NCBI GenBank assembly: GCA_937135955.1
Contig: CAKZOB010000013.1
Location: forward strand, 1 to 42,126
From: an uncultured Anaerolineales bacterium
Lineage (GTDB): Bacteria; Chloroflexota; Anaerolineae; Aggregatilineales; Aggregatilineaceae
Length of the DNA: 42,126 nt
Direction: 5' to 3'
Of this stretch, positions 1 to 42,126 are shown one piece after another (the first letter of the stretch is position 1; each line of letters opens with the position of its first letter). Below the pieces are notes generated by a model, which was given only the letters and a program-made list of their open reading frames with translations, was not told where the DNA came from and searched no databases. A program made the position numbers and the translations under genes.

Positions 1-810
1 TGGTTTCCGCTGGTGGTGCTGGCGGCAGCGTTGACGCTGCTGTGCTTCCTGGTCTACGCCCTGATCGCCACCCTGCTTTTCAGCGAGCCGGCGGAAGTGC
101 AGATCGTGCCCTACGGCTGGAATGCGCCCACCGCCACCGTCCCCCTGCCGACCGCGCCTGCCGGATTGCCCACCCTGGCAACCCCTGTCCCGACGCAGGC
201 ACCCCTGGTTTCGCCGATAGCCTTGCCCACGGCGACTCGCGCCCCGGCTGATGGACAGGGCGGCGGGGACGTCTGCGCCCTGACCGTGCGCGCGCAGACG
301 GTCAACCTGTATGCCGGGCCGGACGAAGCGTCACAGGTCGTGGGGGCGCTGACTGGTGGGCAGGTTGTGGTAGCCGATGGCTGGGACACTGGCGCAGACG
401 GCTACACCTGGTGGCGACTGGACGTTACGGGCTGGGCGCGCGGCGACGCCTTCGTGGATGCGCTCAATCCCAACCTGCCCGATGCCTGTTGGCTGCTGGC
501 ACAGGTGACCAATGCCGCCTTCCCTGTCCCTGGGCCTACGCTGACGCCTCCGCTCGCCAGCGGCTCGGCGTGTATCCTGACGGCGCGCTGGACTCAGGCC
601 AATATCCGTCAGGGGCCGGGCACGTCGTTTGCCATCACCGGCACGCTCAGTCAGGGGCAGACGGTGCAGGCAGTGGGCTGGGCGACAGGGGATGACGGCT
701 TCACCTGGTGGCAACTGGCAACGGGCGGCTGGGCGCGCGGCGATATCTTTCTGGACATGGCCAACCCCAGCGTGCCTGCCGAATGTCTGGCGTTGCCCGC
801 CGCCGATTGA
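1..810 (+). CDS. Membrane-anchored double SH3b-domain protein (5' end outside window)
   Basis: The reading frame is open from base 1, so the true start probably lies upstream; a GTG at 13 is the first start codon inside the window. Counting from that GTG, residues 2-24 are one hydrophobic segment (membrane anchor or uncleaved signal). Residues 37-80 are a Pro/Thr/Ala-rich linker. Two bacterial SH3 (SH3b) repeats follow, at about 88-150 and 187-250. Both carry the same TWWRLDVTGWARGD / TWWQLATGGWARGD core. Each repeat is bracketed by cysteines 71 residues apart (C88/C159 and C187/C258), which could form matching disulfides outside the cell. SH3b domains usually bind peptidoglycan or cell-surface ligands, which suits a gene next to a cell-wall cluster. 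No catalytic domain is visible. The domain call is confident; the ligand is unknown. Confidence 0.8.
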   Translation, partial: WFPLVVLAAALTLLCFLVYALIATLLFSEPAEVQIVPYGWNAPTATVPLPTAPAGLPTLATPVPTQAPLVSPIALPTATRAPADGQGGGDVCALTVRAQTVNLYAGPDEASQVVGALTGGQVVVADGWDTGADGYTWWRLDVTGWARGDAFVDALNPNLPDACWLLAQVTNAAFPVPGPTLTPPLASGSACILTARWTQANIRQGPGTSFAITGTLSQGQTVQAVGWATGDDGFTWWQLATGGWARGDIFLDMANPSVPAECLALPAAD

Positions 811-859
811 GCAGCGAACAACAATGATTGGTGATCCTGGCTGAGAGAGGAGCAGATAA

Positions 860-1855
860 ATGACAACGGTCGTTCGTTGGGGAGTGCTGAGCACGTCGCG
901 TCATGCGGCGAGCACGGTGATTCCGGCCTTGCAGGCAGCGTCAGGCGGGGAGGTGCGAGCGGTCGCCAGCCGCGACGCCTACCGCGCCCGCGCCTATGCC
1001 GAAGAGCACAGTATTCCGCGCAGCTATGGCACTTATGAGGCCCTGCTAGACGATCCGGAGATAGACGCCGTGTATATTCCCCTGCCCAACAGTCTGCACC
1101 GCGAGTGGACGATCCGCGCGGCAGAGGCGGGCAAGCATGTGCTGTGCGAAAAACCGCTGGCGCTCAACGCTGCCGAAGCCCAGGAGATGGTAGATGCCTG
1201 TCGGCGGGCGGGCGTCAAACTAGCCGAAGCCTTCCAGTGGCGACACCATCCGCAGGCGCAGCGCGCGCGCGAACTGCTGCGGCAGGGGACGATCGGCGAC
1301 CTGAAGCTCATTGATGCGGGCTTCACCTTCCCCCTCAGTCGCCCCAACGACATCCGCTTGCGCCCAGAAGTGGGCGGCGGGGCGCTCTACGACGTGGGCT
1401 GCTACCCGATCGCCGTAGCCCGCTACATGGTCGGCGCGGAGCCAGTGGCGGTGACTGCGCAGGCCATCTGGACACCAGAAGGCGTGGACGAGACGCTGGT
1501 AGCGACGCTGACCTTCCCCAACGGTGTGCTGGCGCACATCAACTGTTCGCTACGGTTGCCGCTGCGCCGCTACTACGAGCTGGTGGGCACCAAAGGGATG
1601 TTGCGCGTCAACCGGGCCTACAACCCCAAGGATGATGCGCCCGGCGAAGTGCTCCAACTGAGCGACGACCTGGCGACTGTCGCCACCCACACGACCGAGC
1701 GGCTCAATTCGTATGTGCTGATGGCCGAAGACTTCAACCGGGCTGTCCTGGATGGCACAGATGTGCCCTTCCCGGCTGAAGACGCGGTGCTGAACATGCG
1801 CGTGATAGATGCGGTCTACAAAGCAGCCCGTAGCAACAATGTGGTAGTCGTGTGA
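860..1855 (+). CDS. Gfo/Idh/MocA family NAD(P)-dependent oxidoreductase
   Basis: This 331-residue protein has the usual length of the family. An N-terminal Rossmann fold begins with WGVLSTSRHA (residues 7-16). The family hallmark EKP (residues 97-99, in LCEKPLALNA) supplies the catalytic-site lysine. A C-terminal alpha/beta substrate domain contains the GGGALYDVGCYPI signature typical of sugar and polyol dehydrogenases. It is expected to be cytosolic and to oxidise or reduce a hydroxyl/keto group of a sugar-like substrate; the substrate cannot be read from sequence. The start ATG follows a strong GAGAGAGGAG ribosome-binding site. The gene lies 19 bases before murD, so it may be cotranscribed with the cell-wall genes, but a role in wall synthesis is not demonstrated. 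Confidence 0.88.
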   Translation: MTTVVRWGVLSTSRHAASTVIPALQAASGGEVRAVASRDAYRARAYAEEHSIPRSYGTYEALLDDPEIDAVYIPLPNSLHREWTIRAAEAGKHVLCEKPLALNAAEAQEMVDACRRAGVKLAEAFQWRHHPQAQRARELLRQGTIGDLKLIDAGFTFPLSRPNDIRLRPEVGGGALYDVGCYPIAVARYMVGAEPVAVTAQAIWTPEGVDETLVATLTFPNGVLAHINCSLRLPLRRYYELVGTKGMLRVNRAYNPKDDAPGEVLQLSDDLATVATHTTERLNSYVLMAEDFNRAVLDGTDVPFPAEDAVLNMRVIDAVYKAARSNNVVVV

Positions 1856-1874
1856 GAGTGACGCAACAGGACAT

Positions 1875-3293
<1,419 letters not shown>

Positions 3294-3346
3294 CGGTCAG
3301 CCTTCAGCAACTAGCACGAGCCAGTGCTGGACGGGAGATAGACGCT

Positions 3347-3559
3347 GTGAAATCATCGCAGAGACCGCGCCCCAGGCGGCAGGCAGGTGGGCGTCCACCC
3401 GAAGTAGCCGGACGCGGCGCGCTGGCGGCCATGCTGATCCTGACGGCGGTCGTCGCTGTCTTTGTCCTGGCAGCGGACTTTCTCGGCATGACGGCCCGCT
3501 CGATCATCCTGATCGGCTGGATGATGATCATGCTGGCGGTATTGCGCCGCACCCAGTGA
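3347..3559 (+). CDS. Small two-helix membrane protein between murD and ftsW
   Basis: This predicted 70-residue protein starts at GTG with a GGGAG ribosome-binding site about 10 bases upstream. The first 25 residues are strongly basic and Pro/Gly/Arg-rich (RPRPRRQAGGRP). Two hydrophobic segments follow, at about 27-47 (ALAAMLILTAVVAVFVLAADF) and 50-66 (ARSIILIGWMMIMLAVL), then RRTQ at the C terminus. The basic N terminus suggests an N-in, C-in hairpin. It fits between murD and ftsW without overlapping either gene and shares their strand and composition. I recognise no family. Its place in the cluster suggests an envelope or division accessory role, but that is only an inference from position. 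Confidence 0.6.
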   Translation: MKSSQRPRPRRQAGGRPPEVAGRGALAAMLILTAVVAVFVLAADFLGMTARSIILIGWMMIMLAVLRRTQ

Positions 3560-3637
3560 GCAATCGCTGGCGTGGCGCGTCACCGGGTGATGGGGTAATG
3601 TAAGAAACAGTCCTGTGTGGGGAGCTTCGAGGGTCTC

Positions 3638-4882
3638 ATGGCTGACGCTCCGCAATATATAGACGAAGACACCGAGTTCAATTACGCGGATGCGCTGGTG
3701 CGACCGGCGCGCCGTCCGCCGCCAACTATCGATCGTCAGGAGGCCGCGGCGCGCCGCCGGGCCTACACCCCCGGCTTCGACCTGTACCTGGCGCTGGTGG
3801 TGGCCGCCCTGTGTGCCATCGGCCTGATGATGGTCTACAGCGCGTCTATTGATGTCAGCTATCAGGTCACCGGAGACGCGCGCAGCACCACCTATTTCTT
3901 TGTGCGACAACTGCGCTCGATGATCCTGGGCGTGGCGGTGCTGATACTTTTCTCGCGGCTGGACTATCACCTCTGGCGGCGCCTGGCCGGGCCGATGATG
4001 ATCCTGGTGATCGTACTGCTGATCCTGGTGCTACGCTTCGGCGAGACGCGCTTTCAGGCACAGCGTTCGCTGATCGAAGGGTCGTTTCAGCCGGGCGAGC
4101 TGGCCAAATTCACCGTGGTGCTCTACATGGCGGCCTGGCTGGCAGCCAAGCGCACTCGCATCCGCCGTATCACCTATGGTTTGCTGCCCTTCACCGTGCT
4201 GGTGGGCAGCGTCGCCTTTCTGATCGTGCTACAGCCCGACGTGAGCACTGCGGCCAGCATCCTGGCGACGGCGCTGAGCATGTTTTTCATCGCCGGCGCA
4301 GACATGTTTCAGATGTTACTCATCGGCGGGTTGATGGGAGTGGCCGGCTGGCAATTGCTCACCCGCCTGGATTATGCCCAGAACCGCCTGGCGGTGCACT
4401 GGGCCGCCGTTGAAGACCTGCGTCAGGCCAGCGATCATGTGCAGCAGGCCGTGACCGCCTTCCTCAACGGCGGGCTGACGGGCGTGGGCCTGGGCGAAAG
4501 CCGCCAGAAATTCGCCAACAACCTGCCCTTCCCCCACACCGATAGCATCTTCGCCGTCATCGGCGAGGAACTGGGGCTACTGGGCAGCTTTCTGGTGATC
4601 GCCCTGTTTGTGGCGCTCATCTATCGCGGCTTCACCATCGCCCGCTACGCGCCGGACAGTTTTGGGGGGCTGCTGGCGGCGGGGGTGACCTGCTGGGTGG
4701 CTTATGACGCGCTGCTGAACATTGCCGTGATGACCGCCGTGATCCCGCCCACCGGCGTGCCGCTGCCATTCATCAGCTATGGCGGGTCGAGCCTGGTAGC
4801 GGTGTTGGCTGGGATGGGCGTGGTGCTCAACGTCTCGCGGGCGGTCAGTCGCAGCGCGCTGCCCAAACGCAAGCAGGAGTGA
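3638..4882 (+). CDS. ftsW: Peptidoglycan glycosyltransferase FtsW (SEDS family)
   Basis: FtsW is the SEDS-family glycan polymerase of the division septum and works with a cognate class B penicillin-binding protein. The product from ATG 3638 is 414 residues; a GTG at 3617 in the same frame is also open, but GAGG lies six bases before the ATG. The first 50 residues are cytoplasmic and charged, followed by about ten hydrophobic helices. SEDS signatures are QPDVSTAASI, GESRQKFANNLPFPHTDSIF, AVIGEELGLLG and the C-terminal PTGVPLPFISYGGSS. RodA has similar motifs; the murD-murG neighbourhood favours FtsW. The partner PBP is not in the window. Confidence 0.93.
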   Translation: MADAPQYIDEDTEFNYADALVRPARRPPPTIDRQEAAARRRAYTPGFDLYLALVVAALCAIGLMMVYSASIDVSYQVTGDARSTTYFFVRQLRSMILGVAVLILFSRLDYHLWRRLAGPMMILVIVLLILVLRFGETRFQAQRSLIEGSFQPGELAKFTVVLYMAAWLAAKRTRIRRITYGLLPFTVLVGSVAFLIVLQPDVSTAASILATALSMFFIAGADMFQMLLIGGLMGVAGWQLLTRLDYAQNRLAVHWAAVEDLRQASDHVQQAVTAFLNGGLTGVGLGESRQKFANNLPFPHTDSIFAVIGEELGLLGSFLVIALFVALIYRGFTIARYAPDSFGGLLAAGVTCWVAYDALLNIAVMTAVIPPTGVPLPFISYGGSSLVAVLAGMGVVLNVSRAVSRSALPKRKQE

Positions 4883-4910
4883 ACACAGCATAAATCTCAC
4901 AGGCCAGCTT

Positions 4911-5645
4911 ATGAAGATACTTTTTCTTGACGAATCTGGCGATCACCACTTGGCCAAAATCGATCCTCAATATCCGATTTTCGTGCTGGGAGGGATAATT
5001 GTTGAGCAAGCTTATGCAGAGGGCGAACTCACTTGCCAATTGAATGACTTCAAGCGCGCTCTCTTTGGCACAGAGAACATCATCCTGCACACTGCCGACA
5101 TCACGCGCAATCGGAATGGATTTGAACGACTACAAGATACAGCATTTCGCCAGCACTTCTACCGAGAACTGAACGCCCTGATGGCGACACTGGATTACAC
5201 AGTAGTTGCATGCGCGATTCATAAGAGAGGACACCTTGCCAGGTATGGTGTTGCTGCACTTGATCCTTATATGTTAAGCCTGGATATACTGGTAGAGCGC
5301 TTTTGCTTTGAAGTCGGTGGAATCAGTAAGGGGGGAATGATCGTTGCTGAGCAGCGCGATCCAACACTGGATCAGGCACTGAAACTGGCATGGTCGAACC
5401 TCAAATTTCAAGGTACCCGATACTTGCAGGGGAAAGTCATCGCCGATCGAATTTGCGACATCGTGCTACACCCTAAGAAACAGAACATTGCAGGCCTGCA
5501 ACTAGCGGATCTTGTGTTGTCACCAATAGGGAGACACGTGCTTGGCAAACAGGACAGAGGGGACTGGCAAATCGTCGAAAGGAAACTGAGACGAGGACCG
5601 ACAGGTCAGGTTGAAGGTTTTGGGTTGGTGATTCTACCAAAATAG
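4911..5645 (+). CDS. DUF3800 domain protein, probable foreign insertion
   Basis: This 244-residue protein has DUF3800 hallmarks: the N-terminal FLDESGDHHL, a central HTADITRNR segment, AEQRDPTLDQAL, and the C-terminal LQLADLVLSPIGRH (the family's Q-x-A-D motif). DUF3800 proteins are thought to have an RNase H-like fold with acidic active-site residues; their biological role is unsettled and they often occur in mobile or accessory DNA. The gene differs from its neighbours: bases 4921-4980 contain 25 G/C of 60, whereas 6061-6120 in murG contain 43 of 60. It has no good ribosome-binding site and splits ftsW from murG. The 8-base word AGGCCAGC occurs just before the start (4901-4908) and just after the stop (5649-5656). 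No transposase is present. Confidence 0.82.
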   Translation: MKILFLDESGDHHLAKIDPQYPIFVLGGIIVEQAYAEGELTCQLNDFKRALFGTENIILHTADITRNRNGFERLQDTAFRQHFYRELNALMATLDYTVVACAIHKRGHLARYGVAALDPYMLSLDILVERFCFEVGGISKGGMIVAEQRDPTLDQALKLAWSNLKFQGTRYLQGKVIADRICDIVLHPKKQNIAGLQLADLVLSPIGRHVLGKQDRGDWQIVERKLRRGPTGQVEGFGLVILPK

Positions 5646-5765
5646 AAGAGGCCAGCCCCCGCTACGCAGTGACCAGCCTGCTTCTAAATTTATATTAATG
5701 CAGATAGAGTCCATCTGTCAAGCAGTTGCCAGGACAAATCGTACGCAAGCTCAAGGAGTACACTC
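5646..5765. other. AT-rich spacer between DUF3800 gene and murG
   Basis: This 120-base gap is clearly richer in A/T than the surrounding cell-wall genes, for example TTCTAAATTTATATTAATG at 5683-5701. It carries the right-hand copy of the AGGCCAGC word and ends with the AAGGAG ribosome-binding site of murG (5753-5758). I see no gene, RNA or convincing promoter pair, although TATATT or TATTAA near 5690 could serve as a weak -10 for murG. Confidence 0.45.
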
Positions 5766-6872
5766 TTGCGCATCATGATCTCAGCCGGAGGGACGGGGGG
5801 CGGTGTGTATCCCGCGCTGGCCGTGGCCGGAGCGCTCCGCCGCCTCTATGACGACCTGTCCCTGACCTTTGTGGGCGCGCGCGGCGACATGGCCCGCGAC
5901 CTGGTGCGCCGCGCCGACGTGCGCTTCGATAGCTATCACGAAGTGCTGGCCGGGCCGATGCATGGCGTCCCGCGAATGCAGCAACTGACGAGCGCGCTCA
6001 AAATCGCCGTGGGTATCGTACAGTCGCTGGCGTTAGTGCTGCGCCTGCGACCTCAGGTGCTCTTTCTGACGGGCGGTTGGGTGGGCTTCCCCACGGCGGT
6101 GGCGTGCTGGCTGCTGCGCCGCCCCCTTGTGATCTACGTGCCAGACATCGAGCCGGGCCTGACCCTCAAGCTGCTGGGACGCTACTTCGCCCGCGCCATT
6201 GCCGCCACCGTCGCCGAAACCAGCGCCTTCTACCCCGGCAAGCGCGTGGTGGAGACGGGCTATCCCCTGCGCCCGGAGATTCTGCGGGCGCGGCGCGAGG
6301 AGAGTATCCAGGCGCTCGGTCTCGACCCACAGCGGCAAACCTTGCTGGTGTTCGGCGGCAGCCGGGGATCGCGCAGCATCAACACGGCCATGGCGCGCAT
6401 TGCCCCCGCTCTACTGGACGATGGTGGGCAGATCGTGCATATCACCGGTCAGCTCGATTGGGAGAGCGTACGGGCACAGCACGCCGCGCTCACCGAAGCT
6501 CAGCAGGCGCGCTACCAGATACACGCTTTTTTGCCGGACATCGGTCAGGCGTTCGCTGCCGCCGATCTGGTAGTCAGCCGGGCGGGCGCGGCCACACTTG
6601 CCGAGTACCCACAGCATGAATTGCCCGCCATCCTGGTGCCCTACCCCTATGCCTGGCGCTATCAGAAAGTCAACGCCGACTGGCTGGTGACGCGCGGCGC
6701 GGCGGTGCAGGTAGACGACGGACGGCTGGGCGAGGAACTGCTGCCGACCATTCGCGCGCTGTTCGGTCAGCCGGAGCGACTACAGGCAATGCGAGCCGCC
6801 ATGGCCGCGCTCAAGCGACCGGATGGTGCAGAGAACATCGCGCGTCTGCTGGCGGAGACTGCCACCCGCTGA
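5766..6872 (+). CDS. murG: UDP-GlcNAc:lipid I N-acetylglucosaminyltransferase MurG (altered motif)
   Basis: MurG transfers GlcNAc to lipid I on the inner face of the membrane, making lipid II. The TTG start at 5766 is seven bases after AAGGAG; ATG 5775 is in frame but less well placed. The 368 residues show the GT28 layout: the GGTGG loop at residues 8-12, VLFLTGGWVGFPTAV, LVFGGSRGSRSINTAM starting the C-terminal domain, and SRAGAATLAEYPQHELPAILVPYPYAW with NADWL. Two conserved positions differ from the textbook enzyme. The GGTGGH loop reads GGTGGG (the His is Gly13), and the usual HQ before the NA motif reads YQ. Gene order (ftsW side, murC/murB downstream) strongly supports MurG all the same. 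Confidence 0.9.
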   Translation: MRIMISAGGTGGGVYPALAVAGALRRLYDDLSLTFVGARGDMARDLVRRADVRFDSYHEVLAGPMHGVPRMQQLTSALKIAVGIVQSLALVLRLRPQVLFLTGGWVGFPTAVACWLLRRPLVIYVPDIEPGLTLKLLGRYFARAIAATVAETSAFYPGKRVVETGYPLRPEILRARREESIQALGLDPQRQTLLVFGGSRGSRSINTAMARIAPALLDDGGQIVHITGQLDWESVRAQHAALTEAQQARYQIHAFLPDIGQAFAAADLVVSRAGAATLAEYPQHELPAILVPYPYAWRYQKVNADWLVTRGAAVQVDDGRLGEELLPTIRALFGQPERLQAMRAAMAALKRPDGAENIARLLAETATR

Positions 6873-6889
6873 GCGAAGGCATGCAGTAC

Positions 6890-6918
6890 TTGGCCGCCGC
6901 CGCCGGTTCGCCTACAAT
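6890..6918 (+). promoter_or_regulatory. Predicted sigma70-type promoter upstream of cvpA-like/murC/murB
   Basis: A -35 TTGGCC at 6890-6895 and a -10 TACAAT at 6913-6918 are separated by exactly 17 bases. The site lies in the 138-base gap after murG, about 90 bases before the CvpA-like gene. It could give that gene, murC and murB their own transcript. It was found by eye, not by scoring. Confidence 0.55.
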
Positions 6919-7010
6919 TAGAGCCACACACCGGGCGGTCGTCGCCCTGTGTGACGGTGTCCCGACATGCCACCGATGACGGCAGGGGCTGCCTGCGGGG
7001 GGCATTGGCC

Positions 7011-7544
7011 ATGATGCAACTATCGAGCTTCCTGGTGATCATGATCGGCATGTTCGCCATGATCGGCTATATGCGGGGCTGGACTAAGGAACTGATCGCG
7101 TCGGCAGGCATCATCCTGGCGCTGTTCACACTTGACCAGTTCGAGACCATCCTCATTGACCCACTCACCAGCGGTCAGCAGGGGTCGAAATTCTGGTTGC
7201 AGGCGGTCACGCTGCTGGCCTTCGCCTTCTTCGCCTACCAGACGCCGCCGGAGTCGCTGGCGCGGGGCGGGCGGCTACGTTCCAACCGCGAAGGTTTCCA
7301 GGATGGTATCCTGGGGGCCCTCGTGGGCGGCTGGAACGGCTATCTGCTGTTCGGCTCGCTGTGGTGGTACCTGGACAACCTGGAATACCCTCTCAGCCCG
7401 CACATCATCCCGGTTGATCCCGCCTCGGCCAGTGCCAACTGGGTCAACATCCTGCCGCTGAGCTGGATGTTGAGCGGTGACGGCGGCGTGCTGACATTCC
7501 TGATGATCGGCCTGTTCATCTTCATCATCGTGACGGTGATCTGA
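7011..7544 (+). CDS. CvpA-like polytopic membrane protein
   Basis: This 177-residue protein starts at ATG 7011 (ATG 7014 is adjacent), with a G-rich ribosome-binding site (CGGGGGG) upstream; the frame also extends back to a GTG at 6951. It has about four hydrophobic segments: residues 4-20, 27-42, around 63-77 and 102-120, with a final one at 160-177. The early GYMRGWTKELIASAGIILAL resembles the first repeat of CvpA/colicin V production-type proteins (GxxRGxxKEL followed by a glycine-bearing helix). The similarity is by motif only. Its place between murG and murC suggests an envelope function. The protein ends directly in a hydrophobic helix with no C-terminal tail. Confidence 0.65.
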   Translation: MMQLSSFLVIMIGMFAMIGYMRGWTKELIASAGIILALFTLDQFETILIDPLTSGQQGSKFWLQAVTLLAFAFFAYQTPPESLARGGRLRSNREGFQDGILGALVGGWNGYLLFGSLWWYLDNLEYPLSPHIIPVDPASASANWVNILPLSWMLSGDGGVLTFLMIGLFIFIIVTVI

Positions 7545-7605
7545 ACCATTCGCCATGCCAGCCGCGCCAACGCTTTGACAGGGCAATTCCTCGCAGGAGC
7601 GCACG

Positions 7606-9039
7606 TTGATTCTTTCCCCTGACCAGCATATTCATATCATCGGGATCGGCGGGTTTGGCATGTCGGCCATTGCCCGCGTGTTGTTGGGGCGCGGTTACAC
7701 CGTCAGCGGCTCCGATCTGCACCTCAACGACCTGACACGCGCCCTGGCCGCAATGGGCGCAACTATCTATCAGGGCCACGATCCGGCTCACATTGGCGGG
7801 GCAGATATCGTTGTGGTGACCTCTGCTGTCCCTGAGCACCATCCGGAGGTCGCGGCGGCGCGTGCGGCGGGCATCCCCGTATTGCGGCGGCGCGACATGC
7901 TGGGCGAGTTGATGGCCGGGCAGGTAGGCATTGCCGTCGCCGGCACGCATGGCAAAACGACCACGACCGCCCTGCTGACTCATGCGCTGATCCAGGCGGG
8001 CCTGGACCCGACCTATATCGTGGGCGGGGTGATGCGCAACACCGGCACGAACGCGGGGGTCGGGCGTGGCCCGCACTTTGTGATCGAGGCGGACGAGTAC
8101 GACCACATGTTCCTGGGACTGCGCCCGCAGGTCGCCGTGATCACCAATATCGAGCACGATCACCCCGACTGTTACCCCACGCTAGACGAGATGCGCGCCG
8201 CGTTTGCGCAGTTTGCCGCGCTGCTCCCCCCTGCGGGTTTGCTGGTCGCCTGCGCCGACGACGCCGAGGCACGTGCCCTGGGCGAAACACGCCATACTGC
8301 CGGACTTCCCGTCGCCTTCTATGGCCTGACCGCCCGCGCTGAGCAGGAAGCGTTCTGGCACGCGGACGATCTCGCCCCCGACGCTGAGGGCAGCATGACT
8401 TTCACCGTCTGGCAGGGGGCGGATAGGCTGGGTCGCATCCGGCTGGCACTGAGTGGGCGGCACAATGTCCTGAATGCGCTGGCGGTGATCGCGGTGACTC
8501 ACTGGTTGGGCGTGCCCTTCGACTCTGTTGCGGCGGCGTTGGGCAGTTTCCTGGGGACGGGCCGCCGCGCCGAGGTCATGGGCGAAGCCGCTGGCGTGAC
8601 GGTGATCAGCGACTACGCCCATCATCCGACAGAGGTGCGCGTCACGTTGGAGGCATTGCGGGCACGCCCCGGTGTACGCGAGCTGTGGGCGGTCTGGCAG
8701 CCGCATACCTACGGGCGAATGCGCGCCCTGGCCGATGAATTCGCCACCGCCTTTGCCGCCGCCGACCATGTGCTGGTCACCGAGGTCTATTCGGTGCGTG
8801 AGGCGATCACGCCAGGACTGGATGCAGCGGGGATGGCCGCATCCATCGCCAGGGCCGGACACCCCCATGTGCGTTATACTGGAGCGCTCCGGGCAACGGC
8901 GGACGAACTGGCTGCCCATGTGCAGCCCGGCGACCTGGTCGTGATCCTGTCGGCGGGCGATGGCCCTCTGGTCGGGCAATACCTGCTCGATACCCTGCGG
9001 GCCAGCCCGCGCCCGTCGCCGCAGGAGGAGGAACCATGA
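7606..9039 (+). CDS. murC: UDP-N-acetylmuramate--L-alanine ligase MurC
   Basis: MurC adds L-alanine to UDP-MurNAc, the first amino acid of the stem peptide, using ATP in the cytosol. The TTG start at 7606 is supported by AGGAG at 7595-7599. The 477-residue protein carries the N-terminal HIIGIGGFGMSAIARVLL Rossmann loop, the MurC-type P-loop GTHGKTTTT at residues 113-121, EADEYDHMFL, ITNIEHDHPDCY, GRHNVLNALA, GTGRRAEVMGE, ISDYAHHPTEV and WQPHTYGRM. EYDHMF and DHPDCY are diagnostic of MurC. Its stop overlaps the murB start in an ATGA, which implies translational coupling. Confidence 0.96.
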   Translation: MILSPDQHIHIIGIGGFGMSAIARVLLGRGYTVSGSDLHLNDLTRALAAMGATIYQGHDPAHIGGADIVVVTSAVPEHHPEVAAARAAGIPVLRRRDMLGELMAGQVGIAVAGTHGKTTTTALLTHALIQAGLDPTYIVGGVMRNTGTNAGVGRGPHFVIEADEYDHMFLGLRPQVAVITNIEHDHPDCYPTLDEMRAAFAQFAALLPPAGLLVACADDAEARALGETRHTAGLPVAFYGLTARAEQEAFWHADDLAPDAEGSMTFTVWQGADRLGRIRLALSGRHNVLNALAVIAVTHWLGVPFDSVAAALGSFLGTGRRAEVMGEAAGVTVISDYAHHPTEVRVTLEALRARPGVRELWAVWQPHTYGRMRALADEFATAFAAADHVLVTEVYSVREAITPGLDAAGMAASIARAGHPHVRYTGALRATADELAAHVQPGDLVVILSAGDGPLVGQYLLDTLRASPRPSPQEEEP

Positions 9040-9995
9040 ACGGGAATCCCGATCGCTACCAACCCCTGGCCGAGCGCTTCGACGTGGCCTTGCGGCGCGA
9101 TGAGTCGCTGGCCCGCTACACTGTGGCGCGACTGGGCGGCCCAGCAGACGCTCTGGTGGTGGCCAACAGCACCACCGATCTGACCGACGCCGTGACGCTG
9201 GCAGCAAAGCACGGTATTCCCTGGCTGGTGCTGGGCGGCGGGGCCAACGTGTTGGTGGCTGACGCGGGCTATCGTGGCCTGGTGATCATCAATCACGCCA
9301 AGGCGGTGCGTTTCGAAGAAGGCGGACGCGTAGTCGCCGAGAGCGGGGCCAACCTCTCGACGCTGGCCCGCCGCTGCATGAATCAAGGGCTGGCCGGGCT
9401 GGAATGGGCGGTGAACGTGCCGGGCACGGTCGGCGGTGCGGTGATCAACAATGCTGGCGCGCACGGCGGCGACATGGCTGGGTCGGTGCGCTGGGTCGAA
9501 CTCTTCACGCTGGAAGATTGCCCCCATGTCGAACTGTGGAGCGTCGCGCAGATGCGCTACGGCTATCGCTCGTCGGCGCTAAAGGGCGAGCACGGTCGCT
9601 ACGTGGTGCTGGCAGCCACGCTCATCCTCGAACCGGGCCATGATCCGGACGCGCTCAATGCCCGCGCCGACGAATTTGTAGCGCACCGCAAGCGCACGCA
9701 GCCGCCCGGCGCGTCGCTGGGCAGCATCTTCAAAAATCCCCCTGGCGACTACGCCGGTCGCCTGATCGAGGCGGCGGGGCTGAAGGGGACGACCTACGGC
9801 GGCGTGATGATCTCGCCGGTGCACGCCAATTTCATCGTCAACACGGGCGAGGGCACAGCAGCACAATACCGGCACCTGATCGAGCTGGCCCGCGCCACTG
9901 TATACGAGAAGTTCGGCGTATTGCTGGAACTGGAAATCGAACTGATCGGCGAATGGGAAGCCGCCCAGGATACCGGCCCGTTGGTTAGCCGGTAG
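9036..9995 (+). CDS. murB: UDP-N-acetylenolpyruvoylglucosamine reductase MurB
   Basis: MurB is the FAD- and NADPH-dependent enzyme that reduces UDP-GlcNAc-enolpyruvate to UDP-MurNAc. At 319 residues it matches the type II form. Visible motifs are [15 protein letters not shown] (FAD domain start), [80 protein letters not shown] and [14 protein letters not shown]. The serine in [11 protein letters not shown] is the expected proton donor. The start ATG overlaps the murC stop and sits behind GGAGGAGG. The cell-wall run ends here; the ftsQ/ftsA/ftsZ genes often found next are absent from the window. Confidence 0.96.
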
Positions 9996-10030
9996 GCGGC
10001 GCTGTAAGCAACATGCGATAGATTTGGAAC

Positions 10031-10039
10031 TGATATGAT
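10031..10039 (+). promoter_or_regulatory. Possible extended -10 promoter for the WD40 gene
   Basis: TGA-TATGAT (10031-10039) reads as an extended -10 element about 50 bases before the WD40 start. No good -35 hexamer is present 16-18 bases upstream, so this is a weak call. Confidence 0.35.
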
Positions 10040-10090
10040 GCCCCCTGGAAGTGGGATGGGCCGGGGGCTGCTCATACGGGGAAGTTATCC

Positions 10091-11920
10091 ATGACGGAAG
10101 CATTGCTGGTAGGTCGAGGCCGGATCACCGACCTGGCCTGGACGCCGGACGGTCGCGCCCTGGCCGTAGCTGGTTCTTTGGGCATCTGGTTCTACGACGC
10201 GGCAGACTTAACCGCTGCGCCGCGTCTGGCCGTCGCCCATGACGATCCCTTGCTGAATCTGGCCTTCAGCCCGGACGGATCGTTGCTGGCGGCGGGCACG
10301 GAAAGCGGCACAGTGCGCGTGTGGGCGCTGGAAAGCTCCGGCGCAGCGACATTGCGCCATGTGCTGGAAGGATTTTTCGGGCAGGTCAACGCGGTCGCCT
10401 TCAGCCCGGACGGATCGCTGCTGGCGGCAGGCGGGCAGGATGGGCAGGTGCGCGCCTGGGATGTCGAACGCGGGCGGCAGCGCTTCGCCCTGCAACCAGC
10501 GGGAGGCGAATTTGAAGAAGATGGCCCGCCCCCCATCTATGGCCTGGCCTGGTCGCCCGACGGGGCGCTGCTGGCGACAGGCAGCTTCGACGGGCACGTG
10601 CGGCTGTGGGACAGCACGACGGGGGCCTTCGTGCGACAGATGCACGGCAAGGGCGCGTGGCTGTCGCACCTGGCCTACAGCCCTAATGGCGCTACGCTAG
10701 CCGCGGCGCGGGTAGACGGCACGGTTTGGGTATGGAATCCGTACACTGGCGAAGACCTGTTGATCATGGAGGCGCACGCCGGCGTGACCGAGCGCGTGGT
10801 CTACGCGCCGTATTGGGGAATTGCTGGCCCGACCCTGGTCTCCTGCGGCAGCGACGGCGAAGTGGTGCTATGGGCCTCGGCGACGGGCGACTATCTGGGC
10901 GGCCTGGGCGGGCACGAAGGCGGCGTAATCGCGGCATCGTTCACTCCTGACAGCGAACGTATCGCTGTGGCGAGCTGGGATCACACTATCCGCGTCTGGC
11001 GTGTAGACGCCTGCACGGGCACTGGCCAACTCGAATATACGCTCGAAGGGCACATGGACAGCCTGCTTGATCTGGCCTGGCACCCGCGCGAGCCTGTCCT
11101 GGCGACAGCGAGCGAAGAGGACGTATTGCGCCTGTGGGACGTGCCCGGCGGCGGGTTGCGAACGGCGCGGCTGGGCGAGTCGCTGGCGCTGCGCAGCCTG
11201 GCCTTTAGCCCGGACGGGTCAACCCTGGCCATCGGCGGCAACGATGGCTCGCTGCGCCTGGAAAATGCGGTCACAGGCGCGATCGAGATGGAATTCGACG
11301 GGCACACCGAGCCGGTGCTGGGCGTGGCCTTCAGCCCGGATGGCGCATGGCTGGCCTCGGCGGGGGCTGATCATATGGTCCGCCTATGGAATACTCGTTC
11401 CGGCGATCAGGTGCGCGCGCTGACCGAGTTCGCCGGTCGGGTGACGGACGTCGCTTTCAGCGGCGACGGCGCGTGCCTGGCCGTGTCTGCCGAAGATGGC
11501 GTGGTGCGCGTATACGACACGGAGCGCTGGGAACGGCTCTATCGGCTGTTGCCAGACGCGGGCGTGGTGCACGGCATCGCCTTCAGCCCGGACGGTTCGG
11601 TGCTGGCGGTGGCCTGTCACGACCGCACGGTGCGGCTATGGGGTATGGAATCTGGCGAACCGTTGGGCGTGTGGCGCAGCCATCGCGCCGCGGTGTTGTG
11701 CGTGGCCTTCAGCCCAGACGGGCGCACCGTGGCTTCGGGCAGCGCTGACGGAGACGTGCGGCTGTGGGACGCGCTCACCGATCGCCTGCTGACTGTGCTG
11801 GAAGGCGGCAACGCCGCTGTAACAGCCGTTGGCTTCAGTGCCGACGGAGCCTGGGTGGCGGCGGGCAGCGCCGAGGGCGTGGTGCGGCTGTGGCCGGTGC
11901 CCACAGCGCCCCTGACGTAG
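10091..11920 (+). CDS. Cytosolic WD40-repeat protein with 14 repeats
   Basis: The 609-residue protein is WD40 repeats from end to end. I count 14 units with the core FSPDGxxLAxxxxDGxVRLWD, the first starting near residue 10 (ITDLAWTPDGRALAVAG) and the last ending VVRLWPV at the C terminus. Fourteen repeats fit two seven-bladed beta-propellers. There is no signal peptide, membrane helix, kinase, caspase or NB-ARC domain, unlike many bacterial WD40 proteins that fuse the propeller to an effector. It is therefore probably a cytosolic protein-binding scaffold; the partner is unknown. It lies between murB and rsmE on the same strand, with rsmE 25 bases downstream. The DNA has internal near-repeats (gccttcagcccggacgg) that may promote recombination. 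Confidence 0.9.
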   Translation: MTEALLVGRGRITDLAWTPDGRALAVAGSLGIWFYDAADLTAAPRLAVAHDDPLLNLAFSPDGSLLAAGTESGTVRVWALESSGAATLRHVLEGFFGQVNAVAFSPDGSLLAAGGQDGQVRAWDVERGRQRFALQPAGGEFEEDGPPPIYGLAWSPDGALLATGSFDGHVRLWDSTTGAFVRQMHGKGAWLSHLAYSPNGATLAAARVDGTVWVWNPYTGEDLLIMEAHAGVTERVVYAPYWGIAGPTLVSCGSDGEVVLWASATGDYLGGLGGHEGGVIAASFTPDSERIAVASWDHTIRVWRVDACTGTGQLEYTLEGHMDSLLDLAWHPREPVLATASEEDVLRLWDVPGGGLRTARLGESLALRSLAFSPDGSTLAIGGNDGSLRLENAVTGAIEMEFDGHTEPVLGVAFSPDGAWLASAGADHMVRLWNTRSGDQVRALTEFAGRVTDVAFSGDGACLAVSAEDGVVRVYDTERWERLYRLLPDAGVVHGIAFSPDGSVLAVACHDRTVRLWGMESGEPLGVWRSHRAAVLCVAFSPDGRTVASGSADGDVRLWDALTDRLLTVLEGGNAAVTAVGFSADGAWVAAGSAEGVVRLWPVPTAPLT

Positions 11921-11945
11921 CCTGATCGGGCTGGGAGAAAGGCCA

Positions 11946-12695
11946 GTGCACCGCTTCTTCATCCCGCCAGCCTGGATTCATGGCGAAACCGTCTTGCTGA
12001 GCGACGACGTGGCGCATCAGCTACGGCACGTGTTGCGCCTGCGCCCCGGCGCACGGATCGTGGTGCTGGACGATCGCGGCTGGGAGTACGAAGTCGAATT
12101 GCTGACGGTGGAGCACAAAGCGGCGCGCGGGATGATCTGCGAGCGGCGTCCAGCGGGCGGCGAGCCACCCGTCCAACTGACGCTGGCGCAGGCGCTGCTG
12201 AAAAAGGACAATTTCGAGTGGGTGCTGCAGAAGGGCACCGAGATCGGCGTGACGCGCTTCGTCCCGCTGATCACTGCGCGCACGGTCGCTGCGGGCGACG
12301 AAGGCATCAGCCCGGCCAAACGGGAACGCTGGGCGCGCATCGTGCGCGAGGCGGCGGAGCAGTCGCGCAGAGGTGCGCTGCCGGTCATCGAAGCGCCGCT
12401 GACTTTCAGCGCCGCGCTGAACAGCCTGTCCGCCGATCTGACGCTGATCGCCTGGGAAGAGGAACGGGCGATCAGCCTGCGCCAGGCACTCGCTGAGCTG
12501 CGCGGAGCCGACGTCTCGCAGGTGACGGTCTTCATTGGCCCGGAAGGAGGATTTACTGTGCAGGAAGTGGCACAAGCACAGGCGCGCGGGGCGCAGACCG
12601 TTTCGCTGGGGACGCGCATTCTGCGAGCGGAGACGGCGGCGACCGCCGCCGCTTTGCTGGTGCTCTATGAACTCGGCGCGCTCGACCCGCACTAA
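11946..12695 (+). CDS. rsmE: 16S rRNA (uracil1498-N3)-methyltransferase RsmE
   Basis: RsmE is a SPOUT-fold enzyme that methylates U1498 of 16S rRNA using S-adenosylmethionine. The product has 249 residues with a GTG start behind GGGAGAAAGG. The N-terminal PUA-like RNA-binding domain begins MHRFFIPPAW and includes DDVAHQLRHVLRLRPG. The SPOUT domain has KKDNFEWVLQKGTEIGV, EAAEQSRRGALPVI, the SAM-binding GPEGGFTVQEV and the knot loop SLGTRILRAETA. All are standard RsmE signatures and the length is typical. It closes the + strand block that begins with the WD40 gene. Confidence 0.95.
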   Translation: MHRFFIPPAWIHGETVLLSDDVAHQLRHVLRLRPGARIVVLDDRGWEYEVELLTVEHKAARGMICERRPAGGEPPVQLTLAQALLKKDNFEWVLQKGTEIGVTRFVPLITARTVAAGDEGISPAKRERWARIVREAAEQSRRGALPVIEAPLTFSAALNSLSADLTLIAWEEERAISLRQALAELRGADVSQVTVFIGPEGGFTVQEVAQAQARGAQTVSLGTRILRAETAATAAALLVLYELGALDPH

Positions 12696-12737
12696 AAGCG
12701 AAAGCGGGCGGCGTACGGTGGTCACATGCCGTTTCAC

Positions 12738-12835
12738 GGGGTGAGGTTGTTGCACCGCCGAAACGCAGAGGCCGCAGGGATATTCCCTCTGTGCTCTCTC
12801 TGCGCTCCCTGTGTTCTCTGTGGTGAAGCAAATTC
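12738..12835. repeat. Interspersed repeat family B, copy 1
   Basis: The gap between rsmE and the GT39-like gene holds GCACCGCCGAAACGCAGAGG followed by a run of CTCTGTGCTCTCTCTGCGCTCC type and GTGGTGAAGC. The CCGCCGAaACGCaGAGG core and the CTCTG words recur at 26166-26248 and 34247-34322. It is a non-coding interspersed repeat of unknown function; frames read through it give low-complexity peptides and are not genes. Confidence 0.6.
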
Positions 12836-12877
12836 GCAGGTCTGTTCTGGCGTAACGCAATACGGCGTGAGCAGGTC

Positions 12878-14914
12878 ATGGCCGAAAACAGTCCCTCCAT
12901 CCGGCGCGGTGAGTGGATCGCGCTGGCGTTGATCCTGTTGCTGGCGGCAGCGCTGCGGTTGGGCACGCCGGGCATCAGCGAATTCAAGCGCGACGAAGCT
13001 AACATGATGGCCCGTGCGCTCGACCTGGCGCGCGGGCGCGACCTGCCCCTGCTGGGCCTGAGTTCGTCGGTGAACATCCCCAATCCGCCGGTCAGCGTCT
13101 ACCTGTTCGCCGTGCCCTTTCTGTTCAGCGACAGTCCCCTGCCCGCCACCCTCTACGTGGGCGCGCTCAACGTATTGGCGGTCGCGCTCACCTGGGCACT
13201 GGGGCGGCGCTACCTGAGCGCGCGGGCCGCGCTGATCGCCGCGCTGCTCTACGCAGCGAGTCCCTGGGGCGCGATCTACGCCCGCAAGCTGTGGGCACAA
13301 GACCTGCTGCCGCCCTTTGCGGTACTCACCGTCTTCACCGCGTTGCTCGGTTATGCCGAGAATCGGCGCTGGGCGCGGATTGTGCACTGGCCGTTGCTGG
13401 CGCTCACTGTGCAGATTCACTACGCCGCCGCCAGCCTGATCCCGCTCAGCCTGTTGACGCTGGCCCTATGGCCGCGCCGGATACGCCGCCGCGAGTTGGC
13501 TGCCGGTCTCTTGCTCGCTGCGCTGACCCTGCTGCCCGCGGCGATCGGCGCGTACCGCGACGGGTGGCTGTCGCCTGACTCCTGGCGCGAGCGCGCGCAG
13601 ACCGACCCCGATCACCGGCGTGTGGTCAGCCGGCGGGCGCTCGACCTGGCCTGGCTGACCGTCGCCGGCACAGACATCCATTCTCTGGCCGGGCCGGAGC
13701 AATTCCGCGCTTACCGCGAGCGCGTGCCGGACGCCGATCCGCTCTTCGCGCTGATCCCCCTCGCGGCAGCGCTCACGGCGGCCTGGTGGCTGGGGCGGGC
13801 GGGCGGACGGCGTGGAATTGCGGATCGCGGATTGCGAATTGCGAATTTGATCTTCCGTCACCCCCACATCTCAGCGAAGGCATCGCCAGGCGACATCCCC
13901 GCAAAAAAGAGGGACGGGGTGCGAATCGTGCTCGCCGCCTGGCTGATCGTCCCGGTGCTGCTCTTCACCTGGGAGTGGACGGAGGTCGTGGCGCATTACT
14001 TCATCCCGCTGATGCCCGCCGCCTATCTGCTGGCTGGAGCCGGAGCCGACGCGCTGATCGCGGCGACCCGCCCGCTTCGTCCGCGGCGGGCGTGGAGGCT
14101 GGGACTGACCGCGCTGCTGGCGTTGATCGTCGTGCTGCAGGTGTACAGCTTCGCCGCGCTGCTGGATTTCGTAGATGGGCGGGCGACGCCGGGCGGCTTC
14201 GGCACGCCGCTGCACTACCTGCTGGACATCCGCGCGGAGATTCTCGCCCGCAGTCCGACGGACGTGCTCGTGATCAGCGACGAAGAGGTCGCGCCGTTCG
14301 ACGAAGTTCCGGCGGTGTGGGGAGCGTTGCTCGACGCCCTGCCATCGGTGCGCTTCGTGAATGGGACGCGCACGGCAGTTGTTCCGGCGGGCGAAGCGCT
14401 GGAACTGCTCGCGCCCGGCTCAGGACTGCGGACGTGCCCGAACGCGGCCTGCCTGGACGAGTCGGGAACAGTCGTGTTCCCTCTGCGCTCCGGTGAGCCG
14501 CCCTACGCGCTGCGCCCGGCCTTGCAGGCGCTACCGCTGACAGAAGTCATGGCGATCGAGCCGGTTCGCTTCGCCAATGGCGCGACGTTGACCGGCTACG
14601 CCCTGACAGACGGCGAAGTCGCCCTGGTCTGGCGGCTGGGCGGGCAGGACGAACGGGACGCACAGGCATTCGTGCACGCGCTGGACGCGAGCGGGGCACG
14701 GCTGGCGCAGGCGGACCGTCCGGCCTGGCCAGGGCGTTACTGGCGGGCAGGCGATACGCTGATCCTGTGGTTCGCGCTACCCCTGCCCCCGCAGACAGCG
14801 ACGCTCTACGCCGGACTGTATACGCTGGAGGGAACGGCGTTCCGCAATATCGAGGTGATAGACGAGACGGGCGCGTACCTGGCTCAGGGCGCGCTCATCC
14901 CGCTGACGCCCTAG
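12878..14914 (+). CDS. GT39-like polytopic membrane glycosyltransferase
   Basis: The 678-residue membrane protein resembles the ArnT/PMT (GT39, GT-C) superfamily: an early helix (residues 8-25), then a periplasmic loop with the acidic pair in EFKRDEANMMARAL, and a further run of helices up to about residue 440. Such enzymes transfer sugars from polyprenyl-phosphate donors outside the membrane. The C-terminal 230 residues are a mostly soluble, beta-rich extracellular domain. Residues about 312-350 (GIADRGLRIAN to KKRDGVRI) look like an in-frame repeat-derived insert in a loop between helices. The stop codon overlaps the convergent C39-like gene in a shared CTAG. Acceptor and donor are unknown. 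Confidence 0.75.
   Translation: MAENSPSIRRGEWIALALILLLAAALRLGTPGISEFKRDEANMMARALDLARGRDLPLLGLSSSVNIPNPPVSVYLFAVPFLFSDSPLPATLYVGALNVLAVALTWALGRRYLSARAALIAALLYAASPWGAIYARKLWAQDLLPPFAVLTVFTALLGYAENRRWARIVHWPLLALTVQIHYAAASLIPLSLLTLALWPRRIRRRELAAGLLLAALTLLPAAIGAYRDGWLSPDSWRERAQTDPDHRRVVSRRALDLAWLTVAGTDIHSLAGPEQFRAYRERVPDADPLFALIPLAAALTAAWWLGRAGGRRGIADRGLRIANLIFRHPHISAKASPGDIPAKKRDGVRIVLAAWLIVPVLLFTWEWTEVVAHYFIPLMPAAYLLAGAGADALIAATRPLRPRRAWRLGLTALLALIVVLQVYSFAALLDFVDGRATPGGFGTPLHYLLDIRAEILARSPTDVLVISDEEVAPFDEVPAVWGALLDALPSVRFVNGTRTAVVPAGEALELLAPGSGLRTCPNAACLDESGTVVFPLRSGEPPYALRPALQALPLTEVMAIEPVRFANGATLTGYALTDGEVALVWRLGGQDERDAQAFVHALDASGARLAQADRPAWPGRYWRAGDTLILWFALPLPPQTATLYAGLYTLEGTAFRNIEVIDETGAYLAQGALIPLTP
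13813..13850. repeat. Short tandem GCGGATTGCGAATT-type repeat inside the GT39-like gene
   Basis: Within the coding sequence the words ATTGCGGATC, GCGGATTGCG and AATTGCGAATT repeat with a period near 7-11 bases and are lower in GC than the rest of the gene. They encode GIADRGLRIANL, which breaks an otherwise membrane-protein-like sequence. This looks like a repeat inserted in frame. Confidence 0.5.
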
Positions 14915-15468
14915 ACCGTCTCGATCAGCAGGCGGCCCATATTGCCCCACAACCGCAGGAAGTCGGCGCGCGGGCGGCTGGTTGGCGCGGTCGTGCGCGA
15001 CGAGTCCACAAACCAGTACAGCTCTGTCGCCGGTTCCCAGCCGCAGAGAATGGCCACATGCGACCAACCTGTCCAGCGCAGGCCGCGCCGCTGGAACGGT
15101 TCGCCATAGATGGGCATCAGCGGGCGATCCTCTTCCAGGGCGCGGTGCAGATCGTCTTCGCTGGCACGGGCGCGCCAGCGCGCAGGGACGCCGTTGGCGC
15201 GCAGCACGTCGGCGATGCCCCAGGGGAAAGTCGCCCAGCCCGGCACGCGCCGTACCACCAACGGCGGCAGGCCCAGGCCGAAGCGCGGGCGGTTCATAGC
15301 GCGGGCGACTTCTGCCGCGTCGAGGACGACGCGCCCCTGCCAGAAGTTGACAACCATGGTCACCACGTGCGGGCCGCAGTCGTTGGAGCGCCCCTGGTGC
15401 AGGTGATAGCTGGCGATCTCGCGCCCATGCCGCGCGGCGAGGGTCAGCGTGCCGTCGTCGTAGATCAT
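14911..15468 (-). CDS. Peptidase C39-like (papain-fold) protein
   Basis: The 185-residue product starts at ATG 15468 behind CAGGAG. Its likely catalytic cysteine is in GRSNDCGPHVVTMVVNFW (about residues 27-44), the DCGP form of the C39-like papain fold. A histidine follows in GWSHVAILCGW and an aspartate in WFVDSSR, giving a C-H-D order. No signal peptide or transporter domain is attached, so this is not a bacteriocin-exporter peptidase in the usual sense. Such stand-alone C39-like proteins may cleave peptides or amides; the substrate is unknown. It is transcribed against the GT39-like gene and shares the palindromic CTAG stop with it. Confidence 0.7.
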   Translation of the reverse strand: MIYDDGTLTLAARHGREIASYHLHQGRSNDCGPHVVTMVVNFWQGRVVLDAAEVARAMNRPRFGLGLPPLVVRRVPGWATFPWGIADVLRANGVPARWRARASEDDLHRALEEDRPLMPIYGEPFQRRGLRWTGWSHVAILCGWEPATELYWFVDSSRTTAPTSRPRADFLRLWGNMGRLLIETV

Positions 15469-15483
15469 CGCATTCGCTCCTGA

Positions 15484-15570
15484 GCCGATAGCCGTCAGCG
15501 ATCAGCCATCAGCAAGAACTACCCAGGATCGTCTTCCGCTGAAAGCTGACGGCTGAAAGCTGATAGCTCT
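15484..15570. repeat. Interspersed inverted repeat family C
   Basis: GAGCCGATAGCCGTCAGC near 15482 and its imperfect inverse GACGGCTGAAAGCTGATAGC near 15550 form a long imperfect stem with a loop of about 25 bases. Related GTCAGC/CAGCAA fragments occur at 3296-3315 and 17455-17465. It lies between the C39-like gene and the lipoprotein gene. No T-run follows, so it is better called a repeat than a terminator. Confidence 0.6.
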
Positions 15571-16436
15571 TACCCTGCCCGCGCGCTCCAGGTGCCAGGC
15601 GCGCCGGTGATCAAGATATACGTCTGCCCCGCCTGCGGCACGCGCACCATCTCGCCACGCTCGAAGGCCAGGAACTCCGCCGTACCGCCGCTTTCACCGG
15701 TCAGCGCCCAGCCGAGCGTATCGCGCGCCGCCGGATTCTCGCGCCAGACCTTGCCGAAACCACGCACCGGCTCCACCAAACCAGGTGGCGGCACCGCCCC
15801 CCCACTGCTGGGGTCAACGCCGTCACGGAAGGTATCGTTGAAGCGCTGATAGGTACCATTGCCATAGAGCGCGTAGATGAGCGATTGCCCCGGCGCAGCG
15901 ACCCAGATCATCACGCCATTCTGGAAGGGCTGATAGGCACTGGCGACACTGGTTGGGGCGCTGGCCAGCGGACACCCGATCGCCGCCGCAATGGACGGGT
16001 CGCTCTGGTAGATCGCGCCGATCGCCCCGCCGGGCAGGGTGGCGCAGCCGGTCGTCAGGCCGCCCATCCCGCCGACGACGATCGCCCCGCCCCCTTCTGC
16101 GACTCCGCCCACTGGCGGGTAATAGACCGGCCCCGGCGTCACCGGCGTGTCGGTAGTGGTGGGGGTGAAGGTGGGCGTCGGGGTGATGATCTGCGGCAGA
16201 GGGAGAGTAGCGGTGCGTTCTGGCGCGCGGGTGGGCAGCAGGGCCGCACTGGTCGCGGCCAGCACAGGCGAGGGCGAAGGGGTCTCCGTGGCGACAACGG
16301 GCACGATCACCGGCACCGGCGTGGCCGTGATGTAGATGGGCGTCACAGTCGGCGGGGCGTCGCGCAGCACGCCGCATCCGGCGACGCCCATCCCCACCAG
16401 CACCACTATCGCCCAGACTATGCCCCGCCGTCTCAC
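15570..16436 (-). CDS. Putative lipoprotein, paralogue of the one at 34388-35251
   Basis: The start is GTG 16436, behind GGAGGG. A signal peptide (MRRRGIVWAIVVLVGMG) ends in the lipobox VAGC, with Cys21 as the lipidation site. Residues 30-105 are a Thr/Pro-rich linker (ITATPVPVIV, TPTPTFTPTTTDTP). The C-terminal globular region runs from about 130 to 285: an AAIGCPLA block, FQNGVMIWV, a DTFRDGVDPSSGG segment, EPVRGFGKVWRENPAARDTLGWAL and FLAFERGEMVRV. The same blocks in the same order occur in the second lipoprotein of this window. No enzyme motif is visible. The product should be tethered on the outer face of the membrane. It lies 31 bases downstream of the isoaspartyl peptidase gene and may be cotranscribed with it. 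Confidence 0.75.
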   Translation of the reverse strand: MRRRGIVWAIVVLVGMGVAGCGVLRDAPPTVTPIYITATPVPVIVPVVATETPSPSPVLAATSAALLPTRAPERTATLPLPQIITPTPTFTPTTTDTPVTPGPVYYPPVGGVAEGGGAIVVGGMGGLTTGCATLPGGAIGAIYQSDPSIAAAIGCPLASAPTSVASAYQPFQNGVMIWVAAPGQSLIYALYGNGTYQRFNDTFRDGVDPSSGGAVPPPGLVEPVRGFGKVWRENPAARDTLGWALTGESGGTAEFLAFERGEMVRVPQAGQTYILITGAPGTWSARAG

Positions 16437-16467
16437 AATTCCCTCCGGCCTGTTTCCCTGTGCGCAC

Positions 16468-17373
16468 TCAGGCTTTGATCCTGGCGTGAACCGTACCGTC
16501 CGGCTCCACCCAGGCCACTGCCATATGGGGTGTATTATAGGCGAATCCCACCTGACCGCGCCGGTCTACCACGATCACGCCGCCGTAGCCACGCACACGC
16601 TCGAACAGCGTTTTGATGGCGAATTCGGCGGCCTGCTGGGCGCTCATACCGTGCCCGATGGCGTCGGTCGCTGTCTTACACAGCACCACCCGCATAATGC
16701 TCTCGCCGTGACCAGTCGCCGAGGCAGCGCCGGTGAGGTCGTCGGCGTAGGCTCCCGATCCCACCAACGGTGAGTCGCCCACCCGCCCCGGCAACTTGTA
16801 AGCTGCGCCGCCGGTCGAGGTCGCCGCCGCCACATGTCCCGCGGCGTCTATGGCGACCGCGCCAACGGTGCCCTGCGGGTCGGGCGCGAACTCATAGGAC
16901 AGGTGGTAGTCGAGCATCTGTTGCAGGCGGCGGAAACGCTCGATCTCACGGGGGACGGTCAGCTCGGCCTGCGCGCACAGGCGCATCCCCTTTGCTTCGG
17001 CGAAGCGCCGCGCGCCCTCACCGACGAGCAGGCTGTGATCGGTGTCGTCGAAGATCAGGCGGGCCAAGCGGATGGGGTTGGTGATGCCGCGCACGGCAGC
17101 GACCGCGCCCAGCTTCAGCGTGTGCCCGTCCATCAGAATGGCGTCCATCTCGATGTCGCCGGCGCGGTTGAGCACGCTGCCCACGCCCGCGTCGAAGGTG
17201 GGATCGTCTTCCATGATCACGACGGCCTGCTCGACAGCGTCGAGCGCGGAGCCGCCCGCCGCCAGGATGGCCCAGCCCGCCTCGGCAGCGGCGCGCGTCC
17301 CGGCGATGTGGTCGGCGTGCGTCTCCTCGGCGATCTTCCAGGCCCCGCCATGAACAATGATACGTGGAATCAC
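16468..17373 (-). CDS. Isoaspartyl peptidase / plant-type L-asparaginase (Ntn hydrolase)
   Basis: Family enzymes cleave isoaspartyl dipeptides or asparagine after autocatalytic self-cleavage that frees an N-terminal threonine. The 301-residue product (GTG start, with AAAGG upstream) has IVHGGAW at the N terminus, DAGVGSVLNRAGDIEMDA and the processing site QGTVGAVAID, with Thr169 as the expected nucleophile. STGG and the GRVGDSPLVGSGAYAD block bind the substrate. Length and motif order match the type III asparaginase family. There is no signal peptide, so it is cytosolic. Whether it acts on isoaspartyl peptides or asparagine cannot be told. The lipoprotein gene follows closely. Confidence 0.92.
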   Translation of the reverse strand: MIPRIIVHGGAWKIAEETHADHIAGTRAAAEAGWAILAAGGSALDAVEQAVVIMEDDPTFDAGVGSVLNRAGDIEMDAILMDGHTLKLGAVAAVRGITNPIRLARLIFDDTDHSLLVGEGARRFAEAKGMRLCAQAELTVPREIERFRRLQQMLDYHLSYEFAPDPQGTVGAVAIDAAGHVAAATSTGGAAYKLPGRVGDSPLVGSGAYADDLTGAASATGHGESIMRVVLCKTATDAIGHGMSAQQAAEFAIKTLFERVRGYGGVIVVDRRGQVGFAYNTPHMAVAWVEPDGTVHARIKA

Positions 17374-17491
17374 GGATAATGCCTTTCGTGGTGATTGCAG
17401 CGATTCAGTTTTTGAGTGTTCGTAGGCAGTGCTGCGCTACTTGGAGCGGTCGGTGACGGCTGATCACTGACTACCGAAAACAGAAAACCGC

Positions 17492-18394
17492 TCAATTCGT
17501 CAGTGCCGCGTCGAAAAAGGCGATCACGCGGGCTTCGTATTCCTGCGGTGCGACGGCCAGATAGTCACCGTGCCCGGCCCCTTCTACGATCCACAGGCTG
17601 GCAGTTGGTCCGGCGGCGGCGAGTTGCGCACGTGCTGCATCCAGGGTGGTCTCGCGGCTACCGTAAATGAGCAACACCGGACGCGGGGCAATCTGCCCGA
17701 TCACCGCTTGCGGACTCAGCTTAGCAAGTTCTACCCCGCTAAGCAAACGATAGCTGAGAGCGAGGGCCTGCTTGTAGAGCACTTCCAGCGGGCCGCCAGT
17801 GTTCAGCGCCAGCGTCCCTTCGGCGAAATCGCCATAGCCCCCTTCGGCGACGACCGCCCGCAGGGCCGGGTAGCGCGCGGCGGCCATCACCGCGGTCGCG
17901 CCCGCCGACGAAAAACCGAGCACACCAATGCGCGTCGGGTCAACATCGGGGCGCGCCGTCAGGTAGGCCAGGGCATCGCTGACCTCGGCGATCTCCTTGG
18001 AGCCCAGGCTGAGCGACCCCATCCCGGCACAGCGCCGCGACTCAAAGGTGAGCACCGCGTAGCCGTGCCGCGCCAGCACGTCGGCTTCGTGCAGGCGATT
18101 GCCACGCCCCGCCCAACCCGCCGGTGGAATGATCACCGCCGCCCCATTCGTGCCGGGGATGAAATAGGCGCGGAAGCTGCCCGCCTGTCCAGCGATGGTC
18201 ACGTCTTCCCAGGGATGACCGAAGTCACCGGGCGTGCGCCCATCCTCACCGCACGGGGCGTAAAGCAGGCGATAGGCGGTCAGAAAGCCGAGCGCCGACG
18301 GCACGGCGACAACGATCAGCACAACGGCAAACACAGCCAGGGCCAGTGTACGCCGCCAGTGCCACGCCCTCGCTCTGGGAATGGCCCTGATCAT
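17492..18394 (-). CDS. Membrane-anchored alpha/beta hydrolase
   Basis: The start at ATG 18394 is chosen because GAGGTG lies nine bases upstream; the frame stays open to 18478 but would run into the neighbouring gene. The 300-residue product begins with a basic stretch and one hydrophobic helix (residues 17-42), probably an uncleaved anchor. The hydrolase fold follows: AAVIIPPAGWAGRGN (oxyanion region), LTFESRRCAGMG, the nucleophile elbow LGFSSAGA (about 159-166), RPVLLIYGSRETT and the catalytic histidine in EGAGHGDYL. The family includes esterases, peptidases and thioesterases; the substrate is unknown. It lies downstream of the cPGS-like gene on the same strand. Confidence 0.83.
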   Translation of the reverse strand: MIRAIPRARAWHWRRTLALAVFAVVLIVVAVPSALGFLTAYRLLYAPCGEDGRTPGDFGHPWEDVTIAGQAGSFRAYFIPGTNGAAVIIPPAGWAGRGNRLHEADVLARHGYAVLTFESRRCAGMGSLSLGSKEIAEVSDALAYLTARPDVDPTRIGVLGFSSAGATAVMAAARYPALRAVVAEGGYGDFAEGTLALNTGGPLEVLYKQALALSYRLLSGVELAKLSPQAVIGQIAPRPVLLIYGSRETTLDAARAQLAAAGPTASLWIVEGAGHGDYLAVAPQEYEARVIAFFDAALTN

Positions 18395-18461
18395 CAGTCG
18401 GACACCTCGTGCCACAAATACAAAAGCGCGCCACTCTAGGCGCGCTCCCTGTCCTGCAACG

Positions 18462-19787
18462 CTATGCCTTGGGGCCAAATTTCGCCCGCAGCACCTCGTA
18501 GATCGTCGGCTGACCGATCTCCTGCAGCTCGTAGCGCACGCGCTGCGCCGGCTTGTCCAGGGTGATCACCCGCGCCAGATCGATCGGCGTAGCGACGATC
18601 ACCAGATCACACGGCGTGCGTCGGATCGTCTCTTCCAGGTCAGCCCGCTGTGCGTCACCGTAGCCCATGGCGGGCAGCAAGGTGCCCGTGTTGGGATACC
18701 TGGCGAAGGTTTCGGCAATGCTGCGCACCGCATAGGGCCGCGGGTCTACCAGTTCCGCCGCGCCGAAGCGTTGCGCGGCCACCACCCCCGCTCCATAGCT
18801 CATCTCGCCATGCGTCAGGGTTGGGCCATCCTCCACCACCAGCACGCGCTTGCCGCGGATGGCCGCCGGATCGTCCACGAAGATGGGCGACGCGGCGTCA
18901 ATCACCGTGGCGGCGGGGCTGAGGGCGCGGACGCTCTCGCGCACCCGCCAGACGCTCTGCTGATCTGCCGTATCAATCTTGTTGATGATCACCACGTCGG
19001 CCATGCGCAGGTTGGCCTCGCCGGGGTGATAGCTCTGCTCGTGGCCGGGGCGGTGCGGGTCAACCAGGACGAAGTACAGATCGGGCGCGAAGAAGGGGAG
19101 ATCGTTGTTGCCGCCGTCCCACAGCACGATGTCCGCTTCCTGTTCGGCGGCGCGCAGGATGCGCTCGTAATCCACACCGGCGAAGACCACGACGCCGTTG
19201 TCCAGGTGCGGCTCGTATTCCTCGCGCTCCTCGATGGTGACGTTGTACGCATCCAGGTCGTGGTAGGAAGCAAAACGCTGCACGGCCTGACGGGCCAGGT
19301 CGCCATAGGGCATGGGGTGACGCACCACCGCCACACGGTAGCCCAACTGCCGCAGGGCGCGGCTGACGGCGCGCGTCGTCTGGCTCTTGCCGCAGCCAGT
19401 GCGCACCGCGCCCACGCCTACCACTGGCTTGCTGCTCTTCAGCATGGTGTGGCGCGGGCCGATCAGGCGGAAGTCCGCCCCCGCGGCCAGAGCCTGGCTG
19501 GCCCGGTGCATGACGTATTCGTGCGACACGTCCGAATAGGCGAAAACCACCTCGTCAATGGCGTGCTCGCGGATCAGGTCGGTCAGGTCGGCCTCGTCGT
19601 AGATGGGAATGCCCTGGGGATACAGATTACCGGCCAGTTCTGGCGGATAGAGCCGCCCCCCGATATCGGGAATCTGGGTCGCCGTGAAGGCTACCACTTC
19701 ATAGGCGGGGTTGTCGCGATAGACCATGTTGAAGTTGTGAAAATCGCGCCCGGCGGCGCCCATAATCAGAACACGGGTTTTCGGCAT
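18462..19787 (-). CDS. Cyclic 2,3-diphosphoglycerate synthetase-like P-loop protein
   Basis: The ATG at 19787 has a strong GAGGAG site upstream, giving 441 residues. The N terminus (RVLIMGAAGRDFHNFN) is a Rossmann-like nucleotide-binding domain. A P-loop NTPase domain follows with GAVRTGCGKS (126-135), WDGGNNDLPFF, and INKID, a GTPase-like NKxD element. Overall layout matches the family annotated as cyclic 2,3-diphosphoglycerate synthetase, which in methanogens cyclises 2,3-bisphosphoglycerate using ATP. Bacterial members are common but mostly uncharacterised, so the reaction should not be assumed. The gene follows yhhQ-side genes asp23, nusB and tatC on the same strand, 55 bases after tatC. 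Confidence 0.75.
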   Translation of the reverse strand: MPKTRVLIMGAAGRDFHNFNMVYRDNPAYEVVAFTATQIPDIGGRLYPPELAGNLYPQGIPIYDEADLTDLIREHAIDEVVFAYSDVSHEYVMHRASQALAAGADFRLIGPRHTMLKSSKPVVGVGAVRTGCGKSQTTRAVSRALRQLGYRVAVVRHPMPYGDLARQAVQRFASYHDLDAYNVTIEEREEYEPHLDNGVVVFAGVDYERILRAAEQEADIVLWDGGNNDLPFFAPDLYFVLVDPHRPGHEQSYHPGEANLRMADVVIINKIDTADQQSVWRVRESVRALSPAATVIDAASPIFVDDPAAIRGKRVLVVEDGPTLTHGEMSYGAGVVAAQRFGAAELVDPRPYAVRSIAETFARYPNTGTLLPAMGYGDAQRADLEETIRRTPCDLVIVATPIDLARVITLDKPAQRVRYELQEIGQPTIYEVLRAKFGPKA

Positions 19788-19842
19788 GTAACACTCCTCA
19801 ATTCCTGGCCTCGCGCCAGCGGACAGTCGCCCTGCGGACCGT

Positions 19843-20634
19843 CTATTTACGCATGGTGCGAGGGTACGCGATGACGGCCAGCCCAATGCTCAGCAAATAG
19901 AGCACAATGAGCGGGGCAATGACCAAGAGCATATTGAACGGATCCACGGTGGGCGTGATCAACGCAGCCACGATGGTGATCAGCACCACAGCCAAACGCC
20001 AGTTGCGGATGAGCGGCTTCGGCCCCAGGATGCCCAGCCGCGCCAGCACAAAGACAATCACCGGCAGTTCGAACGCTACCCCGATCCAGAACAGCACTGA
20101 AGTCAGGAAGGCGATGTAACGATCCGCCGTCCACTCGGCGCGGAAGACTTCGCTCTCGAAGTCCTGCAGAAAGCCCAGCGCCGCGGGCACCATGATGAAC
20201 CAGGCAAAGGCCACACCCACCAGGAACAGCCCGGTCGTGGCGGGCAGCGCCAGATAGATGTAGCGTTTCTCCTTGCGCGTGAGGCCGGGGGCCACGAAGA
20301 GGAAAAGTTGCAGGGTGATGTAGGGCATGGCAAAGATCGCCCCGGCCAGCAACGCCACGCGGAAGTAGATCACCACGCTTTCGGTAGGGCCAAGCACCTG
20401 CAACTCGGTGCCGTAGGGCTTGATCAGGTATTCCAGCAATTCGTCGGTGAACACCGCTGCCAGCAACACGCCGATCACCAACGCCACCAGCGAGCGAAAT
20501 AGCCGGATGCGCAACTCATTGAGATGATCGAGCAGCGTCAGGGGGCGATCATCCACGTCGCCGGCGAGCGCCTGCCAGGCACTGTAACGGCGGGGACGGT
20601 GATCTTGCGGCTGAGAGACAGGTGAACGGGTCAT
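19843..20634 (-). CDS. tatC: Sec-independent protein translocase subunit TatC
   Basis: TatC is the multi-spanning receptor of the twin-arginine pathway and binds the RR signal of folded exported proteins. From ATG 20634 the product is 263 residues (an in-frame TTG at 20640 is also possible; neither has a clear ribosome-binding site). After a polar N terminus comes the hallmark LLDHLNELRIRLFRSL, then six predicted helices. FxxPGLTRKEKRY (here FVAPGLTRKEKRYIY) and FGVAFELPVI-type (IGVAFELPVIVFVLARLG) blocks are present. tatA lies about 4 kb away at 24436-24603 rather than in the same operon. The gene is 31 bases downstream of nusB. Confidence 0.95.
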   Translation of the reverse strand: MTRSPVSQPQDHRPRRYSAWQALAGDVDDRPLTLLDHLNELRIRLFRSLVALVIGVLLAAVFTDELLEYLIKPYGTELQVLGPTESVVIYFRVALLAGAIFAMPYITLQLFLFVAPGLTRKEKRYIYLALPATTGLFLVGVAFAWFIMVPAALGFLQDFESEVFRAEWTADRYIAFLTSVLFWIGVAFELPVIVFVLARLGILGPKPLIRNWRLAVVLITIVAALITPTVDPFNMLLVIAPLIVLYLLSIGLAVIAYPRTMRK

Positions 20635-20665
20635 GGGCAATTGAGGGCGACGGAGTTATAGGCGA

Positions 20666-21106
20666 TCAGGCCCGATCCAGGATGGCCTGCACTTCGTCGG
20701 GGTGCGCGGCCAGCGTACCCAGCACGCCGTTGACAAAGCGCGGCGTGCTGTCCGATCCAAACAGCTTGGCCAGCTCGATCGCCTCGTTGATCGCCACCTT
20801 CAGGGGGACAGCCTCCTCCAGCGCCATCTCGTAGATCGCTATGCGCAGGATGTTGCGGTCTACCAGCGCGATCTGTTCGAGCGGCCACTCCGGCGCGTAG
20901 CGGCGAATGAGGACATCCAGGCGTGGCTTTTGGGCGAGCACCCCCTCGACTAGCCGACGGGCCAGGGCAACGGCCTCCGGACGCAACGAATTCTGCGCCA
21001 GGCGCTCGTTGAGCACCGTTTCGACCGGGTGTCGGGTACAATCCACTTCGTAAAGTACCTGCAACGCCAGAGCGCGGGCGTCGCGCCGGTAGTCACTGCT
21101 GTTCAT
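20666..21106 (-). CDS. nusB: Transcription antitermination factor NusB
   Basis: NusB binds boxA RNA with NusE (S10) and supports antitermination, mainly in rRNA operons. The 146-residue product has the all-helical family pattern: RRDARALALQVLYEVD at the N terminus, RRLVEGVLAQKPRLDVLI, then VDRNILRIAIYEMALEEAVPLKVAINEAIELAKLFGSD and FVNGVLGTLA, which are diagnostic. It follows the Asp23-family gene by nine bases, an arrangement also seen in other bacteria (for example yqhY-nusB in Bacillus). Confidence 0.96.
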   Translation of the reverse strand: MNSSDYRRDARALALQVLYEVDCTRHPVETVLNERLAQNSLRPEAVALARRLVEGVLAQKPRLDVLIRRYAPEWPLEQIALVDRNILRIAIYEMALEEAVPLKVAINEAIELAKLFGSDSTPRFVNGVLGTLAAHPDEVQAILDRA

Positions 21107-21115
21107 GCGTCCCGC

Positions 21116-21484
21116 TTACCTCTGCCCTGTTTCCGGCGCAGACGGAAAAGCCACGTCTTCGATGTGTACGTTGACCGACTCCACCTTCATCCCCAGCAGA
21201 TCGCGGATGGAACGCTCCACCGAGCGCTGAATCTGTACGCTCATCTCGCGCAGATTGGCTGTTGCCTCGGCCACCACGTACAGATGCACGGTGACTGTGT
21301 CGTCCGCCACCGCGATCTGCACGCCGTTGGCAGTCGGCACGCGCCGCAGCAAGCGGTCCACACCGCCGGGCGTATTGCCCATGCGCACCACGCCCGGCAC
21401 TTCCAGGGTTGCCAGGCGGGCGATGGTCAACAGGACGCCGGGCGCGATGGTCACCGTATCGTTGGGATGTCGAAGTGTCACCAT
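21116..21484 (-). CDS. Asp23/Gls24 family (DUF322) envelope-stress-type protein
   Basis: The 122-residue protein has the family pattern: a short N terminus ending in VTIAPGVLLTIARLATLEVPGV, then a repeat-like alpha/beta segment GVQIAVADDTVTVHLYVV, ANLREMSVQIQRSVERSIRDLLGMKVESVNVHIEDV. Related proteins (Asp23, YqhY, YloU) are linked to envelope stress and regulation of lipid synthesis; the molecular role is not settled. There is no signal peptide. It heads the asp23-nusB-tatC run, with a predicted extended -10 promoter about 64 bases upstream. Confidence 0.9.
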   Translation of the reverse strand: MVTLRHPNDTVTIAPGVLLTIARLATLEVPGVVRMGNTPGGVDRLLRRVPTANGVQIAVADDTVTVHLYVVAEATANLREMSVQIQRSVERSIRDLLGMKVESVNVHIEDVAFPSAPETGQR

Positions 21485-21547
21485 GGATCAGGGTCTTTCC
21501 CTCGCGGCTCTTGTGCCAGCCGCTGAAACCCGCGCAGCGCACCGCCT

Positions 21548-21556
21548 ATTATAACA
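21548..21556 (-). promoter_or_regulatory. Extended -10 promoter upstream of asp23-nusB-tatC
   Basis: On the minus strand TGT-TATAAT places a perfect -10 at 21548-21553, preceded by TGT (21554-21556). It lies in the 77-base gap between the yhhQ stop and the Asp23 start. No strong -35 is seen, which extended -10 promoters can tolerate. Confidence 0.55.
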
Positions 21557-21561
21557 CGACC

Positions 21562-22278
21562 TCACACGCTGAGCTTGAACGGGTTGAAGTCTGTGTAGCG
21601 GTCGAAGTAGTCTTCGTTCTCGACGGCTTTGAGCGTGTTCACCACGCGGTAGGTGAGCGGCGTCAGCAGCGCTTCGAAGCCCACTTTCAGGATGTAGTTG
21701 GTGACGATCAGCGAGATCAGAATTTCCGGCGGGAAGACGCCCAGCGCCGTGGCGATGAGCATGAAGGCCGTCGTATCCACCGCCTGCCCAACCATGGTGC
21801 TGCCGATAGTGCGCGTCCACAGATAGCGCCCGTTCGACCATACTTTCATCTTGGCCAGCACATAACTGTTGGAGAACTCGCCCAGGAAATAGGCGATGAG
21901 GCTGGCCACGATCAGCCCGCTGACCCCGCCCAGGATGGCGTCGTAAGCCTCCTGGCCAGCATATTCGGCCCATTCGGCCTCGCCCGGCAAAATGCCCGCA
22001 AACCAGACGAAAAAGCCCATCAGCGCATTGGCCCCAAAGCCCGCCCAGATCACGCGACGCGAGCGCCGATAGCCGTAGACCTCGGTGAGCACGTCGCCAA
22101 AGATGTAGCTGATGGGAAAAACCAGCGTGCCCGCGTCGAAGGCGAGCGCGACCGGCCCCAGAGACATTTTCAGGTCAATGATCTTGGCGCTGCTGAGCAG
22201 GTTGCTGATCAGCAGGACGGTGACGAACAGAGCCATCACCAGGTCGTAGTAACGGTAGGGGCGTGTTTCCTGATTCAT
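21562..22278 (-). CDS. yhhQ: Queuosine precursor transporter (YhhQ/VUT family)
   Basis: This inner-membrane carrier takes up queuine-type precursors (preQ0/preQ1) for tRNA queuosine modification. The 238-residue product has about six helices and the family signatures: LISNLLSSAKIIDL, FDAGTLVFPISYIFGDVLTEVYGYRRSRRVIWAGF, SLIAYFLGEFSNSYVLAKMK and RTIGSTMVGQAVDTTAF. The ATG at 22278 lies behind CAGGAGGGAG. No queuosine biosynthesis genes are nearby and I saw no preQ1 riboswitch in its leader, so the assignment rests on family motifs alone. Confidence 0.93.
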   Translation of the reverse strand: MNQETRPYRYYDLVMALFVTVLLISNLLSSAKIIDLKMSLGPVALAFDAGTLVFPISYIFGDVLTEVYGYRRSRRVIWAGFGANALMGFFVWFAGILPGEAEWAEYAGQEAYDAILGGVSGLIVASLIAYFLGEFSNSYVLAKMKVWSNGRYLWTRTIGSTMVGQAVDTTAFMLIATALGVFPPEILISLIVTNYILKVGFEALLTPLTYRVVNTLKAVENEDYFDRYTDFNPFKLSV

Positions 22279-22316
22279 ACAGCGGTATAAACTCCCTCCT
22301 GCGCATTCACCCGCCT

Positions 22317-22345
22317 ATTCTAGCACAGCCGCCCAGCGATTTGAA
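22317..22345 (-). promoter_or_regulatory. Predicted extended -10 promoter for yhhQ
   Basis: On the minus strand a -35 TTCAAA (22340-22345) and a -10 TAGAAT (22317-22322) are 17 bases apart, with TGC directly before the -10. The start codon is about 40 bases downstream. A palindromic family A element begins 21 bases beyond the -35. Confidence 0.6.
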
Positions 22346-22366
22346 CGCGCAATCCCTGAGTCCCGG

Positions 22367-22529
22367 GGTGCGTGCAAAGGTTGACAGCGGCTTTGCTATG
22401 CCCGATGCCCCTCATCTCCCAACCCCTTCTCCCGCGTGCGGGCGAAAGGGAGCGCTCGCGCGAGAGACAGCAAGTCCCCTCGCCCCGCGACACAGTCGCG
22501 AGGGAGAGGGGATTCAGGAGTGAGGGGCT
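22367..22529. repeat. Palindromic MITE-like element family A, copy 1
   Basis: The left end is GGTGCGTGCAAAGGTTGACA at 22367. Inside are two hairpins: CTTCTCCCGCGTGCGGGCGAAAG near 22428-22450 and CCCCTCGCCCCGCGAC paired with GTCGCGAGGGAGAGGGG (about 22476-22511). The same blocks occur, inverted or direct, at 24734, 29646 and 31914. The right terminus is missing, so this copy is truncated. It fills most of the 338-base gap between the yhhQ and ACT genes. Confidence 0.75.
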
Positions 22530-22531
22530 GG

Positions 22532-22560
22532 TTTTCGCCAGGCACATCTTGCCCTATACT
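22532..22560 (+). promoter_or_regulatory. Possible promoter for the tandem-ACT gene
   Basis: TATACT at 22555-22560 is a good -10. The hexamer 17 bases upstream, TTTTCG (22532-22537), is a weak -35. It begins directly after the family A element and lies about 56 bases before the start codon. Confidence 0.42.
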
Positions 22561-22616
22561 AAGGGTAGGAGTGCACCGAAAGACGGCGTTGCCGCGAGCC
22601 GAGAAAGGAGCGTAGC

Positions 22617-23000
22617 ATGGCTACCGAATTCACCGTGTTTGTCGAAGATCGGCCCGGCGCTCTGGCCCACCTCACCGAGGTGCTGGTCAAGAACGCCGTC
22701 AACATCCTGGCCATTCACGGCTCGCCCTGTACCGATCAGGGCGTCATCCAGTTCGTGCCCGATAGTCCGGATGCCGCCATCGAGGCGCTGCAGCAAGCTG
22801 GTTTCGACTACGTGACTCAGAACGTGTTGATGGTGCGGCTGAGAGAAGAGCCAGGAGCGCTGGCCCATCTGGCGCGAGCCATGGGCGAGGCGGGGGTCAA
22901 CATCAACGCCATCTATGTCGCCATGAGCGGACAACTGGTGCTGGACGTAGACAATCACAGCAAGGCGCAGCAGGTGGCGATGAGCCTGGGCGTGCGGTGA
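22617..23000 (+). CDS. Tandem ACT-domain protein
   Basis: The 127-residue protein consists of two ACT domains: residues 4-66 (FTVFVEDRPGALAHLTEVLVKNAVNILAIHG) and 70-127 (VLMVRLREEPGALAHLARAMGEAGVNINAIYV). Each has the RPGALAHL/EPGALAHL ligand loop between the first strand and helix. ACT domains bind small ligands, most often amino acids, at dimer interfaces. No catalytic domain is attached, so the protein may sense an amino acid or regulate an enzyme in trans. The ATG follows GAGAAAGGAG. The gene is flanked by repeats and its own promoter, so it is probably monocistronic. Confidence 0.88.
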   Translation: MATEFTVFVEDRPGALAHLTEVLVKNAVNILAIHGSPCTDQGVIQFVPDSPDAAIEALQQAGFDYVTQNVLMVRLREEPGALAHLARAMGEAGVNINAIYVAMSGQLVLDVDNHSKAQQVAMSLGVR

Positions 23001-23245
23001 GACTCGCCCATTGGTCGCCAGATCGGGAGGCTGCGCGGGCGCGTTCGAAGACTCTTTGAGAAGTTCTGGTGGCAGGTTTACCTCATTGCCTAAGTCTTCT
23101 CTCCACACGCGGAGAGGAGACTTAATTCTTTGCTTACTACCCTTCTCCACGCAGGCAGAGAGCGAGCCGGGCGTAGCAAGGCTGGGGATGGGGTAAAGCA
23201 GGGCGCAGCAAACTACCTGACACATTTTGCACGCTTGTGCCCGCG
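23001..23245. repeat. Diverged repeat region related to family A
   Basis: No gene is visible. TCTTCTCTCCACACGCGGAGAGGAGAC (23095-23122) forms a hairpin with arms TCTCTCC/GGAGAGGA. The right end, CTACCTGACACATTTTGCAC (23213-23232), is a recognisable variant of the family A terminus. GGCTGGGGATGGGGTAAAGC in between resembles the spacer at 35915-35985. The region ends 11 bases before the -35 of the LysM gene promoter. Confidence 0.5.
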
Positions 23246-23274
23246 TTGCTACCGGCCCGGCCCTGTGCTAATAT
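23246..23274 (+). promoter_or_regulatory. Predicted extended -10 promoter for the LysM/LTD gene
   Basis: A -35 TTGCTA (23246-23251) and a -10 TAATAT (23269-23274) are exactly 17 bases apart, with TGC directly before the -10. The start codon at 23335 is 60 bases downstream. Confidence 0.6.
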
Positions 23275-23334
23275 GACTGCGCGTTCAGTGCGCGCAATTC
23301 GCCGCCGGGGGTGGTGCAGGTGAGGAGGCCGCCG

Positions 23335-24351
23335 ATGAGTCGTCAGGTGTTGGCCGGGTTCATTGTGTTGAATGTGATCGTCTCGCTGCTGGTGGCCGGG
23401 ATCGTGATCACGGTGGACCGTGCCAACCGCTCCGACGGGCCGAAGCAAGGCCCCACGCAAATTGTCATCCTCACTGCCACGCCGGTGCCGGGCCTGATCA
23501 TGCAGCCTGCCGAGTACCAGGGGACAATTGATGCGTTGCAATTGACGACTACAGCCCTGGCCGCCGAAGCCAACATCGTGGCGGTGGTCACGGCCACGCC
23601 CAATCCCGCCGCGGGCCTGGCGATCGCTGACGTGACAGCAGTGGCTACGATTGATCCGGCGTTGCTGCCGCCCGTGCCAACCAGTCTACCGCCAGGCGTT
23701 GCCACTACCCCAGCCGCGGTCGCTGTGGCGGACGATGGCTGTATCCGTCACGTGGTGCAGGCCGGTGACGTGATCGTCAACATCGCTCAGCAATATGGCG
23801 TCTTTGCCGGCGATATCCTGATCGCCAACGGCCTGACCGAAGAAGATGTCACTGCTCTGCAGATCGGCCAAGAACTGATCATTCCTGTGCCGGGGTGTGC
23901 CGTTCTCAACACCTTGACTCCGCCACCTCCGCCGACCAATACGCCGTTCTCGCTGACGCAGATCGTGCCCACCGTCACTTTGCCGCCCACAGCAGTCAAT
24001 GCGCAGGTGGTGATCGCCAATGTGACCGACTGGGGGACAGTGACCAGCGAGGCCGTCGAGATTCGCAACGTGGGCAATGTGCTCAACCTGAATGGCTGGA
24101 CGCTGTCCAACGGTCGGGGTGATGTGTTCCGCTTCCCGGAGTTCCGGATGCAGCAGGGCAGCCTGGTGCGCGTATATTCGCGCCAGGGACAGAATACGCC
24201 CGCTGCGCTCTACTGGGGACGCGAGACACCGGCCTGGCGCGCGGGGGACACAGTCACGCTGGCCGATTCGACAGGGCAGGTACAGGCCACTTTCCGTATT
24301 GGAGAGACTGTACCGCTCTTCCAGGAAGCAACGCCGCAGCCAGGAACGTGA
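23335..24351 (+). CDS. Membrane-anchored LysM and lamin-tail-domain protein
   Basis: ATG 23335 is chosen because AGGAGG lies six bases upstream; a GTG at 23311 is in frame. In the 338-residue product, residues 7-27 form an N-terminal membrane helix and 44-135 a Thr/Ala/Pro-rich linker (ILTATPVPG). A LysM domain at 137-187 (HVVQAGDVIVNIAQQYGVFAGDILIANGL) is bracketed by C136 and C188. A second Pro/Thr linker (194-220) leads to a C-terminal lamin tail domain at 224-322 (EIRNVGNVLNLNGWTLSNGRGD). LysM binds glycan chains such as peptidoglycan; bacterial lamin tail domains are extracellular and of unclear function. It is probably surface-exposed and wall-bound. Confidence 0.85.
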   Translation: MSRQVLAGFIVLNVIVSLLVAGIVITVDRANRSDGPKQGPTQIVILTATPVPGLIMQPAEYQGTIDALQLTTTALAAEANIVAVVTATPNPAAGLAIADVTAVATIDPALLPPVPTSLPPGVATTPAAVAVADDGCIRHVVQAGDVIVNIAQQYGVFAGDILIANGLTEEDVTALQIGQELIIPVPGCAVLNTLTPPPPPTNTPFSLTQIVPTVTLPPTAVNAQVVIANVTDWGTVTSEAVEIRNVGNVLNLNGWTLSNGRGDVFRFPEFRMQQGSLVRVYSRQGQNTPAALYWGRETPAWRAGDTVTLADSTGQVQATFRIGETVPLFQEATPQPGT

Positions 24352-24376
24352 TCTCGGCTGCGCAACGGTTGACCAA

Positions 24377-24415
24377 AGAAAAACCGCACCCTTTGGGGAG
24401 GCGGTTCTTCCTTTT
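24377..24415. terminator. Bidirectional terminator between LysM gene and tatA
   Basis: AAACCGC (24381-24387) pairs with GCGGTT (24401-24406), extended by AGAA/TTCT-type pairs on either side. The hairpin is followed by TTCTTCCTTTT on the + strand and is preceded by an A-run that serves the minus strand. It lies between two convergent stop codons. Confidence 0.75.
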
Positions 24416-24435
24416 CCCAGGGCGGCAGCGGTTCG

Positions 24436-24603
24436 TCAGGACTTGTCGGACTCGTCTTTGCCGTCTTCGCCGCGCAGGCCCTTGCGAAATTCGCGGATGG
24501 CCGCGCCCATCTCGCCGCCGATGCGCGAAACGCGCCCTACGCCAAAGAGCAAGATCACCACGGCCAGAATCAGCACCAGCTCGGTTGTACCCAGGTTACC
24601 CAT
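24436..24603 (-). CDS. tatA: Twin-arginine translocase subunit TatA
   Basis: This 55-residue protein starts at ATG 24603, behind AAGGAG. It has the TatA/E layout: a short N terminus, one membrane helix (TELVLILAVVILLFG, residues 7-21), the hinge G-V-G-R, then an amphipathic helix (ISRIGGEMGAAIREFRKGL-like, about 25-42) and a charged tail (GEDGKDESDKS). The FG dipeptide before the amphipathic helix is characteristic. TatA forms the transport pore together with TatC (19843-20634). No separate tatB is visible, as in minimal TatAC systems. Confidence 0.93.
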   Translation of the reverse strand: MGNLGTTELVLILAVVILLFGVGRVSRIGGEMGAAIREFRKGLRGEDGKDESDKS

Positions 24604-24695
24604 TGTCCACTCCTTAAAAATAGCGGTGTATTGCCTGTCACAGGGCAAAGCCCGAAACGGACCTTGTTGCGCAACCTGCGTTAGCCCTATAGCCC

Positions 24696-24704
24696 ATTAT
24701 ATCA
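24696..24704 (-). promoter_or_regulatory. Extended -10 promoter for tatA
   Basis: On the minus strand TGA-TATAAT gives a perfect -10 (24696-24701) with an extended TGn. The -35 region is poor (ACCCCC at 17-base spacing). The leader contains TTGCCTGTCACA (24632-24643), the same word as the family A element end, in inverse orientation to that at 24747-24758. Confidence 0.55.
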
Positions 24705-24733
24705 GGTCCAGCCGGATCGGGGGTGATTCGGGG

Positions 24734-24916
24734 GGTGCGCGCAAAATGTGACAGGCAATGTGCAGCAGTCTGCTGCCCCTCACCCCTATATCCCCTGTCT
24801 CTCGTGACTGCGTCGCGAGGCGAGGGGACTTACTGTCTCTCGCGCGCGAGTGTTCCCCTTCGCCCGCAGCGTGGGCGAAGGGGCTGGGGGATGAGGCTCA
24901 TCGGGCGGGGCAAAGG
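24734..24916. repeat. Palindromic MITE-like element family A, copy 2
   Basis: The left end is GGTGCGCGCAAAATGTGACA at 24734. The two family hairpins follow: a GCGACGCAGTC-centred stem around 24800-24840, and CCCCTTCGCCC paired with GGGCGAAGGGG (24855-24883). The right terminus is lost after GGGGCAAAGG. With the tatA leader and promoter it fills the 363-base gap between tatA and the methyltransferase gene. Nothing else is seen in 24917-24966. Confidence 0.75.
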
Positions 24917-24966
24917 GTGGATTGAGGGCTGAGGGGAAGATGCCGCGCAAAAGTTTATGACGACCT

Positions 24967-25827
24967 CTAGCCCCGATGCCGCAGGATCATCAGGAAGTGA
25001 TCGCCCCAGTTGCGGAAGCCCGGCCAGGCCCGCATCCGCCGCTCGACGGCCAGTCGCCGCTGGTAACGGTCGGTCCGCTCGCGGTAGAGGGCATGTAGAT
25101 GCACTGGCGGGAACCACAGCGGGAAGGCCAGCACCCGTTCCACTGTGAAATGTTCCGCGAAGCGGGCCGCGAACTCGCGCGGCGAATAGAAGCGGACGGG
25201 CGCGATCACGTCGCTGGCTCCGGCTCGTCCTTCCGTCCATGCAGCGGGCCGCGCCAAGACCACGCCCGGTTTCAGGCGACTCGCCCCGTACAGCCTTTCG
25301 AACAGGCAGCGGCGGTTCATCACCATCGCCACGAACGGCGCTCCCGGTTCGAGCAGAGTGTGCAGACCTTCGGCCACCGCTGGCAGATCGGGTTCGGTGT
25401 TGAGCGTGCCCAGGCTGGCATACGCGCCCTGGAACGGGCCGCGCTCGTCCAGGTTCGCCAGCCGTCCGGCGGCCAGCACGCGAAACTGCGCGCCGCGCCG
25501 CAATCCGTAACTGGCCAGCTTGGCCTGGGCCTGCCACACCATGCCAGGACTCACGTCAATGCCCAGCACGCTGTAGCCCTCCTGAGCCAGGCGCAGCGCT
25601 TCTTCGCCGGTGCCGCAGCCGATATCCAACACCAGCGCGCCCGGCTTCAGCAGGCCGCGCAACAGGGCCAGGTGCTCGTCGCGCAGCCAGCTTACCAGGG
25701 GGTTGCCTGGGCGGCTGCCGGACGGCGGGCCATAGCGCATATCGTAAGTCTTGGCTTCCTGATCAAAACGGGCTTCAAGAATCTTATAGTGCTCGATCAG
25801 TTCGGCTGCAGACATACCGCCCGCCAT
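24967..25827 (-). CDS. Class I SAM-dependent methyltransferase
   Basis: ATG 25827 is chosen because GAGGGAA precedes it; the frame is open to 25875, but that would overlap the upstream gene. The 286-residue protein has SAM-binding motif I VLDIGCGTGEEAL (residues 66-78) and VLGIDVSPGMVWQAQ as motif II. A C-terminal half rich in Arg, Phe and Trp presumably forms a substrate cap. The N-terminal EARFDQEAKTYDMRYG is typical of UbiE/small-molecule methyltransferases. The substrate is unknown. It begins 10 bases after the small membrane protein gene on the same strand, suggesting cotranscription. Confidence 0.85.
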   Translation of the reverse strand: MAGGMSAAELIEHYKILEARFDQEAKTYDMRYGPPSGSRPGNPLVSWLRDEHLALLRGLLKPGALVLDIGCGTGEEALRLAQEGYSVLGIDVSPGMVWQAQAKLASYGLRRGAQFRVLAAGRLANLDERGPFQGAYASLGTLNTEPDLPAVAEGLHTLLEPGAPFVAMVMNRRCLFERLYGASRLKPGVVLARPAAWTEGRAGASDVIAPVRFYSPREFAARFAEHFTVERVLAFPLWFPPVHLHALYRERTDRYQRRLAVERRMRAWPGFRNWGDHFLMILRHRG

Positions 25828-25837
25828 AAGTATTCCC

Positions 25838-26119
25838 TCAGCTTCCCCCCGCCTGAGCTTCGCCATCGTCCGCATCGGTCGGCAATTCGGGCGAAAGCGA
25901 AGGTCGCCGCACCATCAACCACAACACAATGATCGCCGTGCCGATCAGCGGGCCGATAGCCATCGCGCACAGAGCGCGCATCACGCCCGACCAGCCTATC
26001 AGGCCCAGTACACCGTAGCTCCCCAGGCTGACCACGACAAACAACGCCAGCCAGCGCAGGCCCAGGGCGCTACCGCGCCGCCAGACCTCCCCACTCAACG
26101 GATTGGGCGTGTGGCTCAT
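25838..26119 (-). CDS. Small membrane protein of unknown function
   Basis: The 93-residue product from ATG 26119 begins with a polar SHTPNPLSGEVWRRG stretch. Two hydrophobic helices follow (about 20-38, LRWLALFVVVSLGSYGVLG, and 44-67, GVMRALCAMAIGPLIGTAIIVLWLMV), then an acidic tail (ELPTDADDGEAQAGGS). ATG 26164 is an alternative start, but it lies at the edge of a family B repeat. I recognise no family; the size and two-helix plan recall AtpI-like or assembly-accessory proteins without a matching motif. It is coupled to the downstream methyltransferase gene by a 10-base gap. Confidence 0.55.
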   Translation of the reverse strand: MSHTPNPLSGEVWRRGSALGLRWLALFVVVSLGSYGVLGLIGWSGVMRALCAMAIGPLIGTAIIVLWLMVRRPSLSPELPTDADDGEAQAGGS

Positions 26120-26165
26120 GATATTTTTCACCGGTTCGCTCAGTTGCGCAAGCGGCACCCCCATG

Positions 26166-26248
26166 CCGCCGAGGCAAAACCGCAGAGGACACGGAAACCC
26201 AGAGCGGCACAGAGGGTTCTGCCTCTGGGGTTCTCGGCGTCTCGGCGG
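26166..26248. repeat. Interspersed repeat family B, copy 2
   Basis: The element is bounded by CCGCCGAG (26166-26173) and its inverse CTCGGCGG (26241-26248). Inside are CCGCAGAGGACACGG and CAGAGGGTTCTGCCTCTGG. Shared words link it to 12738-12835 and 34247-34322. It lies between the small membrane protein and thiolase genes. Confidence 0.65.
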
Positions 26249-26271
26249 TTCAAAACATTATCCCGGAAACG

Positions 26272-27492
26272 CTATATTTCCAGTTCCACGGCCAGCGCCA
26301 CTGCTTCGCCGCCGCCCAGGCATAGCCCGGCCAGGCCGCGCTTCAGACCTCGCTGCTTGAGCGCGTGCAGCAGGGTGACCAGCACCCGTGCCCCCGACGC
26401 GCCGATAGGATGCCCCAGGGCGATGGCTCCACCGTTGACGTTGAGCTTCTCCAGCGGGATGGGGTGTCCGTCGCGCTCCAGGCCGCGCAGATCGGCCAGC
26501 ACCTGCGCGGCGAACGCCTCGTTGAGTTCCACCAGGTCTACGTCGCGCATCGTCCAGCCGGCCCGCTCCAGAGCGCGCGGCAAGGCTTTGATCGGCGCGG
26601 CGAACAACCATTTCGGCTCGACGGCGGCCTGCCCATAGCCGACGATGCGCGCCAAAGGTTGATGTCCGTGCTTTTCGGCGTACTCGCGGCTGGCGATCAC
26701 CAACGCCGCTGCCCCGTCGTTGAGACCGGGCGAGTTGCCCGCCGTGACGATGCCGTCCTCGCGGAAGGCCGGGCGCAGCTTCGCCAGCGCTTCCAGTGAC
26801 GTATCGGGGCGGATGGATTCGTCGCGGTCGAAGAGCGTCACTTCGCCTTTGCGTCCCGGCAGCGGCACCGGCACGATCTCTTCGGCGAAGCGACCGGCCT
26901 CGGTCGCCTGATGCGCCAGTTGATGGCTGCGCAGGGCGAACTCGTCCAGTTGCTGACGGGTGATCTCGAATTCCTGGGCGATGAACTCCGCGGCCTCGCC
27001 CATGATCCAGCCCTGAAGGTGATCCCACAGCCCATCCCACATGATGGCATCTACCATCTCGAAATGCCCGTATTTGTGCCCGACGCGCCCTTTCAAGTCC
27101 ATGAAGGGAGCGTTGGTCATGCTCTCGATACCGCCGGCCAGGAAGAGGTCGCCATCGCCCGCGCGGATCAGCCCGGCGGCGAGCATGACCGCCTTCAGGC
27201 TACTGCCACACACTTTGTTGACCAGCAAACCGCCCACATGAGAAGGGATGCCCGCCGGGATGGCGACCTGGCGCGGCACGGCCTGTCCCGCACCAGCAGG
27301 CAACACCTGGCCCAGGATCACTTCGTCGAAGTCGGCGGGGTTCACGCCGCTGCGCTCCACCGCCGCCTTGACGACCATCTGACCGAGTTGCACGGCGGTG
27401 AAGGGAGTCAGTGCGCCCAGCAGCTTGCCCTGCGGCAGGCGGGCAGCGCTGAGGATCACGGCGTCGCGGGAGGATTTGGTGTCAGTGCTCAT
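26272..27492 (-). CDS. Acetyl-CoA C-acetyltransferase (thiolase family)
   Basis: Thiolases condense two acetyl-CoA to acetoacetyl-CoA or cleave 3-ketoacyl-CoA. The 406-residue protein has all active-site elements: Cys95 in VNKVCGSSLKAV (acyl carrier), GGIESMTNAPF, VELNEAFAAQ, His361 in GGAIALGHPIGASGAR and Cys391 in CLGGGEAVAL (the second catalytic Cys). Length and motifs match the AtoB/PhaA type, but acetoacetyl-CoA and long-chain thiolases cannot be separated with confidence. It lies 51 bases downstream of the HIT gene on the same strand. No other beta-oxidation or polyhydroxyalkanoate genes are in view. Confidence 0.93.
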   Translation of the reverse strand: MSTDTKSSRDAVILSAARLPQGKLLGALTPFTAVQLGQMVVKAAVERSGVNPADFDEVILGQVLPAGAGQAVPRQVAIPAGIPSHVGGLLVNKVCGSSLKAVMLAAGLIRAGDGDLFLAGGIESMTNAPFMDLKGRVGHKYGHFEMVDAIMWDGLWDHLQGWIMGEAAEFIAQEFEITRQQLDEFALRSHQLAHQATEAGRFAEEIVPVPLPGRKGEVTLFDRDESIRPDTSLEALAKLRPAFREDGIVTAGNSPGLNDGAAALVIASREYAEKHGHQPLARIVGYGQAAVEPKWLFAAPIKALPRALERAGWTMRDVDLVELNEAFAAQVLADLRGLERDGHPIPLEKLNVNGGAIALGHPIGASGARVLVTLLHALKQRGLKRGLAGLCLGGGEAVALAVELEI

Positions 27493-27543
27493 AAAGTCTT
27501 GGCCCTTTCTTAAGACTGTTCTGGGACATCACCGCAGACCGAC

Positions 27544-28056
27544 TCACTCAGACGGCCAGGCTGCGCGCAACTGGGTATAAGTATCCTCAAGCAGATCGGG
27601 GATCACCCGTGTGCCGCCGATCACGGTCATGTAGCTGGTATCGGCTTCCCAGCGCGGCACGATGTGCAGATGAAAGTGATCGGGAATGCCCGCGCCTGCG
27701 CTCGCGCCGATGTTGGCCCCCAGGTTGAAGGCGTGCGGGTTGTACACGGCCCGCAAAGCAGTCAGCGCTTTGTTGGCGGTGAGCATCAGATCGGTGAGCA
27801 CTTCGGGCGGCAGGTGCTCCATCGAAGGCACGTGCGCGTAGGGCACGATCAGCAGATGGCCGTTGTTGTAGGGGTACATGTTGAGTGCAGCGTAGACGTG
27901 CGCCGAGCGGGCTACCACGTATTCGCGAGCATCAAAGGTGGGGTTGTTGGGATCGCCTGCGCCTTTGATGCAGAACAGGCAGCCGTCGTAATGCGCGCGA
28001 TCTTCGCCGCGCAAATAGGGCATTCGCCAGGGTGTCCACAGGAAGGGGTCGGTCAT
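27544..28056 (-). CDS. HIT family nucleotide hydrolase/transferase
   Basis: ATG 28056 gives 170 residues, beginning MTDPFLWTPWRMPYL; the open frame continues to 28164 without a better start. The HIT triad is HFHLHIVPRW (His127, 129 and 131), the H-x-H-x-H motif whose middle histidine is the nucleophile. CLFC near residues 26-29 is the first half of the zinc-like site common in this group, and NNGHLLIVPYAHV is the standard upstream block. Layout and length resemble Ap4A phosphorylase/AP4A-type and FHIT-like members; the substrate is undetermined. The gene is divergent from birA. Confidence 0.9.
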   Translation of the reverse strand: MTDPFLWTPWRMPYLRGEDRAHYDGCLFCIKGAGDPNNPTFDAREYVVARSAHVYAALNMYPYNNGHLLIVPYAHVPSMEHLPPEVLTDLMLTANKALTALRAVYNPHAFNLGANIGASAGAGIPDHFHLHIVPRWEADTSYMTVIGGTRVIPDLLEDTYTQLRAAWPSE

Positions 28057-28212
28057 GGAAACTGTCTCCGGCAGGCTGTGAAGGCGCACGGTGAGTCTGA
28101 TCGGATTGTACGGCGGGCGCGCGCCAGAGACAAACTCTGTTGCACCGGCAGCCGACTCCGACATAGCCCAGGCCAGTTTACGCGCAGGTTACAGGCTCTG
28201 GGCGCTGGCTGG

Positions 28213-28221
28213 CGGTATACT
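28213..28221 (+). promoter_or_regulatory. Possible -10 element for birA
   Basis: TATACT at 28216-28221 lies 41 bases before the birA ATG. No convincing -35 is present at 16-18 bases, and the intergenic region (28057-28261) shows no BirA-type operator by eye. Confidence 0.33.
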
Positions 28222-28261
28222 GGGTGTACAGACTCTCGCCCCTTGTATCCGGAGTGGTCTC

Positions 28262-29062
28262 ATGGACGACCTGTTCACCCCCGACAGGCTGCGCGCGGCC
28301 CTGGGCGGGCGACCGTTCCGCTTCTTCGAGCGCGTCGGCAGCACGCAGGACATCGCCCGCGACTGGGCGCTGGCCGATCCCCCCGCGCCCGAAGGGGCGG
28401 TAGTGATCGCCGAGGAGCAGACCGCCGGTCGTGGTCGGCAGGGCCGGCGCTGGATTGCGCCGCCGGGGAGCGCACTGCTGTTCAGCGTTATCGCGCGTCC
28501 CGCGCTGCCGCCGGAGCATCTGCAACGCGCCACCATGGCCGCTGGCCTGGCGCTGTCCGACACGTTGACGCCGTTGCTCGGCGCGGCGTTCGCCCTCAAG
28601 TGGCCCAACGACGGGGTGATTCACGGCAGGAAGGTGTGCGGCATCCTCAGCGAGGCGACCTGGCTGGGCGACCGGCTGGCGGCGGTAGTGGTGGGCATCG
28701 GCCTCAACGTGCGCGTGGACTTCGTGGGCACCGATCTGGCCGCCAGCGCGACCAGCCTGGAAGCCGAACTGCGGCATGCTGTGGATCGTGCGGCGTTGCT
28801 GGCCGAACTGCTGGCGCACCTGGATCGCTGGCTGGCGCGCGCCCCTGATCCGGCCATCGTTGCGGCCTGGCGGGCGCGGCTGGGCACGCTGGGGGAGCGG
28901 GTGACGGTCTATCCGGTATCCGTACAGGAACCGAGGCCGCTTTTCACCGGTGTCGCCGTTGACGTGGACGAGGCCGGGGCCTTGTTGGTGCGTCTGGAGA
29001 CAGGAGAGGTGCGACGCGTGCTGGCAGGTGAGGTGATGCTGAGCGGGCAGCACACTGGCTAA
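28262..29062 (+). CDS. birA: Biotin--[acetyl-CoA-carboxylase] ligase (BirA, class I)
   Basis: BirA activates biotin with ATP and transfers it to the lysine of the biotin carboxyl carrier protein. ATG 28262 follows GGAGTGG; upstream ATG 28091 would run into the HIT gene region and has no support. The 266-residue product has RVGSTQDIARDWA, the biotinoyl-AMP loop GRGRQGRRWIAPPGSALLFSV, ALKWPNDGVIHGRKVCGILSE and VVGIGLNV, followed by a C-terminal SH3-like domain. There is no N-terminal helix-turn-helix, so this is a class I enzyme that cannot repress transcription in the way E. coli BirA does. Confidence 0.93.
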   Translation: MDDLFTPDRLRAALGGRPFRFFERVGSTQDIARDWALADPPAPEGAVVIAEEQTAGRGRQGRRWIAPPGSALLFSVIARPALPPEHLQRATMAAGLALSDTLTPLLGAAFALKWPNDGVIHGRKVCGILSEATWLGDRLAAVVVGIGLNVRVDFVGTDLAASATSLEAELRHAVDRAALLAELLAHLDRWLARAPDPAIVAAWRARLGTLGERVTVYPVSVQEPRPLFTGVAVDVDEAGALLVRLETGEVRRVLAGEVMLSGQHTG

Positions 29063-29071
29063 AAGCCAAAA

Positions 29072-29115
29072 AGCCTATAGCGTGCGCAGCCGACCAGGGC
29101 GCGCAGCGATAGGCT
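29072..29115. terminator. Bidirectional terminator between birA and rplS
   Basis: AGCCTAT (29072-29078) pairs with ATAGGCT (29109-29115), and the inner arms GCGTGCGC and GCGCGC extend the stem. The A-rich AAAAGCCAAAAAGCC on its left gives a U-run for transcripts of the minus strand (rplS). It lies between the convergent birA and rplS stops. Confidence 0.65.
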
Positions 29116-29149
29116 CAGCTTGTCAGCCGGACGACACCACGCACAGCGA

Positions 29150-29491
29150 TTAGAGCTTTTCCTTCAGGCGGGCGGCCTTGCCGGTGCGGCCACGCAGATA
29201 GTACAGGCGGGCGCGGCGCACCTTGGCGTTGCGCAACACTTCGATCTTCTCGATGCGCGGGCTGTGCAGCAGAAACGTACGCTCTACCCCGATCCCATGA
29301 CTGGCAATCCGGCGCACCGTGAACGTGGTGTTGACGCCGCCGCCGTTGATGCGAATCACTGTGCCCTGGAAAACCTGGACGCGCTCGCGGTTGCCTTCCA
29401 CGATGCGCACGTGCACTTTCACCGTGTCACCAGGGCGCAGCGCGGGATGCTCGGTCTGCGCGGGTGCTAAGGCTTTGATCAGGTCCGTCAT
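29150..29491 (-). CDS. rplS: 50S ribosomal protein L19
   Basis: L19 lies at the interface of the two ribosomal subunits. ATG 29491 (113 residues) has GAAGGATGG upstream; longer frames reach 29755 but cross the promoter and repeat and are not coding. L19 signatures are [60 protein letters not shown] and [22 protein letters not shown]. The gene stands alone, away from the usual rpsP-rimM-trmD genes, with a strong promoter and a hairpin leader of its own. Confidence 0.97.
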
Positions 29492-29562
29492 CTGACGCCA
29501 TCCTTCATCGTGCTCTCGCTCAGGGCGGCTGCGTGCCCCCTGCCGGTTTTGTGCAAGAGAAA

Positions 29563-29588
29563 GCGGCCCCTTTGGTGGTACGGGCCGC
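29563..29588 (-). promoter_or_regulatory. Hairpin in the rplS leader
   Basis: In the transcript GCGGCCC (29588-29582) and GGGCCGC (29569-29563) form a perfect seven-pair stem with a 12-base loop, directly followed by TTTCTCTTGC. It starts about six bases from the predicted transcription start and about 70 bases before the start codon. It may be an attenuator, a ribosomal-protein binding site or a 5'-end stabiliser; sequence alone cannot decide. Confidence 0.5.
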
Positions 29589-29600
29589 CGAGGCGCGAGC

Positions 29601-29629
29601 ATTGTAGCACAAGCAGGGGGTATTTTCAA
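29601..29629 (-). promoter_or_regulatory. Strong predicted promoter for rplS
   Basis: On the minus strand a -35 TTGAAA (29624-29629) and a -10 TACAAT (29601-29606) are exactly 17 bases apart, with TGC before the -10. This is the best promoter match in the window, fitting a ribosomal protein gene. Confidence 0.78.
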
Positions 29630-29645
29630 TGGCGGGAATCTGTGG

Positions 29646-29827
29646 GGTGCGCGCAAACTGTGACAGGCGGTGTACAGCAGGCTGCGGCCCCTCACCCCTA
29701 CATCCCCTCGCCCTCGCGACTGCGTCGCGGGGCGAGGGGACTTACTGTCTCTCACGCGAGCGCTCCCCTTCGCCCGCAGCGCGGGTCATCGGGCGCAACA
29801 AAGGCACTGACAACCTTTGCACGCACC
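29646..29827. repeat. Palindromic MITE-like element family A, copy 3 (most complete)
   Basis: Both ends are present: GGTGCGCGCAAACTGTGACA at the left and, inverted, CAACCTTTGCACGCACC at the right (29811-29827), giving imperfect terminal inverted repeats around a 182-base body. Inside are the stem CCCCTCGCCCTCGCGAC/GTCGCGGGGCGAGGGG (29704-29740) and part of the CCCCTTCGCCCGCAGCG stem. It has no coding capacity. With rplS signals it accounts for most of the 449-base gap from 29492 to 29940. Confidence 0.8.
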
Positions 29828-29940
29828 GATTGATGGGGGGCTACATCTCCGCTTTTCTTCTGCGCAGCGCAGCGGGCGGCACCGAACCGGCGTACAATGA
29901 GCGCAGCGCGAATCACTGATGGTTGTTGAGGAGGGGAACC

Positions 29941-31542
29941 ATGCGACACCTGGGGAGACTGGGTTTGCTCGCCCTGGTCGCCGCCCTGTTGAGTCTGAGC
30001 AGCGCGGCGGCGCAGGGCGGCGACGAGCTGCTGGTCAATGGGAACTTTGCGCAGGGCACAGCGGCCTGGACGCTCAACATTGCCAGCACCTGCGGCCACT
30101 GCTGGATAGACGTGGTAGGCGACGACTCCGGCCCAGAGCGCAACATGCTGATGTGGCAGCGTACTGACAGCGGCAACAACGGCAGCGCCGTCTGGGCACA
30201 GCAGCGCGTGGACGCCGACGTGAGCCGTTACGGCAGCCTGTGGTTGACGGTGGAACTGCGGGTGATCTCGCACACCCTACCCAACAGCGGTTGGTGGAGC
30301 GACCGCAACAACGGCAACGGTGAGTATCCGGTGCAGGTGACGCTGCGTTTTGCGGACAGAGAGGGGCAACTCTTTGAGTGGAGTCACGGTTTCCTGGCCG
30401 TGCACGATGGCAGTACCTCCCTGCGCAACTATACGCTGGTGCCTGCGGGACAGTGGACGACCTATTCCGCCGATCTGTTGCTGCCCGCCGAGTGGACAGA
30501 CCCGCGCGGCATGGCCCTGCCCAACGCCGCCCAACTGGTAGAGGTAGTCGTCGGCGGCAGCGGCTGGGACTTCAGCGGCGCGATCAAGTCCATCAGCATC
30601 ATGGGATCGCCTCCGCAGGGCGGCACCGGCGGCACGGGAGGACAGACGGAGGGCACCGGCGGACAGACTGGCGGTACGGTGGACTTGATCGTCGAGGAAT
30701 ATCCGCTGGTGTCCGCGGCGGAAGATCAACCGGATCACTTTGAGTTCCGCCAGCGCGTGACCGAGCAGATTCTGGCCGTGCGCCGTGCCTGGCGCGAATC
30801 GCCCGATCTGATGGCGGCGGTCGCGGAGGTCAACGAGATCATCGGGCAGTGGGGGTACTCATTGCGTCCCTTCGACGAGATCGAACTGGGCGGCCCCAAG
30901 TACCGGCTGTTGCACCTGGGCAGCGTGCTCATTGACGACATTACACACGTCTGGCCCATCGCGGTCAATGCCGATGGCACGGACTTCCGCCTGCTGCTGG
31001 ACTCCTGGAGCGGGCCTACGCTGGTGCTCATCCCAGACACCATGGGCTATGTGAACAGCGAGACGTTCGTCTATATCCCGCCGGTCTATGTGGGCAACGA
31101 CCTGTACGAAGTGGTGGCCGACTGGAACGCGCAGCAATTCCACGTAACGCGCAACGGGCAGATCATCTACACGGTGACACCAACTGGCCCCTTCGTCGAG
31201 CCGCCGGTCAAGGCGCTGTGGGCCTGGGAATGGCACTGGGTGCTCGAAGTTGCCGGAGACGTGCTCATTGATGGGCAGAGCCTCGCGCAGCAACTGGGCT
31301 ACGAGGAAATCTTCGGCTGGCGCTTGATTGACGGGCTGCCGTTCTTCTTTTTCAAGCGCGACGGGCGCTATGGCCTGCACTACGGCGGGCAGATCGTCGA
31401 ACCCTATCGCTACGACGACATCGTGCACTATATGTGCTGCGAACCCGCCATGTTTAACGCCGCGGGCAACGACACCATGGTGTGGTTCTACGCGCTGCGC
31501 GATGGGGTGTGGCACTACGTCGAGGCGGGCGTCTACCGATAG
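29941..31542 (+). CDS. Secreted two-part protein of unknown function
   Basis: ATG 29941 has GAGGAGGGG upstream. The 533-residue protein begins with a signal peptide (RHLGRLGLLALVAALLSLSSAAAQ, probable cleavage after residue 24). Residues 26-200 form a jelly-roll-like module starting LLVNGNFAQGTAAWTL, reminiscent of carbohydrate-binding modules. Residues 227-247 are a Gly/Thr linker (GGTGGTGGQTEG). The C-terminal 280 residues contain several W/Y-rich strands, including GQIIYTVTPTGPF and KRDGRYGLHYGGQIVEPYRYDDI; the latter resembles a WG-type beta repeat. No catalytic motif is recognised. The first module may bind glycans (inference). It has a possible TACAAT -10 at 29893-29898. Confidence 0.72.
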   Translation: MRHLGRLGLLALVAALLSLSSAAAQGGDELLVNGNFAQGTAAWTLNIASTCGHCWIDVVGDDSGPERNMLMWQRTDSGNNGSAVWAQQRVDADVSRYGSLWLTVELRVISHTLPNSGWWSDRNNGNGEYPVQVTLRFADREGQLFEWSHGFLAVHDGSTSLRNYTLVPAGQWTTYSADLLLPAEWTDPRGMALPNAAQLVEVVVGGSGWDFSGAIKSISIMGSPPQGGTGGTGGQTEGTGGQTGGTVDLIVEEYPLVSAAEDQPDHFEFRQRVTEQILAVRRAWRESPDLMAAVAEVNEIIGQWGYSLRPFDEIELGGPKYRLLHLGSVLIDDITHVWPIAVNADGTDFRLLLDSWSGPTLVLIPDTMGYVNSETFVYIPPVYVGNDLYEVVADWNAQQFHVTRNGQIIYTVTPTGPFVEPPVKALWAWEWHWVLEVAGDVLIDGQSLAQQLGYEEIFGWRLIDGLPFFFFKRDGRYGLHYGGQIVEPYRYDDIVHYMCCEPAMFNAAGNDTMVWFYALRDGVWHYVEAGVYR

Positions 31543-31581
31543 CCGCGGCATAAGGCCCGCGTTTCTGACAGCGCGTCCTGC

Positions 31582-31857
31582 TCAGCCCTGGCGTGCGGAC
31601 AGGTACCGCGCTGCCTGGTCGAGCAGGGCACGCATGTAGGCAGTGAGGGCGGGGATCGCCTCGGCAGCTTCCAGGGTGATCCCTTCCAGGCTGGGGTCGT
31701 TGGCGACGACCTGCGCCCACCCTTCGACTGCGCCCAGTGGGTTGCGCAATTCTCCGATCAGGATTTCCAGCAGTTCGTATGGCTCCAGCGAGAGCGGGAA
31801 TTCCGGCACGGTCGGCACGTCGCTACCTGTGCCTGCGGGCAAATCGTCGCTGAACAT
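31582..31857 (-). CDS. Small soluble protein with HisKA-like helix, lacking the histidine
   Basis: ATG 31857 is chosen because AAAGGGG ends five bases upstream; GTG 31863 would sit directly on that site. The 91-residue product has an acidic, Pro-rich N terminus and two predicted helices. The first reads LLEILIGELRNPLGAVEGWAQ, which closely resembles the H-box of histidine kinase dimerisation domains (S-H-E-L-R-T-P-L), but the phosphorylated His is Gly. The second helix is AIPALTAYMRALLDQAARYL. No ATPase domain follows. It may be a degenerate or stand-alone four-helix dimerisation module; function unknown. Confidence 0.6.
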   Translation of the reverse strand: MFSDDLPAGTGSDVPTVPEFPLSLEPYELLEILIGELRNPLGAVEGWAQVVANDPSLEGITLEAAEAIPALTAYMRALLDQAARYLSARQG

Positions 31858-31913
31858 GGGCACCCCTTTCTGGTCGCGCAGGTTACGGACAGTCTAGTGC
31901 TGGGGCGGTTGTC

Positions 31914-32034
31914 GGGCAACTCGCGCCAGAGACAATAAGTCCCCTCGCCCCGCGACGCAGTCGCGAGGGCGAGGGGATGCAGGGGTGAGGGGCGGCGGCC
32001 TGCTGCAAATTGCCTGTCACACTTTGCGCGCACC
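31914..32034. repeat. Palindromic MITE-like element family A, copy 4 (inverted, truncated)
   Basis: It runs in the opposite direction to copies 2 and 3: the terminus GCCTGTCACACTTTGCGCGC is at 32012-32031. The main stem CCCCTCGCCCCGCGAC/GTCGCGAGGGCGAGGGG is at 31942-31978. The second hairpin and far terminus are missing. Confidence 0.75.
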
Positions 32035-32050
32035 CTGCCGAACATCGCGA

Positions 32051-32079
32051 TTGCGCCAGGGGGGAGGCCGTGCTAGAGT
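32051..32079 (+). promoter_or_regulatory. Predicted extended -10 promoter for the HAD/kinase-like operon
   Basis: A -35 TTGCGC (32051-32056) and a -10 TAGAGT (32074-32079) are 17 bases apart, with TGC before the -10, 37 bases before the ATG. The family A element ends 16 bases upstream of the -35. Confidence 0.55.
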
Positions 32080-32116
32080 CTCGCACGAAAATCGCAACAC
32101 GAGGTGACAATCGCTG

Positions 32117-32893
32117 ATGCTCAAAGCTGTCTTGTTCGACCTGGATCAGACGCTGATAGACTGGTCGCAGGTGGAGCCGTGGGAATCTTATCAGTCGGAA
32201 CGCATTGCAGCGCTGCTGGACTACGCCCGCCGCGCACTCAGCGCCCCGCCCTCGCTGACGGAGGAAACGCTGTTCGCCGTCTTCGTGGAGACGCTGACGG
32301 CGGCCTGGCAGCACAGTCGCGCCACGCTGCAAGCGCCCGATATTCGCGTCGTGCTTGTGCAGACGCTGGCGGCGGTGGGCGTCGCCGAAGACAGGCTCGA
32401 CCCGACGGCCTTGCTGGAGGCGTACAACTGGCACCCCCCGGCGGGGGAGCGCCCCTATCCGGACGTGCTGCAGGTGTTGCCGGAACTGCGGGCGCATGGC
32501 GTGGCGCTGGGACTGATTACCAATGCCTCGCATCCCATGTATATCCGCGACCACGAACTGCGGCAGACAGGCCTGCTCGACCTGTTCCCGACGTGTCGGC
32601 TTTCGGCGGCGGATGTGGGCGTGATCAAGCCGCATCCAGCCATCTTCGCCCGCGGATTGGAATTGCTGGGTGTGGAGCCGGGGCAGGCCGTGTTCGTGGG
32701 CGATAGCCTGGCTGCCGATGTGGCGGGGGCACAGCGGGCGGGCATCCCCGCCGTGTGGATCGCTCGCGAGGGTGAGGTGACGCCGGATAGCACCGAAATC
32801 GTGCCGGATGCATCCATCAGCACCCTGCACGACCTGTTGCCGGTGCTGGATCGCTGGTTCCCCGGCTGGCGCAGCAACGGGCACGCGCGATGA
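32117..32893 (+). CDS. HAD-superfamily hydrolase (phosphatase-like)
   Basis: The 258-residue product has the HAD motifs: FDLDQTLID with Asp8 and Asp10 (motif I), the motif II threonine in LGLITNAS, the lysine in VGVIKPHPAIFARGLELLGV (motif III) and FVGDSLAADVAGAQRAGIPAVWI (motif IV acidic residues). A helical cap sits between motifs I and II (subfamily I). It is probably a cytosolic small-molecule phosphatase of unknown substrate. GAGGTGAC serves as ribosome-binding site. Its stop overlaps the next gene's start in ATGA, which implies coupled expression. Confidence 0.88.
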   Translation: MLKAVLFDLDQTLIDWSQVEPWESYQSERIAALLDYARRALSAPPSLTEETLFAVFVETLTAAWQHSRATLQAPDIRVVLVQTLAAVGVAEDRLDPTALLEAYNWHPPAGERPYPDVLQVLPELRAHGVALGLITNASHPMYIRDHELRQTGLLDLFPTCRLSAADVGVIKPHPAIFARGLELLGVEPGQAVFVGDSLAADVAGAQRAGIPAVWIAREGEVTPDSTEIVPDASISTLHDLLPVLDRWFPGWRSNGHAR

Positions 32894-33429
32894 GCGCTGT
32901 CTTCGAGACCGCACCTTACCAAAATCTGACGCTCACCGGCCCGATGGGGGTGGGCAAGAGCACGGTGGGACGGGCCGTAGCTCAGCGGCTGGGAGCGCCC
33001 TTCTTCGACCTGGAAAATGAGATTCTGGCCCGCGAAGGGCAATCTGCCGAAGAAATTCGCGAGCTGTTCGGCGAGGCCCGCCTGAAGGCGCTGGAAGCCG
33101 AGACCATCCGCGATCTGACGTTGCAGCGGCACGCGGTCGTAGTGGTCAGCGGACCGGCCATCCTCGACGATCTCAACCGCGCGCGCCTGGCCGAAGCCGG
33201 CCCGATCCTGTGCCTGACCTGCCGCCTGGACGAGATTCTGCGGCGGATGCATGTGGCGCGGGGTGCCTGGTTTCACAACCCGGCCAACCGGGGCATTCTG
33301 CTCAGCCGGCTGAAGCGCGAAATGCGCGTGATCGCGCTCGATCTGCCACAACTGGACACGTCTCACCTGTCGTTGGAAGAAGTGATCGCGGCGGTGATTG
33401 CCTTCTGGCTGGAACATGCTCGTTTCTAG
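32890..33429 (+). CDS. Shikimate-kinase-like P-loop kinase with altered substrate pocket
   Basis: The 179-residue protein has the shikimate kinase length and order: Walker A GPMGVGKST (residues 17-25), FFDLENEI, LFGEARLKALEAETI, a core strand, CRLDEILRRM and a lid-like region ending NRGILLSRL. Three substrate positions differ from AroK. The second Asp of D-x-D is Glu42, the FR arginine is Lys66, and the GGG shikimate loop reads SGPAIL (87-92). ATP binding therefore looks intact, but shikimate binding is doubtful. It may phosphorylate another metabolite, perhaps one linked to the overlapping HAD phosphatase (inference). Start ATG overlaps the HAD stop. Confidence 0.75.
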   Translation: MSAVFETAPYQNLTLTGPMGVGKSTVGRAVAQRLGAPFFDLENEILAREGQSAEEIRELFGEARLKALEAETIRDLTLQRHAVVVVSGPAILDDLNRARLAEAGPILCLTCRLDEILRRMHVARGAWFHNPANRGILLSRLKREMRVIALDLPQLDTSHLSLEEVIAAVIAFWLEHARF

Positions 33430-33457
33430 ACCAACGATTGCTGGAAAGGAACGGCTG

Positions 33458-34237
33458 ATGAATACCTTAACCGTGTCTCTGGTGCAGATGAACGTGCGCA
33501 AGGGTGCGCCGCGTACCAACTGGACGACCATGCAGCAATACACTGTGCAGGCGGCGCAGCAGGGCGCTCAGGTGGTGATCTTTCCCGAACTGTGGGACGC
33601 TGGCAGCGCCTTCGACAAAGGGCGCGAGATCGCCAGCAACCTCAGCGGCGGGCTGTTTGCGCAGGTGGTGGCGCTGGCCCGGCAGCACAACATCTACATC
33701 CTCGGTTCGCTCTATGAGAAGCGCGGCGCGGGCATTTACAACACCCTCGCCGTCGTCACCCCCCGCAGCGGCGTGATGGGCGCCTATCGCAAGATTCACC
33801 TGTTCCCGCTGATGCAAGAGGACAAGTGGTTGCTGCCCGGCGAAGCGCCGCTGACCATTGATCTGCCCTGGGGCCGGACGGGTTTTGCCATCTGCTACGA
33901 TCTGCGCTTCCCGGAGCTTTTCCGGCGCTATGCGGCTGAACGCGCCGCCCTGGTGATTATGCCTATGGCCTGGCCGCACCCGCGTCTGGAGCATTACCGC
34001 ACGCTGTTGCGCGCGCGGGCCATCGAAAATCAGTGTTACATGATCGCTGTCAACCGGGTGGGGCCGGAAGAAGATGGCGGCGCAGTTTACTTCGGGCACT
34101 CCAGCATCATTGATCCCTGGGGCGAGACAGTGCTGGAAGCGGGCGAGGTCGAGGGGCTGTTCACTGTCACCATTGATCTGAGCAAGGTTGAGCGCGTTCG
34201 CCGGGATTTACCCGCCCTGGACGGGATGCGCCTGTAA
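33458..34237 (+). CDS. Carbon-nitrogen hydrolase (nitrilase family amidase)
   Basis: ATG 33458 follows GGAAAGGA; the frame opens earlier (33398) inside the previous gene. The 259-residue product has the Glu-Lys-Cys triad of the nitrilase superfamily: Glu44 in IFPELWD, Lys112 in YRKIHLFP and Cys146 in AICYDLRFPELFR. MAWPHPRLEHYRTLLRARAIENQCYMIAVNRVG and GHSSIIDPWGE match the omega-amidase/NIT-like and deaminated-glutathione amidase groups. The substrate is probably a small amide, but not defined. It is 28 bases downstream of the kinase-like gene and may belong to the same transcript. Confidence 0.92.
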   Translation: MNTLTVSLVQMNVRKGAPRTNWTTMQQYTVQAAQQGAQVVIFPELWDAGSAFDKGREIASNLSGGLFAQVVALARQHNIYILGSLYEKRGAGIYNTLAVVTPRSGVMGAYRKIHLFPLMQEDKWLLPGEAPLTIDLPWGRTGFAICYDLRFPELFRRYAAERAALVIMPMAWPHPRLEHYRTLLRARAIENQCYMIAVNRVGPEEDGGAVYFGHSSIIDPWGETVLEAGEVEGLFTVTIDLSKVERVRRDLPALDGMRL

Positions 34238-34246
34238 GGCAGTTAA

Positions 34247-34322
34247 CCGCCGAGACGCGGAAGTCGCAGAGGAACGCCTGCAGCGAGTCTCTGGGGTTTC
34301 TGCGACCTCAGGAAAACTTTGT
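34247..34322. repeat. Interspersed repeat family B, copy 3
   Basis: ACCGCCGAGACGCGGAAGTC followed by GCAGAGGAACGCC and GTCTCTGGGGTTTCTGCGAC repeats the words of copies 1 and 2. It lies after the nitrilase-family gene. Frames read across it and its 3' side are not taken as genes. Confidence 0.6.
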
Positions 34323-34387
34323 GCATTCCGCCGGTTTATCTTTCGCTGGCCTTTCCATGCTCTGCCTCTGGCTCAGCAGCGCGTGTC

Positions 34388-35251
34388 TCAGGGAGCGAGT
34401 GGGCCGGAATGCCGTCCCTCGGCGGGATAGAGCGCGTACACCTGCCCCCACACGGCGATCATCGCGCCGCGTTCGAAGTCCTGCCAGAAGCCCTCAGCAG
34501 GCGCTTCGGCCTGTGTCCCCCAGCCCAATGCATCGCGGATGGCTGCGTTGCTGCGCCAGACCAGCCCGAAGCCACGCACTGGTTGCCACACACCCGGCGG
34601 CGCAGCGAAGGCCGGATCGTCGGCGGGCATCCCTTCATTCCACGTATCGGGCACCTGCCACAGACGACCGTCGTGCGCCAGCGCCAGAATCTGACGCGAG
34701 TCGCCACGCCACAGCATCAGCCCGCGCTCGAAGGTCTGCGCGGCCATCGGTGCGAGCAACATCCCGCTGCTGGTCGGACAGCCCAGGCGTTCGCGCAACG
34801 CAGCGTCACGGTTGTAGGCGTTGGCCAGTTGTGCCGCCACACTGAAACTGCATCCGCCGGTGCCGCCCGCGCCGATCACACCGCTGGCGATCACCGCGCC
34901 GCCCGCCGGAGCGACCGCCCCAAACGCATAGGGCATCAGCGTGGGGGCTGGCTCGCCGCTTTCCGAGGTCGGCGGGCCGAGGAAAATGCCCACGTAGGGC
35001 GTCATGGTGGGGGTGGGGCGCGGCGGGCCAGGGGTTGGCGTGGGCGCGGTGATCGGCACCGTCTCACCTCCCACAATGACGGGCGTCGGCGTCGCGGTGA
35101 AGACCACCGTCGCCAGTTGCTTGGGCATGGCGTCGAAGCCGACCAGGATCGGCGGATCGCCGGAAGGGGCGGGCGCTTCGTCGCTGCATGCCGTCAGCCC
35201 CAGCACAGCGCTCGCCGCGGTCACCAGGATCAGCAAGCCCTGCCGCGTCAT
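34388..35251 (-). CDS. Putative lipoprotein, paralogue of the one at 15570-16436
   Basis: ATG 35251 overlaps the Nudix stop in ATGA. The 287-residue protein has a signal peptide (TRQGLLILVTAASAVLG) and a lipobox LTAC with Cys22. The Thr/Pro linker includes VFTATPTPVIVGG. From about residue 130 it repeats the blocks of the other lipoprotein in order: ERLGCPTS, FERGLMLWR, DTWNEGMPADDPA, QPVRGFGLVWRSNAAIRDALGW and DFERGAMIAV. Length differs by one residue. Same domain and linker type but quite diverged sequence imply an old duplication. Function unknown; it should be anchored on the external membrane face. Confidence 0.75.
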   Translation of the reverse strand: MTRQGLLILVTAASAVLGLTACSDEAPAPSGDPPILVGFDAMPKQLATVVFTATPTPVIVGGETVPITAPTPTPGPPRPTPTMTPYVGIFLGPPTSESGEPAPTLMPYAFGAVAPAGGAVIASGVIGAGGTGGCSFSVAAQLANAYNRDAALRERLGCPTSSGMLLAPMAAQTFERGLMLWRGDSRQILALAHDGRLWQVPDTWNEGMPADDPAFAAPPGVWQPVRGFGLVWRSNAAIRDALGWGTQAEAPAEGFWQDFERGAMIAVWGQVYALYPAEGRHSGPLAP

Positions 35252-35811
35252 TCCACGCTCTCCGGAAAGTGCGCGCTCAGTTCCGCCGCGCAAAGCAGGA
35301 TCGCCAGAGCGCTCGGCCCATCTTTGATCTGCCCCGTGCGCGCCATGCGCAGCCCCTCCGCAATGGGCACGGCGCACAGGTTCATATGCTCAGTCGGTTC
35401 GCGGTTTGGCTGGCCCAGGGTGACCCCCAGCGCCAGAAACACCCAGGCGACTTCGTTGCCGATGCCGTTCATGGTATAGAACTCCGCTACGGAGATGATC
35501 TGTGTCGCTGTCCCGCCGATCTCCTCGCGCAGTTCACGGGCGGCCATCTGCGCCGGGTCGCAGCCCGGCTCGACATTGCCCGCGGGCACTTCCAGGCACC
35601 AGTCGTCTACCGGATAGCGATACTGGTTGATCAGCACCAGCGCGCCCTGGGCAGTCACCGGCACGACCCAAACGGCGGCGGGTTTGTCCACGACTGTATA
35701 GGTCACCTCGCTGCCATCGGCGGCGCGCAGGCGATCCTGGCGCAGGCTGTACCAGCGACTCTGCCACAGATACTCGCTGGCGATGACTTCGTAGGGACGT
35801 TTGGGACTCAT
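35248..35811 (-). CDS. Nudix hydrolase with a Cys in the Nudix box
   Basis: ATG 35811 gives 187 residues; upstream codons are open to 35904 without a ribosome-binding site. The N-terminal region (YLWQSRWYSLRQDRLRAADG, TYTVVDKPAAVWVVPV) is typical of ADP-ribose/nucleotide-sugar pyrophosphatases. The box reads PAGNVEPGCDPAQMAARELREEIGG: the metal-binding RELREE (92-97) is intact, but the first conserved Glu of GX5E is Cys84. Since the catalytic glutamates of REUXEE remain, activity is plausible. Nothing shows the substrate. The gene overlaps the lipoprotein start, so the pair is cotranscribed. Confidence 0.85.
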   Translation of the reverse strand: MSPKRPYEVIASEYLWQSRWYSLRQDRLRAADGSEVTYTVVDKPAAVWVVPVTAQGALVLINQYRYPVDDWCLEVPAGNVEPGCDPAQMAARELREEIGGTATQIISVAEFYTMNGIGNEVAWVFLALGVTLGQPNREPTEHMNLCAVPIAEGLRMARTGQIKDGPSALAILLCAAELSAHFPESVE

Positions 35812-36069
35812 GGGAGTCTTCACTGGCGAACCGATTATTGTGCTGGCAATTGTACGGACGAAAGCGGCTTTGTGCCACCTGCGCACCCAGGGGGATTGCA
35901 TCAAACCGCTTGCCGCTTTACCTCACCCCCAGCCTCGCTACGCTCGGCTTGGAGGCGCGCCAGCGCCGAGCGGGGGTGAGGTCAACCAGAAGATCACACC
36001 TGAGCTTACTTCTGCCCCTGATTCTGCTGGCTGGTTTTGATGCGATTACCCTGACGAGTCCCAAGGTAC
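35812..36069. other. Intergenic stretch with a palindromic repeat
   Basis: No gene is seen between the divergent Nudix and binding-protein genes. At 35920-35982 CCTCACCCCCAGCCTCGC is followed by GCTCGGCTTGG and GCGAGCGGGGGTGAGG-type sequence, an imperfect palindrome resembling the spacer word near 23180. A weak minus-strand -10 TACAAT (35849-35854) may serve the Nudix gene. Sequence becomes AT-rich from 36000, towards the ABC promoter. Confidence 0.45.
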
Positions 36070-36099
36070 TTGAATTTATTCCCCTATTCAGCATATACT
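36070..36099 (+). promoter_or_regulatory. Predicted promoter of the ABC importer operon
   Basis: A -35 TTGAAT (36070-36075) and a -10 TATACT (36094-36099) are 18 bases apart, 51 bases before the binding-protein ATG, in an AT-rich stretch. Confidence 0.6.
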
Positions 36100-36150
36100 G
36101 GGAACAGAACTCCCCATCCTATTCTTAGTTTTATGAAACGGAGGTATGCT

Positions 36151-37632
36151 ATGAGACGGCTTTCGGTTCTGTTAACTATCCTTGCGCTTGTTGTGGCCTC
36201 GCTGGCTTCCACGGGAATTTCTTATTCCCAGGATAAGCCATTTGAGGGTGTCAGCATCAACCTGCTCACCTTCACTGGCCCGCAGATTGCCGAACCCCTG
36301 CAGCGCCACGCGCCAGAGTTCAAGGAACTGACGGGCGCGGAGGTGAACGTCATCACGGTGCCGTTTGCCGATCTGTACCAGACCATCCTCACCGATCAGG
36401 CCACTGGCACCAACAGCTACGATGCCTTCGTCTTCGCTCCGCAGTGGATGGTTGACCTGGTCAACTACCTGGAAGACCTGACGCCTTATGTGGAGAACGA
36501 TCCGGCCATTCAGTGGGACGACATCGCGCCGTTCTTCCGCAACTTCAGCGCCATGTATCAGGGGCGCATCTACCTGATCCCGCTGGACGGTGACTTCCAC
36601 ATGGTCTACTACCGCACCGATGTGCTGGAGGAAGCCGGTCTGCAACCGCCCCGCACCTGGGACGAGTACCTGGAAGTCGCGGCAGCAGTGCACGGCAAGG
36701 ACATGAACGGCGACGGTGAAGGGGACTACGGCTCGTGCATTTCCAAGGCCCGCAGCGCGCAGGCCTACTGGTGGATCACCTCCATCGCCGGCCCGTATAT
36801 CCAGAGCCTGGGCACCGCGCAGGGTGTCTGGTTCGACACCGAGACCATGAAACCCCTCATTGACAACGAAGGCTTCATCCGCGCCCTGGAAATCTACAAA
36901 GAGACCAGCAAGTACGGCCCGCCCGACGAGGCCACGCTCGATGTGGGCGACACCCGCTCGCTGTTTGTGGGTGGGCGCTGTGCCCTGAGCCTGGACTGGG
37001 GCGATATCGGCACGCTGGCCATTGATCCGACTATCTCGGTGGTGCAGGACAAGGTCGGCGCGGTGATCACGCCTGGCGCGACCGAAGTGGTGGATCGGGC
37101 CACGGGCAAGCTGGTGCCCTGCGACGAGACGAGCTGCCCCTATGCGGTGGACGGAGTGAACTATGCGCCGTTCGCCTCCTATGGTGGCTGGTCTGGTGGC
37201 GTGAGCGCGGGCATCGCGCAGGAGAAGAAGGATGCCGCCTACGCGTACTTCTCGTATGTGGCGCAGCCCGCACAGGCCAACATTGACGTGACCATCGGCA
37301 AGACCGGGTTCAACCCGTACCGTGTCTCGCAGTTCGAGAATCTCGAACCCTGGTTGCAGGCGGGCATGAGCGAACAGGCGGCCCGGAACTACCTGGGCGC
37401 TATCCAGGATAGCCTCAACAGCCCGAACATGATCCTTGACCTGCGCATCCCGCAGAATCAGCGCTATCAACAGGTGGTGCTGGACACGGTGCTGAGTCAG
37501 TTCCTGGCCGGTGAGTACACCGCCGAGGAAGCGGCCAAGGAAATCAGCGATCAGTGGGAAGAGATCACCGATGAACTGGGCCGCGAGGCTCAGCGCGAAG
37601 CCTACCTGGGCACGCTGGGTATTCAGAAGTAG
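36151..37632 (+). CDS. ABC transporter extracellular solute-binding protein (family 1 type)
   Basis: ATG 36151 is preceded by CGGAGG seven bases upstream; ATG 36133 is in frame but lacks a site. The 493-residue protein begins with a signal peptide (RRLSVLLTILALVVASLAS) and has no lipobox, so it is probably cleaved and free or held by another protein. The fold matches sugar-binding family 1: LTFTGPQIAEPL, EFKELTGAEVNV, YDAFVFAPQWMVDL, YYRTDVLEEAGLQPPRTWDEYLE. Residues 184-192 (D-M-N-G-D-G-E-G-D) form an EF-hand-like calcium loop. Two permease genes follow; the cargo is probably a carbohydrate, but no ligand can be named. Confidence 0.9.
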   Translation: MRRLSVLLTILALVVASLASTGISYSQDKPFEGVSINLLTFTGPQIAEPLQRHAPEFKELTGAEVNVITVPFADLYQTILTDQATGTNSYDAFVFAPQWMVDLVNYLEDLTPYVENDPAIQWDDIAPFFRNFSAMYQGRIYLIPLDGDFHMVYYRTDVLEEAGLQPPRTWDEYLEVAAAVHGKDMNGDGEGDYGSCISKARSAQAYWWITSIAGPYIQSLGTAQGVWFDTETMKPLIDNEGFIRALEIYKETSKYGPPDEATLDVGDTRSLFVGGRCALSLDWGDIGTLAIDPTISVVQDKVGAVITPGATEVVDRATGKLVPCDETSCPYAVDGVNYAPFASYGGWSGGVSAGIAQEKKDAAYAYFSYVAQPAQANIDVTIGKTGFNPYRVSQFENLEPWLQAGMSEQAARNYLGAIQDSLNSPNMILDLRIPQNQRYQQVVLDTVLSQFLAGEYTAEEAAKEISDQWEEITDELGREAQREAYLGTLGIQK

Positions 37633-37657
37633 GACGGCCTGCGAAGTGCCCCATCGT

Positions 37658-37690
37658 GTCTCGGAGGCACGTTGCCTCCGAGACATTTTC
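37658..37690 (+). terminator. Intercistronic hairpin after the binding-protein gene
   Basis: GTCTCGGAGGCA (37658-37669) and TGCCTCCGAGAC (37673-37684) form a perfect 12-pair stem with a three-base loop, followed by ATTTTC. In ABC operons such hairpins usually let most transcripts stop or be stabilised after the binding protein, giving more of it than of the permeases. Confidence 0.72.
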
Positions 37691-37727
37691 TATCTGGCGG
37701 GCGTGCAACGCGACAAGCGAGTGAGCC

Positions 37728-38825
37728 ATGGAAGAACGACCTTCGCTTTCTAACGAGCCGGCCAGGTACGTGCTGTTGCTCCCTGCCGTGCTTGTCGTGA
37801 TGTTTCTCTCTATCTTCCCCCTGTTGCTTTCGATCTTCACCTCGCTGTCGAACATCAAGTTCGTCAAAGGGGGCTTCGAAGTCAATTACGTCGGTCTGCG
37901 CAACTATGAAAAACTGCTCCAGGGCAGCCAGCAACGGCGCTTCCTGGGCCGCTTCGACGATCCCGGCACCTTCGGCTGGATTGTGCTGGCCGTCTTCGCC
38001 GCGTTCATGGCCTACTGGTTGTTCCGCTATGTCACCGGCCCGCGTCGGCGGGTTTTTGGCCTGATCATGCGCGTGCTCACCGTGATCATCTCCGGCGGGT
38101 TGCTATGGCTGCTCGTCCGCACTTCGAGCGGCAGGGGGCTGCCCGGCACGCTGGTTGTGACGCTGATCTTCGTCTTCAGCGGGGTGGCGGCGCAATATGC
38201 GCTGGGGCTGTTGCTGGCGCTGCTGGTGACGCAAGACCTGCCGGGCAAGCGTTTCTTCCGGGTGGTCTTTCTGTTGCCGATGATGCTGACACCGGTCGGG
38301 ATCGGCTTCCTGTTCCGCATGCTCTCCGACACGCTGATCGGGCCGATCGCGCCGGTGTGGAAAGCGGTGGGCCTCTATAACTTCTCCTGGGTGAACAACC
38401 CGGCAACCGCCCGCCTGGCCATCGTCATCGGCGACACCTGGCAATGGACGCCGTTCGTCTTCATCATCCTGCTGGCCGCTCTGGAAGGATTGCCGACCGA
38501 AACGGTCGAGGCGGCGCTGGTGGACGGGGCCAACCGCTGGCAGATGTTCCGCTACATCATCCTGCCGCAGATCATACCGGTTAGCACCACGGTCATCCTG
38601 GTGCGCATGATCGAAGCGTTCAAGATCATAGACATGCCGCAGGCCATGACGCGCGGCGGCCCCGGCACGGCGACCGAATCGGTGACGCTACATGCCTATA
38701 ACCTGTGGCGCGCGCTCGACCTAGGCACGTCGTCGGCGCTGGCCTATTGCCTGCTCTTTGTGGTGACCTTTGTGGCGCTGGTCTTCGTCAACTTCATCCG
38801 GCAGCGTCTGTTGGAGATGATCTAG
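37728..38825 (+). CDS. ABC transporter permease, MalF-like, with extra membrane segments
   Basis: The 365-residue permease has the inner-membrane fold of sugar importers with the EAA motif EAALVDGANRWQMFRYIILPQIIP, which contacts the ATPase, and DMPQAMTRGGPG. Usual family length is 290-310. The excess comes from residues about 75-140, where two additional hydrophobic segments (WIVLAVFAAFMAYWLFRYV and VFGLIMRVLTVIISGGLLWLLV) lie between the first helix block and ALGLLLALLVTQD. It is paired with the next permease, which carries a similar extra region. The ribosome-binding site is weak. No ATPase gene is in the window. Confidence 0.88.
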   Translation: MEERPSLSNEPARYVLLLPAVLVVMFLSIFPLLLSIFTSLSNIKFVKGGFEVNYVGLRNYEKLLQGSQQRRFLGRFDDPGTFGWIVLAVFAAFMAYWLFRYVTGPRRRVFGLIMRVLTVIISGGLLWLLVRTSSGRGLPGTLVVTLIFVFSGVAAQYALGLLLALLVTQDLPGKRFFRVVFLLPMMLTPVGIGFLFRMLSDTLIGPIAPVWKAVGLYNFSWVNNPATARLAIVIGDTWQWTPFVFIILLAALEGLPTETVEAALVDGANRWQMFRYIILPQIIPVSTTVILVRMIEAFKIIDMPQAMTRGGPGTATESVTLHAYNLWRALDLGTSSALAYCLLFVVTFVALVFVNFIRQRLLEMI

Positions 38826-38827
38826 CC

Positions 38828-39862
38828 ATGGCTGCGCTCAGGAAATTCTTCCAGTCTTCCAGCCCGCTCAAGCCCTCGCCGGCGGCCATGACTATTTCGT
38901 ATGTGCTGCTGGGGCTGTGGACATTCTTTGTGCTGTTCCCCATCTACTGGCTCTTCGTGACGGCCTTCAAGCTGCCGGTTGATGTCAACACCGGCCCCAA
39001 GTATCTGATGTACGTGGATTTCCAACCGTCCACCCATGCCTGGCGGGAATTGCTCGTCGAGAGTGGCAACCTGGTCACGCGCCCCTACCGCAACACGGTT
39101 ATCGTGGGGTTGAGCAGCGCCGTGCTGGCGCTGACGCTGGGCGCGATGGCCTCCTATGCGCTCAGCCGTTTCAGCTACCGGCCCAAGCCAGGGTTGATTG
39201 CTACCTTCATCCTCTGTGTGGTGCTGGCCATCGTGGCGATCAACGTAGAAGTGCCCTGGCAACTGGCCGTCGCGGCAGCGTTGAGCACCTTTTTGCTCAT
39301 CGCGCTGACCATTGGCCGCCGCTTCAAGGGCACCATGAGCAACGACGACATTGCCTTCTGGCTGATCTCGCAGCGCATGTTGCCGCCCGTGGCGGTCATC
39401 GTGCCGATTTACATCCTGTTCCAGCAGTTCGGCCTGCTCAACACCTACTATGCGCTGATCATCACCTACACCGCGGTGAACCTGCCCCTGGCCATCTGGT
39501 TCATGCGCGACTATTTCAAGAGCATCCCCATCGAGCTGGAGGAAAGCGCGTTCATTGACGGGGCTTCGCGCTATCAGGTGCTCTACAAGGTGGTCTTGCC
39601 GCTCTCCGCGCCGGGCCTGGTGGCCACCTTCCTGATCGTGTTGATCTTTGCCTGGAACGAATATACGCTGGGGCTGTTCCTCTCCGGGGCGGATACGCAG
39701 ACTCTGCCGGTGCTGGTTGTCGCCCAGAACGCCACGCGCGGCCCGCAGTGGTGGAATATCTCCGTGCTGGTGTTGCTGATGATCGCGCCGGTCTTCTTGC
39801 TGGCGATCGTACTGGAGCGCTACATCGCCAGAGGCATCCTGATCGGTGCGGTGAAGGGGTAG
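38828..39862 (+). CDS. ABC transporter permease, MalG-like, with extra membrane segments
   Basis: ATG 38828 is two bases after the previous stop. The 344-residue permease has the family start YVLLGLWTFFVLFPIYWLFVTAFK, NTVIVGLSSAVLALTLGAMASYALSRFSY, the SQRMLPPVAVIVPIYILFQQFGLLNTY block and the EAA motif EESAFIDGASRYQVLYKVVLPL. Between SYALSRFSY and LISQRMLPP, where typical MalG-type proteins have about 15 residues, there are about 65, with two extra hydrophobic stretches (LIATFILCVVLAIVAINV and LAVAAALSTFLLIALTIG). A shared ATPase of the MsmX/UgpC kind may serve it from elsewhere in the genome. Confidence 0.88.
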   Translation: MAALRKFFQSSSPLKPSPAAMTISYVLLGLWTFFVLFPIYWLFVTAFKLPVDVNTGPKYLMYVDFQPSTHAWRELLVESGNLVTRPYRNTVIVGLSSAVLALTLGAMASYALSRFSYRPKPGLIATFILCVVLAIVAINVEVPWQLAVAAALSTFLLIALTIGRRFKGTMSNDDIAFWLISQRMLPPVAVIVPIYILFQQFGLLNTYYALIITYTAVNLPLAIWFMRDYFKSIPIELEESAFIDGASRYQVLYKVVLPLSAPGLVATFLIVLIFAWNEYTLGLFLSGADTQTLPVLVVAQNATRGPQWWNISVLVLLMIAPVFLLAIVLERYIARGILIGAVKG

Positions 39863-39882
39863 TTTGCCCGCAGACCCTGTGC

Positions 39883-39931
39883 GCGGCAGGCGAAGGTATG
39901 GCCGCTTTGTTCGCCTGCCGCGTCTGTTTTT
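39883..39931 (+). terminator. Rho-independent terminator of the ABC operon
   Basis: GCGGCAGGCGAA (39883-39894) and TTCGCCTGCCGC (39910-39921) form a perfect 12-pair stem with a 15-base loop, followed by GTCTGTTTTT. It lies 20 bases after the last permease stop, before the convergent pit gene. Confidence 0.85.
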
Positions 39932-39939
39932 CCCGCAGT

Positions 39940-40932
39940 TCAGACCAGGGGCTTGATGATCACATAGAGCAATGCGCTCAGCGCTGCCGCTGCCGGTATG
40001 GTGAGAAACCACGAGACGACGATATTGTTCACCACGCCCCAGCGCACCTTCTGCACGCGCTCGGCGCTGCCTGCCCCGACAATGGCTGAGCTGACCACGT
40101 GCGTCGTGCTGACCGGCCCGCCCAGCAACGCCGCGCCCAGGATCACCGCGCTGGAGGCTGTCTGCGCGCTGAAGCCGTGAATGGGGCGCACCTGGTAGAA
40201 CCCACGCCCCAGCGTGCGGATCAGGCTCCAGCCGCCCAGCAGGGTGCCCAGGCCAATAGCCACTGCGCTGGCCAGGATCACCCAGGTGGGGACGTAGAAA
40301 TGGCTCAGCGAACCGGTGGCCACCAGCCCCAGGGTGATGACGCCCATCGTCTTCTGCGCGTCGTTGGTACCGTGCGAGAGCGCCAGCGTGGCCGCCGTCA
40401 GGATTTGCCCGCGCTGAAACCAGATATTGACACGCGGCGATGCCCCCCGCGTCAGGAACAGGCAGGCTTTGATGATCCAGTAGCCGGCGATCATGCCCAG
40501 GATGGGCGAGAGAAAGAGCGACAGCAACACCTTGAACAGGCCGTTGACCAGGATCGCCCCCGTCCCGTACCCCGCCAGCACCGGTCCCACCATCCCGCCG
40601 ATCAGGGCGTGCGATGTGCTGGAAGGAATGCCCAGCTTGAGGGTGATGATGTTCCACAGAATGGCCGCCAGCAACGCCGCATAGACCACCGGCAGGGTCA
40701 CCGCGCGCCCGGCCACCACTTCGTGACCGATCGTCTCCGCCACGGCCACGCCGAAGACCAGCGGGCCGACGGCGTTGGCGATGGCCGCCATCCACAACGC
40801 CAGGCGGGGGCGCATGGCGCGGGTGGAGATCACCGTCGCCACCACGTTCGAGGAATCGTGTAGCCCGTTGTAGAACCCAAAGACCAGCGCAACCAATACC
40901 AGGAGCAGAGCTTCAAGGGAAAGCGAAGGCAT
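39940..40932 (-). CDS. pit: PiT family inorganic phosphate transporter
   Basis: Pit carries phosphate, probably as a metal-phosphate complex, with protons. The 330-residue protein has two PiT repeats: FYNGLHDSSNVVATVISTRAM (around residues 21-41, the GANDxxN-type signature) and LSHGTNDAQKTMGVI (near 185-200). About ten helices are spread in two halves around a central loop. The AAAGGA site precedes the ATG at 40932. Upstream lies the DUF47/PhoU-like gene, facing away; DUF47 and pit genes are often neighbours, so this is a classic functional pair in a divergent arrangement. Confidence 0.93.
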   Translation of the reverse strand: MPSLSLEALLLVLVALVFGFYNGLHDSSNVVATVISTRAMRPRLALWMAAIANAVGPLVFGVAVAETIGHEVVAGRAVTLPVVYAALLAAILWNIITLKLGIPSSTSHALIGGMVGPVLAGYGTGAILVNGLFKVLLSLFLSPILGMIAGYWIIKACLFLTRGASPRVNIWFQRGQILTAATLALSHGTNDAQKTMGVITLGLVATGSLSHFYVPTWVILASAVAIGLGTLLGGWSLIRTLGRGFYQVRPIHGFSAQTASSAVILGAALLGGPVSTTHVVSSAIVGAGSAERVQKVRWGVVNNIVVSWFLTIPAAAALSALLYVIIKPLV

Positions 40933-41208
40933 GAACGGAAATCCTTTGGCGAAAACTTCGACAATTCAATTCCGGTGTCTGTGCCAGCGCGCACGCTCTC
41001 GTCGTCCTTCAGGGTGGCGTACAGCCGCCCCTCTGTATCCGCCCACGCCCCTTCGCTCGCGCGGCAGGCGAAGAGACCGGGGGCTGAGGGCAAGGAGTTC
41101 TAACACGCGCCAACTCGCCCTGGCGCAGAAACTGGAAAAAGGTTAAGATTATTTTACCGTGTTAAAGATTGTTTAACCAATGCGCCATCGAGACAAGGAC
41201 GCTCACTC
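40933..41208. other. Divergent pit / DUF47 intergenic region
   Basis: This 276-base gap holds no gene. Most is GC-rich, but 41135-41180 is AT-rich and carries the TTAA direct repeats described separately. The pit ribosome-binding site (AAAGGA on the minus strand) is at its left end and the DUF47 site (AAGGA) at its right end. Confidence 0.5.
41141..41178. promoter_or_regulatory. Tandem TTAA-core operator, possible Pho-type box
   Basis: GGTTAAGATTATTTTACC (41141-41158) and GTTAAAGATTGTTTAACC (41161-41178) are near-identical units with a 20-base period. The second is itself a palindrome (GTTAAA, five bases, TTTAAC). TTAA/TTTA-like cores recur every 10-11 bases. Spaced TTAA-type half sites of this kind resemble PhoB/PhoP/SphR binding sites. 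Location between a phosphate transporter and a PhoU-like gene supports, but does not prove, phosphate control. Confidence 0.55.
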
Positions 41209-41874
41209 ATGATTGACCGCATCATCCGTTTCTTCAAAAGCATTCCCCTGCGCATCCGCGAGCGCTTCCGGCGTCGGCCCGATCACTTTTTGCTGCGCCT
41301 GCGCGAACAGTGCGACCTGGGCATCGAGGCCACGCTGGCGCTCATTGATTACATGACCAAGCCCAATAAGAAGAACGCGCAGCGCGTTCGCCAACTGGAA
41401 AAAGCAGGCGACGAAGTGCGGCGTATCCTGGTGGACGAACTCAACCGCACCTTTGTGACGCCTATAGACCGCGAGGATATTCACGCGCTCTCGCGCGCCG
41501 TGGACGACATCCTGGACGACACCTGGTTCACCATCAACGAGATGGACATCCTGGAAGTCGAGCCAAATCTGCACCTACAAGAGATGGCCCAACGCCTGAG
41601 CCAGGGCGCGGAAGAGATTAAGATGGCCATCGAGCGGCTCAGCGATCATCCAGGCGTCGCTAGTCAGCACGCCATCCGTGCCAAGGCTGTGCGCAACGAC
41701 ATGGAGACGCTCTATGCCAAGGCACTGGCCGATCTGTTCCGCAAGCCCAAAGACCTGGATAACGTGATCGTCATGCTCAAGCTGCGCGAAATCTACCGGC
41801 ACCTGTTCCACGCGGGTGGACGCATCGGCGACGCGGCTGACACCATTGACGACATCATCGTCAAGTTCTATTAG
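41209..41874 (+). CDS. DUF47 family PhoU-like protein
   Basis: The 221-residue, fully helical and charged protein has the DUF47/PhoU_div pattern: RRPDHFLLRLREQCDLGIEATLAL, KAGDEVRRILVDELNRTFVTPIDREDIHALSRAVDDILDD (the conserved T-P-x-D-R-E-D-I core) and a C-terminal LKLREIYRHLFHAGGRIGDAADTIDDIIVK, with metal-binding acidic and histidine positions. Such proteins normally accompany Pit transporters and regulate or couple phosphate uptake. There is no signal peptide or membrane segment. AAGGA lies about 10 bases before the ATG. Confidence 0.93.
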   Translation: MIDRIIRFFKSIPLRIRERFRRRPDHFLLRLREQCDLGIEATLALIDYMTKPNKKNAQRVRQLEKAGDEVRRILVDELNRTFVTPIDREDIHALSRAVDDILDDTWFTINEMDILEVEPNLHLQEMAQRLSQGAEEIKMAIERLSDHPGVASQHAIRAKAVRNDMETLYAKALADLFRKPKDLDNVIVMLKLREIYRHLFHAGGRIGDAADTIDDIIVKFY

Positions 41875-41880
41875 CGCCAC

Positions 41881-41920
41881 AAAAGCGCACCGGCTGGCCA
41901 TGAGCGTTGCCAGCCGGTGC
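41881..41920 (-). terminator. Terminator shared by the tRNA and the DUF47 gene
   Basis: GCACCGGCTGGC (41887-41898) and GCCAGCCGGTGC (41909-41920) form a perfect 12-pair stem. On the minus strand it is followed by GCTTTTG (A-run at 41881-41884), which suits the leftward tRNA transcript. It may also stop the DUF47 transcript from the left. Confidence 0.8.
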
Positions 41921-41924
41921 TACC

Positions 41925-42000
41925 TGGTGCCCCCGGACGGATTTGAACCGCCGACGCCAGGTTTAGGAAACCTGCGCTCTATCCTCTGAGCTACGGGGGC
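41925..42000 (-). tRNA. tRNA-Arg (anticodon CCT)
   Basis: The minus strand reads GCCCCCG for the acceptor arm, matched perfectly by CGGGGGC, then A-CCA encoded in the DNA. The D arm is GCTC..GAGC, the anticodon arm CAGGT-TTCCTAA-ACCTG with anticodon CCT, and the T arm GGCGG-TTCAAAT-CCGTC. The cloverleaf is complete at 76 bases including CCA. It decodes the AGG codon. Identity is from the anticodon; a predictor was not run. Confidence 0.94.
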
Positions 42001-42009
42001 GTCGCGAGT

Positions 42010-42037
42010 AGTTTACCACGCTCAGAGCGGTTTTCAA
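42010..42037 (-). promoter_or_regulatory. Predicted promoter of tRNA-Arg
   Basis: On the minus strand a -35 TTGAAA (42032-42037) and a -10 TAAACT (42010-42015) are 16 bases apart. The -10 ends about 10 bases from the tRNA 5' end, a good fit for a short tRNA leader. Nothing else is seen to the window's end. Confidence 0.6.
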
Positions 42038-42126
42038 GGCTGTGAGTGAGGGGGAGTGGATAAAGTCAAGGATACGCGAAATCTCGGACATGAGCCGGAT
42101 AGGTTGGGCACTGGCGTTTGTAGAGT

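Follow-up and report, generated by a model that had tools for sequence, protein, structure and literature searches.

A DUF3800 gene and a convergent structured small RNA occupy the gap between ftsW and murG in an Anaerolineales bacterium

The window analysed here, the whole 42,126-nucleotide stretch of contig CAKZOB010000013.1 from an uncultured Anaerolineales bacterium (genome G000), holds a DUF3800 protein gene between the essential genes ftsW and murG, and a small RNA gene that converges on the DUF3800 stop codon (Table 1). An earlier, sequence-only reading had placed a DUF3800 open reading frame between FtsW and MurG, and Pfam matches bear out the gene and both of its flanks; the DUF3800 profile (PF12686) is covered over positions 1-149 of 149 at 61.7 bits, against a gathering cut-off of 21. 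The gene is indeed poor in GC (48.7%, GC3 49%) relative to ftsW, murG, murC and murD (GC 64-67%, GC3 77-82%), although the values of 42% and 72% first quoted came from 60-base samples.

Table 1. Coordinates of the features in and around the ftsW–murG gap of the window.
Feature	Position	Strand	Remarks
ftsW	3656..4882	+	left flank; PF01098 E 2.5e-82; ATG at 3656, longest mechanical ORF from 3617
AGGCCAGC, upstream copy	4901..4908	+	judged a chance word
DUF3800 protein gene	4911..5645	+	encodes 244 aa; putative nuclease, fold predicted as RNase H of the RNase HII kind; PF12686 E 1.6e-16
convergent small RNA gene, type A	5644..5686 (approximate ends)	-	hairpin; covariation and minus-strand fold
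AGGCCAGC, downstream copy	5649..5656	+	complementary to the stem's 3' arm
sigma70-like promoter of the small RNA	5721..5692	-	TTGACA-18-TAATAT; loci-wide enrichment
murG	5766..6872	+	right flank; PF04101 E 1.5e-30, PF03033 E 2.3e-15

The closest relative, Anaerolineales bacterium UBA2029 (G002, locus L059), carries a DUF3800 gene at the identical place. The sequence-only reading had named relatives with the gene at this place and matching divergence as counter-evidence; G002 is such a case and speaks against the 8-base word (see below) as an insertion scar, with DUF3800 and MurG each 90% identical in protein sequence to those of the window. Between the two genomes the DUF3800 gene has a dN/dS of 0.19 and is thus under purifying selection. 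Its dS is 0.27, compared with 0.71 for murG, which could mean that synonymous sites change more slowly in a gene of low GC, or that the two lineages exchanged it later. As a side observation, about 135 extra bases that resemble a dispersed repeat lie between the RNA gene and murG in G002 (L059 4800-4960).

Outside the genus we read 25 loci and found both genes in 23 of them, L026 and L031 yielding no pair. The two genes overlap in 17 of these 23 junctions and are 1-74 bp apart in the other 6, as the earlier claim that ftsW and murG are usually adjacent would have it. At L016, L018, L019 and L025 the FtsW match stops ~330 bp short of murG, with the frame open into murG.

Inside the genus, a plain ftsW–murG junction was absent from all five genomes examined. 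Both G000 and G002 carry DUF3800 plus the RNA. In G001 the cargo is a UvrD helicase whose best PADLOC match is GajB (E 3.8e-54), followed by the last ~15 codons of DUF3800 and an RNA with its TTGACA box. G003 has a decayed DUF3800 gene of another subfamily (PF12686 E 3.1e-8) and, by eye, a convergent TATGAT box with a terminator hairpin. In G004 a type II restriction enzyme comes right after ftsW (PADLOC E 5.8e-22), and on a second contig, unjoined to the first, a type II methyltransferase stands just before murG (PADLOC E 4.1e-30). The first 200 residues of MurG are 93-94% identical among G001, G003 and G004, and three different cargoes beside nearly identical MurG proteins point to fast cargo turnover. 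The DUF3800 tail in G001 suggests that the unit was present before the two subgroups of the genus split, repeated insertion being another possibility. The ftsW–murG gap in this genus is a defence hotspot. No integrase or transposase was found among the ORFs listed or scanned at the genus junctions, and we infer that cargoes most simply came in by exchange across the conserved genes on either side.

At unrelated loci, DUF3800 genes stand next to type III (L069) or type IIG (L062) restriction-modification genes, where the DUF3800 start overlaps the end of the upstream gene, or next to a UvrD helicase (L060). PADLOC assigned 0 families to the DUF3800 proteins of the window, L060 and L069. These neighbours, and a protein clade that mixes phyla, uphold the earlier view that a defence-linked gene of foreign origin sits in an essential locus, with no visible transposase. 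The description as a single cargo gene falls short, for the cargo also includes a convergent RNA gene of its own.

Two further differences between the window and G002 lie in the same cell-wall cluster. A second defence-like insertion (L075 1691-3440) precedes murC in G002, encoding an AAA_21 ATPase and a DUF4276-like protein that match PADLOC HEC-01A and HEC-01B; the window has no counterpart between 7544 and 7606. Upstream of ftsW, positions 1801-3600 of the window do not align with L075 (~35-52% identity per 150 bases), so that gene order before ftsW also differs within the genus.

The sequence-only reading had taken the 8-base word AGGCCAGC, which does flank the gene exactly where claimed, for the scar of an insertion. 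This view did not survive. The window contains nine copies of the word, compared with an average of 3.3 in shuffles, none of which reached 9. In G002 the counterpart of the upstream copy reads gggcaagc and that of the downstream copy AGGCCGGC, and hence the upstream word is not kept in the closest relative. The expected empty site bearing one copy was not seen either: none of the 23 uninterrupted junctions outside the genus has AGGCCAGC within 100 bp, and just 6 of them have intergenic bases at all. Finally, the downstream copy complements 8 of the 9 bases in the 3' arm of a covarying hairpin that we found in several phyla; lying within an RNA stem, the word is part of the DUF3800–RNA unit and not of the target. 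Insertion of a single cargo gene with an 8-base target-site duplication, for which the presence of the word on both sides of the gene in the source genome would speak, is thereby ruled out for practical purposes, its probability being close to nil.

The hairpin came to light as a palindromic stretch near the stop codon when the 3' flanks of relatives in other phyla were compared. Its stem, in the RNA that we call type A, comprises 9 bp (5671-5679 paired with 5649-5657) and closes a near-invariant 13-nt apex, ACTGCGTAGCGGG (5658-5670); the T-rich 3' end of the RNA runs into the DUF3800 stop codon. The apex starts 2-13 bases past the stop in 13 of the 15 clade-A loci. At L093 it starts 45 bases after the stop, and at L066 the open frame passes through the hairpin, with the apex inside the frame. 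In the window the type A unit amounts to a protein of 244 aa plus an RNA of about 45 nt.

We aligned the stems of 19 type A RNAs, 18 of them distinct. On the antisense strand 96.3% of the stem cells are paired, with double-sided changes in 8 of the 9 pairs, and the covariation score of 0.944 (0.41 when shuffled) was equalled by none of 500 shuffles. Read on the sense strand, 77.8% of cells are paired, and the 30 cells that are lost are exactly the wobble cells, G-U in the antisense and A-C in the sense reading. Since the wobble pairs fit the antisense strand alone, selection has acted on an antisense RNA. Folding energies are -23.5 kcal/mol (z -3.34) for the minus strand and -11.4 kcal/mol (z -1.05) for the plus strand. 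The minus-strand fold adds a CUGC/GCGG pairing within the apex, closed by an A-G mismatch that is reversed to G-A at L071; this inner helix is a predicted pairing, and its positions hardly vary. Its covarying structure and its place next to a DUF3800 gene put type A among the DUF3800-associated small RNAs. We also considered a programmable guide RNA, and found no support for it, as no variable segment is visible by eye between promoter and hairpin.

A convergent promoter is a recurrent feature of DUF3800 loci. We surveyed 53 loci, after excluding 7 of 60 because their genes were broken, partial or duplicate. A promoter matching 10 of 12 positions, the strength of the one in the window, or more lies antisense at 25 of the 53 loci and sense at 0, with 0.7 expected from shuffles. 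At a cut of 9 of 12 the numbers are 35 antisense and 6 sense, with 4.35 expected. Downstream of 41 control genes the cut of 10 of 12 gave 0 antisense and 3 sense promoters, and the cut of 9 of 12 gave 5 and 11, so that the laxer cut shows a smaller contrast; the control stretches have a GC of 57%, compared with 50% at the loci, which lowers promoter matches there, whereas the shuffles of the loci keep composition. At 18 of the 53 loci, 5 of which are among the 15 clade-A loci, promoter matches stay below 9 of 12.

The kind of RNA follows the protein tree. In the full-length set, all 15 intact clade-A DUF3800 proteins have a type A RNA. Their labels of origin are Chloroflexota, Myxococcota, Pseudomonadota, Verrucomicrobiota, Campylobacterota, Bacteroidota and Omnitrophota; these are mostly metagenome bins, so single labels may be wrong, and one row is from an unlabelled phylum. 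The RNA–gene pair is present in at least six named phyla. Type A (15 rows) and type B (19 rows) each correspond to one protein clade with 100% bootstrap. Type B, found with relatives of 26-34% identity in Anaerolineae, is likewise convergent and ~75 nt long (TAATCC-hairpin-GGAGGTGGAT-hairpin-terminator), and one such stretch had only sub-threshold Rfam matches, to unrelated families. A third kind, C, occurs on alphaproteobacterial and Paraburkholderia plasmids, and its label needs 3 changes on the tree. The regular expressions behind the labels (A, B, B2, C) were written after the sequences had been inspected. Nine tree rows are labelled none; four of them (L108, L113, L114 and L115) fall within clade C and resemble variants by eye, and at L096 and L106 no RNA was found.

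Rfam already contains structured RNAs that lie by DUF3800 genes, namely DUF3800-III (RF02962), -VI (RF02915), -VII (RF02967), -IX (RF02968) and -I (RF02969). Forms III, VII and IX have several stems, whereas type A consists of one hairpin, whose apex is near-invariant. These motifs reportedly stem from the work of Weinberg et al. 2017. None of the Rfam DUF3800 families reached its gathering score in the window or at 52 loci of this and the nearest clades, where tRNAs were the sole matches, and 221 bases around the hairpin (5560-5780) had no Rfam match at E up to 10. Types A, B and C are thus outside every Rfam family at its gathering score, although they share their arrangement with known RNAs. 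At 20 more distant PF12686 loci, Rfam DUF3800 families match 9. Forms III, VII and IX lie convergently downstream of the gene at 7 of 7 matched loci, and at 2 of 2 loci form VI precedes the gene as a tandem pair, read in the direction of the gene. A strict automatic rule demanding promoter plus terminator found an RNA gene at 4 of 21 distant PF12686 loci, and the comparison with Rfam (9 of 20) shows the rule to be too strict; at the remaining distant loci neither the rule nor Rfam established an RNA. The tandem VI copies, at L140 1171-1279 and L152 1802-1911, stand directly upstream of DUF3800 genes and resemble abiF motifs.

The DUF3800-I model matched 0 of 151 Chloroflexota genomes, but the controls likewise had no match, so that the count carries no information. 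The RNA model R1 matched 15 of 301 Chloroflexota genomes at E up to 0.01; 5 of these score above 40 bits and were accepted, the 10 at 22-28 bits were put down to chance, and at the 10 low-scoring loci tblastn with 8 queries found no DUF3800. G633, which has the variant type A RNA of L093 and may lie outside the genomes sampled, is absent from the R1 matches. Within the family R1 matches 3 of 18 genomes, G000, G001 and G002. On contig 20 of the source genome (L076 5400-5580), a stretch running from TATAAT to a terminator faces, by eye, the 3' end of a second DUF3800 gene; the gene is unrelated, and the stretch has a different sequence and no Rfam match.

That DUF3800 genes pair with structured RNAs is known from Rfam and from PMC10910872. 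Relative to Rfam 15 and the literature searched, the new elements are RNA types A, B and C, the convergent layout from promoter to stop codon with evidence for its strand, and the match between RNA type and protein clade. The ftsW–murG defence hotspot is new with respect to a narrower literature search.

Some type A RNAs persist without an intact gene (L073, L091, L071, L095 and L123). DUF3800 remnants lie beside the RNA at L091 and L071, and in G600 the gene is split over two frames with the RNA present. At L070 we found a broken DUF3800 gene and no RNA; among the 15 intact clade-A genes none was found without its RNA. This pattern fits an antitoxin or a required cofactor. However, mutations will hit the gene far more often than the much smaller RNA, and neutral decay would likewise tend to remove the gene first; that no intact gene lacked its RNA is just as compatible with an RNA that activates. 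Two of these copies deserve separate mention. In Sulfuricurvum (G331) a second type A copy with only the C-terminal end of DUF3800 left sits on a separate contig (L091 1490-1650), and in G431 a type A RNA of 40.8 bits (L123 ~1501-1538) has a TATACT box upstream, with no DUF3800 gene found in the 2,046 bases around it.

The exact 13-mer apex was present in 13 of 17 genomes, once in each apart from one genome with two copies, and a reversed control pattern gave 1 match across the 17; most of these genomes were chosen as DUF3800 carriers, so that the counts show just the absence of further copies. We reject a dispersed hairpin of the REP/RAYT or IS200 kind in view of this near-single-copy state in the genomes searched. 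The search for a phage or virus origin revealed no relative among viral contigs, and DUF3800 relatives below 60% identity were in 2 phage records and 46 plasmid records.

For the protein, a search of solved structures by sequence gave no match (best E 0.82), and we turned to an AlphaFold2 model made from 12 sequences (pLDDT 83, pTM 0.86). The best structural match of this predicted model is RNase HII (1eke; Z 10.7, rmsd 3.5, 167 aligned residues), and the top 18 match rows are all RNase H2/H3 chains with Z 8.0-10.7, a fold missing from such lists not being thereby excluded. Foldseek gave a best E of 6.3e-3 and hence no match at a cut of 0.001. Among the acidic residues, D7, E8, D63, E129, E147, D154 and D200 are invariant. 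The protein starts LFLDESG, and the RNase HII proteins of these genomes have DEAG near their start, an acidic D-E-x-G motif common to both. In contrast, profile comparison by hhalign gave RNase HII a probability of 1%, and the RNase HII profile PF01351 had no match at E up to 0.1. The predicted model thus shares the fold of RNase HII, whereas the sequence profiles keep the two families apart; the source genome has a separate RNase HII of its own. An RNase H fold for DUF3800 has already been reported in PMC10910872. We infer that the protein is a putative nuclease from the predicted fold together with the conserved acidic residues.

The arrangement invites comparison with known RNA-controlled systems. 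In type III toxin–antitoxin systems a repeat RNA precedes the toxin gene and is read in the same direction, and ToxN has a fold of its own, unlike that predicted for DUF3800. ToxIN pairs an endoribonuclease toxin with an antitoxin RNA made of multiple repeats. The likeness lies in a protein restrained by a structured RNA, as we propose for DUF3800, and the layout differs, the type A RNA being downstream, on the opposite strand, in single copy and free of repeats. A second parallel is AbiF. According to PMC12373285, the abiF motif RNA (RF03085) of C. difficile neutralises the AbiF toxin by direct binding, and two abiF motifs sit upstream of abiF. In both cases a defence-type protein has a dedicated small RNA with its own promoter and terminator, restraint being a proposal for DUF3800. 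AbiF is of a different protein family, linked to Cas13 ancestors, with its RNA upstream on the same strand; the DUF3800 unit has a convergent RNA downstream and a protein fold predicted to be RNase HII-like. The DUF3800 accessories of Cas12a2 (V-A2) and VI-F systems belong to the same Pfam family and have an RNase H fold, as PMC10910872 and PMC12669027 describe them, and sometimes come with a UvrD helicase, as G001 and L060 do here. No CRISPR array or Cas gene came to notice at the present locus, and in contrast to the crRNA of those systems, the partner here is a fixed RNA.

Computation shows the pairing of gene and RNA and its recurrence in several phyla, covariation in the stem, which strand encodes the RNA, the match of type to clade and the residence in the hotspot. 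The mechanism that we consider most likely, and favour only tentatively, is that the RNA acts as an antitoxin restraining a DUF3800 nuclease. Matched clades of RNA and protein, the near-invariant apex, the tandem DUF3800-VI copies and the defence neighbours lead us to prefer it. The unit would have two parts, a protein of RNase HII-like fold and a convergent structured RNA ending at the gene's end. The small RNA would be transcribed constitutively from its own promoter, bind the DUF3800 protein through the conserved apex and hold in check a nuclease that may be toxic or anti-phage. Infection or stress would lower the amount of RNA and free the nuclease, giving abortive defence. Addiction would explain how the unit persists in an essential operon. 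It would spread as gene plus RNA, by recombination in flanking core genes or together with other defence cassettes, with no transposase of its own.

Next in order comes the possibility that the RNA is not an inhibitor but an activating or structural cofactor of a ribonucleoprotein nuclease. This we regard as unlikely, though a serious contender. The RNA kept by 15 of 15 intact clade-A genes would suit a cofactor, as would the correspondence of RNA types with protein clades and the accessory role of DUF3800 in class 2 CRISPR systems, V-A2 and VI-F in PMC12669027 and Cas12a2 in PMC10910872. However, the conserved part is near-invariant and has no variable guide segment, the upstream DUF3800-VI tandem copies look like antitoxin RNAs, and RNAs without an intact gene occur. 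It is improbable, and ranks third, that the RNA merely regulates DUF3800 expression, as a cis-antisense transcript or a bidirectional terminator without contact between RNA and protein. Given where it lies, the RNA would pair with the 3' end of the DUF3800 mRNA, and at many loci it ends, by eye, in a terminator-like hairpin and T-run at the stop codon. Yet neither a plain antisense RNA nor a terminator needs a 13-nt apex that is near-invariant across phyla or a stem that covaries on the antisense strand only, and the type of RNA tracks the clade of the protein. Finally, the hairpin might act as DNA, for example as the end of a mobile element that the RNase H-fold protein recognises in single-stranded form, in a unit that transposes itself. 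A lone gene plus hairpin does occur at unrelated sites in several phyla, and retroviral integrases, among the lower-ranked structure matches, share the RNase H fold. But dispersed solo copies of the 13-mer are lacking in the genomes searched, no conserved partner element is seen by eye at the 5' end, the wobble asymmetry indicates RNA, and the best fold match is RNase HII and not an integrase. We consider a DNA element very improbable.

DUF3800 is a widespread family, known so far from nearby Rfam RNA motifs and an occasional role as a CRISPR accessory. The clade-by-clade match to convergent RNA genes turns it into a concrete unit with a protein, an RNA, a promoter and a candidate binding apex, which would explain why the genes travel alone, persist in essential operons and gather in defence islands. 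It is conceivable, if on balance doubtful, that DUF3800 genes overall supply the protein for a large and so far undescribed class of defence or addiction units under RNA control, in which an RNase HII-fold nuclease would be held by a convergent RNA at its 3' end and each clade would have its own RNA fold. If so, type A would be the smallest version of such units, and CRISPR systems would have taken up some DUF3800 proteins as accessories, a counterpart to the link between AbiF and Cas13. The ftsW–murG gap in turn offers a clean natural example of a defence hotspot among division and cell-wall genes, where no integrase was seen. Within Anaerolineae, DUF3800 matches were present in 43 of 120 genomes.
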